Below are positions 1-64,000 of a stretch of 64,000 nucleotides of DNA, piece after piece. The DNA is from Syntrophomonas sp. Lineage in GTDB: Bacteria; Bacillota; Syntrophomonadia; Syntrophomonadales; Syntrophomonadaceae. Positions within the stretch are counted from its first letter, which is position 1. The number at the start of each line of letters is the position of its first letter. Where the stretch lies: assembly GCA_016841425.1 (NCBI GenBank), contig JAENZE010000012.1, forward strand, positions 1 to 64,000, given 5' to 3'. The position numbers and the translations under genes were made by a program. Below the pieces are notes generated by a model. The model did no database searches, was not told the DNA's origin, and saw nothing but the letters and a program-made list of their open reading frames with translations.

Positions 1-2
1 GC

Positions 3-104
3 ATAGGCAAATGCGGCCGCTGTAACATAGGCAGCGAGTATATCTGTCTGGATGGACCGGTATTTAATCTGGCTCAATTAAGGCTGCTGCCTCAGGAATG
101 GTAA
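3..104 (+). CDS. C-terminal end of FAD/NAD-binding oxidoreductase subunit (hydrogenase gamma / PyrK-like), partial
   Basis: Only the last 33 residues are in the window; the gene begins upstream. They show a cysteine cluster CGRC followed eight residues later by another cysteine, then LDGPVF and a Leu-rich end. This is the [2Fe-2S]-binding tail of the ferredoxin-NADP reductase-like subunits found in NAD-dependent hydrogenases, anaerobic sulfite reductase subunit B and PyrK. Such subunits pass electrons between NAD(P)H, FAD and an iron-sulfur partner. Which complex it serves cannot be decided from this fragment. Confidence 0.6.
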   Translation: MGKCGRCNIGSEYICLDGPVFNLAQLRLLPQEW

Positions 105-120
105 AATAATGGGTTAATTA

Positions 121-185
121 AAGGTGCCAGGCACTAACTTATTAACTTATGTGCCATAAGTTAATAAGTTAGTGCCTGGCACCTT
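121..185. repeat. Perfect 31-bp inverted repeat with 3-nt loop (GGTGCCAGGCAC type)
   Basis: Arms at 121-151 and 155-185 are exact reverse complements around a TGC loop. The outer part reads GGTGCCAGGCACT, a palindromic core that recurs in intergenic regions of many Clostridia. The element sits between two convergent genes and could act as a bidirectional terminator, but its length and the lack of a long T-run fit a REP-like repeat better. Confidence 0.8.
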
Positions 186-190
186 ATTTC

Positions 191-355
191 TTAGAATATA
201 GATCCACCAAAAATATATCCCAGATAGAAAACACCGGCAATGGCGATAATATGCCATACCCACCATCCGGCTTTCAGAAATTGAAATGTGCCAAGATCAT
301 ACCCTTCTTGAGTTGCCATCTGGCTGTGGTCTTCCCTATTACGTTCTTCGTCCAT
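191..355 (-). CDS. Small membrane protein, 54 aa, unknown function
   Basis: The start is the ATG at 353-355, preceded by an AAAGGAGGAGG Shine-Dalgarno sequence. A longer reading of the same frame to 409 has no such site. Residues 1-27 are charged and hydrophilic (MDEERNRED). Residues 30-49 form one Trp-rich transmembrane helix (WWVWHIIAIAGVF) ending in a Gly/Phe-rich tail. I do not recognise the family. It stands alone, convergent with the preceding oxidoreductase gene and divergent from the aminotransferase fusion gene. Confidence 0.6.
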   Translation of the reverse strand: MDEERNREDHSQMATQEGYDLGTFQFLKAGWWVWHIIAIAGVFYLGYIFGGSIF

Positions 356-447
356 TGGCCATACCTCCTCCTTTGCATTATTTACTAATACTATTACCCT
401 GAAATGCAATATTTATGTAATATCGGAAGGAAAAAGATCGATAATAT

Positions 448-475
448 TTGACAGAGCAGATATTATCTATAAAAT
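448..475 (+). promoter_or_regulatory. Sigma-A type promoter for the aminotransferase-reductase gene
   Basis: A consensus TTGACA at 448-453 is followed after 16 bases by TAAAAT at 470-475, one mismatch from TATAAT. It lies about 55 bases before the TTG start at 529. Confidence 0.6.
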
Positions 476-528
476 GTATATAGTTGCGTATATTGCACAA
501 TCGTGTGCACACAAAAGGAGGAATATTT

Positions 529-3207
529 TTGTCTGCTATGCAGAGGGACTTACTGAACCCCACCTTGAAAGATGTTTTAGAGACTTTCAGGCTTGATAAG
601 AATTATACTCATGGCCGGGGAAGTTATCTAGTTGATGAAGAGGGCGTTGAGTACCTGGATTTTATTGCTCAGTATGGTGCAGTGCCTTTTGGATATAATC
701 CTGATTTTGTCTGGGAAAGGTTGGAAGAGGTTAGGAAAAGAGGTCTACCTAGTCTGGTCCAGCCATCGATACCTGGCGAAGCATTAAAACTGGCAAATAT
801 GCTGGCAGAATGTACCCCAGGTGATTTGTGCTATTGTACCTTTTGCCAGAGTGGAACAGAAGCGGTTGAAGCAGCTATCAAACTGGCGCGCTCAACCACC
901 GGCAAAGAGATAATAATATCCACGGAAAATAGTTTCCATGGAAAAACTCTGGGTGCTCTATCTGCTACCGGGAAGGGCTCATATCAGATGCCGTTCAGGG
1001 CTCCAGCTCCAGGGTTCATACGAATCCCCTTCAATGACCTGCAGGCACTGGAACGGACCCTTCAGGAATTGGCTGAAAATACAGCTGCATTCATAGTGGA
1101 ACCAGTACAGGGCGAGGGAGGTATTATGACCGCTCAAGCTGGTTATTTAAAAGGAGCTCAGGAACTATGCAAAAAATACGGTATAGTGTTTATTGTAGAT
1201 GAGATTCAAACCGGGCTGGGCCGTACAGGACGTCTATTTGCCTGTGATCATGAGGGGATTGAGCCGGATATACTGCTATTGGCAAAAGCCCTGGGAGGAG
1301 GAATCCTGCCGATAGGGGTTTGCATAAGTTCACCCCGGGTATGGAATGACGATTTTGGCATGCTGCACAGCTCCACTTTCGCTAACAATCAGGTTACCTG
1401 TGCTGTTGGTATAGCGGTATTGGAAAGGTTGGAGCATAATAATCAGGAGCTGATTAAAGAGGTAAAAGAAAAAGGTGAATACCTGCTAGAAAAATTGCAG
1501 GAGATAGATGCCAGGTATCCAGGTGTTATTAAGGAAATCCGGGGCAGCGGGTTAATGGTTGGAGTTGAGATTAATGAGTTGACCGACTGTGGTTCTTTTG
1601 ATATGACTTATCTGGCCGACTGCGAAGGATTCACTGCACTTGTAGCCGGATTTTTGCTCAATATTTATAATATTCGTCTGGCGCCTTATCTGAACAGTTC
1701 CATGACCCTTAGATTGGAGCCTACCCTCACCATCACTTATGAAGAAATGGACAGAGTTGCAGATGCTCTAGGCATAGTATGTAAGATTTTATATTATCGG
1801 GACTACTCCAAACTTTATCGACATTTGATTGGAGATTATTCAAAGCCGGAGAATATCGTTGACTATCGGGCGGAAAGCAGAAATATACAGTATTCCCAAC
1901 CAGGCCCGGGAGAAACAGCATCGGAGAAATTTGCTTTTATCATTCATTATGCGGCTCCTGAAGATGTTGTTTTGAATAATCCGTCCTTTGTAACTTATAA
2001 CAGAGATGAAATTTACCAGTTGATGGAATGGCAAAGTCAAACCAAGGAGGCCGGACTTGTATGTCATATGCCAGCCATTAGATCCCAGGCAGGGACTCTG
2101 GCTGAAGGGTGGCTTATCGGGGTTCCCTTTGGGGCACGAGAGATTATGACTTTGCCTCGAGAAGAAACCAGTGAAGTAATTAAACAAGCAGTAGACATGG
2201 GAAGAGATATGGGTGCTAAAATTGTTGGATTGGGAGCACTTAGTTCAGTAGTAACCCGGGGCGGTAGAGCAGTACAGGGACGCGGTACTGCAATAACCAG
2301 CGGCAACAGTTTTACCGTGCTTATGGCTATGGAAGCGCTGGTTCTGGGAGCTCAGAAAATGCATATCGAGCTTGAGTCTGCCCGCGGTGCAGTGGTAGGG
2401 GCTACCGGCTCTATTGGACGCGCGTGTGCTCTGTTGTTATCAGAAAAAATTTCGAATATCGTAGTTCTAGGGAATCCCGAGCACGTAAACAGCAGTAAAA
2501 ACCGATTGGCTTCTCTAATCAGGGACATGTATCGAAAGGCAGTACAGAGATGGAATGAAGGAGAATTGGGAGGTCTGAGTATATGGGTGGATGAAACCGC
2601 TCGAAACCTTGAAGCCAAGGATTCCAATGAGGCCAGGGAATACCTGGATAAATTCAAAGATGGGAAGAGCGTAAGCATAGAGATGATTGAAGAAATTTGC
2701 AATTATCTTGGTATTATGCAGCCCGTAAGCAGCAGTCTCGATATTGCAGCAACTCTGCCCCAGTGCAGTCTGATAATTGCTGCCAGTAATTCCCCAGAGT
2801 TCTTGGTTTACCCGGACAACCTTCGTCCCGGAGCCGTGGTTTGTGATGTTGCTAGACCAGCCGATGTAGCACCTGAGTGCTATAATCGAGACGATGTTCT
2901 GGTCCTGGAAGGGGGGCTGGTTCAGTATCCGGATGCCATATCGTTCGGACCCAACCTCGGTTATCGTGAAGGAGTTAATGTGGCCTGCCTTACGGAGACT
3001 ATCCTGCTGGCTCTGGAAGGGGACTATCAAGACTATAGCATAGGCAGCAAAATGCCGCTGGAAACGATAGAATATATGAGATACCTAGGCCAGAAGCATG
3101 GGTTCGGACTGGCAGGACTTAAGATGGGCAGCAAAGAGATAAGTGACCGAGAAATTGAAGAAATATATAACAATTCTCGGGAAAAATTATTAGCCGCGGG
3201 TGTATAA
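529..3207 (+). CDS. Fusion of class III aminotransferase and acyl-ACP reductase-like (aldehyde-forming) domain
   Basis: The start is the TTG at 529, seven bases after AGGAGG; an in-frame codon at 484 lacks a ribosome site. The 892-residue product has two parts. Residues about 1-430 are a PLP-dependent class III (ornithine/acetylornithine-type) aminotransferase with VDEIQTGLGRTG and the Schiff-base lysine K253 in LLAKALGGG. Residues about 480-880 resemble cyanobacterial long-chain acyl-ACP reductase: GLGALSS, a TSGNSFT segment, the nucleotide fold GATGSIG at 624-630, VLEGGLV, and a cysteine (C820) in ACLTETILL that lines up with the acyl-accepting cysteine of that family. The inferred role is thioester to aldehyde to amine in one polypeptide, like the reductase-transaminases PigE and TamH. 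It appears to be transcribed alone. Confidence 0.75.
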   Translation: MSAMQRDLLNPTLKDVLETFRLDKNYTHGRGSYLVDEEGVEYLDFIAQYGAVPFGYNPDFVWERLEEVRKRGLPSLVQPSIPGEALKLANMLAECTPGDLCYCTFCQSGTEAVEAAIKLARSTTGKEIIISTENSFHGKTLGALSATGKGSYQMPFRAPAPGFIRIPFNDLQALERTLQELAENTAAFIVEPVQGEGGIMTAQAGYLKGAQELCKKYGIVFIVDEIQTGLGRTGRLFACDHEGIEPDILLLAKALGGGILPIGVCISSPRVWNDDFGMLHSSTFANNQVTCAVGIAVLERLEHNNQELIKEVKEKGEYLLEKLQEIDARYPGVIKEIRGSGLMVGVEINELTDCGSFDMTYLADCEGFTALVAGFLLNIYNIRLAPYLNSSMTLRLEPTLTITYEEMDRVADALGIVCKILYYRDYSKLYRHLIGDYSKPENIVDYRAESRNIQYSQPGPGETASEKFAFIIHYAAPEDVVLNNPSFVTYNRDEIYQLMEWQSQTKEAGLVCHMPAIRSQAGTLAEGWLIGVPFGAREIMTLPREETSEVIKQAVDMGRDMGAKIVGLGALSSVVTRGGRAVQGRGTAITSGNSFTVLMAMEALVLGAQKMHIELESARGAVVGATGSIGRACALLLSEKISNIVVLGNPEHVNSSKNRLASLIRDMYRKAVQRWNEGELGGLSIWVDETARNLEAKDSNEAREYLDKFKDGKSVSIEMIEEICNYLGIMQPVSSSLDIAATLPQCSLIIAASNSPEFLVYPDNLRPGAVVCDVARPADVAPECYNRDDVLVLEGGLVQYPDAISFGPNLGYREGVNVACLTETILLALEGDYQDYSIGSKMPLETIEYMRYLGQKHGFGLAGLKMGSKEISDREIEEIYNNSREKLLAAGV

Positions 3208-3245
3208 AAAGGCGTTTTTTATAAGTCTTGTGATTAACGCAGATC

Positions 3246-3404
3246 AGGGGGGATGCTCCGTATTCAGGTCCGTTTGCAGCCGATCTCCATCGGGTGGAAT
3301 TACCCCTGCTTTTGAGATGACGCGTTATTTAGTGGTATGGAGTAATGCAGCTGTCCCTGAATTGTTTTACTCGCTGCACTTAACTTGAACATAGATCCTC
3401 CCCA
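3246..3404. repeat. Structured repeat family 1, copy A
   Basis: This element is collinear with 14734-14886. Shared blocks are CGTTTGC (3271), GGAATTACC (3296), CTCGCTGCACT (3370), CTTGAA (3384) and AGATCCTCCCC (3393), with nearly identical spacing to the other copy. The ends are partly complementary, so the element can fold back on itself. It may be a MITE-like repeat or a structured RNA. The rest of the 3208-3678 intergenic stretch holds only a possible broken reading frame at 3522-3662. Confidence 0.6.
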
Positions 3405-3521
3405 GGTGTTCTGAGTGGTTTTCAATAACACTTCTAGACGTCTTGTTTAAAAAGTCCAGGGTGCTTAACTTGCATTTGAGTTCGGTTATTAATACAATAT
3501 ACAGAAACAGGGGAGATATTA

Positions 3522-3662
3522 ATACCTGCCATCGAGCCTATTGCGTATTATGAAGTAAAGGGCAATCGGGTGTTGTCCACCAGATGTGGGGATATTCAGA
3601 CAATGAGTGCATTAGTAAAGGAAACAAGAGAACCGTCCCCTTGTTTGGTTTTGGCATATTAA
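3522..3662 (+). other. Possible remnant of a small coding region, no standard start
   Basis: An open frame of 46 codons encodes a protein-like sequence (PAIEPIAYYEVKGNRVL, then a Cys-Gly-Asp segment). It has no ATG, GTG or TTG at its 5' end, although GGGGAG precedes an ATA codon at 3522. Its last third overlaps an AACAAGAGAACCGTCCCC REP-like sequence around 3623-3648, which suggests the end of an older gene was replaced. It could equally be chance. Confidence 0.2.
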
Positions 3663-3678
3663 TTAGGAGGGAGCAAGG

Positions 3679-4104
3679 TTGGACTTAACAGAAATCATTA
3701 TTAGTAAAAGCGGTAAATGGTACTGGGGAACTGCAGAGATGTTTCGCAGAAACATTCTTAATATACTGGCAGCACATATTGAGAGAAATGATGACGGAAG
3801 TTTCTGCATAAAATTAGGCGATGACGTTAACCCCATAACCGTAGAAGATGTTCCTTTTCTGGCCAGCGGTTATGTACAGGAAGATGATGGCACCATTAAA
3901 CTGGTGTTTCATGATCTGCAGGAAATGATACTGGAACGAGAGCAGAAGATTTTCTTCAAGGGCGATGTACCGTATATTAGTTTCCGTTGGGAGGCAGATA
4001 CCAGGTTGAGCAGGGGCGTATACTGGAAGTTAAGCGATTTCTTCGATTTCCGAGGAGAAGAAGTCTATATATTGCCGCCTGAGGTTGCGGGAGGGGTCAA
4101 TTGA
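3679..4104 (+). CDS. DUF1285-like protein
   Basis: The start is the TTG at 3679, seven bases after AGGAGGG. The 141-residue product has the features I associate with DUF1285 proteins: an N-terminal GKWYW strand, FRRNILNIL, then ITVEDVPFL and a C-terminal beta-rich part. No catalytic residues are evident and it has no signal peptide, so it is probably cytosolic. No function is known. It appears to be a single-gene unit ending at the hairpin at 4266-4300. Confidence 0.55.
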   Translation: MDLTEIIISKSGKWYWGTAEMFRRNILNILAAHIERNDDGSFCIKLGDDVNPITVEDVPFLASGYVQEDDGTIKLVFHDLQEMILEREQKIFFKGDVPYISFRWEADTRLSRGVYWKLSDFFDFRGEEVYILPPEVAGGVN

Positions 4105-4265
4105 TTTCTGCAGAGGGAAATTAGCGGAGATAATAACAACAAGGAAAGGTCAGGTTGAGTGTAAGAGCTTAGAGCTCTTCTAAAGGGATATAAATCACAG
4201 TAATAATTGGGAGCAACTATAGGTGCCTGTGAAGGTGCTGAGGTGATAACAATAAATTGAAACCA

Positions 4266-4300
4266 AAAATCTCGAAAACGATCAGTTTTCGAGATTTTTT
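4266..4300. terminator. Bidirectional terminator between convergent genes
   Basis: Arms AAAATCTCGAAAAC (4266-4279) and GTTTTCGAGATTTT (4285-4298) flank a 5-nt loop, with T-runs on both strands. The hairpin lies between the DUF1285 gene and the radical SAM gene, which face each other. Confidence 0.85.
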
Positions 4301-4304
4301 GCCT

Positions 4305-5180
4305 CTATAATCTGGAAATATGTGGCGGACGAAAACAATCTGCTGGATAAGTTAGTAGTTGATCTAGTTCCTTTAACATTACTGCTTTGTCTCGAGGGAG
4401 GAGTCCATTAATATTACCGTAGTTAGCCATATGATCGCTTAACAGCATGCTGTTATCACATTCCAGGTTTTCTATTAATAGTCGGACTTCCTGTAAAGCC
4501 TGATGGGCAGTTAAAAGTTGAAAGGACCCATTCTGATAATCTTCATACAACGGAGTGCCCGGGTATGGAACTAGAGTTCTTATCCGAATAAAATTCGGGC
4601 TGAATTGGCTTAAGGTTTTTGCACTATTGATGGCATGTTCCCTGGTTCTTGCTAAACCGCCGATACCTGTGAGGTAATACTCACTTACCTGGATACCTGC
4701 TTCTTTAAGCTTGTTGCCTGCTGCAATTATTTCCTGGGAAGTAGTTCCCTTGCATACCTGGGCGAGTATAACATCATCTCCACTTTCCATACCGGTATGA
4801 ACCCGGCGCAATCCGGCCTGATAAAGACGCTTTAGATCCTCCAGACTCTTCTTGTTTACAAATCTGGAAGAACCGTATACAGTTATTCGGCTCAGATGGG
4901 GAAATAACTCCCCCGCATACTCAAATATTTCCACCAACTGGTTGGTTCGCATAAGTATGGTATTGCCATCGGGAAAGAATAGAGATTCGATGTATTCTCC
5001 ATAATAGTTGCGAGCTGCCAGAAGATCTTCTTTTATCTCTTCCACTGGTCTTATTCGGAATTTTACACCTTTATACATCTGACAAAATGTGCATTTATTA
5101 TGAGGGCAACCTATTGTGGCTTGAATTAATAGACTGCCTGCTTCACTGGGCGGACGGTATACAGTACCTTCATATCTCAT
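4305..5180 (-). CDS. Radical SAM protein (Elp3/HemN-like fold)
   Basis: The ATG follows AAAGGAGGTC. The 291-residue product carries an N-terminal cysteine motif CPHNKCTFC (C25, C30, C33), which is CX4CX2C rather than the textbook CX3CX2C. It also has a Gly-rich SAM-binding stretch and the GMESG segment typical of HemN/Elp3-type enzymes near residue 131. It should bind a [4Fe-4S] cluster and cleave S-adenosylmethionine. The substrate is unknown; there is no TRAM or B12 domain. It stands alone between a convergent and a divergent neighbour, so context gives no clue. Confidence 0.75.
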   Translation of the reverse strand: MRYEGTVYRPPSEAGSLLIQATIGCPHNKCTFCQMYKGVKFRIRPVEEIKEDLLAARNYYGEYIESLFFPDGNTILMRTNQLVEIFEYAGELFPHLSRITVYGSSRFVNKKSLEDLKRLYQAGLRRVHTGMESGDDVILAQVCKGTTSQEIIAAGNKLKEAGIQVSEYYLTGIGGLARTREHAINSAKTLSQFSPNFIRIRTLVPYPGTPLYEDYQNGSFQLLTAHQALQEVRLLIENLECDNSMLLSDHMANYGNINGLLPRDKAVMLKELDQLLTYPADCFRPPHISRL

Positions 5181-5326
5181 AAACTGACCTCCTTTAACAA
5201 TAAGATTAACAAATATGCCTGGTTTTTAAAAGATTGAAGTGCGGAAGCATAAAAAAATTGGTAGTTGTATTCTATCAGAGTAGAAGGTATATTTTAAAAT
5301 AGGGGAATGGTGAGGGGAGAAGTCAC

Positions 5327-6112
5327 ATGCCAGTTAGAGCACTAATAGTAGATGATGACCATAAAGAAAGAATTGTCTTAAGGTATCTGTTGGAACAATT
5401 TAAAGACGTAAAAATCATTGGAGAGGCAGTACACGGCCTGGAAGCCCTAATGTTCTGCCAGGAGAAAAAAGTGGATATTGTTTTTCTGGACATCACTATG
5501 CCAGAGATGGATGGAGTGGAAACTGCGGTTAAACTAATGGAAATGAAAGACCCGCCCTGGATAGCCTTTGTGACCGCCCAAACTGGTATGGCCGTCAATG
5601 CTTATGAACTGGGGGCACTTGACTACATTGTCAAGCCTATTGAACAAGGCCGGTTAAAAAAAACCATAGACAGGGTAAAAGAAAGAATAGCTCATCAGAA
5701 TGTGATCGATGAGATAGTTCAGCAAAGATTAAAAAACCGAATTGATTATATTATGTCTAAATATAATGAGGATGAAGTTCTGGTCAAAAGACTCCCAATC
5801 AGAGAAAAAGGCAAAATAACACTTATTAAGCATGAGGATATAATTGTTTGTGAAAGCCAGGGAAAAAAAGTATTCGTATTTACCAAAAAAGGAGGCTATC
5901 TTACCAATTATACGCTTAACCAACTAGAAAAACGTCTTGATGAAGCATATTTCTTCAGGGCTCATCAAGCTTACCTGGTTAACTTAAATTTTATTCAGGA
6001 AATAAAGAATTTTGGCGAAGGATCATACATATTGAGATTAGATATATGTCAACGGGATATTACCCTCAGCAGATCTAAGCTGCGTTTGTTAAGAGAAAAG
6101 ATGGCTATATGA
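5327..6112 (+). CDS. LytTR-family response regulator
   Basis: The ATG follows a GAGGGGAG ribosome site. Residues 1-120 form a CheY-like receiver with the acidic pocket D9-D11, phosphoacceptor D55 in FLDITMP, T83 and K103 (VKP). Residues about 150-258 form a LytTR DNA-binding domain with VCESQGKKVFVF, FRAHQAYLVNL and the C-terminal LSRSKL. Proteins of this AlgR/LytR type bind imperfect direct repeats upstream of their targets. No sensor kinase gene is adjacent, so it is an orphan regulator here. Its target may be the following AAA+/VWA pair, but nothing in the sequence proves it. Confidence 0.9.
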   Translation: MPVRALIVDDDHKERIVLRYLLEQFKDVKIIGEAVHGLEALMFCQEKKVDIVFLDITMPEMDGVETAVKLMEMKDPPWIAFVTAQTGMAVNAYELGALDYIVKPIEQGRLKKTIDRVKERIAHQNVIDEIVQQRLKNRIDYIMSKYNEDEVLVKRLPIREKGKITLIKHEDIIVCESQGKKVFVFTKKGGYLTNYTLNQLEKRLDEAYFFRAHQAYLVNLNFIQEIKNFGEGSYILRLDICQRDITLSRSKLRLLREKMAI

Positions 6113-6225
6113 CACATTAACCCATATATAAGACTGAATATCCCTAAAATAGTGCAAATAGCAGTAGAATTGAACACCTCGGATATGGAACCGGGTGCTT
6201 GAGAATACAGTTATATACGTGTAGA

Positions 6226-6258
6226 GGACAAGGTTCCAATGATACTTGTCCTAATTTT
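6226..6258 (+). terminator. Terminator downstream of the LytTR regulator gene
   Basis: GGACAAG (6226-6232) pairs with CTTGTCC (6245-6251), followed by TAATTTTTTT. It lies 113 bases after the stop codon. The rest of the 480-base gap up to 6593 shows no convincing gene. It has an AAGGAGGAG sequence at 6419 followed only by a five-codon frame. Confidence 0.65.
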
Positions 6259-6592
6259 TTTGCCCTAATTTCCTGCAAGCCATAAAACAGCTGTAGATTG
6301 TTATTTTTGCAACAAAGTATCCGGCATATAAAACCAAGTTTCGCTAAACTAGAGAAAAAAATCACAAAATGCTTTATAGTTAAAGTAACACTAAGGGGGA
6401 CGTTGAAGTTTAGCTGAAAGGAGGAGAAACTACTACATTGCAGTCGGGATATTGAACGGATAATTTTCGCCGACTATTATTAGAGTTAGAAAGTAATATA
6501 CGAATAATAATATAGATGGGTGCAATGTATCATAGTTCGGAAGCTCTGTTTTTAGAAAGTTGTGCGGCTAAGAAAAGATCGGAGTGATGCTA

Positions 6593-7804
6593 ATGATACC
6601 GTTTTATATGCTTGAGCGTTACGAAGGGAATGAGCCCTTGTTTGAGCTGGTTACTATGTCAATGGTATCGACTTATGCTGGTGAGCCGTTACATGTCCAC
6701 GCAGAAGGATTAAGAGGAACGGGAAAGACCACCATAATGAGGAGTTGCCGGGGTATCTTACCCAATATCACACGAATTAAGGGCTGTATCTATAACTGTG
6801 ACCCGGAAAACCCGCATTGTCCAAAGCATAGGGATATGACCCCAGAAGAGATCACTGCTCTGGGAACGGAAGATATCCCCATGCCGTTTCTGGAAATATC
6901 TCATTCAGCCAAGGTGGGTACGGTAGCGGGAAGTATCGATTTGGCACGGCTGACTGACGCGACCAACCCAGCAGCTCAGCTTCTGCCGGGGTTGATACCA
7001 CAGGCGCATCGTGGAATAATATTTATCGACGAAATAAACCGACTGGCGGATACTTCGCCTGAAATTACGGATATTCTATTGGACGTAATGGGTAATAAGC
7101 CAGGGCATCTGCAGATTGAAGAGGCCGGGTTGCCAACCGTAGATATTTCCGTCAGTGTTTCCGTCTGGGCGGCTTCTAATCCGGACGAAGATCCAGGCCC
7201 TTTGGAGGAAATAAGAAGGCAGTTATCCGACCGTTTTGATTTGGTATGTTATATGGGAAGACCCGATTCGGTAGATGTTTTATCTCATATGTTGGAAGAG
7301 AATTCCCATCAGCACAAGATACGCAATGCTAATAAAAAGGGTAGCAATGTGTATGATGAAAGCAAAAATAATAAATACCGCGATGATATTATGAAATGGT
7401 CTGAACAGTACGGCAAGACTGATTTACCAGATTTCCTTAGAAACTTTATTGCCCGGCTTTATATTAAACATAATCTAGAAAGTATACGAGCTATAGAAGC
7501 TATGCAGCAGGGAGCCATATTGCACAGCCTTATAAAGAACCGGGATAAGGTTATGATTGCTGATGTAAACAGAATACTGCCGCTGGCACTTAAACATCGG
7601 GTAGATGGTGATACGTTGGTGAAACTGATTAATGATGTGGAAAGCAGAGGAAGCAGAGAAGGTATACTGAGCTTCAAGAATAAACAGAACAAACGAGTAG
7701 AAGAAGAGGAAGAATATTTTCAGCATAACGCACGCGCGTTAAAAGATATGAGCCGTAGCGAGTTGGTTAATACTGAAAAAGACTTGACTCCAACTCACGG
7801 ATAA
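6593..7804 (+). CDS. AAA+ ATPase related to magnesium chelatase subunit ChlI/BchI
   Basis: I choose the ATG at 6593, eight bases after GGAG; upstream GTG and ATG codons overlap that site. The 403-residue protein has Walker A GTGKTT (42-47), a Cys-rich insert CIYNCDPENPHCPKHRD typical of some ChlI-like ATPases, Walker B IIFIDEIN (D146, E147) and the WAASNPDED sensor region. ChlI-type ATPases form hexamers that work with a VWA partner, here the next gene, 14 bases downstream. No porphyrin-binding H subunit or cobN gene is present, so the pair more likely remodels or inserts a metal into an unknown target. A similar role is known for MoxR/VWA systems. Confidence 0.8.
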   Translation: MIPFYMLERYEGNEPLFELVTMSMVSTYAGEPLHVHAEGLRGTGKTTIMRSCRGILPNITRIKGCIYNCDPENPHCPKHRDMTPEEITALGTEDIPMPFLEISHSAKVGTVAGSIDLARLTDATNPAAQLLPGLIPQAHRGIIFIDEINRLADTSPEITDILLDVMGNKPGHLQIEEAGLPTVDISVSVSVWAASNPDEDPGPLEEIRRQLSDRFDLVCYMGRPDSVDVLSHMLEENSHQHKIRNANKKGSNVYDESKNNKYRDDIMKWSEQYGKTDLPDFLRNFIARLYIKHNLESIRAIEAMQQGAILHSLIKNRDKVMIADVNRILPLALKHRVDGDTLVKLINDVESRGSREGILSFKNKQNKRVEEEEEYFQHNARALKDMSRSELVNTEKDLTPTHG

Positions 7805-7818
7805 AGGTGGTGGGCTAA

Positions 7819-9591
7819 ATGCTAGGTGAACGGACTAACGTTGATAAAGCTGCTTCAGTCGGCAATTATCTTAACCTTTATTTTGGGCAGAATCAGGGCG
7901 TAAGGTTGGGAGAGAGCACGGTAGCCAGTTGCAAGGCTCATGCCCGCATGCCTGAAAAACGGGTCAAAGGACAATTGAAAATACTCGTTAATCGCGACGC
8001 TGGCAAGGTTTTTCTGGATTTTGTAGAAGAAGGCAGAGTGGTTCATATCGATGTTTATCATCGACCAGGTAAGATTGACCCACGGGTTATTGCCAGAGCT
8101 ATATTTACCGCAATAGATGAACATTTTCTGGAAAAAGATCCTCAACTCCGGTATGCGGAAGATGAGAGATTTAACATGGTTATAGCTTATGCCAGCAGAA
8201 TATATATAACTACCAATCAGGGTAGAGGAACTCTTTATAACCTGCTGCAGGATGAAGTTGAAGCCTTCGCTGAATACGATGAAGGTTGGGATCATGTTCA
8301 CATTCTAGCACAGCTAGACCGCGAGGATTACTATCTAGTTTATATAATTGCTGAAATAGTTGAAGAGGTTATATTAACTAATGGGATTAAACTATCTAAA
8401 GTAAGAAATATTATTCATGGTAATGAAAAACAGGCCCAGGATAGTTATGCTGGTTATCTTAAACTGCCCTGGAAGCATTTTAAGGGGCAGCAGGCGCGGC
8501 ACCTGCCGGAAAAAGAGAATGTCAATCAGCTGATTATTAAACTGGCCGAAAAACTTGGTGGGGTAGAAGAAATACAGGAGTTCATGGAAAACTATTCCAC
8601 CAACATATTTAAGCGTAAAGGTATACAACAGCAGAAGAAAAAATGGGGAGATATCGAACATGATGTTAAACAGCTCGAAGAGCTGGGAATATTAAAGGAT
8701 ACACCGTTTGGCAAAATAATGACCGGTAAAGGGCTAAAGCTTAAAGAATTTGTAATAAATCACAAGTGTGAACTTGAGACCGAGATTCGTCGTAATACCA
8801 GGAGACTGCCTTCAGGTGGTGGTGGGCGTTTTAAAAAACTGGGTCAGATAGATCGTAAAACCTCCAAAGTTGAGTATACAAACCGCAATAAGACTGTGAA
8901 CAATCCAGAGCAGAACTGGTCAGGTGATCTTGCAGTTCCTGAAACTGTCATACAGGCTTTGAAGAACAGTTACCTGAGAGGTGACGATCATTTGACTATA
9001 AAAAAACAGGATCTTCATTATTATGAGAAAAAGAGTTACGTACCAGTAGATATTTGCCTGTTGATTGATGCCAGCGGCAGTATGGCCGGGGATAAAAGGC
9101 AAGCAGCGTGTTTCTTAGCAGAACACCTTTTATTAACAGGAAAAGAAAAAGTGGCTGTAGTTACTTTCCAGGAAAGAGGCAGCAATGTAGTAGTACCTTT
9201 TACTCGAAAGCAGATGGTCTTGAAGCAGGGCCTGGCTACCATAAATCCGGCCGGGCTTACGCCCATGGCTGATGGGATCGTTAATGCTGTTAATCTTATT
9301 AAGGACAGTAAAGTACGCAACCCCATGTTAGTTTTAATAACTGATGGTATTCCTAATATTCCGCTCTGGACTTTGGATGCCAAAACTGATGCGCTGGATG
9401 CTGCGGCTTTGATAGCGAAGGAGAAAATTCGCTTTGTATGTATTGGAGTTGAAGCACATCGCTTTTACCTGGAAAAACTTTCGCGTCAGGCAGAAGGTGT
9501 TGTTTATCTAGTGGATGATTTGAACAAAGATAACCTAATTAACATAGTTAGAATGGAGAAGCAAACCTCATCGGATAACAAACTTGCATAA
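7819..9591 (+). CDS. VWA-domain protein related to magnesium chelatase subunit ChlD
   Basis: The ATG follows AAAGGTGG and the gene directly follows the AAA+ ATPase gene. The 590-residue product has a long N-terminal region (1-400) without a recognised domain. Its C-terminal von Willebrand A domain (about 410-590) has a complete MIDAS: D417-x-S419-x-S421 in DASGS, a later Thr in LTPMADG, and the ITDG aspartate. In Mg-chelatase the D subunit docks on the I-subunit ring and contacts the substrate-bound catalytic subunit. Unlike true ChlD, the N-terminus has no AAA+ module; in its place is a unique 400-residue region that may recognise the client. Confidence 0.75.
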   Translation: MLGERTNVDKAASVGNYLNLYFGQNQGVRLGESTVASCKAHARMPEKRVKGQLKILVNRDAGKVFLDFVEEGRVVHIDVYHRPGKIDPRVIARAIFTAIDEHFLEKDPQLRYAEDERFNMVIAYASRIYITTNQGRGTLYNLLQDEVEAFAEYDEGWDHVHILAQLDREDYYLVYIIAEIVEEVILTNGIKLSKVRNIIHGNEKQAQDSYAGYLKLPWKHFKGQQARHLPEKENVNQLIIKLAEKLGGVEEIQEFMENYSTNIFKRKGIQQQKKKWGDIEHDVKQLEELGILKDTPFGKIMTGKGLKLKEFVINHKCELETEIRRNTRRLPSGGGGRFKKLGQIDRKTSKVEYTNRNKTVNNPEQNWSGDLAVPETVIQALKNSYLRGDDHLTIKKQDLHYYEKKSYVPVDICLLIDASGSMAGDKRQAACFLAEHLLLTGKEKVAVVTFQERGSNVVVPFTRKQMVLKQGLATINPAGLTPMADGIVNAVNLIKDSKVRNPMLVLITDGIPNIPLWTLDAKTDALDAAALIAKEKIRFVCIGVEAHRFYLEKLSRQAEGVVYLVDDLNKDNLINIVRMEKQTSSDNKLA

Positions 9592-9720
9592 TTGTCGAGA
9601 TATTTTATTTGACAATATTCGTGGTTTTCGGCTAAAATTTTAGTAGAGTTAGAGCGGTTACAATTTTCACAAAATTCTTCGTAGTAATATTTATTGTTTT
9701 AATAACTCCTCCTTCATGTT

Positions 9721-9751
9721 GAGCACCTTAACAGGTGCTCACTTTCTTTTT
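9721..9751 (+). terminator. Terminator after the ChlI/ChlD-like pair
   Basis: GAGCACC (9721-9727) and GGTGCTC (9734-9740) form a 7-bp stem with a 6-nt loop, followed by ACTTTCTTTTTATTT. Confidence 0.85.
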
Positions 9752-9826
9752 ATTTCATAATCAGTCATAAAATTGAAACTAGCTTCGTATCTTAGTAAAG
9801 AAACTGAGAAAGGGGGCTGGTAATAT

Positions 9827-10441
9827 ATGGATAAAAGAATTGTAATTTTAGCCGCTATTATAGTAATCGCTATATGTCTTATCAGTGGAGGGTGTTCCAC
9901 TTTTGCCGGCGATAACAGTCTGAAAGCCTGGAAGGAATTACTGAGTTTAGCACCAGAAGAGGATACTGCCGACGATAATAGTGGTACAAGTCTGGAAGAC
10001 CTGCTGATGGATAAGCAGGTCGAACCGCAGGATACAGCTGAATATGTGGTGGTATCACTCTATTATGTGGATTCCACCGGCAGCAGCTTGGCATCTGAGG
10101 ATAGGAAGATTGTTAAGACAGAAGGAATTGCCCGGCAAACCCTGCAGGAACTCTTTAAGGGACCAGAAAATTCTGAGTACTCAAGTGTAATTCCAGAGGG
10201 TACCAAACTGCTGGACATTAATATCAAAGAAGATGGGCATTGTATTGTTGATCTCAGTTCTGAGGTGCGGCAGGTCAAAGATGCGCAACAGGAAAAACTT
10301 GTAGTATATGCTATTACTAATACCCTGGGTAAGTTTCCCTCGGTCCGCAGCGTTTCCTTTATGATCGATGGCCAGCCCAGCGATTACATAGGAGGTTATC
10401 TAGACTTGTCAGATCCGGTTGAACCAGACTACAGCAAATAA
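9827..10441 (+). CDS. GerMN-domain lipoprotein
   Basis: The 204-residue product starts with a lipoprotein signal peptide: a charged MDKR, a hydrophobic stretch, then the lipobox SGGC at residues 21-24, so it is anchored outside the membrane. Residues about 70-195 match the GerMN (sporulation and spore germination) domain: VVVSLYYVDSTG, a central ARQTLQELFKGP segment, and IVDLSSE. GerM-type proteins are known in sporulation, with roles in germination and sporangium assembly. Here the gene stands alone between terminators, so its exact role is inferred from the domain. Confidence 0.8.
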   Translation: MDKRIVILAAIIVIAICLISGGCSTFAGDNSLKAWKELLSLAPEEDTADDNSGTSLEDLLMDKQVEPQDTAEYVVVSLYYVDSTGSSLASEDRKIVKTEGIARQTLQELFKGPENSEYSSVIPEGTKLLDINIKEDGHCIVDLSSEVRQVKDAQQEKLVVYAITNTLGKFPSVRSVSFMIDGQPSDYIGGYLDLSDPVEPDYSK

Positions 10442-10748
10442 AGCAATAACTAGCAGAAGAGGCTGCTGCTATTAAACTCGAGGCAGCCTCTTATTAGTTC
10501 GTGCAAGTTTACGCTGCAGTATAACCGCCATCTAAGGTAGGACTATATCAGTAACCTCCAAAACAAACCAGGAGCCATCATAGTATCACCTGCCCCAACT
10601 CACCGGGCAGCGCGAAACTTCTTCTTATCATACTCAACTGATTGCTATTGTCATGCTTAAAGCGTTGGCAGGCTGGTAAAAAGAGAACTCATCCTGGCTT
10701 TATAGCATAATATGCTGTATATATATCATAGAAAGGAAATGCGGAATC
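10442..10748. other. Intergenic stretch with a terminator for the GerMN gene
   Basis: AAGAGGCTGC (10457-10466) pairs with GCAGCCTCTT (10483-10492), a terminator directly after the GerMN stop. Beyond it, up to the next gene, I see no open frame with a ribosome site and no clear repeat. Confidence 0.7.
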
Positions 10749-11273
10749 ATGAAACACGAGCATTTTAACCGCAAGTCATCAGGGGGGTATAGTCAAAAAG
10801 GCAATCTGGTATATAATGGCGGCTTTGAGGATAGTGAACGGCTGCAGGGTTGGGTTGCTAATGAAGGAGTAGATTTCTTTTGTGCTCCGGAGGAAATTAG
10901 TCACCAGGGATTAGCTGCCGCAAGATTGGGTTTTATAAGCAATTATGCGTTTCTTTATCAGGATGTCTCTGGGATATTTCCTGGCTGTTATTACCAGCTA
11001 AACTGTTATCTTATAGCTGGAAGCAATCTTGGTAATGCACCACTGTGGATCACTCTGAGGTATCTGGATATTAATAAAAGAGATTTAGGCCTGGCTATTG
11101 AAATAATGATCGAGCAGTTTACTTTATCTAATACTTCCTATTCGGGATTTTTGAACATCACCAGCTTGCCGGCCCCACATTCAGCTCGTTATGCCCGGAT
11201 AGCTTTTGAGACAGATACCAGTGACTCAGGCGGGCATGTGGACCTGGATGATGTTTCCCTGGTATCCCTGTAG
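10749..11273 (+). CDS. Galactose-binding-like (carbohydrate-binding module type) protein
   Basis: The 174-residue product lacks a signal peptide. It shows the start typical of beta-sandwich carbohydrate-binding domains, NLVYNGGFED, followed by LQGWVANEG, and the closing GHVDLDDVSLV strand. This is a single-domain jelly-roll protein. In spore-formers such domains occur in cytosolically made, surface-deposited proteins, but a spore-coat role is only inference. It is preceded by AAAGGA and followed by a hairpin at 11307-11350. It is monocistronic. Confidence 0.6.
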   Translation: MKHEHFNRKSSGGYSQKGNLVYNGGFEDSERLQGWVANEGVDFFCAPEEISHQGLAAARLGFISNYAFLYQDVSGIFPGCYYQLNCYLIAGSNLGNAPLWITLRYLDINKRDLGLAIEIMIEQFTLSNTSYSGFLNITSLPAPHSARYARIAFETDTSDSGGHVDLDDVSLVSL

Positions 11274-11306
11274 AGCTATCTTTTATTTATAAGAAAAGAG
11301 AAGGAT

Positions 11307-11353
11307 AAGAGGTTACCCTAAACTCCAAAATGGATCATGGGCAGCCTCTTTTT
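11307..11353 (+). terminator. Probable terminator after the carbohydrate-binding-like gene
   Basis: AAGAGG (11307-11312) with CCC three bases further pairs with GGG and CCTCTT (11345-11350), with an internal mismatch, followed by a T-run. Confidence 0.6.
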
Positions 11354-11550
11354 ATGCGTAAATCAGGGCGGAAGTTTTACGAAGCATAGACAGGTTCAAC
11401 TTTATATAGAATATATCTAGTAAAAGTGTTAAATTATTTATTGGGTTATTTTTTGCTGTCTAATGTCTAATGGTTTATTATCTGCTTAAGCTATTGCATA
11501 GTTATAAATGTGGCTCACAGATAACCGGATTATTAAAAGAGGTGTTGATA

Positions 11551-12354
11551 TTGGAAAAGGAAAGCCCCATTGGGATCTTTGATTCTGGTGTTGGAGGACT
11601 TACTGTAGTAAAATCTTTGCTGGAACAATTACCCGGGGAAAGTTTTATATATTTTGGGGATACTGCTCATGTTCCTTACGGCAGCAAAACTGAAGAACAG
11701 CTTATGTCTTATGCCAGGAGTATTTTGCATTTTCTTAGAAACAAAGGGGTAAAGGCAGTTGTCGTGGCCTGTGGAACTCATTCTTCAGTAACCCTGCCCC
11801 GGTTGGAAGGGCAGTATGATTTCCCCATGCTGGGGGTGGTGAAGGCGGCTGCTCGTTCTGCTAACCGCTTGAGTCGCAATTTAAGAATAGGCGTGATGGC
11901 AACACAAGCTACGGTCAATAGTCAGGCCTATACCAGGGAGATAACAAACATCAATCCTCGTTGCCAGGTTTTTGAAGCAGCCTGCCGTAAGTTTGTACCT
12001 CTGGTTGAAAGCGGTATACTAGAGGGAGAAGAAGTTCAGGACGCCATCAGGGAATACACTGCTCCGTTGTTGGAGAATAGAGTAGACAGCCTGGTTCTGG
12101 GCTGTACTCATTATCCTTTTTTGGCTCCTGCTATAAAGGATTTTGCTGGTTGCGAGATAGAACTGGTAGATCCTTCATTTGAGACGATAGAAGAACTCCG
12201 GCAAATCCTAATGCGAGATGATCTGATCAACGATAGTGGAAAAACGCCTGTGAGACAATTTTACGTTAGTGGCAATGATGAATCTTTTTATAAGGTTGGA
12301 AGATTGTTGCTGGGTGACCTGATAAAATCTGTAAAACTGGAATCTTTGGATTGA
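11551..12354 (+). CDS. murI: Glutamate racemase
   Basis: The start is the TTG at 11551, preceded by AAAAGAGGTG; the frame is open 27 codons further upstream without a ribosome site. The 267-residue enzyme makes D-glutamate for peptidoglycan. It shows IGIFDSGVGGLTV with D11/S12, PYGSKT, and the two catalytic cysteines C74 (VVACGTH) and C185 (LGCTHYPF). The first cysteine motif differs from the usual ACNTAS: Asn is Gly75 and the following Ala is His77. Overall length and fold are normal. It opens the murI-fumarase-rph-rdgB cluster. Confidence 0.9.
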   Translation: MEKESPIGIFDSGVGGLTVVKSLLEQLPGESFIYFGDTAHVPYGSKTEEQLMSYARSILHFLRNKGVKAVVVACGTHSSVTLPRLEGQYDFPMLGVVKAAARSANRLSRNLRIGVMATQATVNSQAYTREITNINPRCQVFEAACRKFVPLVESGILEGEEVQDAIREYTAPLLENRVDSLVLGCTHYPFLAPAIKDFAGCEIELVDPSFETIEELRQILMRDDLINDSGKTPVRQFYVSGNDESFYKVGRLLLGDLIKSVKLESLD

Positions 12355-12519
12355 CTATTGCTGTAATGAACCTGGGATAGTAAGAAGGATAGCTACTTAT
12401 TGCCGCTCATTTCTGGCCTGGGTATGATATTGATTCATTTACGCAAGAAATTAAGGCTATATACAAAAAGTACTAGCTGAATCAGGGTTGCACTTGGTTT
12501 TTTAGGGGAAGGTGAAATA

Positions 12520-13362
12520 ATGCGCTGCATACAATACGAGGAAATAAAACAGGCTGTTAAGTCAGCAGTTATTAAAGCTAATACTCGGCTGCCAGATGAT
12601 ATTCTGGAAGCACTCCGGACTGCTGTGGAAAACGAGAAGAGCAGTCGGGGCAGAATGTTTTTGGAAATATTATTAGAAAATGCGGATATCGCAGAAAATG
12701 AACAGATGGCTCTGTGTCAGGATACAGGTATGGTTTCTGTAGATATTGAGCTGGGTCAGGAGGTCTCTATATCTGGAGGCAGTCTGGAAGAGGCAGTTAA
12801 CGAGGGAGTTAAAGAAGGATATCGGGAAGGCTTCTTTCGCAAATCCATCGTAAGTGATCCTTTTATAAGAAAAAATACCGGTGACAACACACCGGCTATC
12901 ATACATACTCAACTTGACCTGGGAGATCATTTAAGACTGACCATATTTCCCAAAGGTGCAGGTAGCGAAAATATGGGCCGCCTGGCTATGCTAAAGCCTT
13001 CGCAGGGAATTGAAGGGGTTAAGGATTTTATTCTTCAGGTGGTCAGGGAGGCGGGTGCTAATGCTTGTCCCCCGCTGATTGTAGGGGTAGGAATCGGTGG
13101 AAATATGGAGAAGGCCGCCTACCTCGCTAAAAAAGCCCTGTTTAGACCGATAAACGTGCCAAATCCTAGCTCGGATATAGCTGCATTGGAAGAAGAAATA
13201 CTTATGCTCATAAACGCTCTGGGTATTGGTCCACAGGGTATGGGGGGGGATATTACTGCTCTGGGGGTAAATATTAACACTTTCCCAACCCATATCGCGT
13301 GTCTGCCGGTTGCGGTAAGCCTGGGGTGTCACTGTACCCGCAGGGTTAGCATTGAAATATAG
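12520..13362 (+). CDS. Class I fumarate hydratase, alpha subunit
   Basis: The ATG follows GGGGAAGGTG. The 280-residue product is the N-terminal half of the iron-sulfur class I fumarase (FumA/TtdA type), which interconverts fumarate and malate. Visible family features are ALCQDTG with its cluster cysteine, IRKNTGDNTPA, PKGAGSENM, IGGNMEKA, GPQGMGG and the late LGCHC. The beta subunit follows 34 bases downstream, so the two form a two-gene unit. In syntrophs this enzyme supports malate/fumarate interconversion for biosynthesis. Confidence 0.92.
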   Translation: MRCIQYEEIKQAVKSAVIKANTRLPDDILEALRTAVENEKSSRGRMFLEILLENADIAENEQMALCQDTGMVSVDIELGQEVSISGGSLEEAVNEGVKEGYREGFFRKSIVSDPFIRKNTGDNTPAIIHTQLDLGDHLRLTIFPKGAGSENMGRLAMLKPSQGIEGVKDFILQVVREAGANACPPLIVGVGIGGNMEKAAYLAKKALFRPINVPNPSSDIAALEEEILMLINALGIGPQGMGGDITALGVNINTFPTHIACLPVAVSLGCHCTRRVSIEI

Positions 13363-13396
13363 TTATTTGGTGTTCAGGTGAGCACAGGAGGTAATT

Positions 13397-13930
13397 ATGA
13401 TTGTTTTAAGAGCTCCTTTGAATGGAGAAGATATTAAAAGTTTGAAAACCGGAGATGAGGTGCGGTTGGAAGGAACCATATATGCGGCCCGTGATGCGGC
13501 ACATAAAAACATGGTTGATGCTATACATAAAGGCGAGGTGCTGCCCTTCGACCTGCAGGGACAGATGATATACTATGTGGGGCCCTGTCCTGCCCCTCCG
13601 GGGAAGGCAATAGGATCTGCCGGCCCAACTACCAGCGGCAGAATGGATGCCTATGCTCCGCTGCTGATTGAATTGGGACTGAAGGTAATGATTGGTAAAG
13701 GAAACCGCAGCCCGGAGGTTATAGCCGCCATGAGAAAACATAGTGCTGTCTACCTGGCAGCTGTTGGTGGTGCAGGCGCATACCTGGCGGGAAAAATAGA
13801 AGCAGTGGAAACTATTGCTTATCCAGAATTGGGGCCAGAAGCGTTACTAAAGATTAATGTTCGTGATTTTCCCTGTATCGTAGCCATAGACTGCAGGGGT
13901 GATAATATCTATGATTTGAATCCAGCCTGA
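13397..13930 (+). CDS. Class I fumarate hydratase, beta subunit
   Basis: The ATG follows ACAGGAGG. The 177-residue product is the swivelling C-terminal domain of class I fumarase or L(+)-tartrate dehydratase. It shows GTIYAARDAAHK, YYVGPCPAPPGK, AGPTTSGRMD, MIGKGNRS and the AAVGGAGAYLA stretch. It needs the alpha subunit encoded just upstream. The context (murI before, rph after) carries no tartrate genes, which favours fumarase. Confidence 0.92.
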   Translation: MIVLRAPLNGEDIKSLKTGDEVRLEGTIYAARDAAHKNMVDAIHKGEVLPFDLQGQMIYYVGPCPAPPGKAIGSAGPTTSGRMDAYAPLLIELGLKVMIGKGNRSPEVIAAMRKHSAVYLAAVGGAGAYLAGKIEAVETIAYPELGPEALLKINVRDFPCIVAIDCRGDNIYDLNPA

Positions 13931-13995
13931 GCTTTATGAGAGGCTTGGAATCTAGGCGGGAAAACATAGAAGAGATAAATAGATAGGAGTACAAC

Positions 13996-14715
13996 ATGAT
14001 AAGAGCAACTAACCGTTTAAACGATCAGATGAGGCCAATTAAAATAAGCCCGGGTTTTGTAAAAAATCCGGATGGATCTGTTTTAATGGAGACGGGGGAT
14101 ACCAGAGTTTTGTGTTCCGCCATGCTGGAAGAGAAAATTCCATCATTTCTTAAAGGTACCGGCAGCGGATGGATAACAGCAGAATATTCTTTATTGCCAT
14201 CTTCCACCAATACCCGTACATTTCGGGAGGCCAGCCGCGGCAAAATAAGCGGCAGAACATCAGAGATTCAAAGACTAATAGGCAGGTCCATAAGATCGGT
14301 GGTAGATATGGAAAAGCTGGGAGAGCGAACTATTTGGATAGATTGTGATGTGATCCAGGCGGATGGGGGCACCAGGACTGCGTCTATCACGGGAAGCTTT
14401 GTAGCACTGTCTCTGGCTTTAAAAAAATACCAGCAAGCAGGTATTATTGACGAAATACCGCTAAAGGATTATGTAGCTGCTATCAGTGTGGGTATAGTTG
14501 ACGGAGAAAAGATGCTTGATTTAGACTATATTGAAGATTCCAGCGCCGAAGTCGATATGAATGTGGTTATGACCGGCAGTGGAGATTTGGTGGAAATTCA
14601 GGGAACTGCTGAAGGTAAGGCATTCAGCCGGCAGGATTTAGATGAACTACTGGCTCTGGCCCAAAAAGGTATTGATGAACTAATTGTATTACAAAAAAAT
14701 ATAATAGGTTTGTGA
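13996..14715 (+). CDS. rph: Ribonuclease PH
   Basis: The 239-residue product is a phosphorolytic 3'-to-5' exoribonuclease that trims tRNA 3' ends. It shows the N-terminal [25 protein letters not shown], the phosphate-binding [18 protein letters not shown] region and [19 protein letters not shown]. Length is normal. The pairing with rdgB downstream is a common gene order, although here a structured repeat (14734-14886) lies between them. Confidence 0.96.
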
Positions 14716-14733
14716 TAAAGCTTTCAAGGTTGT

Positions 14734-14886
14734 GGAAGGATCTGGATTCAAGCACGTTTGCGACCGGTCCCCAGTTGGAGGAATTACCTATCTAGAGACA
14801 CCCCCCGATCTTGTGCTAGGGCGTAATACAGCATGTTTCTGAACCACCTTTCTCGCTGCACTCTGCTTGAATCCAGATCTTCCCCG
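14734..14886. repeat. Structured repeat family 1, copy B
   Basis: The ends are complementary: GGATCTGGATTCAAGCA (14738-14754) pairs with TGCTTGAATCCAGATCT (14864-14880) in 16 of 17 positions. Between them lie CGTTTGC (14755), GGAATTACC (14780) and CTCGCTGCACT (14852), in the same order and spacing as copy A at 3246-3404. It separates rph from rdgB. A CDS start placed inside it at 14833 would be an artefact. Confidence 0.7.
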
Positions 14887-14925
14887 GCGGATTTTTTTTA
14901 CAGGACTTATAGAGGGAGAATAGAA

Positions 14926-15522
14926 ATGGAATTGCTTCTGGCAACACGCAATCGCAAAAAAAAGATGGAACTGCAGCAGATGCTGAAAGATTATGATATA
15001 AAGATATTAACTCTGGACGACATCGAGGAGATACCAGAGGTTGTAGAAGACGGACTCAGTTTTGAAGAAAATGCTATTAAAAAGGCCCGAGAGACTGCAG
15101 CCTTAAGCGGATATCCGTGTCTGGCTGATGATTCTGGCCTGGTAGTTGATGCTCTGGGAGGAGAACCAGGTGTATTCTCCGCTCGTTTTGCCGGGGAGGA
15201 CGCTGATGATCAAAAAAATAATAATAAACTGCTGGGTATGATGCAGAATGTTGAAGCAGACCAGAGAACCGCCCGGTTCATATGCGTAATAGCGCTTAGC
15301 AGTCCCACCGGTGAAGTTGAGACAGTAAGCGGGGTATGTGAGGGTAGAATTGCTTATGAACCATGCGGTACCGGAGGGTTTGGATATGATCCACTTTTCG
15401 TGCCCCGGGGGTATAATCAAACTTTTGCAGAATTATCTTTGCAAATCAAGAACTCCATCAGCCACCGTGGCAGAGCACTGGAAAAATGCAGGCCTCTCCT
15501 CCAGAAATATCTGGATTCATAA
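14926..15522 (+). CDS. rdgB: XTP/dITP diphosphatase (RdgB/HAM1)
   Basis: The start is the ATG at 14926 with AGAGGGAG upstream; the in-frame ATG at 14833 lies inside a repeat and has no ribosome site. The 198-residue enzyme removes non-canonical purine nucleotides such as XTP and dITP. Motifs are LLATRNRKK at the N-terminus, EEIPEVVEDG, SFEENAIKKA, CLADDSGLVVDALGG, PGVFSARFAG, GGFGYDPLF and the closing SHRGRAL. Confidence 0.96.
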   Translation: MELLLATRNRKKKMELQQMLKDYDIKILTLDDIEEIPEVVEDGLSFEENAIKKARETAALSGYPCLADDSGLVVDALGGEPGVFSARFAGEDADDQKNNNKLLGMMQNVEADQRTARFICVIALSSPTGEVETVSGVCEGRIAYEPCGTGGFGYDPLFVPRGYNQTFAELSLQIKNSISHRGRALEKCRPLLQKYLDS

Positions 15523-15549
15523 TCGCCCGGTGAGAGGAGGATGAAGCCA

Positions 15550-16026
15550 ATGCTGATCGCCGTAACTGGTGATACGCATGGCCGGATAGATGCCATAAAA
15601 AGTGAACTGGAAAGAAAAAAACCGGATTACTTGCTGCACACTGGAGACTTTTACCCTGATGGCATAAAGCTGGCGCACCATCTGGGCATTGACTTTACAG
15701 GAGTCAGAGGTAATTGCGATACTGGCAAAAAGGGTAAGCGGCAAGAAATTGTTGATCTGGCCGGGCATCGTTTTTGTATTCTTCATGGACATAAGCATCG
15801 AGTTAAGACTACTCTCAATAACGTATATTATTATGGACAGGAAATCGGAGCAGAGGTAATTGTTTTTGGGCATACCCATATCCCCTGCTGTGAAAGCCAC
15901 AACGGGATATGGCTGATCAATCCAGGCAGTCCAAGCCTCCCGAGATCAGGGTCTATGGCAAGCTATGTGTTGATAAAAGCAGAACCCGATATTTTATTGC
16001 CGGATCTTATTACCATTAGATTATAA
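15550..16026 (+). CDS. YfcE/MJ0936-type metallophosphodiesterase
   Basis: Two in-frame ATGs exist. That at 15541 abuts the AGGAGG at 15535-15540, while that at 15550 sits nine bases away, so I choose 15550. The 158-residue protein has the binuclear metal motifs TGDTHG, LLHTGDFY, GVRGNCD, LHGHKH and FGHTHIP, the full calcineurin-like set. Members hydrolyse small phosphodiesters; the natural substrate is uncertain. It follows rdgB by 27 bases and probably shares its transcript. Confidence 0.9.
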   Translation: MLIAVTGDTHGRIDAIKSELERKKPDYLLHTGDFYPDGIKLAHHLGIDFTGVRGNCDTGKKGKRQEIVDLAGHRFCILHGHKHRVKTTLNNVYYYGQEIGAEVIVFGHTHIPCCESHNGIWLINPGSPSLPRSGSMASYVLIKAEPDILLPDLITIRL

Positions 16027-16076
16027 TTATTACAGCATATTAATATCAGGTACTACATATGGAGGTATGGAAGAAG

Positions 16077-16952
16077 ATGACACAAGAAACAAATTCTAAA
16101 TTGTTAAAAGGAAAGCCCCTGGCAGACCAAATATTATTGGAAACTTCCCAACAGTTGGAAAGATTAAAAGAAAAAGGCATTTATCCCTGCCTGATCACTA
16201 TTGAGGTGGGTTCTGATCCTGCTTCCAGGTATTACCTGGAAAATCAAAGGCGTACGGCGGAAAGAGTTGGTATCAAGTATGAATCCAGGCAGCTGCCGGA
16301 TAACATTGCCCGAGAGGAAATGCTGGAAGTGATTGATGATATCAATCAAGACCCGGGCATACATGGTTTGATTATTAATCTTCCTCTGCCTGAGCACCTT
16401 AAGGCTAGTGAGATGCAGTGGAATATCAATAGTTTGAAAGATGTAGAAGGAGTCACTCCGCAGAATCTGGGCAAAATGGTTTTAGGAACTGAAGGCCTAA
16501 AGCCCTGTACAGCTCTGGCAATTGTAGAATTGATTAAATCCACCGGGGTAGATATCAAAGGAAAAGAAGTTACCGTCATTGGGCGCAGCAGTATAGTTGG
16601 CAAACCGGTTAGTCTGCTGCTTCTAGCTGAAAACTCTACTGTAACCATCTGTCATTCATTTACTTCTAAAGCCGGTTTGCTGGAAGCCCATGTGAAAAAA
16701 GCAGATATACTGGTAGCGGCACTGGGAGTGCCTGAATTTGTTAAAGGTGCATGGATAAAAGATAATGCTATAGTAATAGATGCCGGGATAAATAGTGTGG
16801 ATGGGAAAATGGTTGGTGATGTAGAATTTGAAGCTGCTGCAGCCAGAGCGGGATTCATAACGCCAGTTCCCGGGGGTGTAGGGCCAGTAACTACAGCATT
16901 GCTGATGAAAAATACTGTTGACGCAGTTTATATGCAGCTGTCCAATATTTAA
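16077..16952 (+). CDS. folD: Divergent FolD (methylene-tetrahydrofolate dehydrogenase/cyclohydrolase family)
   Basis: I take the ATG at 16077, ten bases after GGAGGT; the ATG at 16059 overlaps that site. The 291-residue product has the FolD fold with the NADP motif VIGRSSIVGKPV and the terminal PVPGGVGPVTTALLMKNT. Three catalytic-site positions are changed from the norm. The lysine of the YxxxK motif is Gln57 (YYLENQRR), the glutamine of VQLPLP is Asn101 (INLPLP), and the second Asp of KDVDG is Glu124 (KDVEG). The lysine is needed for cyclohydrolase activity in characterised enzymes, so this protein may keep only the dehydrogenase or do something else. Confidence 0.85.
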   Translation: MTQETNSKLLKGKPLADQILLETSQQLERLKEKGIYPCLITIEVGSDPASRYYLENQRRTAERVGIKYESRQLPDNIAREEMLEVIDDINQDPGIHGLIINLPLPEHLKASEMQWNINSLKDVEGVTPQNLGKMVLGTEGLKPCTALAIVELIKSTGVDIKGKEVTVIGRSSIVGKPVSLLLLAENSTVTICHSFTSKAGLLEAHVKKADILVAALGVPEFVKGAWIKDNAIVIDAGINSVDGKMVGDVEFEAAAARAGFITPVPGGVGPVTTALLMKNTVDAVYMQLSNI

Positions 16953-16979
16953 TAGATGACTGTGTTGGTAGATTGTGAT

Positions 16980-17002
16980 AGGACCTCAATGATAGAGGTC
17001 CT
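16980..17002 (+). terminator. Duplicated hairpin, copy 1 (after folD)
   Basis: AGGACCTC and AGAGGTCCT flank a short loop. The same 23 bases recur at 17153-17175 with one change, on the far side of the structured repeat at 17003-17124. No strong T-run follows this copy. Confidence 0.5.
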
Positions 17003-17124
17003 CAGGCCGATGAAGGGAGCGAATATCTGCGTTATTGCAAAAAGCCCGCTCAATCAACGTACTCCAGTACGCCTCAATCGCGGGCTTCTCTTATGCCTTG
17101 ATCTTCGCTTCCTTCATCGGCCTG
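17003..17124. repeat. Structured repeat family 2, copy 1
   Basis: Terminal arms at 17004-17023 and 17104-17123 are complementary in 19 of 20 positions. Nested inside is a hairpin with AAGCCCGC (17042-17049) and GCGGGCTT (17080-17087) and an inner GTACT/AGTAC. The central 90 bases match the reverse complement of 30876-30962 closely. The element is flanked by the 23-base duplicated hairpin (16980-17002 and 17153-17175). Confidence 0.7.
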
Positions 17125-17152
17125 GCATCTTGCCGACTTTGTCGACAAGCTG

Positions 17153-17175
17153 AGGACCTCAATAATAGAGGTCCT
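17153..17175 (+). terminator. Duplicated hairpin, copy 2
   Basis: AGGACCTC pairs with GAGGTCCT, followed by TTTATG. It is 22/23 identical to the copy at 16980-17002 and is the more likely functional terminator because of the T-run. Confidence 0.55.
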
Positions 17176-17207
17176 TTATGTATTATATTATACGGAGGAT
17201 GTAGGGC

Positions 17208-18092
17208 TTGAGATTAAGAAATATTACCGGCAGGACATTTGCAATTGAATATCCAAGTGCAGTAGGAATATACGTTCTGGAGGATAAAAGCTGTATACTC
17301 ATCGATAGTGGTGCCAGTGAAGTATATGGGCGCCGGACCCTTAAGATCTTAGAAGCCAGGGGCTGGCATGTTGCCGCTATTGTTAATACCCATGCTCATG
17401 GAGATCATAGTGGAGGCAACAAATATATTCAGGATGCTTCCGGGTGCAGGATATATACTTCTTCCCTGGAAGCGGCTTATTTGAACCACCCGGTCCTGGC
17501 CGCCTATTCCCTTTATCATTCAGTGCCTATGCAGGCACTAAAGAGCAAGTATTATACTGTTCCTTCTGGCACTGTCAATACCCCCTTGAAGCATAATTTG
17601 TTGGAGCTTCAGGGAGAAAAGTTTACCGTCTGGAATCTACCAGGACATAGTCTGGGGCATATAGGAATAGAAACACCCGATAAGGTGTTGTTTGCTGGTG
17701 ATAGTTTGATAGAAGAAAGAATTATATCTAAACATTCATTCCCCCATCTGGAAGATGTCGAAAGTCAGTTCAGAAGCCTGGAATTGTTAAAAAAGAGCGG
17801 TATTATTTATCTTTCCCATGGGGGGCTGGTGGAGAATAATGACGTTATTATTGAGAGCAATCATGAGCTCATAATTAACAACCTGGCCCTGGTAGAAGAG
17901 GTTATCAAGGGAGGATGCAGCCGAGAAGACATAATCAGAAAATTAGCCGATAATAATATGTTTGCTGTTAAAGAATATAATTATTTCCGGCTAATGACCA
18001 CTATAGCTGCCTACCTTGCTTTCTTACATAATAACGGCCGGGTCGGGATGGCTGTACAAGGAGGAAGTCTGCTTTTTTACCCTAATAAGTAA
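17208..18092 (+). CDS. MBL-fold metallo-hydrolase (glyoxalase II-like)
   Basis: The start is the TTG at 17208 after GGAGG. The 294-residue protein has the metallo-beta-lactamase signature THAHGDHSGG (HxHxDH complete), then NLPGHSLGH, FAGDSL and YLSHGG, so it should bind two metals and hydrolyse a thioester, phosphodiester or similar bond. It is a paralog of the MBL protein at 52914-53798: same length, same N-terminal IEYP/YIECP opening and shared architecture. That relative has a changed metal site. The substrate is unknown. Confidence 0.8.
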   Translation: MRLRNITGRTFAIEYPSAVGIYVLEDKSCILIDSGASEVYGRRTLKILEARGWHVAAIVNTHAHGDHSGGNKYIQDASGCRIYTSSLEAAYLNHPVLAAYSLYHSVPMQALKSKYYTVPSGTVNTPLKHNLLELQGEKFTVWNLPGHSLGHIGIETPDKVLFAGDSLIEERIISKHSFPHLEDVESQFRSLELLKKSGIIYLSHGGLVENNDVIIESNHELIINNLALVEEVIKGGCSREDIIRKLADNNMFAVKEYNYFRLMTTIAAYLAFLHNNGRVGMAVQGGSLLFYPNK

Positions 18093-18228
18093 AGATATAA
18101 GTATGTATTTAGGCGATTATATACTTAAGGTGCAGGGATTAAGTTCATAATTTAGATATTACCATCTGTAGAAGCCGGTCAAATGCGTCCTGTCGGTTCT
18201 GATACTGAGCTGGCAACTGCCAGATATG

Positions 18229-18246
18229 CTTCCCCACCCGGGGAAG
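18229..18246. terminator. Hairpin between convergent MBL and ParA-like genes
   Basis: CTTCCCC (18229-18235) pairs with GGGGAAG (18240-18246). There is no clear T-run on either strand, so terminator function is tentative. Confidence 0.4.
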
Positions 18247-18261
18247 ATCATGAATCGCACT

Positions 18262-18801
18262 TCATTCTGGTACCATATCTGCTACTCTGAATTCTCCAAA
18301 ATAGTCCAGCATGGCAAACAATACCTCGCTGTTATTACTCCATTCCTTGGTATTTATAATGGTGGGGATAACCAAGTCGATAGGGTGTTTGTTGTCTGTA
18401 GATAAAGATATCAATTTATCCAAAGAAGGGAGTGCTGCTGCGTCTTCTGCTCTCAAGTCGGTACAGGCAGCTATCAGGTCAATATTCTCCAGCATATCCA
18501 GGTGTTCTGCCAGGTCTTCCCCGGTGTCTATAATGACAAAATTATATTCATTAAAATCAGCGGTACTGATCTTTGAAATAGGTGTAATAAATATATCAAA
18601 GCCCATATTAGTAGTCACCTTAAGATCGCAAGGTTTGTTATTGACGTTATCGATATTAAACCACATCTTTAGTAAAGCGGGATCCCCGGATTCCAAAAGG
18701 ACAGTCTTGTACCCCGATATGGCCAGGCCTGCGGCCAGGTTTACTGCTATGGTTGTCTTGCCCTGGGCTGGATAAGCAGAAATGAGAGCCAGTGATTTCA
18801 T
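18262..18801 (-). CDS. Orphan MinD/ParA-like ATPase with altered Walker A
   Basis: The ATG at 18799-18801 follows GGGAGG by nine bases; an in-frame ATG further upstream has no such site. The 179-residue product begins MKSLALISAYPAQGKTT. This is a P-loop of the SIMIBI class, but the signature lysine of the deviant Walker A (KGGxxGKT) is missing, replaced by YPA. VIIDTGED supplies the Walker B aspartate. It is shorter than typical MinD (about 260), and no amphipathic C-terminal helix is evident. No ParB, MinC or flagellar gene is nearby. Confidence 0.65.
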   Translation of the reverse strand: MKSLALISAYPAQGKTTIAVNLAAGLAISGYKTVLLESGDPALLKMWFNIDNVNNKPCDLKVTTNMGFDIFITPISKISTADFNEYNFVIIDTGEDLAEHLDMLENIDLIAACTDLRAEDAAALPSLDKLISLSTDNKHPIDLVIPTIINTKEWSNNSEVLFAMLDYFGEFRVADMVPE

Positions 18802-18963
18802 TAGTATCAACCTCCCAGTGTTACTCAATGTTTCGTAAACTTTAATGTGAATTTAGACTGAGGAGCATCGTCTCAACCAGCACACAGTGTCTGAGCTGAA
18901 AGAGTATACCTTAACGACCAAATCGCCATTAGCATTCCGGATTATTAATGGAAATTCAATAAT

Positions 18964-18993
18964 AAAGCAGCAGGCGGACCTGCTGCTTTTATT
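18964..18993. terminator. Bidirectional terminator
   Basis: AAAGCAGCAGG (18964-18974) and CCTGCTGCTTT (18979-18989) form a perfect 11-bp stem with a 4-nt loop. It lies downstream of the thiolase gene on the minus strand. Confidence 0.85.
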
Positions 18994-19025
18994 ATACTAT
19001 AAGGATTCATGAGACGGGTTATTAT

Positions 19026-20252
19026 CTAAATATCTCTAGTCCAGAGTGAAGCCATAGCGGCACCGCCGCCTACACACAGGGATGCGCCGCCATTAGTAAC
19101 ACCCAGTCTTTCCATTTCATAATAGAGGCTGACAATAATTCTTAATCCAGTACATCCAACCGGATGGCCTAGTCCAATACCAGAGCCATTGTTATTGATG
19201 TTACCGGGTTTTTCCAGGGTACCCATATTAAGCTCAATGCCTGCTTCTTCCTTTATCATCTTACCAACACCAATTACCTGGGCGGCAAAGGCTTCGTTGA
19301 TTTCCCAATAATCAACCTGATCGTAATTCATGCCTGCCTGCTTGAGAACTTTCGGGATGGCTACAGCAGGACCAAGACCCATAACTTTTGCATCTACACC
19401 TTCACTGCAAATGTTAACCAGTTTCATCAGGGGCTTGATTCCCAACTCTTCAGCTTTTTTCTTGGTCATAAATACTGCTGCGGCTGAAGCATCATTCAAA
19501 CCGGAAGCATTGGCTGCAGTTACTACGCCGTTCTTCTTGAATGCGGGTGATAACCTGGCCATAGATTCCAAACTGGCTCCCCGGATAGGATGCTCGTCAG
19601 CTTCAAACAGTATTTCCTTTTTGCCTTTTTTGACTAATACGGGAAGGACTTCCCTTTTAAAACGGCCTTCATCATTGGCTAAAACTGCCCGGGCATGACT
19701 TATGAGTGCCAGTTGATCGCATTCTTCTCTGGTTATGCCATATCTTTCAGCAATATTCTCAGCAGTTCCACCCATGTGGATTCCGCCCGCTAATTTACAT
19801 ACCAGGCCATCTGAAAGCATAGCATCCTGGAGTTTTGTATCGCCCATTCTAGCACCCCATCTGGCGTTCTGAGCGAGATAAGGAATATTACTCATGCTCT
19901 CGGTTCCGACTACGATAGCAATCTCAGTTTTCCCCAGCATAAGGCTGTGTGCTGCAATTTCAACAGCCCGCATGGCTGATGCGCAGTTCTGGTTGACCAT
20001 CATAGCGGCCGACCTATCTGGCAGACCAGATTCAATAGCTACTATACGGGCCGGACAAGAACCATTTCCGTGATGGAGGCACATACCCAGAACCAGTTCA
20101 TCTATCACGGATGCTTCGATACCAGCTCTTTTAATAGCTTCAGCTGCTGCTAAATTCGATAGATCGTTGGCTCTTACCCCCTGCAACGTTCCACCATAAT
20201 CTCCGATAGGCGTTCTACACGCACTGACCATTACAACTTCGTTGTTTGACAT
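19026..20252 (-). CDS. Acetyl-CoA C-acetyltransferase (thiolase)
   Basis: The ATG follows AGGGGGAT. The 408-residue protein is a condensing/cleaving thiolase. The nucleophilic cysteine is C90 in VNQNCASAMRA, with the histidine in GHPVGCTG and the second cysteine in SLCVGGGAAMA near the C-terminus. It cleaves acetoacetyl-CoA or longer 3-ketoacyl-CoA, the last step of beta-oxidation, which is central to energy gain in fatty-acid-degrading syntrophs. It is transcribed alone and ends at the strong hairpin at 18964-18993. Catabolic direction is inferred from the organism type. Confidence 0.92.
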   Translation of the reverse strand: MSNNEVVMVSACRTPIGDYGGTLQGVRANDLSNLAAAEAIKRAGIEASVIDELVLGMCLHHGNGSCPARIVAIESGLPDRSAAMMVNQNCASAMRAVEIAAHSLMLGKTEIAIVVGTESMSNIPYLAQNARWGARMGDTKLQDAMLSDGLVCKLAGGIHMGGTAENIAERYGITREECDQLALISHARAVLANDEGRFKREVLPVLVKKGKKEILFEADEHPIRGASLESMARLSPAFKKNGVVTAANASGLNDASAAAVFMTKKKAEELGIKPLMKLVNICSEGVDAKVMGLGPAVAIPKVLKQAGMNYDQVDYWEINEAFAAQVIGVGKMIKEEAGIELNMGTLEKPGNINNNGSGIGLGHPVGCTGLRIIVSLYYEMERLGVTNGGASLCVGGGAAMASLWTRDI

Positions 20253-20629
20253 AAATCATAATCCCCCTTTTAACATATTTCCCATACTACCTTAAAAACC
20301 ATTACCACTCACCAATAGCATTCGAGATGGAAGATATAAAATCCTGCCGAAAAAATCTGATAAATAACGTTAATTACAGAAAAAAGATATAAATAGAGGC
20401 CAACATACATTTAAGCGCTTAATTTGTCATAAATCGACATTGACGGCTGTTGACATATATGCTGAATAAAAAATTGCCTTCGAGTATTAACAGGTAAACT
20501 CCTAAAGCAGTACAGCTTTAAGAAGGAACTCTGCCTTTATACCATGGGAGGCATGAAGCAACGTCTTAATATGTATACTTTCGGTGTGTTATAATAATTT
20601 AGTAATTATCAACATAAGGGGGAAGCGCA
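20253..20629. other. Intergenic region between divergent thiolase and small membrane protein genes
   Basis: This 377-base divergent region contains a perfect 12-bp palindrome, TTAAGCGCTTAA, at 20412-20423, which could be an operator. An extended -10 box, TGTTATAAT, lies at 20587-20595, about 35 bases before the small membrane protein gene. No -35 consensus is obvious for either direction and no other gene is visible. Confidence 0.4.
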
Positions 20630-20734
20630 ATGGATGAACTATCTAAACAGGTAAAACAAGACCTGCTTCGAACATTATTGTGGTCCGTGATAGCAATGGT
20701 GGCTGCAGGTGCTGTGTATTATCTGGTATGGTGA
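20630..20734 (+). CDS. Small single-span membrane protein, 34 aa
   Basis: An ATG at 20630 follows AAGGGGGAAG with good spacing. The product starts MDELSKQVKQDLLRTLLW and continues as one transmembrane helix ending in VYYLVW. An extended -10 promoter element precedes it. The last codons and the stop lie inside a 14-bp perfect hairpin (20718-20731 with 20740-20753), which may be its terminator or an mRNA-stabilising structure. The family is not recognised. Such short alpha-helical proteins often bind larger membrane enzymes, but that is speculation here. Confidence 0.6.
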   Translation: MDELSKQVKQDLLRTLLWSVIAMVAAGAVYYLVW

Positions 20735-20753
20735 GATAACCATACCAGATAAT
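20718..20753. terminator. 14-bp perfect hairpin overlapping the end of the 34-aa gene
   Basis: ATTATCTGGTATGG (20718-20731) and CCATACCAGATAAT (20740-20753) with an 8-nt loop. There is no T-run, so it may protect the mRNA end rather than terminate. Confidence 0.55.
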
Positions 20754-20851
20754 TGAAAACTGTGGTTTGTATTTGTGATAATTTGAGGATAGCTTCTTAT
20801 TTACTTTAGATGCTGCGAGATTTGGGTTTTATCATGGAGGAAACATCACCC

Positions 20852-21223
20852 TTAATTATGGTCATGATGGCAGTCGTGTTCATGATCATGTCCTTCGTGA
20901 GAACAAGTTTCGTTGGTAGCTTGCAGGGTATCGCTCAAATAGGCAGCTACAATTTGGTCTACCGTACCGGTTAAGCCGGTGATGGTTTGGATGTTATTAT
21001 CTGCAAAAAGGTCACGAGCTCGTTGACCCATGCCTCCAGCGATTACCACATGAACTCCCTGCTGATGCAAGAAGGGTGGCAAAACACCCGGAGCATGCCC
21101 GGGATTTTGTAAAACGCTCTGACTAATAACTTTATTATCCTCAATATCATAGATGACGAAGTTATCGCAGTGCCCAAAATGCTGAGCAGCTTCATTTCCG
21201 GTTCTAGCAATGGCTAATCTCAT
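20852..21223 (-). CDS. NifX/NifB-type dinitrogenase iron-molybdenum cofactor-binding domain protein with His-rich tail
   Basis: The ATG follows AGGGAGATG. Residues 1-100 form the NifX-NifB (Fe-Mo-co biosynthesis) RNase H-like domain: MRLAIA, FGHCDNFVIYDIE, VVIAGGMGQRARDLF and a TGLTGTVDQIV segment. Residues 105-123 are a metal-binding tail rich in His (HEGHDHEHDCHHDH). Stand-alone members occur widely in anaerobes without nitrogenase, often near Mrp/NBP35 ATPases, and are thought to carry iron-sulfur or metal clusters. No nif gene is nearby here. Confidence 0.85.
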   Translation of the reverse strand: MRLAIARTGNEAAQHFGHCDNFVIYDIEDNKVISQSVLQNPGHAPGVLPPFLHQQGVHVVIAGGMGQRARDLFADNNIQTITGLTGTVDQIVAAYLSDTLQATNETCSHEGHDHEHDCHHDHN

Positions 21224-21656
21224 AATTTTTCATCTCCCTATAGTTTATTAGCTTAAGGTATGTTGACTTCTACGTTACGCTTCTGCCTAACTTATTATCT
21301 CAACCTGCACTAGTTTTTAGCCCAAGTCTATATTATTAAAATAATGGGCATATGTCAATAAAAACTGATCAAATTGAATCTATAGTTTTAGAGATTAATA
21401 TATAAAATGCTGCTGTGATAGACATAATAAGAGAAATACAGCCAAGGTATACTGTGTGCAAGTTTGACATTCCAGCGACAAATATGGTATTTTTCGCTTA
21501 ACAAAGCAATTCTGTCCAAGTGGACGCTTAAGGGATTTGAAACCTGAGGCCGATACTATTTATAGAATGGAAAACTCATAAAGCGGATAAGCGAGTATAC
21601 CAGACACAGGAGTCAAAGAGTAATCCTGGTTGGGAGATTAATTAGGAGGGATTAAT
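21224..21656. other. Intergenic region upstream of thioredoxin gene
   Basis: This 433-base divergent region shows no gene. A TTGAAA followed after 17 bases by TTATAG, then ATGG, near 21537-21566, is a weak promoter candidate for the thioredoxin gene. No repeat or riboswitch-like structure was recognised. Confidence 0.3.
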
Positions 21657-21983
21657 ATGGCAAGTATCAAAGATATTACCAGCGCTAATTTCGATAAGGA
21701 AGTATTGAAATCAGATCTACCAGTACTAATAGATTTCTGGGCACCCTGGTGTGGTCCATGCCGTATGGTAAGTCCGGTGGTTGAAAATCTTGCAGATGAA
21801 AACCAGGGAAAAATAAATGTAGGTAAGATTAATGTTGATGAAAATCAGAATTTGGCTATGCAGTATGGCGTCAGATCCATTCCTACTCTTTCCTTCTTTA
21901 AGGGTGGCTCGGAAGTAAAAAGAGTCGTAGGAGCTCAAGGTAAAGCTCAGCTGCAGAAGGTAATAGACGAAGTTACAGGTTAG
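21657..21983 (+). CDS. trxA: Thioredoxin
   Basis: The ATG follows TTAGGAGGG. The 108-residue product is a canonical small thioredoxin with the redox site WCGPC (C32, C35), DFWAPW before it, the cis-proline loop RSIPTL and the C-terminal helix. It reduces protein disulfides in the cytosol. No thioredoxin reductase gene is adjacent. A perfect terminator (22003-22027) follows, so it is monocistronic. Confidence 0.97.
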   Translation: MASIKDITSANFDKEVLKSDLPVLIDFWAPWCGPCRMVSPVVENLADENQGKINVGKINVDENQNLAMQYGVRSIPTLSFFKGGSEVKRVVGAQGKAQLQKVIDEVTG

Positions 21984-22002
21984 AACTGATGTTTTTAGTC
22001 AG

Positions 22003-22033
22003 GGTCAGGAGGAATTACCTCCTGACCTCTTTA
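22003..22033. terminator. Terminator between trxA and a convergent small gene
   Basis: GGTCAGGAGG (22003-22012) and CCTCCTGACC (22018-22027) form a 10-bp stem with loop AATTA, followed by TCTTT. Confidence 0.85.
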
Positions 22034-22177
22034 ATCCTCGTCATTTTCTTCTGAATGGGTGCAGTAATATATATTATCTTCCTGAATAAGAAATTCGCAA
22101 CCCTGACAATCGTTCCCCATGACCGGCATTTCATTTAGTAAGCAGAATATGAAATTTCCCAGGGTAACCTCCTTCAT
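22031..22177 (-). CDS. Small cysteine-containing protein, 48 aa
   Basis: An ATG at 22175-22177 is preceded by GGATGGAGGTG at good distance. The product MKEVTLGNFIFCLLNEM continues to a likely metal site: CQGC at residues 24-27, then C39 and H41 (YYCTH), ending in an acidic tail. A CxxC...CxH arrangement suggests one bound zinc or a redox-active thiol pair. It lies 32 bases downstream of rarA in the same direction and may be co-transcribed with it. The family is not recognised. Confidence 0.65.
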   Translation of the reverse strand: MKEVTLGNFIFCLLNEMPVMGNDCQGCEFLIQEDNIYYCTHSEENDED

Positions 22178-22209
22178 AATGCAACACCTCCATCCTTAAT
22201 CAGGTTGAT

Positions 22210-23526
22210 TTATTCTTTTGCTGGTAAGGCTCGGTTATCCAGCATCTTTTTAATTTCAATTTCGTGTCCTTCACTGCCCGCCTCGTAAAAAACTGTTCCG
22301 GTTAGGTCTTCAGGGAGATAGTTCTGTTTCACGTATCCGCCGTAATCATGAGGGTACCTGTATCCTTCTCCTTTGCCTGTCAGCCGCCTGGCCTGAGGAT
22401 GAGAGGAATCTGCTATATGTAAAGGAACTGATATTTTCTTGGAGTCTCTCACCGCAGTGTAAGCTTTTTGAATAGCCAGCAGACTACTGTTGCTTTTAGG
22501 TGCGGCAGCCAGGTATATGGATGCTTCAGCTAAAGGGATTCTGGCCTCAGGCATACCCACAAGTTGAACTGCATGAGCTGCAGCACTGGCCAGGGTCAAA
22601 GCATATGGGTCAGCCAGGCCTATATCTTCGGCAGCATGGATCACCAGGCGTCTGGCTATAAACATGGGGTCTTCGCCCCCTTCGAGCATGACCGCCAGCC
22701 AGAATACGGCAGCATCAGGATCAGAACCCCGGATGCTTTTTATGAAGGCTGAAATACTGTCATAATGACTGTCACCCTTACGGTCGTATTTTATCATAGG
22801 CCGGGTAAGTAATTTTTGGAGCAGATCTACATCGATCACTAAATTACCTTCGTCATGCTTGTTTGATTTCACAGCTGTTTCCAGTATATTCAAGGCCATA
22901 CGGGCATCCCCCTTACAGGCAGCAGCAAGGGCATCAATGGCTTCTTCATCAATAGAGACATTCAAGCTGCCTAATCCTCTGTCTCTATCTTTAAGGGCTG
23001 TATTAATAATAGTCGTGAGGTGCTTATCCTGCAGAGGTTCGAGAATATAGAGTTTAATACGCGATAATAGTGCATTATTTAGCTCGAAAAGGGGATTCTC
23101 TGTAGTAGCGCCTATCAACAACAGAGTGGCGTCCTCTACAAAAGGCAGCAGCACATCCTGTTGACTCTTGTTGAAACGGTGAATTTCATCCACAAACAAT
23201 ATCGTTTTCTGCTGATAATACTTGAGTCTTTGAGAGGCATCGGCAGCAATTTTGCGAATATCATTTACTCCAGCCGTGACTGCAAGTATTGACTCAAAAT
23301 GAGCACTGGTCATGTCGGCTATAATTCCTGCAATACTGGTTTTACCAGTTCCAGGCGGGCCATATAATATTAATGAGTGCAGTTCGTCTTTAGCGATTAA
23401 ATTCCGCAGACTGGAACCAGGCCCCACCACATGTTCCTGTCCGACTACCTCGTCTAGAGTGCGAGGACGCATCCTATAAGCCAGAGGAGTCTTAAGATCT
23501 TTTTCACCCAGATCAAACAAATCCAT
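22210..23526 (-). CDS. rarA: Replication-associated recombination protein A (RarA/MgsA)
   Basis: The start is the ATG at 23524-23526 with GACGGAGG before it; an ATG 16 codons further upstream lacks one. The 438-residue AAA+ ATPase, of the clamp-loader family, acts at stalled replication forks. Visible features are RTLDEVVGQEHVVG, Walker A GPPGTGKTS, Walker B LFVDEIHRFNK, sensor GATTENP, and the C-terminal MgsA domain with DPDAAVFWLA and PKSNSS. Length is normal. Confidence 0.95.
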   Translation of the reverse strand: MDLFDLGEKDLKTPLAYRMRPRTLDEVVGQEHVVGPGSSLRNLIAKDELHSLILYGPPGTGKTSIAGIIADMTSAHFESILAVTAGVNDIRKIAADASQRLKYYQQKTILFVDEIHRFNKSQQDVLLPFVEDATLLLIGATTENPLFELNNALLSRIKLYILEPLQDKHLTTIINTALKDRDRGLGSLNVSIDEEAIDALAAACKGDARMALNILETAVKSNKHDEGNLVIDVDLLQKLLTRPMIKYDRKGDSHYDSISAFIKSIRGSDPDAAVFWLAVMLEGGEDPMFIARRLVIHAAEDIGLADPYALTLASAAAHAVQLVGMPEARIPLAEASIYLAAAPKSNSSLLAIQKAYTAVRDSKKISVPLHIADSSHPQARRLTGKGEGYRYPHDYGGYVKQNYLPEDLTGTVFYEAGSEGHEIEIKKMLDNRALPAKE

Positions 23527-23602
23527 TTTTCTGCCTCCGTCAAGGGCATAATTACTGCAGTTATTATAAAACAAAAAAACATTAACTCACAAGGGGCAAC
23601 TG

Positions 23603-23703
23603 GGTGACACGGGGACGGTCCTTTTGTCACCTTATTTATTCGCTGAAAAGGGGTGACAAAAGGACCGTCCCCGTGTCACCTGAAAGGACCGTCCCCTTGT
23701 CAC
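23603..23703. repeat. REP-like palindrome (GTGACACGGGGACGGTCC type) plus extra half-site
   Basis: Two exact inverted 29-base arms at 23603-23631 and 23652-23680 carry GGGGACGGTCCTTTTGTCACC. A third partial copy, GGACCGTCCCCTTGTCAC, follows at 23686-23703. This sequence family is common in Clostridia and is usually linked to IS200-type REP-associated transposases. None is in the window. It lies between the divergent genes rarA and mnmA. Confidence 0.85.
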
Positions 23704-23714
23704 GGTATCCTCAG

Positions 23715-23744
23715 TTGGCATAGGTTGCGTATAAATGTTACAAT
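23715..23744 (+). promoter_or_regulatory. Promoter for mnmA
   Basis: TTGGCA (23715-23720), 18 bases, TACAAT (23739-23744). It lies 22 bases before the GTG start and just outside the REP-like element. Confidence 0.5.
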
Positions 23745-23765
23745 GACCGATAAAGGAGGTCTACA

Positions 23766-24794
23766 GTGAAGATAGCAGTACTGATGAGTGGGGGAGTAGA
23801 TAGTTCTGTGGCGGCCCTGCTTCTAAAGGAAAAAGGTTATGATGTGTTCGGCTTAACCATGATCAATTGGGATCTAAAAGCAGTAGAACAGGCAGCAGAA
23901 GCGGCGCATTATTTGGGTATAAGCCATCAGGTGGTAGACCTGAGAAAGGTATTCTACGAAAAAGTCATAAAATATTTTTATTACAGCTATGAAAAGGGTC
24001 TCACTCCTAACCCCTGCGTCGAATGTAACCGGCATATTAAATTTGGAGCTTTGCTGGAGTATGCTCTGCAGCTGAATTCTGACCTGGTAGCTACTGGCCA
24101 TTATGCCCGAGTAGAGCTGGACACCCATAGCCAGCGATATCTGCTGAAAAAAGGTGTAGACCGCTTAAAGGACCAGAGTTATTTCCTCTATGGGTTAAAG
24201 CAGCAGCAGTTGGGCAGGAGCATATTTCCCCTGGGCAGTCTGAATAAAACTGAGGTGACAGAAATGGCCAGGGAGGCGGGAGTAAAAGGGGCAGTAAATC
24301 CTGAAAGCCAGGAAATATGTTTTATTAATGATGATTACCGGGAATTCATTCGGGATAAGGTGGAGCACCGGTCGGGTGATGTGGTTGACTTAAATGGAAA
24401 GATCCTTGGCACTCACCGGGGACTACCTTTTTACACTATCGGACAGCGACGCGGTCTGGGCATAAGCGCCGGACGGCCAATCTATGTCATAGCTCAAGAT
24501 GATAAAAATAACCATTTAATAGTAGGTGATGAGTCGGATTTATATCATGACTGTTTGCTTACCGAGAACAATAATTTTATATATCAGGAAAATATTGATT
24601 CTCCCATACAGGTGGAGGTAAAAATAAGGTATGCCAGCCAGCCTGCTTCAGCTCAGCTGGATAAGGCCGCCGATGATATGCTGAGAATCACCTTTGAAAG
24701 TCCGCAAAGAGCTATTACGGCTGGACAATCAGCAGTCTATTATTTGGATGACTATGTTCTGGGCGGAGGAATAATCGTTAAAGTTCTTAATTAG
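23766..24794 (+). CDS. mnmA: tRNA-specific 2-thiouridylase
   Basis: The start is the GTG at 23766 after AAAGGAGG. The 342-residue enzyme makes the 2-thio group of wobble uridine 34 in Lys, Glu and Gln tRNAs. It has the PP-loop SGGVDSS, the first catalytic cysteine in TPNPCVECN, HYARVE, and the second in PESQEICFI. FYTIGQRRGLGI and the C-terminal beta-barrel are also present. Position upstream of alaS is usual for Firmicutes. Confidence 0.97.
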   Translation: MKIAVLMSGGVDSSVAALLLKEKGYDVFGLTMINWDLKAVEQAAEAAHYLGISHQVVDLRKVFYEKVIKYFYYSYEKGLTPNPCVECNRHIKFGALLEYALQLNSDLVATGHYARVELDTHSQRYLLKKGVDRLKDQSYFLYGLKQQQLGRSIFPLGSLNKTEVTEMAREAGVKGAVNPESQEICFINDDYREFIRDKVEHRSGDVVDLNGKILGTHRGLPFYTIGQRRGLGISAGRPIYVIAQDDKNNHLIVGDESDLYHDCLLTENNNFIYQENIDSPIQVEVKIRYASQPASAQLDKAADDMLRITFESPQRAITAGQSAVYYLDDYVLGGGIIVKVLN

Positions 24795-24897
24795 AGTTTT
24801 TGCGGCTCTTGAAAATATTTCTCCGTCCTTGCAGTAAAGCAGACAAGTATGCAGGCGGCATTAACTTTAGCCAGCCAGCATACTAATAATCCGTTAT

Positions 24898-24922
24898 ATG
24901 CGTTGAATAACGCATTTTTTTT
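24898..24922 (+). terminator. Terminator after mnmA
   Basis: ATGCGTT (24898-24904) and AACGCAT (24909-24915) form a stem followed by TTTTTTT. Confidence 0.85.
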
Positions 24923-24966
24923 ATTTTAAGGGAAACAATATTTTTAGTAGGAAGGGGAGATATTTC

Positions 24967-25437
24967 ATGAAAATGCGTCATATCAAACAGATGCCGGTCT
25001 TCCTTGAAAACAGTGCTGAAGTAATCGGCACCGTGCAAAAAGCAGTCATTGGTGATGACTTTAATTTGTGTTATGTAGTGATTGAGAGAGCGGGAAAACC
25101 TCCTGGGATGATATTAAATGAGGATTTGCGTCTGGAAGAAGAAACTCTGCTGATTAGAGATATGGACTGTATTAAGTCATACAAGCATGGGGAAGAATTG
25201 TCCATATATGAAGAAAAACTGGGAGATATAGTATTCGATAATAAAGGTCGTGAATTAGGAAAGGTTAGTGATTTTATACTTTCAGCCAGGGACAAAAAGG
25301 TACTTGGTATTGAGGTATTTTCAGGAGCTATAGGAGATTTGCTGCATGGCAGAAAAGAGATCAGCCTGGAGCAGGTATGCTGGAAAAGTACTGAAAGTGC
25401 AGTTGTAAACGATGAAGGGAGAGAAAACACTTGGTAA
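24967..25437 (+). CDS. PRC-barrel domain protein (YrrD-like)
   Basis: The 156-residue product starts at an ATG after AAGGGGAG. It consists of two PRC-barrel repeats. The second is clearer: LGDIVFDNKGRELGKVSDF followed by KKVLGIEVFSG. The PRC barrel is a small beta fold found in RimM and photosynthetic reaction centre H subunit. Bacillus YrrD lies in the same mnmA-alaS interval, supporting orthology. Function is unknown. It overlaps the next small gene by seven bases, implying coupled translation. Confidence 0.8.
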   Translation: MKMRHIKQMPVFLENSAEVIGTVQKAVIGDDFNLCYVVIERAGKPPGMILNEDLRLEEETLLIRDMDCIKSYKHGEELSIYEEKLGDIVFDNKGRELGKVSDFILSARDKKVLGIEVFSGAIGDLLHGRKEISLEQVCWKSTESAVVNDEGRENTW

Positions 25438-25607
25438 ACAAATGTCCAGTCTGTGGTGGACTGCAAGTAGGAAAGGTGGGCAGCGACCAGTATTATTGCT
25501 GGAACTGCTATCTGGAATTCAATTATCATCGAGGTCGATTGAATCTATATGAAGTAGCTGAAGATGGGTCCCTGCTAGCAGTAGAGGAATCGTCACAGAT
25601 ATTGTAA
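25431..25607 (+). CDS. Small zinc-ribbon protein, 58 aa
   Basis: A TTG at 25431 sits after GGGAGAG and overlaps the end of the PRC-barrel gene. The product begins MVNKCPVCGG and has a second pair in YYCWNCYLEF. The C5xxC8 and C24xxC27 spacing forms a classic zinc ribbon. The rest is acidic. It lies in an mnmA-to-alaS run of co-directional genes, so translational coupling to the PRC-barrel protein is likely. No specific family is recognised. Confidence 0.7.
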   Translation: MVNKCPVCGGLQVGKVGSDQYYCWNCYLEFNYHRGRLNLYEVAEDGSLLAVEESSQIL

Positions 25608-25626
25608 AGACTTGGAGGTGATATCG

Positions 25627-25815
25627 TTGAAGGATATGTTTGGAGCAGTATTATTGGGAGCAGTGATAGGAGCTGCCGCAACCATGTTTTATTTGAACAA
25701 TGAAAATGAATTAAGCAGTGCGGGCCGACAGCTAAGAAACAGTACCAGCCATGCCATTAATTTTTTAAGCAGTATGGGCCAGGATATTAATAATACTATG
25801 GGGAAGCAGGTTTAA
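25627..25815 (+). CDS. YtxH-like short membrane protein, 62 aa
   Basis: The start is the TTG at 25627 after TTGGAGGTG. The product has a short N-terminus, one glycine/alanine-rich transmembrane helix (GAVLLGAVIGAAATMFYL), then a polar amphipathic tail rich in Asn and Ser. This resembles YtxH/gas-vesicle-like stress proteins. It sits four bases before the AI-2E-type permease gene, so the two are likely co-translated. Confidence 0.65.
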   Translation: MKDMFGAVLLGAVIGAAATMFYLNNENELSSAGRQLRNSTSHAINFLSSMGQDINNTMGKQV

Positions 25816-25818
25816 TAA

Positions 25819-26838
25819 GTGAAATTGAACTCAAACAACTGGCACCGTTATCTTATCTTTGCAGGGGTGGCATTAGCTGCCTCTTATTTTTTTTTCCTGG
25901 TGCTGGATGTGGTCACAACTTTCCTTCTAGGGGGTATAATGAGCTATCTCTTATATCACCCGGTAATATTTATGCAAAAACATGGCATTAAACGGCTGTA
26001 TGCCATATTAATTCTTTATCTAATAGCTGTATTTGTTTTTGGACTAGTTTTGTATTGGGGTATTCCCCGTCTGGTAAATGAAGTTGGCCATCTGCTGGAA
26101 ATGTATCCTCAAATTGAAGAAAGGGCTGAACAGATAGCAGAAGAAATTGATGGCGTTTCCAAACCGGTCCAGATAGATCGACTTATTCATACCAATATCA
26201 ATAAAATTGAAAGTGCGGTATTTAAAGGACTGGAAAATTTTATAACAGGTATTTACTATTTCTTAAGTAAAATATTAATTCTTATACTGGCACCTATTTT
26301 AGCCTTTTACATCCTTATGGACTGGGAGAAAATCAGGGAAGGGATTCTCAACCTATTCTCACCTGGATTCAGGAGAGAATTACAGACATTAGCTGCAGAT
26401 GTTGACCGAGTATTAATTGATGGAATAAAGGGTAGCATTTTGATAGCTATAATTGTCGGTGCTCTAGTAGGATTGTCAGCCTTAATCTTAGGGGTCAGAT
26501 TTCCTCTGATAATTGGTTTATTATCCGGAATTACAAATTTAATTCCATATTTCGGTCCATTTATTGGAGGTATTCCAGCGGTGTTAATCGCCTATTCGGA
26601 TTCTTTCCAGCTGGCAGTATATCAAGCCCTGGCTATATTCATAGTCCAACAGATTGAGAGCAATTTGGTAACGCCAAGAATACTGGGAGGCAAATTAGGA
26701 ATGCACCCCCTGTTTATTATCTTTGCACTGCTGGCTGGTGGCAGCCTTTATGGAATTTGGGGTATATTGTTTGCAGTACCAGTTGCTGCTATTATTAAGG
26801 TAACTATTTCCTGGGTCTACCTGCGGTTTGCAGCTTGA
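25819..26838 (+). CDS. AI-2E family (YdiK/PerM-type) membrane permease
   Basis: The start is the GTG at 25819. The 339-residue protein has about eight hydrophobic segments, a soluble loop around residues 90-140, and family motifs ILAPILAFYILMDW, GLLSGITNLIPYFGPFIGGIPA and VTPRILGGKLGMHPL. The family includes the E. coli autoinducer-2 exporter TqsA and Na+/H+ antiporters, so the substrate cannot be assigned. Position just before alaS is conserved in many Clostridia. Confidence 0.88.
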   Translation: MKLNSNNWHRYLIFAGVALAASYFFFLVLDVVTTFLLGGIMSYLLYHPVIFMQKHGIKRLYAILILYLIAVFVFGLVLYWGIPRLVNEVGHLLEMYPQIEERAEQIAEEIDGVSKPVQIDRLIHTNINKIESAVFKGLENFITGIYYFLSKILILILAPILAFYILMDWEKIREGILNLFSPGFRRELQTLAADVDRVLIDGIKGSILIAIIVGALVGLSALILGVRFPLIIGLLSGITNLIPYFGPFIGGIPAVLIAYSDSFQLAVYQALAIFIVQQIESNLVTPRILGGKLGMHPLFIIFALLAGGSLYGIWGILFAVPVAAIIKVTISWVYLRFAA

Positions 26839-26896
26839 GGAAAATACTAAAAAACTTGTTATAAGTTGACACAGAAGGTTTTATACCAGAAAATAG

Positions 26897-29581
<2,685 letters not shown>

Positions 29582-29636
29582 ACAAAGGGATTTCCAGGGC
29601 CAGTGTAGAAATCTTTGCCAAGAGGAGGTGTGGTGT

Positions 29637-29894
29637 ATGGCTCAGGGAATGGATGAAACAGTCAGTTTTAAACGAGAGAGGGAAGGCGAGGAACGCATCA
29701 AGGAGATTCTGCAGTCCGTATATAAATCGCTGGAAGAAAAGGGATATAATCCAGTTAATCAGATGGTAGGGTATATGATTTCCGGTGATCCAGCATATAT
29801 TACGAGTCATAATGATGCCCGCAGCCTTATCTGCAAAGTAGACCGGGATGAGATCATGGAAGTACTGGTAAAAGAGTATTTAGCCAACGGATAA
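29637..29894 (+). CDS. ireB: IreB family regulatory phosphoprotein
   Basis: The ATG at 29637 lies six bases after AGGAGGTG. The 85-residue protein matches IreB (DUF965): MDETVSFK at the N-terminus, then YKSLEEKGYNPVNQMVGY and SGDPAYIT. In Enterococcus faecalis IreB is phosphorylated on N-terminal threonines by the PASTA kinase IreK and influences cell-wall antibiotic tolerance. One threonine (in DETV) is present in the matching place. Gene order alaS-ireB-ruvX is conserved in Firmicutes. Confidence 0.92.
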   Translation: MAQGMDETVSFKREREGEERIKEILQSVYKSLEEKGYNPVNQMVGYMISGDPAYITSHNDARSLICKVDRDEIMEVLVKEYLANG

Positions 29895-29907
29895 AAGAAT
29901 TACGATA

Positions 29908-29932
29908 AATCCCCGTGCTTGGCATGGGGATT
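29908..29932 (+). terminator. Hairpin between ireB and ruvX (attenuator or processing site)
   Basis: AATCCCCGTGC (29908-29918) pairs with GCATGGGGATT (29922-29932). A short T-containing tail (CATTGTTT) follows. It may reduce read-through into ruvX. Confidence 0.6.
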
Positions 29933-29961
29933 CATTGTTTATGGTATAAGGAGTTCCTTTT

Positions 29962-30375
29962 ATGAGAATAATGGGCTTAGATGTAGGGGTAAAAAGAATA
30001 GGGATTGCATTGAGCGACCCTATGGAAATAGTAGCCGGAGGACACTCGGTACTGGAACGCCGAGCTTTGCAGCAGGATTTGGAACATATTGGAAACATTT
30101 GCGCTAGTTATGAGGTGAAGATGATCGTATTGGGCCTGCCACGTAATATGGATGGCAGCATCGGTCCCAAGGCTCTGGAAATAAAAGACTTCGCCGCTAG
30201 ACTGGAAGATTTCACCGGTATTAAGACCACGTTCTGGGATGAACGGTTATCAACTGTAGCAGCCGAGAAAGTCCTGCTGGAAGCGGATGTTTCCCGGGCC
30301 AAAAGAAAAAAAGTCATTGATAAACTAGCCGCTATTACTATTCTGCAAAACTATCTGGATGGGGTAAAGCGCTAA
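29962..30375 (+). CDS. ruvX: Putative pre-16S rRNA nuclease / Holliday junction resolvase-like (YqgF)
   Basis: The 137-residue protein has the RNase H-like YqgF fold: MRIMGLDVGVKRIGIALSDP with the first catalytic Asp, VLGLPRNMDGS, TFWDERLST with the Glu, and the closing DKLAAITILQNYL with the final Asp. YqgF matures the 5' end of 16S rRNA in E. coli; an older proposal is Holliday junction resolution. Position after alaS and ireB is typical. Confidence 0.95.
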   Translation: MRIMGLDVGVKRIGIALSDPMEIVAGGHSVLERRALQQDLEHIGNICASYEVKMIVLGLPRNMDGSIGPKALEIKDFAARLEDFTGIKTTFWDERLSTVAAEKVLLEADVSRAKRKKVIDKLAAITILQNYLDGVKR

Positions 30376-30406
30376 CCTAATTGTTTATTGTTGGAAAAAA
30401 AGTTAT

Positions 30407-30435
30407 TTGACAAATGAACAGCCAACCTATAGAAT
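30407..30435 (+). promoter_or_regulatory. Sigma-A type promoter for the DUF1292 gene
   Basis: TTGACA (30407-30412), 17-base spacer, TAGAAT (30430-30435). It lies 29 bases before the DUF1292 ATG. Confidence 0.65.
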
Positions 30436-30464
30436 TGCTGTAGCTTGAAAGAAGAGGTGAATAT

Positions 30465-30788
30465 ATGAGCGACGAAGAACTTTTTGAAGAAGAATACCCT
30501 GTGCTGGTACTGGTTGATGAAGAAGGCGTAGAGATGGAATTTGAACTGATTGCCGAGTTGGATATTCAGGATAGTAAGTACCGGGTTCTGCTGCCCCTTG
30601 ATGAATTCTTTTTTGAAGAAGCAGAAGAAGATGAACTGGATGGAGAAGTTGAAGGCGGCGGAGTAGTAATATTTAAAGTCATGTATGATGAAGAAGGTAA
30701 CGAGTTTCTTGCTGACATAGATGATGATGAAGAATGGGAAATGGTCGCAGATGTATGGCAGGAACTTACTGAAAGCGAAGAAATTTAA
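30465..30788 (+). CDS. DUF1292 (YrzB-like) acidic protein
   Basis: The ATG follows GAAGAGGTG. The 107-residue protein is very acidic and follows the DUF1292 pattern: VLVDEEGVEMEFELI, a central KYRVLLPLDE, and VVIFKVMYDEEGNEFL, then a D/E-rich stretch and EMVADVWQEL. Function is unknown. The gene regularly follows ruvX in Firmicutes. It has its own promoter here. Confidence 0.9.
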   Translation: MSDEELFEEEYPVLVLVDEEGVEMEFELIAELDIQDSKYRVLLPLDEFFFEEAEEDELDGEVEGGGVVIFKVMYDEEGNEFLADIDDDEEWEMVADVWQELTESEEI

Positions 30789-30802
30789 GTAAAAATATTA
30801 TG

Positions 30803-31027
30803 CCAGGCCGATGACATGAGACCCCTTCGGGGACTGCACTTGGAGCTCGCTGTGCTCGAACTAGTATAACAGTGAAGATCAAGGCATGAAAGAGCCCTTC
30901 GATTGAGGCGTACCTGAGTACGTTGATTGAGCGGGGCTTTTGAAATAACGCAGATATTCGTTTGCATTCATAGTGAGCCTTACACGAGCATACATTGTGA
31001 TCTTGTAAAGGACTTTTGTCATCGGTC
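30803..31027. repeat. Structured repeat family 2, copy 2 (reverse orientation)
   Basis: Terminal arms GGCCGATGAC (30806-30815) and GTCATCGGTC (31018-31027) pair in 9 of 10 positions. The core at 30876-30962 is the reverse complement of 17020-17110 with few differences. The outer arms differ in sequence between copies yet remain complementary. This copy is about 100 bases longer, with extra small hairpins such as CCCCTTCGGGG near 30822. Confidence 0.7.
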
Positions 31028-31030
31028 GGG

Positions 31031-31055
31031 GAAGCCTTAAGGGCTTCTTTTTTTA
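31031..31055 (+). terminator. Terminator after the DUF1292 gene and repeat
   Basis: GAAGCC (31031) TTAAG GGCTTC, followed by a run of seven T's. Confidence 0.8.
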
Positions 31056-31144
31056 TTTTCAAAAATCCCAGGTATAGGTTACAATATATTAGTTAGCCTT
31101 ATGAGTTTTAACGCGATTTTTATGGCAGTTTTGGAGGATGGGTT

Positions 31145-32632
31145 TTGTTGAAGGGGAAAGTAAGAGTATATTTCGCAATTATAACAGTTGCAGCTTTATT
31201 ATTAGGAGTGGGCGGATACTTTTATCAGCAGTTCTTCCTTTCTGACAAGTTTCTGCCCGGGGTTAAAATTGCTGGAATATCAGTGCAGGGCTGTACGCTA
31301 GCACAGGCCCAGCAGCAGCTGCAGTTGTATCTGGATCAGGCCTATACCACACCGATTGTGTTTTATGCTGAGGATTATCAGTATAGCACGGTAATGAAGG
31401 ATATATCCAAAGAGGTGGATGTAGGTCAAGCTGTAGAAAAAATCTTTCGAGAGGAAAGAGAGCGGGACCTGCTATCTAAAATAACAAATCTAAACGGGTT
31501 TAGAGAATATAATTATTCTTTACCTATAGCCTATGATAGTGAAGTTAAGCAGGTATTGCTGGATACCTGGAACGAAATACTGGGCCAGGAAGCCGTTAAT
31601 GCCCAGCTTGATATGAATCCCAGTCTGGGGTTGATTGTGATCCCTGAAGTTAGCGGCTGGGTAGTAGATGTGCAGGCAACATTTAAGCAGCTTCCCAACC
31701 AGTGGTCAGAGTTGGAGGCAGTAAGAGCTAATATATCAATTGCTGAACAAGTACCGGAAGTTACTGCCAAAGATTTAGAAATTATGGGCGAACTGGCCTC
31801 CTATGTTACCTGGTACAAGGTAGCCGAAATAGACAGAAGTCATAATCTTACCAGAGCCGCTAACTCAATTAATGGTCATATGGTAAGACCCGGGAAAGAG
31901 TTTTCTTTTAATAAAACTGTGGGTCCTCGTACCCTGGCGACTGGTTACCGGGATGCTCCGGTGATTGTAGGCAATACTCTTGAACCTGGACTGGGAGGGG
32001 GTATATGTCAGGTATCTTCCACCTTGTATAACGCATGTCTGCTAGCGGGATTAGATATAGTTGAAAGACATAACCATGGACTGGCAGTTTCTTATGTACC
32101 ACTAGGTTTGGATGCGACGGTTGCCTATGGAGCCAGTGACTTTCGTTTCAAGAATAATACTGATTATCCGGTGTATATTCGGGCACTGGCCGGTGGAGGA
32201 AAGCTAAGCGTAAATATATACGGACATCTTGAATATAAGAAAAACATTCAGACCAGTCATGTAGTGGATGAGATATTACCGTTTGAATATCGGGATGAAA
32301 TAGATCCTGAAATGAAAACGGGTGAGAGCCGGGTAGACCATAAAGGATTTCCAGGGTATGTAGTCAGGTCCTTCCGGACTTATTATGATAACGCCAACCA
32401 GCTTATAAACAGTGAAATGCTAGCACGGGATAAATATAAACCTTTTGATGAAATAACTTATGTAGGGCCTCCCGGAGCAGAAGAAATAACAGACCCGTTT
32501 GAACCTTTGGTAGATGGTGAAACAGATATTGAGGGGGATAGTCAAGAGGAAGATCAGGTTAATAATAATCCTGACGCTGAAGCAGAAAATAATGAAGATC
32601 CGCAGATAGAGGGACCGCCTGAAGATAGTTAA
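31145..32632 (+). CDS. VanW family membrane-anchored protein
   Basis: The start is a TTG at 31145 after GGAGG; the next codon is also TTG and could serve. The 495-residue product has an N-terminal membrane anchor (about residues 7-27) and an extracytoplasmic part. Residues about 90-220 resemble the peptidoglycan-binding domain that precedes VanW. Residues about 235-365 form the VanW domain: NGHMVRPGKEFSFN, GGGICQVSSTLYNA, ERHNHGLAVSYVPLG. A C-terminal tail of about 45 residues is Asp/Glu/Asn-rich and disordered. VanW function is unknown; wall association is inferred. Confidence 0.88.
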   Translation: MLKGKVRVYFAIITVAALLLGVGGYFYQQFFLSDKFLPGVKIAGISVQGCTLAQAQQQLQLYLDQAYTTPIVFYAEDYQYSTVMKDISKEVDVGQAVEKIFREERERDLLSKITNLNGFREYNYSLPIAYDSEVKQVLLDTWNEILGQEAVNAQLDMNPSLGLIVIPEVSGWVVDVQATFKQLPNQWSELEAVRANISIAEQVPEVTAKDLEIMGELASYVTWYKVAEIDRSHNLTRAANSINGHMVRPGKEFSFNKTVGPRTLATGYRDAPVIVGNTLEPGLGGGICQVSSTLYNACLLAGLDIVERHNHGLAVSYVPLGLDATVAYGASDFRFKNNTDYPVYIRALAGGGKLSVNIYGHLEYKKNIQTSHVVDEILPFEYRDEIDPEMKTGESRVDHKGFPGYVVRSFRTYYDNANQLINSEMLARDKYKPFDEITYVGPPGAEEITDPFEPLVDGETDIEGDSQEEDQVNNNPDAEAENNEDPQIEGPPEDS

Positions 32633-32662
32633 TAAAGAAGCTTCCTGGAGAGGTGTAAAGAA

Positions 32663-33703
32663 GTGAGTGAGTTAAAGCTGATGATGAATCAAAAAGTGAC
32701 CCGGGTGGTTATGCTGTTCATATTATTACTGGTTGGATTCATCTTGACCGGGTATTATCTATTGTTAATGCAGCTTAAGCCAATAGATCCTGGAGATAAT
32801 ACCTGTATAGACATTAGAATAGCTGAAAACAGTACAGCAGGGCAGGTGGCAGAGCTTCTTTACAGCAACCGGCTTATCCGGAATGAAACTTTATTTTTAG
32901 CCTACTGCCGGCATAAAGGTCTGGACAGCAGCTTAAAAGCTGGACACTATCAATTCAACCGCAGCCAATCGTTACAGGAAATAGCCGCAGCTATCTCGGT
33001 GGGTAAAGTAGTAACCATAGCTTTCACCATACCAGAAGGATATACGGTGGACAAAATTGGAGAACTGCTGATAGAAAAAAACATTTGCAGCATCGAGGAA
33101 TGGCAGGAAGCGATCAACATGGACTACAATCACGAATTTCTCCAGCTGGCTGATCCAGGAGAAGGTAAATCTTATCTGGAAGGCTTTCTATTTCCAGATA
33201 CTTATGTAATAGCTGAAGACACTAGTGCCACTGAAATAGTAAATGCCATGCTGGGCAATTTTGAAAAGCTTTGGACCGAAGAATTTGAACAGCAGGCTTT
33301 GAATCAAGATATGAATGTCTATGATGCCATAATCATCGCATCAATGATTGAGAAAGAAGCCATGGTCGATAATGAAAGAAAGATTATTTCTGGAGTCATA
33401 CAGAATCGCCTGGATAGAGACATGCTTTTGCAGATTGATGCTACTATCTTATACCTGCTGAATAATGATGAAAAAGATATTATCTTTTATGAGGATCTGG
33501 AGATTGATTCGCCTTATAATACCTATAAATATGTCGGACTTCCACAGGCTCCCATTGCCTGCCCCGGTAAAGCGGCTATTGATGCAGCATTAAATCCGGA
33601 ACAGCATGAATATCTGTATTACGTATCCCGGGGAGATGGCAGTCACCAATTCAGCAAGACCTACAGTGAGCACCTGCAGGCAAAAGCCCAGTACATAGAC
33701 TAA
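32663..33703 (+). CDS. mltG: Endolytic transglycosylase MltG
   Basis: The start is the GTG at 32663 after GGAGAGGTG. The 346-residue protein has one N-terminal transmembrane helix, a LysM-like region and the YceG catalytic domain: FTIPEGYTV, YLEGFLFPDTY, then IIASMIEKEA, which contains the catalytic Glu. The usual LPPGPI is LPQAPIACPG here. It cuts nascent glycan strands and thereby limits their length. It lies 30 bases after the VanW gene and probably shares its transcript. Confidence 0.93.
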   Translation: MSELKLMMNQKVTRVVMLFILLLVGFILTGYYLLLMQLKPIDPGDNTCIDIRIAENSTAGQVAELLYSNRLIRNETLFLAYCRHKGLDSSLKAGHYQFNRSQSLQEIAAAISVGKVVTIAFTIPEGYTVDKIGELLIEKNICSIEEWQEAINMDYNHEFLQLADPGEGKSYLEGFLFPDTYVIAEDTSATEIVNAMLGNFEKLWTEEFEQQALNQDMNVYDAIIIASMIEKEAMVDNERKIISGVIQNRLDRDMLLQIDATILYLLNNDEKDIIFYEDLEIDSPYNTYKYVGLPQAPIACPGKAAIDAALNPEQHEYLYYVSRGDGSHQFSKTYSEHLQAKAQYID

Positions 33704-33712
33704 GTGCCGGGA

Positions 33713-33755
33713 GAAAGTAAATGGCATAAAGGCTTCCTTACTTTCCTGTTTGCTT
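33713..33755 (+). terminator. Hairpin after mltG
   Basis: GAAAGTAA (33713-33720) pairs with TTACTTTC (33738-33745), followed by CTGTTTGCTTT. Confidence 0.55.
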
Positions 33756-33805
33756 TAGAGGGTCTGTGAAGGTGGAGGTTAGGGAAGACTTAGGAGGCTC
33801 TGCTT

Positions 33806-35029
33806 ATGAAACGCCCTGAACTGGTTTTGCCAGCGGGAGATTTGGAAAAATTAAAAACAGCCTGTTTATTTGGTGCTGATGCAGTATACCTGGGAGGCAA
33901 AGAATACAGTCTGCGGGCTTATGCAGGTAATCTTGGCCTGCCGGAAATTAAAGAAGGGCTGGAGTTTGCCCATGCCCGGGGGAAAAAAGTATATACCGCG
34001 GTTAATGTACTGGCACGTAACCATGATCTGGTAAAATTACCGGAATATCTCGAACAGCTCGCTGCAATCGGGGTAGATGGTCTAATAATTTCGGATCTGG
34101 GGGTGATGAAAATGGCATCCCGGTATGCTCCACACCTGCCGGTTACCATAAGCACCCAGGCCAGTGTAAGCAATTATGAAGCCGCCAGGTTATATAGTGA
34201 GCTGGGAGCAAAAAGGATCGTTTTGGCCCGGGAGCTATCCCTGGAGGAAATTGCGGAGATAAAAAGCAGGGCAGAGGTGGAAATAGAAATCTTTGTTCAT
34301 GGAGCCATGTGTGTTTCCTACTCGGGCCGCTGTCTCCTGTCACATTACATGGTAGGAAGGAGCGGCAATCGGGGCGAATGTGCTCATCCCTGTCGTTATT
34401 CCTATACTCTGATGGAAGAAAAGAGAGCCGGTGAATACTTCCCCATCCATGAAGATGAAAAAGGAACCTATATTTTGAATTCACGGGATCTCTGTCTTAT
34501 AGAATATATTCCCCAGCTGATGGAGGCAGGAATCGATGCCTTTAAAGTTGAAGGGAGGATGAAAAGCCCATTATATGTAGCGAGTGCAGCTGCTGCTTAT
34601 CGTAGTGCTATTGACTGCTATGCAGAAAATGGAAGTACATTTAGCCCGGAACAAATTAAGATCTGGGTAAGTGAGCTTTCCGGTACAGCTGCCAGACCCT
34701 TTACCAATGGTTTTATAGAAGGAGAATCTCCTTTGCTCCAGGATATTAATAAAAATATCCAGCAGGGGAGGGTTGATTTCTGCGGAATTGTGAAAGGGTA
34801 CGACTATGAAAAGAAGATGCTGGAGATCGAACAGAGAGCTAATTTTGGACCAGGGGAGGATATGGAAATCATGCTTCCCGGACAGGGGATCAAGAAGTTA
34901 GAGATATGCTGTATCTATGATAAGGAAGGCCAGGAATTAGATCGGGCCCGGCATCCCCGGCAGAGAGTTATGGTACCCAGCCTGGAGCCGGTGCAGGAAA
35001 ACTCAATACTTAGAAGGGCAGGTGCCTAA
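33806..35029 (+). CDS. Peptidase U32 family protein (TrhP-like tRNA hydroxylation protein)
   Basis: The ATG follows TTAGGAGG. The 407-residue protein carries the U32 signature in FVHGAMCVSYSGRCLLSHY plus GECAHPCRYSY, giving four conserved cysteines that in related proteins hold an iron-sulfur cluster. SRDLCLIEYIP and DAFKVEGRMKS also match. U32 proteins in this gene order (after mltG, as Bacillus yrrN/yrrO) act in 5-hydroxyuridine formation at tRNA position 34 rather than proteolysis. Only one U32 gene is present here. Confidence 0.88.
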   Translation: MKRPELVLPAGDLEKLKTACLFGADAVYLGGKEYSLRAYAGNLGLPEIKEGLEFAHARGKKVYTAVNVLARNHDLVKLPEYLEQLAAIGVDGLIISDLGVMKMASRYAPHLPVTISTQASVSNYEAARLYSELGAKRIVLARELSLEEIAEIKSRAEVEIEIFVHGAMCVSYSGRCLLSHYMVGRSGNRGECAHPCRYSYTLMEEKRAGEYFPIHEDEKGTYILNSRDLCLIEYIPQLMEAGIDAFKVEGRMKSPLYVASAAAAYRSAIDCYAENGSTFSPEQIKIWVSELSGTAARPFTNGFIEGESPLLQDINKNIQQGRVDFCGIVKGYDYEKKMLEIEQRANFGPGEDMEIMLPGQGIKKLEICCIYDKEGQELDRARHPRQRVMVPSLEPVQENSILRRAGA

Positions 35030-35237
35030 AATAAGGAACGACATCTATGCTCGGGTGGCAGTGAAAGATATAGATATGCTGACTAAAATTATCGAAGCCT
35101 ATGATCATCTCGGTATTGTTTCTACTATCAGTCAGGGTGACGGAATCGTCATTATCAGAGGCACTGCAGATACCAGACCGGAGTTAATCCAGATACTTGA
35201 CAGCTTACCATTCCAGGTGGAAATAATCGATAATTAA
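35022..35237 (+). CDS. DUF4911 protein, 71 aa
   Basis: The start is a GTG at 35022, overlapping the end of the U32 gene by eight bases, which suggests translational coupling. The product is a small alpha/beta domain (RVAVKDIDMLTKIIEAYDHLG, then VIIRGT) that resembles DUF4911, a family often found near U32 peptidases. Function is unknown. Confidence 0.7.
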   Translation: MPKIRNDIYARVAVKDIDMLTKIIEAYDHLGIVSTISQGDGIVIIRGTADTRPELIQILDSLPFQVEIIDN

Positions 35238-35298
35238 TTGTATAACCACCTCCTTGACAGCCAATGATACAAATACAGGCTTAAAGGAGGTTTTCTTA

Positions 35299-37008
35299 TT
35301 GATTAAGCGCCGTATTGCCGGACTGATGTGCGTTTTTCTAGCAGTATTCCTGTTTCTATCCGCCTCTGTCGCTTATTACCAACTGGTAAAGGGCCCTGGC
35401 CTGGCCAGGGAAGCGGCGGCCATGAGAAACAAGAAGATTGAAATTAAGGAATGGTCGCGAGGAGAAATATACGATCGGAATTATTTGCTCTTAACGGGAA
35501 GTACTGCCTCAACGGCTCTTTACTGTCTGCCCCGGGATATAAAAGCCAGCAGCATGCCATCTACTGAAGATCAGAGAATTGCTGAGGCAGCTAAAATCCT
35601 ATCAGCCTGCCTTGACCATACCGAGAGCACAGAAATTAGATTGAAACTGGAACAGGCTAATGCAGCCGGGGGGAGTATCATCAGAATTGCATCTGACCTG
35701 GAACAGCAGGAGATCCAGGCTATTAATGATTCGGGTCTGATTGGGGTAATAGCTGCCCCGGTTTTAAAAAGATACCGAGAAGACGGTTTTTGTGCCCACC
35801 TGCTGGGTTATGTCGGTAAAGGCGAAGATAGTTCCGGAAAGGCAGGGCTGGAGAAGCTTTATAACGATATCCTGGAAGGAAGTCAGACTGGACAGGAGAT
35901 AGTATCGGTTCAGGATGCACGTGGCATTACTATTCAGGGATTGATGTTTCGCATGCGGCAGGAGCAGGATAAGGAGAAAAGCTGTCTGGTTTTGACCATA
36001 GACAGCAGGGTACAGGAACTGGTCGAAAAGGCAATGAATGGTAAGGTAGCAAAAGGAGCGGTAGTAGTATTAGATGTAAACAGCAAAGAAGTCCTGGCTA
36101 TGGCCAGCAGGCCGACTTTTAACCCCTATGCAGACATAGAACAAATAATTATAGAAGATGGGCGCAGCACTCTTATCAATCGGGCCTTAAGCAGGTATCA
36201 TCCCGGATCTATTTTTAAGATACTAGTGGCCTCAGCAGCTTTGGAGGAAAAAGCAGTAGAATTGGAAGATAAATTTTTTTGCTCGGGCAGCTACGAATTT
36301 TCGCAGGATCTTTCCATTTCCTGCTGGAAAGAAGAAGGGCATGGAAAATTATCTTTCCCGGAGGCATTTGCCATGTCATGCAATCCTTCGTTTATTGAAA
36401 TAGGATTAAGGTTAAACAGGAACCGGCTTTTGGATTATGTAGAGAAATTTCATATAACTGATGAAACCTTGTTAGGTTATAACAGTGATCGAGATTATTC
36501 TTACGTAAACATCGAGCCGGGAAAACCAGCTCTGGCTAATGCTTGTCTGGGACAGCAGGGAGTTATGCTTACTCCCCTGCAGATTGCGTCTCTGATTGCA
36601 ACTATAGCTGATAACGGTCAGTGGGCAGCACCATCGCTGGTCCAATATTCCATAAACAAGCAAGGCATAAAAACGTCCCTGGGTACGGCTGATAAAGAAC
36701 AGGTGATCAGTGAGAAAACCGCACGGATAGTGCAGGATTTGATGATAAAGACCGTAAATGACGGTACGGGGAAAACTGCCGCCCTGAAGACAGTACAGGC
36801 AGCAGGAAAGACTGCCACCAGCCAGGAAGGTATAGTAACTGATGGTGATGAAGAAAGAGAGGTTTTAAACACCTGGTTTGCCGGGTTTTTCCCTGCAGAT
36901 AAGCCGCGATGGGCGATAGTGGTTATGGTAGAAGACGGAACCTCCGGAGCCGCTGATGCCGCCCCGGTGTTCAAAGAAATAGCCAACGGCATGCTGGACA
37001 TCCTATAA
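35299..37008 (+). CDS. Class B penicillin-binding protein (FtsI/PBP2-like transpeptidase)
   Basis: The start is the TTG at 35299, eight bases after AAAGGAGG; an in-frame ATG at 35254 has no ribosome site. The 569-residue protein has one N-terminal transmembrane segment, a linker/dimerisation region with GEIYDRNYLLL, and a transpeptidase domain. The latter has S304-I-F-K307, S360-C-N362 and, in place of KTG, K504-T-A506. There are no PASTA domains, so it differs from SpoVD and PBP2x. It crosslinks septal or spore peptidoglycan; which one is not clear. It follows the U32/DUF4911 pair. Confidence 0.88.
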   Translation: MIKRRIAGLMCVFLAVFLFLSASVAYYQLVKGPGLAREAAAMRNKKIEIKEWSRGEIYDRNYLLLTGSTASTALYCLPRDIKASSMPSTEDQRIAEAAKILSACLDHTESTEIRLKLEQANAAGGSIIRIASDLEQQEIQAINDSGLIGVIAAPVLKRYREDGFCAHLLGYVGKGEDSSGKAGLEKLYNDILEGSQTGQEIVSVQDARGITIQGLMFRMRQEQDKEKSCLVLTIDSRVQELVEKAMNGKVAKGAVVVLDVNSKEVLAMASRPTFNPYADIEQIIIEDGRSTLINRALSRYHPGSIFKILVASAALEEKAVELEDKFFCSGSYEFSQDLSISCWKEEGHGKLSFPEAFAMSCNPSFIEIGLRLNRNRLLDYVEKFHITDETLLGYNSDRDYSYVNIEPGKPALANACLGQQGVMLTPLQIASLIATIADNGQWAAPSLVQYSINKQGIKTSLGTADKEQVISEKTARIVQDLMIKTVNDGTGKTAALKTVQAAGKTATSQEGIVTDGDEEREVLNTWFAGFFPADKPRWAIVVMVEDGTSGAADAAPVFKEIANGMLDIL

Positions 37009-37431
37009 TGGGGACATATACTTCAGGGACATTCCTGCCACCACATAATGGGGACATTCCTTCAAACAAAGTACTTCAAGGAAGGTGTGTCCCCTGACCC
37101 TAGCGGGCTGGTGTGTCCCTGTTCCTTAGCCCGAGATTATCACCGTTCTGCCCACCACCCGATGAATCGGTGTATCCCCGTTCCTTAGCTTGAGACCTCC
37201 AGACCTATTCCGACTATTGATGCAAGTTTACCAAAATTCTCTTAGCTCCCAGCCAAGGTGTGTTAAAGGGGCATTTCGGGTTAATTGACGTACATATTAC
37301 ACCATGCTATTATTATAAATATAAAAGGAGTTACCGCTTTTGTGACGGCGGTTAGTCCTAAATGGTTTTAGGCCGCTCTCACGGGCGGCCTGGTTACTTT
37401 CTATGCAACAGACACATGGCATGGAGACATT
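37009..37431. repeat. Intergenic cluster of GGGGACATTCC-type repeats
   Basis: ATAATGGGGACAT occurs twice (about 37007 and 37046), with further GGGACATTCC, TGTGTCCC and GTTCCTTAGC repeats through 37200. GGGACATTCCTTC pairs with GAAGGTGTGTCCC around 37050-37091. A further GC-rich hairpin, AGGCCGC / GCGGCCT, lies near 37370-37391. No gene is visible. Confidence 0.6.
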
Positions 37432-37706
37432 CCGAGACCACTGAAAAAGTCTATTGAGGTAAACGGGTATGCATAAATACACTTGCTCCCAGTCTTCGCA
37501 TGGACAACATTAACTGCTTGTCGATTACCTCCAGGGGTACAGCGCCAATTCGCATCCGTGCTCAGCGGCGCTCTCGCGGCGTCCGTGCCGCTCGCCCCCT
37601 TCCGCTAATCGCCTTCGCAGGATGTTGTTACCCATGCTTCGCCAACGGCCGCCAGTATATTTATACATACCCTGGCGAAGTTTTGGGACTTTTTCAGTGG
37701 TCTCGG
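37432..37706. repeat. 275-base nested hairpin element
   Basis: The terminal 20 bases are a perfect inverted repeat (37432-37451 and 37687-37706, CCGAGACCACTGAAAAAGTC). Inside, GGGTATGCATAAATAC (37465) pairs with 37655-37672 and GCATGGACAACAT (37498) pairs with 37622-37637. The GC-rich centre (37560-37600) has further short stems. Open frames through it are by-products of the repeat. From here to the dnaK promoter (37877) nothing else is recognised. Confidence 0.65.
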
Positions 37707-37876
37707 ACATTCCTGGTACCAAGCTCCCCAAGGCCTGGTGTGGCCCCCTTTCCTTACTCAAGAACCTACCTTAGCATGAGAAACCATCATACTCCCCGCC
37801 ACATCCATGTGACTCACCCCAAAAAATCCGAGCTCTCAGTCCGGGTATTTTAAAGACAAAAAAATCTTGACTATTA

Positions 37877-37905
37877 TTGACTATTGTTTGAAGTGGTATT
37901 ATAAT
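37877..37905 (+). promoter_or_regulatory. Sigma-A type promoter of the dnaK operon
   Basis: TTGACT (37877-37882), 17-base spacer, perfect TATAAT (37900-37905). A second TTGACT lies at 37866. No CIRCE (TTAGCACTC-N9-GAGTGCTAA) and no HAIR (CTTGAGT-N7-ACTCAAG) element is seen between here and the dnaK start. The leader is about 130 bases long. Confidence 0.7.
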
Positions 37906-38044
37906 TTAACTAAAGATATCCCATTATGACCCCTGCATGAATGATTATGCTGGGATCTAGGCAGATTATTTAAGAGAAATGATATTTTAAGGAGTATGAT
38001 GATTAGGACCTTATGGACAATTGGAAAAAGAGGAGGTTGACAAT

Positions 38045-39907
38045 ATGCCAAAAGCAGTTGGAATTGACCTGGGTACAACTAATTCAGTTGTAGCAATAAT
38101 AGAAGGTGGAACCCCCACCGTAATAGTAAACGCCGAAGGATCAAGGACTACACCTTCGGTTGTTGCGTTTAAAGCAGCTAACGAACGACTGGTAGGACAG
38201 GTAGCCAAGCGGCAGGGAGCATTAAATCCGGAGAAGACTTTTTATTCAGTTAAAAGGTTTATCGGCCGCCGCTACTCGGAAACGAATAATGAAAGAGAAT
38301 TAGTTCCTTACACTATTACCAAAGGAAAGGATGATTCGGTACGCTTTAAGGTCGATGATAAATTTTATTCGCCCGAGGAGATATCGGCTATGGTGCTGCA
38401 AAAACTGGTTGAAGACGCCTCTCAATATCTGGGGGAGAAAATAACTGATGCGGTTATTACGGTACCGGCGTATTTTAATGATGCTCAGCGACAGGCTACT
38501 AAAGATGCAGGAAAAATAGCAGGATTGAATGTGCTGCGTATTATTAATGAACCTACTGCAGCTTCTCTGGCCTATGGGTTGGATAAGAAGAAAAACGAGA
38601 CCATATTGGTATTTGACCTGGGGGGAGGCACTTTCGATGTCTCCATACTGGAAGTAGGGGATGGGGTATTTGAAGTTAAATCGACCAGTGGGGACACCCA
38701 TCTGGGAGGCGACAATTTTGATAAAGCTATAGTCAATTGGATGTCCGAAGAATTTAAAAAAGACTTTGGCATTGATCTGAGGAATGATAAACAGGCTCTG
38801 CAGCGTCTTACTGAAGCCGCAGAAAAAGCTAAAATGGAGCTTTCCAGTATGATGGAAGCCCATATCAGTCTGCCCTTTATTACCGCAGATGCCAGCGGCC
38901 CCCGGCACCTGGATATGAAATTAACCCGGGCTAAATTTGAGGATTTAATACATGATCTTCTGGAACGCCTGCGGGAGCCGGTTGAAAATGCTATTAAAGA
39001 TGCTGGGCTTACCGCCGCAGACATAGAAGAAGTAATCCTGGTAGGAGGTTCTACCCGTATTCCCGGCGTTCAAAAAATAGTAGAAGATATAAGCGGCAAA
39101 AAACCTAACATGGGCGTTAATCCGGATGAAGTGGTTGCTGTTGGCGCGGCTATCCAAGCCGGAGTACTGGCCGGAGAAGTTAAAAATGTAGTCCTGTTGG
39201 ATGTTACTCCCTTATCCCTGGGGGTCGAAACAATGGGTGGAATTATGACCAAAATCATCGAGAGAAATACTACCATACCAGTAAGACGAAGCGAAGTATT
39301 CTCAACGGCGGAGGATAACCAGCCAGCAGTGGATATACATGTTCTTCAAGGAGAACGTGAAATGGCGGCGGACAATCGTACTCTGGGCCAGTTTAAACTG
39401 GAGGGTATTCCTCTGGCCACCCGGGGCGTGCCCCAGATAGAAGTAACTTTTGATATAGACGCCAATGGTATCTTAAAGGTGAGTGCCAAAGATAAGAGCA
39501 GCGGCAAGGAACAGACCGTTACTATCAGTGGCTCGTCTAATCTGGATGAATCGCAAATTGATCGTATGGTCAAAGACGCCGAGAAATTCCAGGAAGAAGA
39601 CCGCAGGAAAAGGGAGCAAAGCGAGAAATTGAATGCAGCCGATGCAGCAGTGTATCGGGTAGAAAGGCAGTTAAAGGAAAACGATGCCGGTTTGCCAGCG
39701 GGGGAAAAAGCAAAGGTTGAAACAGTACTGGAAGAACTAAAAGAGGCTATTAAGGACAAGGCTTCAATAGATAAAATAGATCAGCTTATATCCGAGTTGG
39801 AGACCGCAGCGCAGGTCTTATACCAGCAGGGAAAATCCGAATCAGCTGCCCAACCAGGCAGTGAGCAGGGAGACGAGGTAATAGATGCTGAGTATGAGGA
39901 AAACTAA
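38045..39907 (+). CDS. dnaK: Chaperone protein DnaK (Hsp70)
   Basis: The start is the ATG at 38045 after GAGGAGG; a GTG 24 bases upstream overlaps that site. The 620-residue protein is a full Hsp70: [34 protein letters not shown], the [13 protein letters not shown] phosphate loop, [10 protein letters not shown], the [11 protein letters not shown] linker, the substrate domain and an acidic C-terminus ending EYEEN. It heads an operon with dnaJ, cbpM-like and clpB. No grpE or hrcA is present nearby, so nucleotide exchange must come from another locus. Confidence 0.97.
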
Positions 39908-39936
39908 AAGATAAATAATAACGGAGGCTGTTTAAC

Positions 39937-40941
39937 ATGGCAGTACAATATCAGGATTACTACGAGGTTCTAGGTGTGGGGAGAGATGCCGAGGCCAAAG
40001 ATATTAAAGCAGCTTATAGAAAACTGGCTCGCAAATGGCACCCGGACCTGCATACGGGGAAGAAAAAAAAGGAAGAAGCGGAAGAAAAATTTAAACAAAT
40101 AAATGAAGCTTATGAGGTCCTGAGCAACCCGGAAAATAGGTCTAAATATGATCGCCTGGGGAAAAATTGGCGTAACGGGGATAATTTCACCCCCCCGCCT
40201 GATTGGGGGGAGGGAGTTCATTATTACAGTACCGGTGACGGCGATTTGGGTGGATTTAGCGACTTCTTTGAGACACTTTTTGGTACCCGCGGCGGCAGAA
40301 GAACCGCCGGAGCTGATATGGGAGGGTTCAATAGCAGACCTATGCGGGGACAGGATATAGAAAGCGAAATTGAAGTTACCCTGGAAGAGGCTTATAATGG
40401 CGGTACTCGGTCCATAAGTCTTACTTCCAGCAAAGCCTGCTCCGAATGTCAGGGACGCGGAATCGTGGATCGCGGATTTTGCAGCCGGTGTGGCGGCACA
40501 GGCAGCATACCTGAGAGAAAAAACCTGGAAGTAAAAATTCCCTCCGGAGTGGGTGAAGGCAGCATTATACGACTCAAGAATCAAGGGGGAGAGGGCTACG
40601 CAGGCGGAAGCCGGGGTGACCTTCACTTGAAAGTGCGTATCAGTCCGCATCCGATATTTACTATTAAAGGAACTGACCTGGAATCTGAAGTTGTGGTAAG
40701 GCCTGAACAAGCCGTTATAGGAGATAAAATTAGTGCAGCTACTATTGATGGGAATGTAAATGTTACGATTCCCCCGGGAAGTTACAGTGGACAAAGAATG
40801 CGGCTAAAGGGAAAAGGAATGCCCAAAAAGGGAGGGGGACGCGGGGATCATTATTTAGCAGTAAAGATTGATATACCGCGGGACCTTACGGAAGAGGAAA
40901 AGCAGTTATATGCCAGTTTAAAGGACTTGCGAAGGAAGTAG
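39937..40941 (+). CDS. J-domain co-chaperone with half a DnaJ zinc region
   Basis: The ATG follows ACGGAGG. The 334-residue protein starts with a J domain carrying H35-P36-D37 (KWHPDLH). After a Gly-rich linker it has only two zinc motifs, CSECQGRG (C168, C171) and CSRCGGTG (C182, C185), whereas DnaJ has four and CbpA none. Two CTD folds ([30 protein letters not shown]) follow. It can hold one zinc at most. It lies between dnaK and a CbpM-like gene, so it probably acts as the CbpA-type partner of this DnaK. Confidence 0.88.
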
Positions 40942-40951
40942 GGGTAAAGAT

Positions 40952-41233
40952 ATGAGGATGATTAGGATATATTACCATACCGCTCATGATAAACTTCCGA
41001 TTTCCGAGCTGGATATCCATCCGGACCTCCTGGATATTCTTGAGGAATTGGGGATAGTACAGATAAAAGATAATTGTATTGAGTCTCAGGACAGCCGGCG
41101 CCTGTATAAAATGCTGCGCCTGAAAGAATTTCTGGGGGTTAATTTTAATGGGGCAGCGGTTATTGTTGATCTGCTGCAGCGAATAGAGGAATTAGAAGAG
41201 GAGATAGAGCGTTTGAAAAGAGAGGTGAGATAA
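40952..41233 (+). CDS. Chaperone modulator CbpM / HspR-like MerR-type protein
   Basis: The 93-residue protein starts MRMIRIYYH and has a short helix-turn-helix-like part (SELDIHPDLLDILEELGIV), a RRLYKMLRLKEFLGVNFNGA segment of MerR/HspR type, and a C-terminal coiled coil (RIEELEEEIERLKREV). CbpM proteins bind and inhibit CbpA J domains; HspR proteins repress dnaK operons. Position between the J-protein and clpB fits either. Its stop codon abuts the clpB ATG. Confidence 0.75.
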   Translation: MRMIRIYYHTAHDKLPISELDIHPDLLDILEELGIVQIKDNCIESQDSRRLYKMLRLKEFLGVNFNGAAVIVDLLQRIEELEEEIERLKREVR

Positions 41234-43834
41234 ATGAATATGGAGCGGTTAACGCAAAAATCCAGGCAGGCCCTGGCTTCTGCCCAGCAGTTAGCAGCCG
41301 AGCGACATCAGCAGGAAGTAAGCGGTAAACACCTGATGGCGGTACTGGTTAAGCAGGAAGATGGTATCACCCCTAGACTTATGGAACAGGCCGGCATTAA
41401 TGTAGCTAATTTTGAGCAGCGGCTTATCCAGCTTCTGGACAAAGTGCCCGCGGTACATGGTTATGAGAGCCAGGTATACATGAGCTCTGCCCTGGCCCGA
41501 GTTTTGGGTCAGGCGGAAAGGGAAGCCTCAGATCTAAAAGACGAATACATTAGTGTGGAACATATTATTCTAGGTCTTATAGCAGAAGGTGAAAACGATT
41601 TGAAAGCCTTGTTTGCCCAGACAGGCTTATCCCGTGAAGTACTCCTTTCATCTTTAAAACGGGTGCGTGGTTCCCAAAGAGTTACCAGCGATAACCCGGA
41701 GGAGAGCTATGAAGCTTTACAGAAGTACGGACGAGACTTGACCAGATTAGCCCAAGAAGGGAAACTGGATCCCGTAATAGGGCGGGATGAAGAAATACGC
41801 CGGGTAATGGAAATATTATCCCGCCGCACCAAGAACAACCCGGTATTGATCGGGGAACCCGGGGTTGGAAAAACTGCCATCGTCGAAGGCCTGGCGCGCA
41901 GAATCGTAACCGGTGACGTGCCGGAGGGACTTAAAGGCAAGCAGCTTATATCACTGGATATGGGTTCTCTGGTAGCAGGAGCCAAGTATCGAGGTGAGTT
42001 CGAAGAGAGATTGAAAGCGGTTCTGAAGGAAGTTGAACAATCCAGTGGACAGATAATCCTGTTTATTGATGAACTGCACACTGTTATAGGGGCAGGTGCA
42101 GCCGAAGGAGCCATGGATGCCAGTAATCTATTGAAACCGATGCTGGCCAGGGGAGAGCTACGTGCTATTGGCGCTACTACTCTGGATGAATATCGTAAGC
42201 ATATTGAAAAGGATGCTGCTTTGGAAAGGCGTTTTCAGCCAGTTATGGTGAATCAACCCTCGGTGGAAGATACTATTTCCATTCTAAGGGGTCTTAAGGA
42301 ACGTTATGAAGTACATCATGGGGTGCGGATACAGGACTCAGCATTGGTAGCAGCGGCTGTACTTTCGGATCGTTATATATCGGACCGCTTTTTGCCTGAT
42401 AAAGCGATTGACTTGATGGACGAATCGGCGGCCAAGCTGCGTACCGAGATAGACAGTATGCCATCAGAACTGGACGAAATAACCCGCCGTATCATGCAGC
42501 TGGAAATAGAAGCCGCTGCTCTGGAAAAAGAAAAGGATAATGCCTCCAAGGAAAGACACAGTAATATCTTAAAAGAGCTGCAGGACTTGAGAAGCGAATC
42601 GGATGTGATGCAGGGGCAGTGGGAAGCTGAAAAAGCAGCTATTTCCAGAGTCCGTGACATAAAGAGGGAAATGGACGAATGCCGTACCGAGATCGAGAAA
42701 GCCGAGCGGGAATATGATTTGAATCGAATTGCTGAACTTAAATATGGAAAACTAAATGAGCTGGAACGCAAATTGAGAGAAGAAGAGGAAAAAATGCTGA
42801 ATAAGCAGGGCAGCAGCTTATTAAAAGAAGAAGTAGATGAAGAAGACATTGCCCGGGTAGTCAGCCGCTGGACAGGTATACAGGTGAGCAGATTGCTGGA
42901 AGGGGAGAAAGAAAAGCTTATGCACCTGGATGATATACTCCATGAGCGAGTTATCGGTCAGCAAGAGGCGGTAACAGCTGTGGCTGACGCAGTATTGCGG
43001 TCCCGGAGTGGACTGAAAGATCCCAACCGTCCGGTAGGAAGTTTCATATTCCTGGGACCTACCGGGGTAGGAAAGACTGAACTTAGTAAGGCTCTGGCCG
43101 AAGCTTTGTTTGACGATGAAAAGAGCATCATCCGTCTGGATATGTCCGAGTATATGGAAAAACACAGTGTATCCCGACTGGTGGGGGCTCCTCCTGGATA
43201 TGTAGGTTATGAAGAAGGTGGACAATTAACCGAGGCTGTACGCCGCAAGCCTTACTCGGTAGTCCTGTTTGATGAAATTGAAAAAGCTCATTATGATGTA
43301 TTCAATATACTTCTGCAGATACTGGATGATGGTCGTTTAACCGATGGCAAGGGAAGAAGGGTTGATTTTAGAAACACTATAATTATCATGACCTCCAATA
43401 TTGGCAGTCAGGAAATCCTTAATTTCCAGGAGCAAGGCGGTAATTATGAAGAGATGAGAGAGCGGGTTCTGGGCTTGCTGAAGATGAATTTCAGGCCAGA
43501 ATTTCTTAATCGGATCGATGAAACTATAGTATTCCATGCTCTGGAAAAAGAGCAGATTGAAGAAATTGCAGGAATGCTGCTAAAAAATCTCGCTCTTCGT
43601 TTTCGGCAGACGGTACGAGGTCTGCTTACCTGGGACGAACAAGCTCTGGATTATTTAGCCCAAAGGGGTTATGAGCCAGCTTACGGTGCCAGACCATTGA
43701 AACGATTTATTCAACAGGAAATCGAAACCTTATTATCAAGGAAAATCATTGCTGGTGAAATTGGACCTGATGATCGGGTTAATATCAGCGCTGATAATAA
43801 TGGTGTAGTTATTGAAGTAGAGCAAATTGATTAA
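41234..43834 (+). CDS. clpB: ATP-dependent disaggregase ClpB
   Basis: The ATG directly follows the cbpM-like stop, with AGAGGTGAG as ribosome site. The 866-residue protein has the Clp N-domain (two repeats), AAA-1 with GEPGVGKTA and the [15 protein letters not shown] pore loop, a full coiled-coil M-domain (about 400-520), AAA-2 with GPTGVGKTE and GYVGYEEGG, and the C-terminal domain. With DnaK and the J-protein encoded upstream it resolves protein aggregates. The M-domain distinguishes it from ClpA/ClpC. Confidence 0.97.
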
Positions 43835-43910
43835 AGGACCAACCTGAGTGGAGAACCTATTCTCGGCTGCCTGGTTTTGGGAGTAAAGAGAAATCTAATA
43901 TACAATGCAA

Positions 43911-43943
43911 AAGCCCCTGATGGGATGGTCCTGTCAGGGGCTT
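43911..43943. terminator. Terminator after the chaperone operon
   Basis: AAGCCCCTGA (43911-43920) and TCAGGGGCTT (43934-43943) form a 10-bp stem between clpB and the convergent symporter gene. Confidence 0.75.
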
Positions 43944-44001
43944 CAATCGTCGGCCGATTTATTCGTTTTATAACGCTAGCTGCGCCTCATATTGCCGAAA
44001 A

Positions 44002-45363
44002 TTAAGCAGCAGATTGCTCCTGCTTTTTCTCGGTATCCCGGATCTTTTTGAAATCCTGGGTCTCAGCCACTATAACTGACGACAATGCCAGCAGGGCAAT
44101 CAAATTAGGTATCGCCATAGCTCCATTAAAGGTATCAGCAATATCCCATACGATACTTATTTTGGTGATTGCACCGATGAAAGCACAGATGCAGAATATA
44201 ACCCGGTAAGGTATCAAGCCTTTATATCCTACCAGGTAATAAAAGCACTTTTCTCCATAGTAAGACCAGCCCAACACGGTTGAATATGCAAAAAATATGA
44301 GTGCGATGGTGACCAGAGTACTTCCGAACCCAGGCAGGAAAAACCCGAAGGCATTTCCGGTAAGAGAAGCAGCTACGGAAGTATCTGCTCCTATGTACAG
44401 GCCCGACATTACCAGAGCCAGCCCGGTAATTGAACATACTATAATGGTATCCAGAAAGGTACCGGTCATAGATACCACACCCTGCCGACAGGGGTGGTCA
44501 GTTTTGGCAGCAGCAGCAGCTATAGGTGCAGAACCTAGACCTGCTTCGTTGGAGAATACACCTCTGGCCACACCGAACCTTATGGTGGTTCCAATCAAAG
44601 CACCAAAGCCGGCCTGAGCAGTAAAGGCCTGAGTGAATATTACCCCAAAAGCATGCGGCACCAGGGTAATATTAGCTATTATAATGTATATGCCGGCCAG
44701 TATGTAGAATACCGCCATAAAAGGAACTACCACTCCGGTTGCTTTTCCTATACTCTTAACTCCACCCAGTATTACTATTGCTGTTAATGCAGCCAGGATA
44801 ATGCCGGTAATATATGGACTTACTCCAAAACTCGACTGAACTGCACCTGCCACGGCATTAGTCTGTACCAGGTTGCCGATACCGAAAGCGGCTACTGCTC
44901 CAAACAGGGCGAATATCCAGGCCAGCCATTTCCAACCCAGACCCTTTTCAATGTAATACATTGGTCCGCCGGCCATATTGCCATTTTCATCTATAACACG
45001 ATATTTAACCGCCAGCACTGCTTCTCCATATTTGGTAGCCATTCCAAATATGGCTGTGATCCACATCCAGAATACAGCTCCTGGTCCTCCCAGGATAACA
45101 GCTGTTGCAACACCCACAATGTTACCGGTTCCAATAGTTGCTGCAAGAGCGGTCATCAAAGCTTGAAAATGAGAAATGTCACCTTCCGACTCCTGATCCT
45201 GCGATTTAGTAAAAGCAAGTTTGAGACCATAGCCCAGACTCTGAAACTGCCAGAACCCTAACCTTAAGGTTAGAAATACACCTGTACCTACCAAAAATAC
45301 CAGCATCCAGGGTCCCCAGACAAAGCTATTAATGGTACTGATCAAATTAGCAAAAAAGTCCAC
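44002..45363 (-). CDS. Sodium:alanine symporter family (AGCS) transporter
   Basis: The start is the GTG at 45361-45363, nine bases from AGGAGG; the frame extends further upstream without a ribosome site. The 453-residue protein has about 11 membrane segments and AGCS motifs ALAATIGTGNIVGVATA, GGPGAVFWMW, GGPMYYIEKGLG and FSNEAGLGSAPIAAAAAKTDHP. It imports alanine or glycine with Na+. The gene is monocistronic and divergent from the DUF1858 gene. Confidence 0.93.
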   Translation of the reverse strand: MDFFANLISTINSFVWGPWMLVFLVGTGVFLTLRLGFWQFQSLGYGLKLAFTKSQDQESEGDISHFQALMTALAATIGTGNIVGVATAVILGGPGAVFWMWITAIFGMATKYGEAVLAVKYRVIDENGNMAGGPMYYIEKGLGWKWLAWIFALFGAVAAFGIGNLVQTNAVAGAVQSSFGVSPYITGIILAALTAIVILGGVKSIGKATGVVVPFMAVFYILAGIYIIIANITLVPHAFGVIFTQAFTAQAGFGALIGTTIRFGVARGVFSNEAGLGSAPIAAAAAKTDHPCRQGVVSMTGTFLDTIIVCSITGLALVMSGLYIGADTSVAASLTGNAFGFFLPGFGSTLVTIALIFFAYSTVLGWSYYGEKCFYYLVGYKGLIPYRVIFCICAFIGAITKISIVWDIADTFNGAMAIPNLIALLALSSVIVAETQDFKKIRDTEKKQEQSAA

Positions 45364-45616
45364 AACAAAATTCCTCCTCTTATCTCTAAAAAATTGTAAT
45401 CCCCCGTACCGACAATACGGCACAAACCTGCTGCCCTATCAAGCCTGTGAAAAAAACTACAAATACTAGTATTCGCGTTTAATTTTTAAAATCCCTGCTG
45501 CATTCACTGTATACAAATGTTTGCACAAATAAAATTTGTATAACTTGCAATACCTATAAACAAAACTTACAATTAGATAAGCTTTTTCACAGAATAGCGA
45601 TAGGAGGTGAATTGGA

Positions 45617-45817
45617 CTGATAACGAAAGACATGATTATTAAAGATATAGTTGAAAAATATCCTCAGACTCTGCCTGTGTTTGGACAGTTTCAGATGGGA
45701 TGTTTAGGATGCAGTGGTGCTCTCTTTGAAACCCTGGAGCAGGGAGCCGCGGCTCATGGAATCGATGTTGATGCTATGGTAAAAGCACTAAACCAAATAA
45801 TCGTACCTCGTAATTAA
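45617..45817 (+). CDS. DUF1858 protein, probable CTG start
   Basis: The only well-placed codon after AGGAGG (45602-45607) is a CTG at 45617, nine bases away. The in-frame ATG at 45632 is 24 bases off. Starting at CTG gives MITKDMIIKDIVEKYP, the usual N-terminus of DUF1858 proteins, with 66 residues in total. MGCLGCSGA near the middle supplies the conserved cysteine pair of the family, thought to be redox or cluster related. DUF1858 domains occur with hybrid-cluster and DUF438 proteins; here the gene is alone. Confidence 0.75.
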   Translation: MITKDMIIKDIVEKYPQTLPVFGQFQMGCLGCSGALFETLEQGAAAHGIDVDAMVKALNQIIVPRN

Positions 45818-46147
45818 AATATTTCAACATATTTGCATGAGATTAGATTTGAAGGCTGCCGTACTGGCAGCCTTGGGTATTTCATGGCTTAGCTTCATCT
45901 GATAATTAATTACTGATCATAAATTTGATACCTCAGCTTTAGCAGCCTTTGCTGTCCAGCAGGAATATTACAAAGAATAAATGGACTCATATACAAATAT
46001 ATATGCAATATAATATGCTGCCGCTCTTTATGCAATCCGGGCAGCCTTATCAAGAGCAATCACCTGGTGTTCGCCGGTGGTTGTTTTTCTTGTATTTAGA
46101 GGGCCTGTCTCGGCCTGCTGCGGGGTACCCGGGCAGTAAATAGGAGG
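45818..46147. other. Intergenic region with terminator
   Basis: AAGGCTGCC (45852-45860) and GGCAGCCTT (45866-45874) form a hairpin soon after the DUF1858 stop, followed by GGGTATTTC. The rest of this 330-base stretch has no supported gene; a 64-codon frame at 45949-46143 has no ribosome site or recognisable product. Confidence 0.6.
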
Positions 46148-47221
46148 TTGATAATTGTAAACGTGAATCTGAACCGGCTGGCAACTCGGATATCTATCCG
46201 GTTATTAACGGGATTGATAATTCTTCTTGCCAGTTGTTCCCCAGTATGGGGAGAAGAGCTGCCCCGAGGATCATATGGTATTAAGACTTCCAGCATGGTA
46301 TCACCTGCTAATGCCCAGAATGCAGTTCTGGCAGGAAAATATTTAAATGACACAGTAGTTGAGGCAGGAGAAATATTTTCCTATAACCAGACCGTTGGAC
46401 AGCGAACAGAACAGAGGGGTTTCATAGCCGGGTTGATTTCCAGCCGCTCCAAGCAAGCAGTGTACAGCATCGGCGGAGGGGTATGTACTACCGCCAGTAT
46501 ACTTCATCAGGCAGTTAAAGCTGCAGGGTTGGAAGTGATAGAGAGGCATAACCATGTATCTCCCACCAGTTATCTTCCCCAGGGAGAGGATGCTGCTATC
46601 TGGTATGGTGTAGAAGACTATCGGTTTCGCAATAATTTGGAAAACCCAATTCGAATCAATGCTGAGGTAATTGATGATGTTCTTACCATAAGCATTGCAG
46701 AACTCAAGCCTGATTACCGGGAGAAGCCAGAAGCAGTCGTCACGATTAACGGTCAGACTCTTAATAATTGCCCGGCAATACTTGTGGGTAATACTTTGAT
46801 GATTCCTGTAAGAGAAATAGTCCAGGTCCTGGGGGGAGAAATCTACTGGGATCAGGAAACCCGGCAGGTGTTTATCAAACACCAGTTATCATTTATTAAA
46901 CTGGAGATATCAGAGGATACTGCCATTATTAACGAAGAGCCGGTGATGCTGGAATCCAAGGTGTGGTTATGGAAGGGCAGAACCATAATTCCTGTTTCAT
47001 TTCTTGCCCGGGCTTTCGATGCTGCTGTAGAGATAGAATCGAGCAGTCAGCTAAGCATTATCATCAACAGCAATAATTCCGAAACAGAAAGCCAAACGGT
47101 TGATTCTGCGGCGTTACCCTTTTATCAGAGGTCAGTACTGGAGAAAGCAAAGGCCTTGGAGCCTATTTCCACAGCAGTTAAGTATATGGAACCTTTCTTT
47201 GGTGGTGGCACATCCTGGTGA
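46148..47221 (+). CDS. Secreted VanW-domain protein with copper-amine-oxidase-like stalk domain
   Basis: The start is uncertain. AGGAGG (46142-46147) abuts a TTG at 46148, and no ATG or GTG is well spaced; an ATT at 46154 is an option. The roughly 355-residue product has a signal peptide (RLLTGLIILLASCSPVWG). The VanW domain (about 50-200) has AGEIFSYNQTVG, GGGVCTTASILHQA, ERHNHVSPTSYLP and FRNNLENPI. A stalk domain (VTINGQTL, MIPVREIVQVLGG, IIPVSFLARAF) occupies residues about 200-310. It is probably attached to the envelope. It is a relative of the VanW protein at 31145-32632. Confidence 0.82.
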   Translation: MIIVNVNLNRLATRISIRLLTGLIILLASCSPVWGEELPRGSYGIKTSSMVSPANAQNAVLAGKYLNDTVVEAGEIFSYNQTVGQRTEQRGFIAGLISSRSKQAVYSIGGGVCTTASILHQAVKAAGLEVIERHNHVSPTSYLPQGEDAAIWYGVEDYRFRNNLENPIRINAEVIDDVLTISIAELKPDYREKPEAVVTINGQTLNNCPAILVGNTLMIPVREIVQVLGGEIYWDQETRQVFIKHQLSFIKLEISEDTAIINEEPVMLESKVWLWKGRTIIPVSFLARAFDAAVEIESSSQLSIIINSNNSETESQTVDSAALPFYQRSVLEKAKALEPISTAVKYMEPFFGGGTSW

Positions 47222-47227
47222 GATGTG

Positions 47228-47261
47228 ACCGCCCCGGGTTGATTTTATAATTCGGGGCGGT
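47228..47261 (+). terminator. Terminator after the VanW/stalk gene
   Basis: ACCGCCCCG (47228-47236) and CGGGGCGGT (47253-47261) form a 9-bp GC-rich stem. Confidence 0.75.
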
Positions 47262-47399
47262 TACTTATATTTCCATAGCATATCAGGCTAAAATGGGTTA
47301 CTTTTACGAAGAGCTATTATTTAATTTATAAATATGGCTCATAAAAGGTATTAATGTGATACTTGTCTAATTAATAGAGTTACGGGAGGGGATAAAAAG

Positions 47400-48563
47400 A
47401 TGGTTGTAATCTCAGTTATTATCATAGCTGTGTTAGTAGGAATTATTGGCACAGCAGATTGTTTTGCCAGACCGGGAAGGTACAAAGAGTCAGTGATTTC
47501 CGTAACTCTGATCGCTGTTTTGTTTATGGGAGGTTGTGGTGGACAGGCAGACGGAGGGCCTGATCAGCAGGACGGAGACGGGCAGCAATTGGAAGTTCAC
47601 TTTATAGACGTAGGGCAGGGAGACAGCATTTTGGTAAAAAACGGTGATCTTGCCATGCTCATTGACACGGGCACCAGGGACAATAGTATCAAGTTAAAAA
47701 AATACCTGGACGGGCAGGGAATTACAAAATTCGAATATATAATAGGAACCAATGCACTTAAAGATCATATTGGAGGAATGAGTGATCTGGTTGAAAGCTA
47801 CGAGTTAAACTGGTTTATTTTACCCCGGATAGAAGGTCTTAATCAGATCTATAAAGATCTGCAGATGAAATTGCTGGTCAGGTATATTAAACCTATGATA
47901 GCAGAACCGGGGAAATGCTATCCATTAGGAGATGCCAGTTTTACCATCCTGGCTCCATGCAGAAGCAGTTATGAACAAATTGCTGATTACTCCATAGTTA
48001 TTAAATTAGAATACGGAGACACCTCATTTTTATTCAGCAGTGATGCGGGAAGTATATCTGAACAGGAGATGCTGGATATGGAATTCGATTTATCTGCTAA
48101 TGTGCTTAAACTGGGAAGACATGGCAGCAGTTCCTCCACCATGGATGAATTCCTGCAAGCAGTAAATCCTGATTCAGCCGTTATAAGTGTTGGTAAAGAC
48201 AATCCCTATTTGCACCCGCATATGGCAACTATGCTCAAATTAAAAGAAAACAATATTGCTGTGTATCGTACCGATGAACAGGGCTCAATTGTCGCATTAT
48301 CAGATGGGAAGAATATTACTTTTAAAGCTGAGCCGGGCAGTTATACCTGGCCGGAAATGATAGTCACTGAGAATGCCAGCGAAGAAGTTTTAGAACCGGA
48401 GGGTACGGATGAGGCAGAACTAAAGAATACGGTATTTGTCAATGAAAACAGCAACAAATATCATACTGAAGGCTGCAGTTTCTTGGAAGAGAAAGCAGTG
48501 GAGATTAGCAAGGAAGAAGCTTTAGAAGCAGGATATGAACCCTGCCTGTTATGCAAGCCCTAA
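47400..48563 (+). CDS. ComEC-like MBL-fold lipoprotein with degenerate metal site
   Basis: The ATG follows GGGAGGGG. The 387-residue protein has two N-terminal hydrophobic segments, the second ending in a lipobox (MGGC, near residue 46). A ComEC/Rec2-type metallo-beta-lactamase fold follows: EVHFIDVGQGDSILV, MLIDTGTRD, FLFSSDAG, LGRHGSSSSTM. The usual HPHADH is NALKDH, so both early metal histidines are lost, and the HHG of LKVGHHGS is RHG. It may not bind metal at those sites. A C-terminal YHTEGCSFLEE...CLLCKP segment resembles the Ada-type zinc domain appended to many ComEC-like proteins. Confidence 0.8.
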   Translation: MVVISVIIIAVLVGIIGTADCFARPGRYKESVISVTLIAVLFMGGCGGQADGGPDQQDGDGQQLEVHFIDVGQGDSILVKNGDLAMLIDTGTRDNSIKLKKYLDGQGITKFEYIIGTNALKDHIGGMSDLVESYELNWFILPRIEGLNQIYKDLQMKLLVRYIKPMIAEPGKCYPLGDASFTILAPCRSSYEQIADYSIVIKLEYGDTSFLFSSDAGSISEQEMLDMEFDLSANVLKLGRHGSSSSTMDEFLQAVNPDSAVISVGKDNPYLHPHMATMLKLKENNIAVYRTDEQGSIVALSDGKNITFKAEPGSYTWPEMIVTENASEEVLEPEGTDEAELKNTVFVNENSNKYHTEGCSFLEEKAVEISKEEALEAGYEPCLLCKP

Positions 48564-48686
48564 ATTGCCACGATGGACACGGTTAGTAATGTTAAGGGGA
48601 TTTAGGAAACAGCGGCAGGTTGCTCTTATCCTCCTAAATTTTCTGAAACGCTCAGGTGAGATTGCATCTATATAGCCTGATGTACA

Positions 48687-49340
48687 TTATAGATACTTGC
48701 TCCCCTCTCTTACGCTTAACGGGTGCAGGTGGTTGGTGTTAATAAAGTCCTGGACCCAGGTCCGGTTAGTTTTTGAGTATTCCCTCAAGGCCCAGCCGAT
48801 GGCTTTATTGATAAAAAACTCTTTCGTATCGTTATTTTCGAGAATAATTCTCCTTAAGAGCTCGCTGTCAGTGAGCTCTTTGTATTTTAATTGAAATAAA
48901 ATCGCGCTGCGGGCCAGCCAGATATCTTCTGATACTGCCCATCTTAATATGTACTCATTTATCAGTTCTGGAAAGCGCCGGCACATATCTCCCACCAGTT
49001 TATCGGCAATGGCATCCACCGTATCCCACCATGATTTACCGGTAATCAATCCTTCAATTTTTTTCAGATCACTCTTTTGCAGGTTCTGCTTAAGTGCGAT
49101 GAGATAATCCATTGCCAGGTATTGATACTCCCGCTCAGGCAGATCCCAGCATTCATTAACAAAATCCCAATCTATTGGGCCGGTTTTCTTAGCGCTCTTT
49201 ATAAATTCCTTCTGCAGCCTGTTTCTCTCGGGTCGGGTCAGACCCAGGAAAGGAAATTTGTTCTTCATATATGCCGCCATAGCCTCAGCTTTGATTGGAT
49301 CCCTTGAAACCCGAAATTCGCTGATAATATTGCTATTCAT
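48687..49340 (-). CDS. DNA alkylation repair protein (AlkD-like HEAT-repeat)
   Basis: The ATG follows AGAGGTT. The 217-residue all-helical protein shows AlkD family features: KAEAMAAYMKNKFPFLGL, RPERNRLQKEF, WDLPEREYQYLAMDYL, and the WWDTVDAIADKLVG and WLARSAILFQL segments that line the DNA-binding groove. AlkD glycosylases excise N3- and N7-alkylpurines without flipping the base. No other repair gene is adjacent. Confidence 0.9.
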   Translation of the reverse strand: MNSNIISEFRVSRDPIKAEAMAAYMKNKFPFLGLTRPERNRLQKEFIKSAKKTGPIDWDFVNECWDLPEREYQYLAMDYLIALKQNLQKSDLKKIEGLITGKSWWDTVDAIADKLVGDMCRRFPELINEYILRWAVSEDIWLARSAILFQLKYKELTDSELLRRIILENNDTKEFFINKAIGWALREYSKTNRTWVQDFINTNHLHPLSVREGSKYL

Positions 49341-49414
49341 TTACCAACCTCTTTAACCTTTTTATAGATATTATAATAATTATCAGCATTTCTATCTATG
49401 TCAAGGTATATGCA

Positions 49415-50365
49415 CTAATTTATTAAATCCAGGAGATAAGCATATCCTTCTCTCTCCATATCTTCTTTGGGGATAAAGCGCAGGGATGCGCTGTTAATGC
49501 AGTAGCGCTGTCCGCCTGATTCCCTGGGACCATCGTTGAACACATGCCCAAGATGTGCGTTCCCCACTCGGCTTCTTACTTCGGTCCGCAGCATACCGTG
49601 GGTAATATCCCTCTTTTTATGCAAAACATTGGGGTCGATGGGCTTGGAGAAACTAGGCCAACCACATCCCGATTCAAATTTATCGGCAGAAGTAAATAAC
49701 GGTTCACCGGTAGTTACATCAACATAAATACCCGGCTGGAAAGACTGCCAGTACTCGTTCCGGAACGGGGGCTCAGTGCCGTTTTTCTGCGTAACCTCAT
49801 ATTGGGTTTTGCTGAGAGTCTGCTTCAGCGTTTCAGGGTCCGGTACCTGGTAACCCGCCGGATTTATCACCGCACCTGCTGCCTGCTCAAACTTATCTCT
49901 TCCTATATGGCAATAACCACCCGGGTTTTTATCAAGATATTTCTGGTGATACTCTTCTGCCGGACAAAAATTCTCCAACTCCTTAACTTCGATAGCAACA
50001 GGTTTTTTATAGCGCTTTTGCAGCTGCCCAATGGAATGTTCAATCACCGGCAGGTCATCCTCGTTAACATAGTAAATGCCCGTACGATACTGAACTCCGA
50101 TATCTGCTCCCTGACGGTTGAGCGAAAGCGGGTCAATAGCTTTATAATATAATTCCAGCAGGAATTCCAGCGGCACAATTCCTGGATCATATATAATCTG
50201 CACAGTCTCAGCATGTCCGGTTTTTTTATGGCAAACATCCTCGTAGCTGGGATTCTCAGTACTGCCATTGGCATAACCCACCCGAGTGGACTGAACCCCG
50301 TGTATGGAGGCCATATATTTTTCCAAACCCCAGAAGCAGCCCCCGGCCAGATAAATTTCAGACAT
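49415..50365 (-). CDS. msrAB: Fused peptide methionine sulfoxide reductase MsrA/MsrB
   Basis: The start is the ATG at 50363-50365, eight bases after AAGGAGGG; the in-frame ATG seven codons upstream overlaps that site. The 316-residue protein has MsrA first (catalytic C10 in AGGCFWG, then [11 protein letters not shown]-like and EEYHQKYL segments). MsrB follows (about 170-316) with [20 protein letters not shown] and the catalytic Cys in RYCINSASL. The MsrB zinc CxxC pairs are absent. It repairs both S- and R-methionine sulfoxide. Confidence 0.96.
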
Positions 50366-50472
50366 ATTTTCGCCCTCCTTATCCATATTTCAAGTTTCGA
50401 GCTGTGTAATAACAAACTCCTTATTAGATTAGCTCGCGGTGCTGCCGATTATACATTTATGCAAGTTTGGTA

Positions 50473-51015
50473 TCAACCCCGGCCCCCTGATATAAAAGTC
50501 ATGGATATGGTTTTAACAGTCAGGGCTATGGATTCAATTAATATGGCTGCCGCAAATAATAATGCTATCATACCCAGACCTTGCTGACGGCCCAGGGCAG
50601 TGTTTACAGATCCGTACTGGAAGGTTGCTATCATCCCTGCCAGGGTGAGGTTTATAATCATAACACCCAGTACGGTAGCAGTCCGTATCCCCTCTAATTT
50701 TTCTCTTCCCAACCTTTCCTTGTGCTGTTTAGGCAGATTTATATATCGGCCTGGATCGTCGGGCCGGATGATAAAAAAGTAGTTCAGCAAAAACATGGAC
50801 AACCACACCGCAGCCCCAACCAGAGGCAAGGCAAAGACTGACCAGATTCCTTTGGTCGACCAGGCATCCGGGGTGCCGGTCAGGCCAAAGTGGGTTGGAA
50901 CCTGCTCAGGAAGAAGAGGATAATACTCCCATGTATATGTAAAGGCGAATATAAGCATTGCTATTGGGATCAGTTCCAGCCCGGGAGGGTAGAAACGTTC
51001 AATTTTATTCCACAT
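50473..51015 (-). CDS. DUF1648-domain membrane protein
   Basis: The start is the ATG at 51013-51015 after GAGGAGG; the frame is open 36 codons upstream without a ribosome site. The 180-residue protein has about four membrane helices. After the first comes YPLLPEQVPTHFGLTGTPDAW, the conserved DUF1648 loop (also seen in SdpI-like proteins). It differs from SdpI in lacking the C-terminal half. Function is unknown. Confidence 0.8.
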   Translation of the reverse strand: MWNKIERFYPPGLELIPIAMLIFAFTYTWEYYPLLPEQVPTHFGLTGTPDAWSTKGIWSVFALPLVGAAVWLSMFLLNYFFIIRPDDPGRYINLPKQHKERLGREKLEGIRTATVLGVMIINLTLAGMIATFQYGSVNTALGRQQGLGMIALLFAAAILIESIALTVKTISMTFISGGRG

Positions 51016-51159
51016 CGAGTTTTTCCTCCTCATTTTAAGTGTAATATAAATTATTTCAGTTGTTGAAAGCTTTAAGGTATATAATTCAATATATATTTGA
51101 TTTAATTCATATACTAACACCATAATAATAAAAAAGGAAAAATCAGGAGGTGTTTTTTC

Positions 51160-51741
51160 ATGAATACTTTACTAGTATATGCTCATCCCAATCCGCTGAG
51201 CTTTAACGCAGCACTGGCCAAAGTAGTGCAGGAAGAGATCAGCAAGCTGGGTGGCCCGATAAAGGTCAAAGACCTGTATGCGATGAATTTCAACCCGGTA
51301 CTTAGTGAGAAGGATTTTCAGGGCTACCATACCGGTCAGGTGGGTGAAGATGTTAAACAGGAGCAGGCCGATGTAGCCTGGGCAGACCTGGTAATCCTGC
51401 TGGGGCCGGTCTGGTGGCATTCGGTTCCAGCTATTATGAAAGGTTATATCGACCGGGTTTTCTCCATCGGTTTTGCTTACAAGTATACCCGCCAGGGGCC
51501 GGAAGGCTTGCTTAAGGGCAAGAAGGGCCTGCTTATCACCACTTCCGGATCCGACCAGAAAGCCGCCGAGAAAACTGGAATGCTTACCACTCTGCAAAAT
51601 TCGTTGGCCGGCGCAACTTTTGGTTTTACCGGCTTTCAAGAATATAAACATCATAATTTCTTTGCCGTACCCACAGTAAGTGATGAGGAAAGAAAACAGA
51701 TGCTTACCGACATGAGAGAACTGATAAAAAACTTCGCTTAA
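51160..51741 (+). CDS. NAD(P)H oxidoreductase, flavodoxin-like fold (KefF/MdaB type)
   Basis: The ATG follows TCAGGAGGTG. The 193-residue protein has the quinone-reductase-like flavodoxin fold: LLVYAHPNPLSFNAAL for the FMN phosphate, ILLGPVWWHSVPAIMKGYIDRV around the flavin ring, and a GLLITTSGSD strand. It reduces quinones or related compounds, or serves as an ancillary unit of potassium efflux systems. No Kef transporter is nearby. Confidence 0.9.
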   Translation: MNTLLVYAHPNPLSFNAALAKVVQEEISKLGGPIKVKDLYAMNFNPVLSEKDFQGYHTGQVGEDVKQEQADVAWADLVILLGPVWWHSVPAIMKGYIDRVFSIGFAYKYTRQGPEGLLKGKKGLLITTSGSDQKAAEKTGMLTTLQNSLAGATFGFTGFQEYKHHNFFAVPTVSDEERKQMLTDMRELIKNFA

Positions 51742-51748
51742 AATAGGA

Positions 51749-51783
51749 AGGGGACACGGGGGAATAATTCTCCTGTGTCCTTT
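51749..51783 (+). terminator. REP-like hairpin/terminator after the oxidoreductase gene
   Basis: GGGGACACGGG around 51751-51760 pairs with TCCTGTGTCC (51771-51780), followed by TTTAG. The core resembles the GGGGACACGG repeat family at 23603. Confidence 0.65.
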
Positions 51784-52031
51784 AGTTTTCAGATAAAGTG
51801 ATAGAATTAAAATTCTCCTGCCTATGCGAAGTAATAGCGCCCCGGGACAGTGTCAAAACCTATCACCTTCAAAATTCCAAATCTATTTATAGCGTGTCTT
51901 ATGAGTACCACGGATAACCAAGCTACTGCCCAAAAAGGGCGAGGGAAGGTTCAGGGAGTATTCTGTGTTCATATTATAAAGATTAGATAAATATTATTAA
52001 CAAAACCTGCTTTGAGGATGGGGGCCTGTTA

Positions 52032-52880
52032 ATGATATTTGCCAGTCGCTTTCTGCGTTTAGAAGATCCGCCTATGCAGGGACCGGATGTAATAGATCTG
52101 CAGGAAGAATTGAAAAGAATCGGTTTGTATCTGGGCGCAGTGGATGGCTCTTTCGGTAAAGTTACCCAGGCAGCGGTGATACAGTTCCAGCTGAGCATTT
52201 CCCAGCCGGCTGATGGGGTGGTGGGGCCGGATACCTGGAATCAGCTTGCTTTGAGAAACATTCACCAGCCAGTGATCGCAGCGCTTACTGCTTATGATCT
52301 GCCCAATATCTATATTGACACAGTAAAGAGAAGACTAAAATTCAGCTCCGCCAGTCTTAACAAGACTTACAAAGTAGCAGTAGGCAAACCAAGTACGCCC
52401 AGCCCCCTGGGCAACTGGGTAATCGTGCAGAAGGCCCTTAATCCAGGCGGACCTTTCGGAGTGCGCTGGATGAGGCTTAGTGTACCATGGGGAGGTTATG
52501 GCATCCATGGCACCAATAATCCTAAATCGATAGGCAGAGCGGTCAGCCATGGCTGTATAAGAATGTACAACGAAGATGTCATCGAAGTCTATAATCGCAC
52601 CCCGATCGGCACCCCGGTAACTATAGTCGGCAGATCTTATGCAGATCGGAATATGAAATTAGGGGACAGTGGTTCCGATGTAGCACAGGTGCAAAGAATG
52701 TTAAAGAAACTGGGTTATTACAAGTCCAAAATAGATAGTAATTTTGGCCCGCTTACCGAGCAGGCAGTGAAGCGCTTTCAGGCCGATAACAACCTGCAGA
52801 TCGATGGCATAGTAGGCCCGCGGACTATATATGAACTGCAGAAAGCGTATGCAATAGCCCAAAATCATCAGCAGCCTTAA
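52032..52880 (+). CDS. L,D-transpeptidase (YkuD) with two peptidoglycan-binding domains
   Basis: The 282-residue protein is built as PG_binding_1 (about 15-75, [20 protein letters not shown]), YkuD catalytic domain (about 90-205) and a second PG_binding_1 (about 212-275, [20 protein letters not shown]). The catalytic motif is [10 protein letters not shown]...SHGCIRM with the nucleophilic Cys. No signal peptide is evident at the N-terminus, which is common in spore-former YkuD proteins thought to act in the cortex or to be released otherwise. It makes 3-3 peptide crosslinks. Confidence 0.93.
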
Positions 52881-52913
52881 TAAAAAAAACATATATCTTG
52901 ATTAGCAATATGA

Positions 52914-53798
52914 TTAGCTATGAAGGGTCTGCCATAGCATTTTGTTGTCCATTATTACGCAGTCCAGTTTGCCCTCATCATGCAGGTAGGACAGGTAAGA
53001 CCGGACGGTACTCCCCACCAGTACATACTGGTTGAAATCCATGGTCAATTCATAGACATTAAAAATAGCCTGCAGAATATCTTCAAAACCGGTTGCATCC
53101 TTACAGATTGAAAGTATCCGGTCAATTATTTCATAAACTTTATCCCGGTTGGCCTTTGCCAGCGGCCGGATGTCTTCGCAGGCATCGGCATGGGCGGGAA
53201 TAAACAGTCTGGCCTGCAGCTGCTCCACCTGCTCCAGGGTATCCAGAAATGCTCTGACATCATAGATGAATGACAGATGGTATTTGCTGATGATGTTTTC
53301 GCTGAAAACACAATCGGCCAGAAAGTAAACATCATCCGAAGTCTTTAATCCTATCATATCAAGGTAATGGCCGCCCAGCTTAATGTATTCCAGGCCGTCC
53401 GGCAGATATTCATCGATACTATGGGTGGGATCACTGGCATTGGCCATCAGAAACTTGTTGCGCAGCTCTTTAAAGGGGTAGCCTCCATATAAGAATGAGG
53501 GTTCCAGCATAGGGAACCGGGCGATAGTATTTTCAATTACCGTGGAAATGATCTGGCAGCCGGTTCTCTGCTGCAGAAACTTGTTCCCACCTATATGGTC
53601 GGCATTAGAATGAGTATTGATTATCCCTTTCAGGTTCCAATCATTGTTTTTAAGAACCCGTAAAATCTTCCGGCCTGCTTCCTTATCATTGCCGCTGTCC
53701 ACCAGATAGACGTCGTTATGGCTTACTTTATAGACTCCCACCTTGGCCGGGCATTCAATATAGTAGGTCCGTTCTCCCACCTGTATCAATTCGTACAT
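52914..53798 (-). CDS. MBL-fold protein, paralog with HxNxDH metal motif
   Basis: The ATG follows GGGAGA. The 294-residue protein is a paralog of the MBL hydrolase at 17208-18092. In place of HxHxDH it has THSNADHIGG, so the second metal histidine is Asn. LGGHYLDMIG also replaces PGHSLGH, with the third-ligand His kept. LADCVFS and FIPAHAD are present. It may bind one metal or have changed specificity. Confidence 0.75.
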   Translation of the reverse strand: MYELIQVGERTYYIECPAKVGVYKVSHNDVYLVDSGNDKEAGRKILRVLKNNDWNLKGIINTHSNADHIGGNKFLQQRTGCQIISTVIENTIARFPMLEPSFLYGGYPFKELRNKFLMANASDPTHSIDEYLPDGLEYIKLGGHYLDMIGLKTSDDVYFLADCVFSENIISKYHLSFIYDVRAFLDTLEQVEQLQARLFIPAHADACEDIRPLAKANRDKVYEIIDRILSICKDATGFEDILQAIFNVYELTMDFNQYVLVGSTVRSYLSYLHDEGKLDCVIMDNKMLWQTLHS

Positions 53799-53963
53799 GG
53801 CATTCTCCCATCCTTACAGATTTAATCGGTATTTCTTACCTGGTAGTATATCACTTTATGATAAATCAATGAATAACACCGGCTAACCTCCTAAACGGGC
53901 CTTGATAAATGCTCATTATTTAGATAAAATATTGCTATAAATATTGAGCAGAGGGGTGGCGTT

Positions 53964-54236
53964 ATGCCTAAAATCAGGCCTATATCTGACTTGCGAAACA
54001 ATGCCAACGACATTTCGGAAATTTGTCATCAGACCAGAGAACCTATATTTATCACCAAAAATGGTGTGGGTGATATGGTAGTAATGAGCATGGAAACCTA
54101 TGAACGCCAGCAGGCGCTTATTAATCTGTACGTTAAACTAGCAGAAGCTGAGGAAGAAATCCTGAATGGTGCAGAAGGTGAGGATTTCTTTGAAGTGGCC
54201 AAACGCTTGAGGAATACGGTTCATGGACAACTATAA
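53964..54236 (+). CDS. Phd/YefM-family antitoxin
   Basis: The ATG follows GAGGGGTGG. The 90-residue protein has the Phd/YefM opening (IRPISDLRNNANDISEIC) and PIFITKNGVGDMVVMSMETYE, the dimerisation and DNA-binding fold. The helical C-terminus should wrap the toxin. It overlaps the toxin gene by 14 bases, the standard type II order of antitoxin first. It probably represses its own promoter. Confidence 0.92.
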   Translation: MPKIRPISDLRNNANDISEICHQTREPIFITKNGVGDMVVMSMETYERQQALINLYVKLAEAEEEILNGAEGEDFFEVAKRLRNTVHGQL

Positions 54237-54531
54237 TTTTAAGATAAGGATTTATCCTGCTGCCAAGCGGGATTTAGAAGACATTATTACTTATCTCAAC
54301 ACACTTTCACCAGATGCGGCTCTCCGGTACTATGACCTTCTCACAGAAAAAATTGGCAGCCTGGCCCAGATGCCGGAACGTTGCTCTTACGTGCGCAACG
54401 CTGCCTTAAAGGCCAAAGGATACCGCTTTATGGTGGTAGAAAATTACCTGGTCTTTTTTGTTGTTAAGGGTGACACCGTACAGATACGCCGCATTCTATA
54501 CGGAAAACGCAATTACGAATGGCTCCTTTAA
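54223..54531 (+). CDS. RelE/ParE-family toxin
   Basis: The 102-residue protein begins inside the antitoxin gene. It shows the RelE/ParE fold: KIRIYPAAKRDLEDIITYL, SPDAALRYYDLLTEKI, MPERCSYVRN, and the C-terminal strands YRFMVVENYLVFFVV and VQIRRILYGKRNYEWLL. Members either cut mRNA on the ribosome or poison gyrase; the sequence alone does not decide. It marks the left edge of the accessory region. Confidence 0.92.
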   Translation: MDNYNFKIRIYPAAKRDLEDIITYLNTLSPDAALRYYDLLTEKIGSLAQMPERCSYVRNAALKAKGYRFMVVENYLVFFVVKGDTVQIRRILYGKRNYEWLL

Positions 54532-54586
54532 CGCTTCCTGTCAGTTAAATATTTCTACCCCGCTTTCTCAAAACTAAGCAATGTAT

Positions 54587-54763
54587 TGATCAGCTTTCAA
54601 TAACCGCTGCAAACTGCTTTGGATTATGATTTGCCAGGAATTAAGGGTAAAATTATGCTCGTTATATATCTAAGCAAGTTTTGCGATTTATAATTGGATT
54701 ATATTTGTATGCAATGTATATGGGAGTATATTTAAAAAGGTGTTAATATCTATTAGGGGAATA
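54587..54763 (+). promoter_or_regulatory. Upstream region of SNF2 gene, homologous to 58266-58460
   Basis: Shared blocks with the region before the TrlF-like gene are AGCTTTCAA, TTATGctcGTTATAT, AAGnTTTnnnATTTATA, ATGTAT and GGTGTTAATATCTATTAGGGGAA (GGTGCTAATGTCTATTAGGGGAA in the other). They occur in the same order. The AT-rich middle may hold a promoter. Confidence 0.55.
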
Positions 54764-54805
54764 ATGAATCAAGCATCTTATCCAATAAGGAGTAGAAAAT
54801 GCTAA
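54764..54805 (+). CDS. Possible 13-aa leader peptide overlapping the SNF2 start
   Basis: An ATG follows TAGGGGAATA. The frame MNQASYPIRSRKC ends in TAA within ATGCTAA, whose ATG is the SNF2 start. Such an overlap would couple translation. Evidence is limited to the ribosome site and the overlap. Confidence 0.35.
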   Translation: MNQASYPIRSRKC

Positions 54806-57800
54806 GAGAATCAACGATAAAGAATGAAGCCAGCAGCAGTGCTGTCTATCACCGGGGAATACGATATTATAATGAAGCTAGGGTAACAAAGCTCAGTTTC
54901 GATAAAGCCCATCGATGCTTTAAGGCTACTGTAATTGGTAAAACGCATTATGATGTAGCAGTACATTTCAATGAGGACCTGCTGGTTGATGATTATGATT
55001 GTGATTGTCCGGCTTATTATGAATATGAAGGGGCCTGCAAACATGTCGTGGCACTGATGAAAGTAATACAGAAGCAGTGGGATATTTATTTTGCTCTTCC
55101 CAGCAATGTCGTGACCTTTTCTTCCCCCAGGAGATCCCAGTTGGATTCCCGAACCTTACAAAGTGACCATGTCTCTGCCACGCTGATGGATTTGTTTGAG
55201 CAGGATCTGATTGTTGCATCTGACTTAACTGAGAAAAAATCGGAAGCCAACACCATACTCGTTCCCACCTTTTGTCTTTCTGCTATTGGAGGAAGAAAGC
55301 AGCACAGCCTGGAGTTTCATATTGGCAGCATCCGGCCCTATGTGGTAAAGAATATTCCTGATTTCTTGTCTGCCTATCTGAACCAACGAGAGCTTTACTT
55401 TGGGAAAAACTATACTTTCCGCCCCCGGGAGGCTGTCTTTGATAAAACTTCGGCTGCACTGCTGAAAATAATTATTGATGCCTATCGCGATGAAAAATAT
55501 TTACAAGGATGGTCCTCCTATGGGTATACCCTGGGCTTGACCTTTTCCGATAAAAAATCCATGCGTTTGACCAACTCCATGCTGTTAAGATTTTTGGAGC
55601 TAATGGAGGACAAAACTTTCGATGCCTACATAAATAATCAGAAGATAAGCGGGATGAGTATCCATGAGGGCAGGCCGCCTTTCCCGCTCAATCTGCAGGG
55701 TATACGGGGTGGCATCAAGTTATCACTGGACTCGCAGAATCAGGTATATTACGGGCTCGATGCAGACAACCGGTATATTTATCACCAGGGTCGGATATAT
55801 CATGTTGATAATCTGTTTGCCCAGACCATAACCCCTTTGATCGCTGCTTTTGCCCAGAAGTCTCGGCCAGAGCTGGCGATTGCCGATAACGATGTGGCCC
55901 GTTTTTTTTCAACGGTCCGCCCCGCTCTGGAAAATGTTACTGATATTGAGGTGGAACCGGCTCTGGAGGAGAAGTATTTTTTTGAAGAACCCGAAACCAA
56001 AGTGTATTTCGATCGTTTCCAGAACGGTATTGCGGCCCGGATCGAATTTCAATACAAGACCCACAGCTTGAATCCCGCCCTGGAGCAGACCGGTGAAGCA
56101 ATCAAAAACCCGGATGGTAAAGTGCTCTTGCGGTCTGTCAAAAAGGAAAAGCAACTTATAAATGTTTTCCAGCAATATCACTTTCAACTGCTGCAAGGGT
56201 CATTCGTGCAGGAAGAGGAAGCACTGGTCTTCGAATTTCTCCAGGACGCCTTACCTGAACTGGAAGATATGGCCGAGCTTTATTATTCCGATGATTTCAA
56301 AGCCAGAATTAACCATAATGCCGCAGTTTTCCCCGGTGTAAGGATGAATACCGGAAATGGCCTCCTGGAATTATCCCTTGAATACCAGGATATTTCTCCC
56401 CGGGAGTTTATCGAATTATTAAAATCCTACAAGATGAAGAAAAACTATCACCGCTTGAAGAACGGAAGTTTTCTTGCTCTGGATAACAGCGAACTCAAAG
56501 GGGTAGCTGAACTTATAGCGGAACTGGATGTCAGCAGTCATGCCATAGCTGCGAGTAAGATCCAACTACCTTCCTATCGGGCACCCTACCTGGATCAAGC
56601 AGCCCGGGAAAGAGGACTTAATGTCCAGGGCAATGGGGCCTTCAAGACCCTGGTGCGGGAAATTCGACAACCTCAGGAATCAGATTATGAACTTCCTGCT
56701 CGCATTCAGACTAAGCTTCGGCATTATCAAGAGAACGGCTTCAAGTGGTTAAAATCCCTGTCTGCCTATGGATTTGGGGGTATTCTAGCCGATGATATGG
56801 GTCTGGGTAAAACTCTGCAAGTACTCAGCCTGCTGCTTTCGGACCAGGCGAAAGGCGCTCAGACATCACTGGCTATCGTTCCCACTTCCTTGATGTACCA
56901 CTGGCAGGATGAAGCCCGGCGTTTCACCCCTAATCTAGAGGTTGTAGTTGTATCGGGCAGTCAGCCAGAACGCCGGGAGATTCTAGGTTCTCTGGACAGG
57001 CCGGATCTTATCGTAACTTCTTATGCCCTTATCAAACGAGACCTGGATCTATACCAGGACATGCAGTTCAGATATTGTATTCTGGATGAGGCACAAAATA
57101 TAAAAAACCCCAATACCCAGGCAGCCAGAGCGGTCAAAAAAATTCAGGCCTCAGCCCGCTTCGCCCTTACCGGAACACCGATCGAGAACTCCCTGAGCGA
57201 GCTCTGGTCTATATTTGATTTTTTGATGCCCGGATATCTCCTGAGTCATAATAAATTCCAGAGCCGCTATGAAGTGCCCATTGTAAAAAACAATCAGCCT
57301 AAAGCAATACAGGAATTAAAAAAGCATATCCAGCCCTTTGTTATGAGAAGAATGAAAAGGGAAGTCCTTAAAGAATTACCGGCAAAAACAGAAAATAAGA
57401 TGTCCAATCCCATGACGGCAGAACAGCGCAAACTCTATCTGGCCTATTTGATGCAAGCCCAACAGGAATTTCGGGAGGAAGTACAGAAGCATGGTTTTGA
57501 TAGGAGTCAGATCAAGATCCTATCGATTTTAACCAGACTGAGACAGATTTGCTGCCATCCCTCCCTATTTATAGAAAACTACACCGGAGGAAGCGGCAAA
57601 CTGGAGCTTCTAATGGAAGTCCTGACAGATGCTATTGACAGTGGCCATCGCATCCTGGTATTTTCCCAGTTTACCAGTATGCTGAGCCTGATTAAGACAG
57701 AACTCGACCGTTCCGCGATTTCTTATTATTATCTGGACGGTTCAACCGCTGCCGAGCAGCGTATGAAGCTAGTCCAATCATTTAACGCCGGCCAGCAGAA

Positions 57801-58104
57801 AGTATTTCTGATCTCACTCAAGGCCGGAGGAACCGGATTGAATCTGACCGGTGCAGATGTAGTTATCCACTACGATCCCTGGTGGAATCCAGCAGTAGAA
57901 GATCAGGCCACAGACAGAGCCTATCGCATCGGCCAGAAGAACGCGGTCCAGGTTATAAAACTTATCAGCAAAGACAGCATAGAAGAAAAGATTTTCGAAC
58001 TCCAAGAAAAAAAGAAAGCCTTGATCGATGCCGTCATTCAACCCGGCGAAAATTTCCTGAGTAAAATGAGTGAAGAAGATATCCGTATGCTCTTTGAAGT
58101 CTAA
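54799..58104 (+). CDS. SWIM zinc-finger SNF2/Swi2-type helicase
   Basis: The ATG follows AAGGAG by six bases. The 1101-residue protein begins with a SWIM zinc finger (C68-x-C70, C80-x-H82 in CDCPAYYEYEGACKHV), a long middle region of the bacterial SNF2-associated type, and a full SNF2 motor. The latter has DDMGLGKTLQ (K671), DEAQNIKN (763), ALTGTPIENSL, FSQFTSML, GGTGLNLTGADVVIHYDPWWNP and DRAYRIGQ. These proteins translocate on double-stranded DNA, and the substrate is unknown. They occur in core genomes and in defence islands. The upstream region is related to that of the TrlF-like gene, so common regulation is possible. Confidence 0.93.
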   Translation: MLRESTIKNEASSSAVYHRGIRYYNEARVTKLSFDKAHRCFKATVIGKTHYDVAVHFNEDLLVDDYDCDCPAYYEYEGACKHVVALMKVIQKQWDIYFALPSNVVTFSSPRRSQLDSRTLQSDHVSATLMDLFEQDLIVASDLTEKKSEANTILVPTFCLSAIGGRKQHSLEFHIGSIRPYVVKNIPDFLSAYLNQRELYFGKNYTFRPREAVFDKTSAALLKIIIDAYRDEKYLQGWSSYGYTLGLTFSDKKSMRLTNSMLLRFLELMEDKTFDAYINNQKISGMSIHEGRPPFPLNLQGIRGGIKLSLDSQNQVYYGLDADNRYIYHQGRIYHVDNLFAQTITPLIAAFAQKSRPELAIADNDVARFFSTVRPALENVTDIEVEPALEEKYFFEEPETKVYFDRFQNGIAARIEFQYKTHSLNPALEQTGEAIKNPDGKVLLRSVKKEKQLINVFQQYHFQLLQGSFVQEEEALVFEFLQDALPELEDMAELYYSDDFKARINHNAAVFPGVRMNTGNGLLELSLEYQDISPREFIELLKSYKMKKNYHRLKNGSFLALDNSELKGVAELIAELDVSSHAIAASKIQLPSYRAPYLDQAARERGLNVQGNGAFKTLVREIRQPQESDYELPARIQTKLRHYQENGFKWLKSLSAYGFGGILADDMGLGKTLQVLSLLLSDQAKGAQTSLAIVPTSLMYHWQDEARRFTPNLEVVVVSGSQPERREILGSLDRPDLIVTSYALIKRDLDLYQDMQFRYCILDEAQNIKNPNTQAARAVKKIQASARFALTGTPIENSLSELWSIFDFLMPGYLLSHNKFQSRYEVPIVKNNQPKAIQELKKHIQPFVMRRMKREVLKELPAKTENKMSNPMTAEQRKLYLAYLMQAQQEFREEVQKHGFDRSQIKILSILTRLRQICCHPSLFIENYTGGSGKLELLMEVLTDAIDSGHRILVFSQFTSMLSLIKTELDRSAISYYYLDGSTAAEQRMKLVQSFNAGQQKVFLISLKAGGTGLNLTGADVVIHYDPWWNPAVEDQATDRAYRIGQKNAVQVIKLISKDSIEEKIFELQEKKKALIDAVIQPGENFLSKMSEEDIRMLFEV

Positions 58105-58548
58105 TTGTTCCACGATGATACCAACCATTCAACGAACCCAATTACGACAGTTTCCCGATCATGCTTTACCCCCCCTATGGGCACATCAGCCCCGCGAAAT
58201 AACATTTTGAACTTATTGCGACTCCATCGTAATGATTCCCATCTCTTTTTTAAAAGTTATAACTATATTCATTAGCTTTCAAAACAGTCACATCCTTCTC
58301 TAATTAGCATGAGAAGGGAAATGTGTAAATTTATGGTTGTTATATGTATAGATAAGATTTATCATTTATATAGACAATTATGATGAAATATGTATTTTTG
58401 CCGGAGAAACTGCCGAGCCTGGGAGCGGCTTTGAAGGGGTGCTAATGTCTATTAGGGGAAGTTAGCAATGCATATGTTATAGCAATACTGTAAAGTTGGT
58501 TTGTTGTTATGGATATAAAGCGAAAAATGATATAGGGAGAAGGATAAT
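58105..58548. promoter_or_regulatory. Intergenic region with homologous upstream sequence of TrlF-like gene
   Basis: Positions about 58266-58460 repeat the order of blocks found before the SNF2 gene (see 54587-54763), with an extra GCCGAGCCTGGGAGCGGC hairpin-like insert near 58413. A tiny ATG frame of four codons follows GGGG at 58470. The true TrlF ribosome site is AGGGAGAAGG at 58534-58543. No other gene is visible. Confidence 0.5.
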
Positions 58549-61353
58549 ATGGATGTTATTAAGGGGTCAGAGTGGCATCGTTGGGAATTGCATTTACACA
58601 CACCCTTCACTAAAAAAGAAGACCAGTATGAAGGGAATAATCCTGAGGAAAAATGGGATAATTTTTATCGTACAATAGAGGATTACGTTGGTGACGGTAC
58701 TGATCCACTGAAAGCCATCTCTGCTATTGCAATTACGGATTATTTGTCAATAGACAATTACAAGACTGTAATGGAACAAAACCGACTCCCTGATTGTGTA
58801 AAATTAATCCTTCCTAATGTCGAACTTAGAATGCAGCCTATTGCTCAGGATTCTCCGATCAATATCCACTGTATATTTTCGCCGGAAATAGCAGATGAGA
58901 TTGACGAACGTTTTTTTGCCAAACTTGAATTTGAATACAATGGTAATAGATATGCTGCAACCAGGTCACAGTTAATCAGCTTGGGGCGGGCATATACAGG
59001 GAATAGCATTTTGCCGGAGGGAGACGCCAGCCGTGTAGCACATTCACAATATGTAATATCATTTGATACTTTATCAAAAGCCTTCAAAAACGATCCCGAA
59101 TTACGAAACAAAACGCTCATTGTAGTATCCAATAAAAGTACTGATGGCGCATCAGGAACAAGAACTCATAGTGACTATTTCGAAGGCGATATTTCTCAGC
59201 TCGATGCAACTCGTCGTTCGATATATCAGCTTTCAGATATGATATTTTCCTCCAATCAATCTGATATATCTTATTTTTTAGGCGAACGTGTTGACGACGA
59301 AGAGACTGTAAAGCATAAGTGCGGTTCATTGATGCCTTGTATTCATGGCTGTGATGCCCATACAAATGACAAAATATTCGAGCCTAATGACAAACGATAT
59401 TGTTGGATAAAAGCTGATCCAACATTTGAGGGTTTAAAACAGATTTTGTATGAACCCAAAGAACGCGTACGAATTAGCTCCTCTTGCCCTGAATTAAAGC
59501 AAAGTTATCATGTAATTGATTGTGTTGAAATCGTTGGTAATGCAGACTTTTCTCCACATCCTATTTATTTTAATGACAAACTTACCTGTATTATAGGTGG
59601 AAAATCTACGGGAAAGTCCCTGCTTCTACATAACATGGCGCTGGCGCTCGATGTGGCACAGGTAAAAGAGAAGGAAGAGACGGCCGCAACAAATGTCAAG
59701 CAAATTCCTCAACTTAAAGTATACTGGCGTGATGGAGTATGTAGTGACGAAATAGATAAGTCACGCAAAATTGTGTACATTCCTCAAACATACCTAAATA
59801 GATTAAGTGATGAAAAAGAAGAAACCACAGAAATTGATATTATAATTCAAAATATTGTTTTGCAAGATGAAAATGCAAACCAATTATTTACGGACCTGGG
59901 TCGCAATATTTCCGTGCATAAACAGGAAATAGCAAAGACTGTTGTTGATTTTATAAGGACTATCTCTGTACGAAGCAAACTATTGGCTGCTAAAATGGAA
60001 ATCGGTGATAAGAAGGGAATCACTCTTGAAATAGACCAGCTTGCAACGCAGTTGGAACAATTATCAAAACAATACAATGTCACCGAAGATGAAGTAAAAA
60101 CATATCAAACTGCCGTTGAAAAAGTTCAGCAGCTTACCACTCAAATAAAAGACTTGTCAAAAGAAAAGGACATTATCGGTGTTATAGAATCTGTTTTGCA
60201 AAAGAGGGATTTATCTCAAAAAGGTGTTTCCCAGTTTGCAGACAAATTGGCAGATGCAATTGAAAAAATCCAAGTTGCGGCTGATATTCAGTGGTCGTCA
60301 GAACGAACTCAAATTGTAGAGCAAATTGATGAGCAAATAACTGAATCACAAGAAATTTTGTCTAAATATCAGGTGGAAGTTGAGAGCCTCAAACCTAAGA
60401 TGGAAGGCAATGAGCTAATTAGTAAAGTGTCAGCGGCAATAGTCAGCGAGAAGAACAAGTTGGAAATAATTTCAAAGTATGATACTGAATTATTGGGAAT
60501 TCAAAAAACATATGACGCTCAAATAGCTATACTTACTGGCGCTTTCGAAGTATACAAAGGATTTTATATGACATACGTTAATGGTGTTAATGAAAATTTT
60601 GGTGAACCTACGGAAGGACTTGAATTTAATGTGAATTGTGTGTTTCGAACTGAACAATTTTTGGAAAAAATATTTGAAATCCTCAACAATAAATCAATAG
60701 GGAGATTCCAAGGTATTAATCTTCGTAGAATTACTGAACCAGATCTTCTTGACCCAGTAAAAATGTGTTCGTTTATTGAGTCCATTATTGCTAATTCATC
60801 GGAAACCCTTCAACTAAAAACAGGTCATACCCCCGAATCCGCTTTACGGGATATTTTTGCTGATTGGTATAATGTTGACTATGTTGTCACAATGGATGGT
60901 GATAGCATTGAAGAAATGTCTCCGGGCAAGAAAGCTTTAGTATTGCTTCGATTGCTTATTAGTCTTGCCGAAAGTAAATGCCCTATACTGATTGACCAGC
61001 CGGAGGATGATCTCGATAACCGATCTATTTTTGATGAACTTATTCGGTTTATTAAAACCAAAAAAGTTGATCGGCAGATAATTGCAGCAACCCACAATGC
61101 AAATATTGTTCTTGGTGGCGACGCTGAATTAGTTCTGATTGCAAACCAACAAGGTAAAAATTCACCTAACAATGAGTACCGTTTTGAATATAGGGGTGGT
61201 TCAATTGAGAATAATTCTCCTGTTGCAGATGCAGATGGCAATATTAAAGATGGAATATTGAATCAAATAGGTATACAAACACATATCTGTGAAATTCTTG
61301 AGGGCGGCGAACGCGCATTTGACCTGCGCAAAAACAAATATCGTTTTATTTAA
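58549..61353 (+). CDS. TrlF-like PHP-domain plus ABC/SMC-type ATPase
   Basis: The ATG follows AGGGAGAAGG. The 934-residue protein starts with a PHP phosphoesterase-like domain (about 1-330): ELHLHTP (H15, H17), AITDY (D64, with Tyr where His is usual), NVELRM (E92) and GCDAH. An ABC/SMC-type ATPase follows with Walker A GGKSTGKS (350-357), a long coiled coil (about 440-650), a signature-like SPGKKA (791), Walker B ILIDQPEDDLD (D816) and switch H849 (ATHNAN). This layout is that of TrlF-like ATPases, related in style to RloC and PrrC defence ATPases. Codon use and AT content look higher than in the housekeeping genes, which suggests transfer. The DUF1883-TIR gene starts 17 bases downstream. 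Confidence 0.85.
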   Translation: MDVIKGSEWHRWELHLHTPFTKKEDQYEGNNPEEKWDNFYRTIEDYVGDGTDPLKAISAIAITDYLSIDNYKTVMEQNRLPDCVKLILPNVELRMQPIAQDSPINIHCIFSPEIADEIDERFFAKLEFEYNGNRYAATRSQLISLGRAYTGNSILPEGDASRVAHSQYVISFDTLSKAFKNDPELRNKTLIVVSNKSTDGASGTRTHSDYFEGDISQLDATRRSIYQLSDMIFSSNQSDISYFLGERVDDEETVKHKCGSLMPCIHGCDAHTNDKIFEPNDKRYCWIKADPTFEGLKQILYEPKERVRISSSCPELKQSYHVIDCVEIVGNADFSPHPIYFNDKLTCIIGGKSTGKSLLLHNMALALDVAQVKEKEETAATNVKQIPQLKVYWRDGVCSDEIDKSRKIVYIPQTYLNRLSDEKEETTEIDIIIQNIVLQDENANQLFTDLGRNISVHKQEIAKTVVDFIRTISVRSKLLAAKMEIGDKKGITLEIDQLATQLEQLSKQYNVTEDEVKTYQTAVEKVQQLTTQIKDLSKEKDIIGVIESVLQKRDLSQKGVSQFADKLADAIEKIQVAADIQWSSERTQIVEQIDEQITESQEILSKYQVEVESLKPKMEGNELISKVSAAIVSEKNKLEIISKYDTELLGIQKTYDAQIAILTGAFEVYKGFYMTYVNGVNENFGEPTEGLEFNVNCVFRTEQFLEKIFEILNNKSIGRFQGINLRRITEPDLLDPVKMCSFIESIIANSSETLQLKTGHTPESALRDIFADWYNVDYVVTMDGDSIEEMSPGKKALVLLRLLISLAESKCPILIDQPEDDLDNRSIFDELIRFIKTKKVDRQIIAATHNANIVLGGDAELVLIANQQGKNSPNNEYRFEYRGGSIENNSPVADADGNIKDGILNQIGIQTHICEILEGGERAFDLRKNKYRFI

Positions 61354-61370
61354 GCAAGCGAGGTGTTGGA

Positions 61371-62150
61371 ATGAATTTTACTCATTATGATTTGGGAAAT
61401 CTTGAAAAGGGACGAATTATTGAAATAGTATTGCAGGGCAACGCAGCGAATGTACAGCTAATGGATAGTTCGAATTTCAGCAATTACAAGAATGGCAGAC
61501 AATATCGATATATTGGAGGGCTTGCCAAACAATCCCCTGTGAGACTTCAAACCACTCATTCCAGTCATTGGCATATCGCAATAGATTTAAGAGGTTTACG
61601 CGGCAATGTTAAAAGCAATGTCAGAGTATTGCCCACGAAATTGCCAACAATAAATCAAAAGCCGCTGTCGTCTGTACCATCTCTAATTCACAATAGAGGC
61701 TTTGGAGTCGATACCGATTCAGGCAACAAGCCAGAATACGATGTATTTATATCACACGCTTCAGAAGATAAAGAAGAAGTTGTACGTCCACTAGCTTATG
61801 CACTAAAAAACAAAGGTATAAGTGTTTGGTATGATGAATTTGAAATGAAGATTGGTGATAGTCTGCGCAGAAAAATAGATAAAGGTTTGGGTAACAGTAG
61901 ATTTGGTATCGTTGTTATTTCAAAAGACTTTATAAAAAAAGGTTGGACGAACTATGAACTTGACGGAATTATTACAAAAGCTATATCTGGTGAGCAAATT
62001 GTTCTTCCGATCTGGCATAATATAACAAAAAAAGAAGTGATAGAGTTTAGTCCTTCTTTAGCTGATAAAGTAGCTCGCAATACTACTCTTAATACAGTTG
62101 AAGAGATTGCAGGAGAAATAGCTGAACTAATTACTTCAGTAAATGGTTGA
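61371..62150 (+). CDS. DUF1883-TIR domain protein, probable NAD-consuming effector
   Basis: The ATG follows CGAGGTG. Residues 1-88 are a DUF1883 domain (MNFTHYDLGNLEKGRIIEI, then GRQYRYIGGLAKQSPVRL and HWHIAIDLRG). Residues 120-255 are a TIR domain: YDVFISHASED, ISVWYDEFEMKIGDSLRRKID, FGIVVIS and WTNYELDGI, in which E196 matches the catalytic glutamate of NAD-cleaving TIRs. It lies 17 bases after the TrlF-like gene and is probably co-transcribed. The inferred role is a suicidal effector triggered by the ATPase. Confidence 0.88.
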   Translation: MNFTHYDLGNLEKGRIIEIVLQGNAANVQLMDSSNFSNYKNGRQYRYIGGLAKQSPVRLQTTHSSHWHIAIDLRGLRGNVKSNVRVLPTKLPTINQKPLSSVPSLIHNRGFGVDTDSGNKPEYDVFISHASEDKEEVVRPLAYALKNKGISVWYDEFEMKIGDSLRRKIDKGLGNSRFGIVVISKDFIKKGWTNYELDGIITKAISGEQIVLPIWHNITKKEVIEFSPSLADKVARNTTLNTVEEIAGEIAELITSVNG

Positions 62151-62218
62151 TCATTTACCTTCCCTCTCTCCACATTACATGAACAAGCAATCGGTGGATA
62201 ATCAGAAGCATCGGGTGA

Positions 62219-62413
62219 CGCGAGGCCGGGGTTATTGTCACCTATCGTAGGCTATCAACAAGCATTAAGCAACTGTTGGAAAATGATTGGTTTATCGAAC
62301 TGCCCATTATCCATAAACCCCTTACCATCACCAGACAATGGGTAAATCAGTTAAACATCAGAGCAAGCGGGTTAGAATTGACTGCGGATTGTTATGTTTA
62401 CAAGAATTTATAA
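62219..62413 (+). pseudogene. Possible 3' remnant of an unknown gene
   Basis: This open stretch of 64 codons has no start codon. It begins right after an in-frame TGA, reads VIVTYRRLSTSIKQLLEN and then WFIELPIIHKPLTITRQW, and ends in TAA at 62411-62413. Its end overlaps the start of the next gene in another frame. It looks like protein, but the family is not recognised. It may be the tail of a gene left after recombination. Confidence 0.3.
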
Positions 62414-63585
62414 AACTAATCCAATTACAAAATCACCGAACCCTTGTGATGTGGGCATTGGATTGTGCAAAGCTGCCTTTGGAACAATTTGAAACAAAGT
62501 ATCCCGATGAACGCAGACCCAGAACGTGTTTGGAGCTTTGCGAGGCTTGGGCTAGGGGCAAAATCAAAATGCCGATAGCAAAACAGGCTATTTTAGATTC
62601 ACATGCAGTGGCTAAAGAAATTGATGACAGTGAATACGGTGCTTTATGCCACGCAATTGGACAGGCCGGAGCTGCTGTTCATGTAGAAACCCATGCTTTT
62701 GGCTTGCCTATCTATGAATTGACGGCAATAGTTCTAAAATACGGAAAAGACAACTTTCCAAAACCAGTCAACGAAAAGATAAATTACTATTGTCAGCGTC
62801 TGCAGTATTGGCAAGAAAATACTGATAAACTTAAACTTGACTGGGCAGATTTTTTATTGGATAACACCAGTCCGAACAAGGAAAGATTATTAAGCGAAAA
62901 AAGAAAGTTAAAAAAAGTCCAAAATACCGAGCGAGAGGCAAAACCCGGAGAAATTATTACTTTCGGTACTTATCCACATACGTCGGATGGCGCGGACAGG
63001 ACGCCTATAAAGTGGCGGGTGCTGCAAAATTCAGGGAGTGAGCTGTTCATTTTGAGCGAATACATTTTGGACTGCAAGCGGTATCACGGCAAGTCCGTAG
63101 ATATTAAGTGGCGTGATTGTGTGGATATTACGTGGCGTGACTGTGATTTGCGCAAGTGGCTAAACGATGAATTCTATAACATTGCATTTACTGCCACAGA
63201 AAAGGAATTTATAAAGAAAACTCATTGCACGGACAATGGAGAAAGCAGCCCGGATACGGAGGACAAGGTTTTTTTGCTCAGCGTTAATGAGATAAAGGAT
63301 GTATCTGATAAACTTGGCAAGGATTTGCGGCGTGCTGTTGGAACGGACTTTGCCAAAGCGAAAAAGCCTGATGGGTGCAGCTTATATGTATATGATAAAA
63401 CGAACAAAGATAACTATATCATCAGAAACGGCGAAGAAGTTGGCTGTTCCTGGTGGTGGCTGCGAACACAAGGAAACAAGCCTTCGCGTGCGTTTTTTAT
63501 CGGTACAAGTTGCAGTATTCGCAGCTACGCGAATGTCAGTGCAGCCCGTGATGGCGTACGTCCCGCTTTAAAACTTAATATTTAG
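62338..63585 (+). CDS. Imm-5-like immunity domain fused to DUF6273
   Basis: The ATG at 62338 has no ribosome site; the true start may be further downstream (TTG near 62389) or the 5' end may have been lost. Of the 415 residues, about 25-165 resemble the Imm-5-like putative immunity domain: HRTLVMWALDCAK, RPRTCLELCEAWARGKIKMP, LCHAIGQAGAAVHVETHAFGLPIYELTAIV. Residues about 200-415 are DUF6273: ITFGTYPHT, PIKWRVLQ, LRKWLNDEFYN, WWWLRTQG and the closing GVRPALKLNI. A 24-base tandem duplication (63097-63144) gives VDIKWRDC then VDITWRDC. The function is unknown. Confidence 0.75.
   Translation: MGKSVKHQSKRVRIDCGLLCLQEFIKLIQLQNHRTLVMWALDCAKLPLEQFETKYPDERRPRTCLELCEAWARGKIKMPIAKQAILDSHAVAKEIDDSEYGALCHAIGQAGAAVHVETHAFGLPIYELTAIVLKYGKDNFPKPVNEKINYYCQRLQYWQENTDKLKLDWADFLLDNTSPNKERLLSEKRKLKKVQNTEREAKPGEIITFGTYPHTSDGADRTPIKWRVLQNSGSELFILSEYILDCKRYHGKSVDIKWRDCVDITWRDCDLRKWLNDEFYNIAFTATEKEFIKKTHCTDNGESSPDTEDKVFLLSVNEIKDVSDKLGKDLRRAVGTDFAKAKKPDGCSLYVYDKTNKDNYIIRNGEEVGCSWWWLRTQGNKPSRAFFIGTSCSIRSYANVSAARDGVRPALKLNI
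63097..63144 (+). repeat. 24-base tandem duplication within the DUF6273 domain
   Basis: Two adjacent in-frame copies (63097-63120, 63121-63144) differ at three positions and encode the eight-residue units VDIKWRDC and VDITWRDC. Confidence 0.8.
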
Positions 63586-63820
63586 TTGCAAATTATCAAT
63601 AGAATGGGCAGTCGGCTTGCTAACTGATTCAAAATATCAGAGGAATGGTATTGACAATAATCTATGATCTGCTGGACCGCATTCATACAATATGGCAAAT
63701 GAAAGAACAGCGACTGGTAATTTTGTTTGGAATAATACCATCCTCGGACCCCCTTTATTTTTCAATACATAAATTGCCCGAAATAAACACTTGATTTAAC
63801 GGGCAAGGAGGTGTTTGTTA

Positions 63821-64000
63821 ATGAACGTGCATGAACGCTTAACGGAAGCGGTACGCTTAGTAAAGGAAAGAGAAAAGTGGCTTCATCGCAGAGAAATAAC
63901 CGGTAATCTAATTCAAGAACAGAAAAATCTCAGGGATCAACTGAAAGAACAATTGGCTTTGGAAAACAGAGATGTGGAAAGGTTGGACGGCATTACACTC
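63821..64000 (+). CDS. Coiled-coil protein, N-terminal part (cut by window end)
   Basis: The ATG at 63821 follows AAGGAGGTG. The frame stays open for 60 codons to the end of the window. The visible part is highly charged and helical (MNVHERLTEAVRLVKEREKW, then LIQEQKNLRDQLKEQLALE), with a heptad pattern. I cannot name a family from this part. Confidence 0.6.
   Translation, partial: MNVHERLTEAVRLVKEREKWLHRREITGNLIQEQKNLRDQLKEQLALENRDVERLDGITL

Follow-up and report, generated by a model that had tools for sequence, protein, structure and literature searches.

Group IIC introns insert at terminator hairpins, downstream of the stem-loop and without duplicating it. IS1272 and TnSha1, of the IS1182 family, target hairpins, often terminators, by structure rather than by sequence (PMC4923244, PMC5678879), and their published insertions are without target duplication (PMC4923244). 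Bacterial MITEs are short, non-coding, multicopy and intergenic, with terminal inverted repeats and target duplication (PMC10969869); REPs and REPINs, with their RAYTs, are folded palindromes that lie between genes in many copies and have unpaired bases that are conserved (PMC2817692, PMC3116915); and a subgroup of the IS1202 family makes unusually long target duplications of 16-28 bp (PMC10132070). In the open-access literature, we found IS1272-type work only and no published element that duplicates terminators. Here, we describe such an element in a 64,000-nt stretch of DNA from Syntrophomonas sp. (the window). It is a non-coding, MITE-like mobile element of ~150 nt, whose insertion leaves a whole stem-loop on each side.

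The original prediction described positions 17003-17124 of the window as a near-perfect hairpin that encloses a core with a hairpin of its own. This hairpin is real: the outer stem (CAGGCCGATGAAGGGAGCGAA / TTCGCTTCCTTCATCGGCCTG) pairs with one mismatch, and the core inside it has its own hairpin. The extent of the feature was set too short, however; it continues through a second hairpin to 17152, and two copies of the folD terminator flank it. The outer stem is the terminal inverted repeat (CAGRCCGATGA/TCATCGGYCTG) of a mobile element with CAG...CTG ends that occupies 17003..17152 (150 nt, non-coding), with the minus strand as sense strand. On the sense strand, the right terminal inverted repeat reads TCATCGGCCTG (17003..17013) and the left, inner one CAGGCCGATGA (17114..17124), while 17125..17152 form the left-end hairpin (CAGCTTGTCGACAAAGTCGGCAAGATGC; 9-bp stem, AAA loop). 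This 28-nt hairpin is present on one end of the element only and adjoins the terminator in most copies. From aligned copies, the sense order is CAGnTTGTCGACAAAGTCGGCAAGATGC (the small hairpin), CAGRCCGATGAC, the core and GTCATCGGYCTG, for a total of 150 nt, which is also the modal length among 37 copies with clean duplications. Folded on the sense strand, the 150-nt unit reaches −78.5 kcal/mol (z −9.9) as RNA and −43.8 (z −8.7) as DNA, and in both cases, none of 200 shuffles folded as well. The sole open reading frame is a spurious 65-aa frame on the plus strand (16956..17153) that contains NICVIAKSPLNQRT and reads through the element; it is not a gene. As originally suspected, PLNQRT-type peptides are annotation artefacts produced by reading through the core, and the element accounts for a class of annotated spurious small proteins. 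In being short, non-coding and bounded by terminal inverted repeats, the element has the make-up of a MITE.

The element sits in Rho-independent terminators, and the whole stem-loop is directly repeated on both of its flanks. At folD, the duplicated hairpin is AGGACCTCAATRATAGAGGTCCT; the first copy of the terminator stem-loop (AGGACCTCAATGATAGAGGTCCT; 16980..17002, plus strand) is a 23-nt target duplication without the T-run, and the second copy (AGGACCTCAATAATAGAGGTCCT; 17153..17175, plus strand) is followed by TTTAT. The sequence of the flanking hairpin is locus-specific and differs at every locus. The 37 clean hairpin duplications are 16-34 nt long (median 23), with a length that follows the stem-loop; all pairs except one (36/37) are direct rather than inverted, and shuffled duplications folded as well as the real ones in 4 of 1850 cases. 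In four congeners, the intergenic region between folD and the metallo-hydrolase (MBL) gene contains a single terminator and no element. Similarly, upstream of aroE, a single hairpin is present in two congeners, whereas two hairpins and the element are found in G000 and G007; in G005, the element and the right hairpin are present, and the stretch read excludes the left flank. Because empty orthologous sites have one hairpin, the hairpin is what the element targeted and duplicated. The hairpins on both flanks of most copies might otherwise be taken for hypervariable ends of the element itself; given that the same hairpin is single at empty orthologous sites and that its sequence is locus-specific, we give this reading next to no credence, and at the two loci with empty orthologous sites, it is refuted. 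With dispersed copies that carry target-site duplications (37 clean cases, with empty sites at two loci), the element is a MITE in this respect as well.

Of the 37 clean cases, 15 have a T-run only, to the right of the target, 8 have an A-run only, to its left, 5 have both and 9 have neither. The T-runs on the right and the A-runs on the left indicate that insertion occurs in either orientation with respect to transcription. Because nine of the 37 target hairpins are without an obvious T- or A-run, the target may be a "strong hairpin" rather than a "terminator". Other subfamilies (L015, L017 and L019), in which the core is kept between CAAAAAAGG...CCTTTTTTGACGGTCTG flanks and the ends are different, likewise have hairpin duplications. 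Approximately half of the copies scanned are without a clear duplication; these are mostly decayed, nested or at a contig edge. Among the matches listed for 1.36 Mb of DNA, hairpin duplicates at most 4 kb apart were few outside the element and belonged mostly to a CRISPR array and to short tandem repeats, and none was a larger element with a duplicated hairpin. At L222, L224, L229, L230, L231, L232, L238 and L243, a terminator is followed by the left-end hairpin alone; these loci seem to be either what a deletion left behind or a shorter version of the element. In two comparisons (L003/L147 versus L142, and L323 versus L324), the flanking hairpins agree within a genome, and the loop differs between species at the same locus. 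This suggests either gene conversion between the two hairpins or more than one insertion at the same terminator, and the element identities do not decide between the two.

The window contains a second, decayed copy of the element on the plus strand (30804..31029), with inverted repeats that extend from 30804 (CAGGCCGATGA) to about 31029 (TCATCGGTCGG). That the core recurs in inverted orientation had been recognized from the start. In our alignment, 17020-17109 matches 30871-30960 over 90 nt at 87%. A covariance model confirms both cores and has exactly two matches within the window, at 17021..17106 (model R1; 96.3 bits) and 30874..30959 (86.8 bits). The outer stems of the two copies differ, which was previously read as a sign of selected structure; nested insertions and decay in the second copy, and not covariation of equivalent stems, account for most of this difference. 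Repeats are nested on both sides of the second core, and the inverted repeats lie further out because these other repeats separate them from the core. A terminator hairpin (GAAGCCTTAAGGGCTTC) with a T-run is located directly 3' of the second copy (31031..31047, plus strand), and no left hairpin duplicate survives. A second repeat family (GGACCACAATTTGGGCTCGCTGCGCTCGAAATAAT...) is nested in, or in tandem beside, the element at L018, L040, L155 and 30817-31013 of the window, and often enters the core stem at one fixed point (GGGCTT^). At 121-185, the window also contains a perfect inverted repeat of 31 nt around a 3-nt loop (AAGGTGCCAGGCACTAACTTATTAACTTATG), which has no relation to the element.

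The core (GAAGATCAAGGC-stem-GATTGAGGCGTAC-loop-GTACGTTGATTGA-stem-AACGCAGATATTC; 17021..17106, minus strand) is a structured module: its stems covary, and the GATTGA/GATTGA and CAAGGC/AACGCAG loops that they surround are conserved. In an alignment of 25 diverse cores with 29 named pairs, 91% of the cells are paired, compared with 34-43% if the partner is slid by 1-3 columns. Both sides change in 16 of the 29 pairs, and none of 500 shuffles reached the observed covariation values; the search pattern itself accounts for part of the invariance seen in the innermost helix. The proposal of a dispersed structured repeat with base-pair support, for which a covariance test had been set beforehand as a possible refutation, therefore withstood that test. 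On the sense strand, which bears GATTGAGGCGTAC, wobble G-U pairs are more frequent than A-C mismatches (36 versus 10), which points to selection for the fold of that strand, either as RNA or as single-stranded DNA. From their sequence, the two GATTGA segments can stack, with predicted tandem G-A, two T-T and again tandem G-A pairs. Rfam searches gave no relevant match in the window, at either the gathering or a lax threshold, or in nine related loci. The strong covariation, the strand preference and the conservation of the core module across many families would also fit a non-coding RNA or regulatory element that is primarily selected for a function beside terminators and whose spread as a repeat is a by-product. 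However, insertions at one intergenic region vary between species, mobility is shown by target duplications and tandem arrays, and there is neither an Rfam family nor a consistent neighbour gene; we therefore consider this explanation rather improbable and retain that of a mobile element.

A search of the own genome with the 122 bases gave 25 matches, corresponding to about 22 copies or fragments, and a pattern of the conserved centre identified 88 stretches in a species-level genome collection. The family anticipated in the original prediction is, therefore, real. Most of the 88 stretches are from Syntrophomonas and Syntrophomonadaceae, and the pattern was also found in Pelotomaculum, several Lachnospiraceae, a Blautia and one Desulfobacteraceae MAG. 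Using the covariance model, related cores were detected in 31 of 398 sampled genomes of the phylum and in 24 of 267 genera; in the weaker matches, the outer ends mostly differ. In some copies, other repeats are nested in the core or between the core and the ends. In Lachnospiraceae, two core modules in opposite orientation lie inside one element with TACCCTCAGTGG ends, at which no hairpin duplication is visible. Elements with other ends that contain a related core module were found in Desulfobacteraceae as well as in Lachnospiraceae. Given the other outer ends and the Lachnospiraceae arrangement, the core is a module that at least two kinds of miniature element share. In viral contigs, neither the core nor the Lachnospiraceae-type ends were found. 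At L110, a long CRISPR array (3270-6572; CGCTCCCGCACGGGGAGCG in the repeat) starts ~200 bases past a Lachnospiraceae copy of the core module, and a second copy of the module lies ~2.5 kb upstream.

The element-rich relatives G001 and G002 have units of element plus hairpin in tandem at a spacing of 173-193 bases. One such array (L245; G002:C9:73900-75900) consists of three full elements and a truncated one in tandem with a spacing of 182 bases and a long hairpin of about 32 nt between the units. In a distant member of the Bacillota (G336), L258 has tandem 142-nt units with the hairpin GGTACGCATGCAATGCGTACC around a related core. Because array-like tandem copies and duplication of a whole palindrome resemble CRISPR growth, a Cas1-type integrase, casposon- or CRISPR-like, could be imagined to insert the element and duplicate a palindromic "repeat". 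Cas1 is absent from the element-rich genomes G334, G312 and G023, and this idea, which we regard as exceedingly unlikely, is effectively refuted by these three genomes unless the gene was recently lost.

We consider it probable that the ~150-nt, MITE-like element targets the stem-loops of terminators or other strong hairpins and duplicates them by means of a transposase acting in trans, with joining at a cruciform. The transposase would recognize the element ends together with the folded core, either single-stranded or as a cruciform, and would link both 3' ends of the element with the 5' feet of a target stem-loop extruded as a cruciform. Because the cut sites would be adjacent in the cruciform and a hairpin's length apart in the sequence, gap repair would copy the entire hairpin. 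If the 3' ends of a transposon attack the 5' feet of both arms of a cruciform, the expected product is just such a duplicated hairpin, variable in length and with the cuts precisely at its two feet. The same geometry is drawn as "pathway b" in a published model figure, as a hypothetical alternative for IS1272 that was not seen there (PMC5678879); we infer that a putative trans-acting enzyme uses this route here. Unequal recombination, or a further insertion into either of the duplicated hairpins, could then give rise to the tandem arrays.

For the origin of the transposase, 35 left-end stretches, nearly all from the two richest genomes, contained no coding element that could be an autonomous partner. 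One candidate is a transposase of the IS1182 family, which includes the hairpin-targeting IS1272, in a variant that duplicates the stem-loop rather than replacing it. The IS1182-family domain PF13751 is present in all five element-rich genomes first tested, IS1272 itself targets terminators (PMC4923244, PMC5678879), and some IS1182-like ends (CAGRCTGTGTGAAAAC) resemble the element ends CAGRCCG..., with a similarity limited to CAGRCYG. However, the IS1182-like copies examined are replacement-type insertions in hairpin arms without duplication or have ~4-7 bp duplications without a hairpin, and PF13751 is absent from G377, G351, G329 and G035 despite their core matches and present in the element-free G046 and G163, making this candidate unlikely, although it deserves consideration. 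At L180 and L286, in Syntrophomonadaceae and another Bacillota genome, IS1182-like elements lie inside hairpin arms, as IS1272 does in staphylococci. A second candidate is a Y1 (HUH) transposase that moves a folded single strand, as for REPINs. The hairpin form of the element, the conservation of its unpaired loops and its strand asymmetry would suit such an enzyme, and G000, G005 and G007 have 7-9 Y1_Tnp genes; however, there is no Y1_Tnp match in G023 (11 core matches) or G351 (4 core matches), and the element does not flank any of the nine Y1 genes read in the own genome. Moreover, no target duplications are known from HUH Y1 enzymes, which counts further against this candidate, and we judge it very unlikely.

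The tandem-GA hairpin module, i.e., the core with its GATTGA/GATTGA and CAAGGC/AACGCAG loops, is common to several otherwise unrelated miniature elements in the Bacillota and one Desulfobacteraceae genome. Tentatively, we suggest that this module could be the recognition structure of an uncharacterized transposase, which in the Syntrophomonadales would integrate at cruciform junctions and duplicate the whole palindrome. Because the whole stem-loop is duplicated on each side, the host gene keeps a working-looking terminator. Terminators may, thus, be a safe landing site, with intact gene ends that would allow harmless multiplication between genes. The element ends, the target hairpins and the empty and filled sites provide ready substrates for finding the enzyme. 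Altogether, the original interpretation is partly supported; it missed that the element is mobile and that, on entering a terminator, it duplicated the entire hairpin.

Among the known systems, group IIC introns are ribozymes of different structure, while the element has no Rfam match. The element shares folding, intergenic location, conserved unpaired bases and high copy number with REPs and REPINs; in contrast to these, it is not beside Y1 genes, has target duplications and occurs in genomes without Y1_Tnp, and no GTAG-type tag was noticed by eye. It resembles the long-duplication subgroup of the IS1202 family in the length of its target duplications, but IS1202 ends are 5'-TGT...ACA-3' rather than CAG...CTG, and a hairpin or terminator target is not reported for IS1202 (PMC10132070). 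Compared with other bacterial MITEs, with which it shares all the features listed at the outset, what it duplicates is a complete hairpin that is specific to the locus and varies in length (16-34 nt), it has an extra 28-nt hairpin at one end only, and no parent IS was found among the 35 left-end stretches. Finally, the element is like IS1272 and TnSha1 in its choice of hairpins by structure; however, it is a 150-nt, non-coding element with other ends, and while IS1272 replaces or partly deletes the stem-loop, the element duplicates it whole. It would, thus, offer a natural example, with many cases, of a transposition route that was drawn but not observed for IS1272 (PMC5678879).
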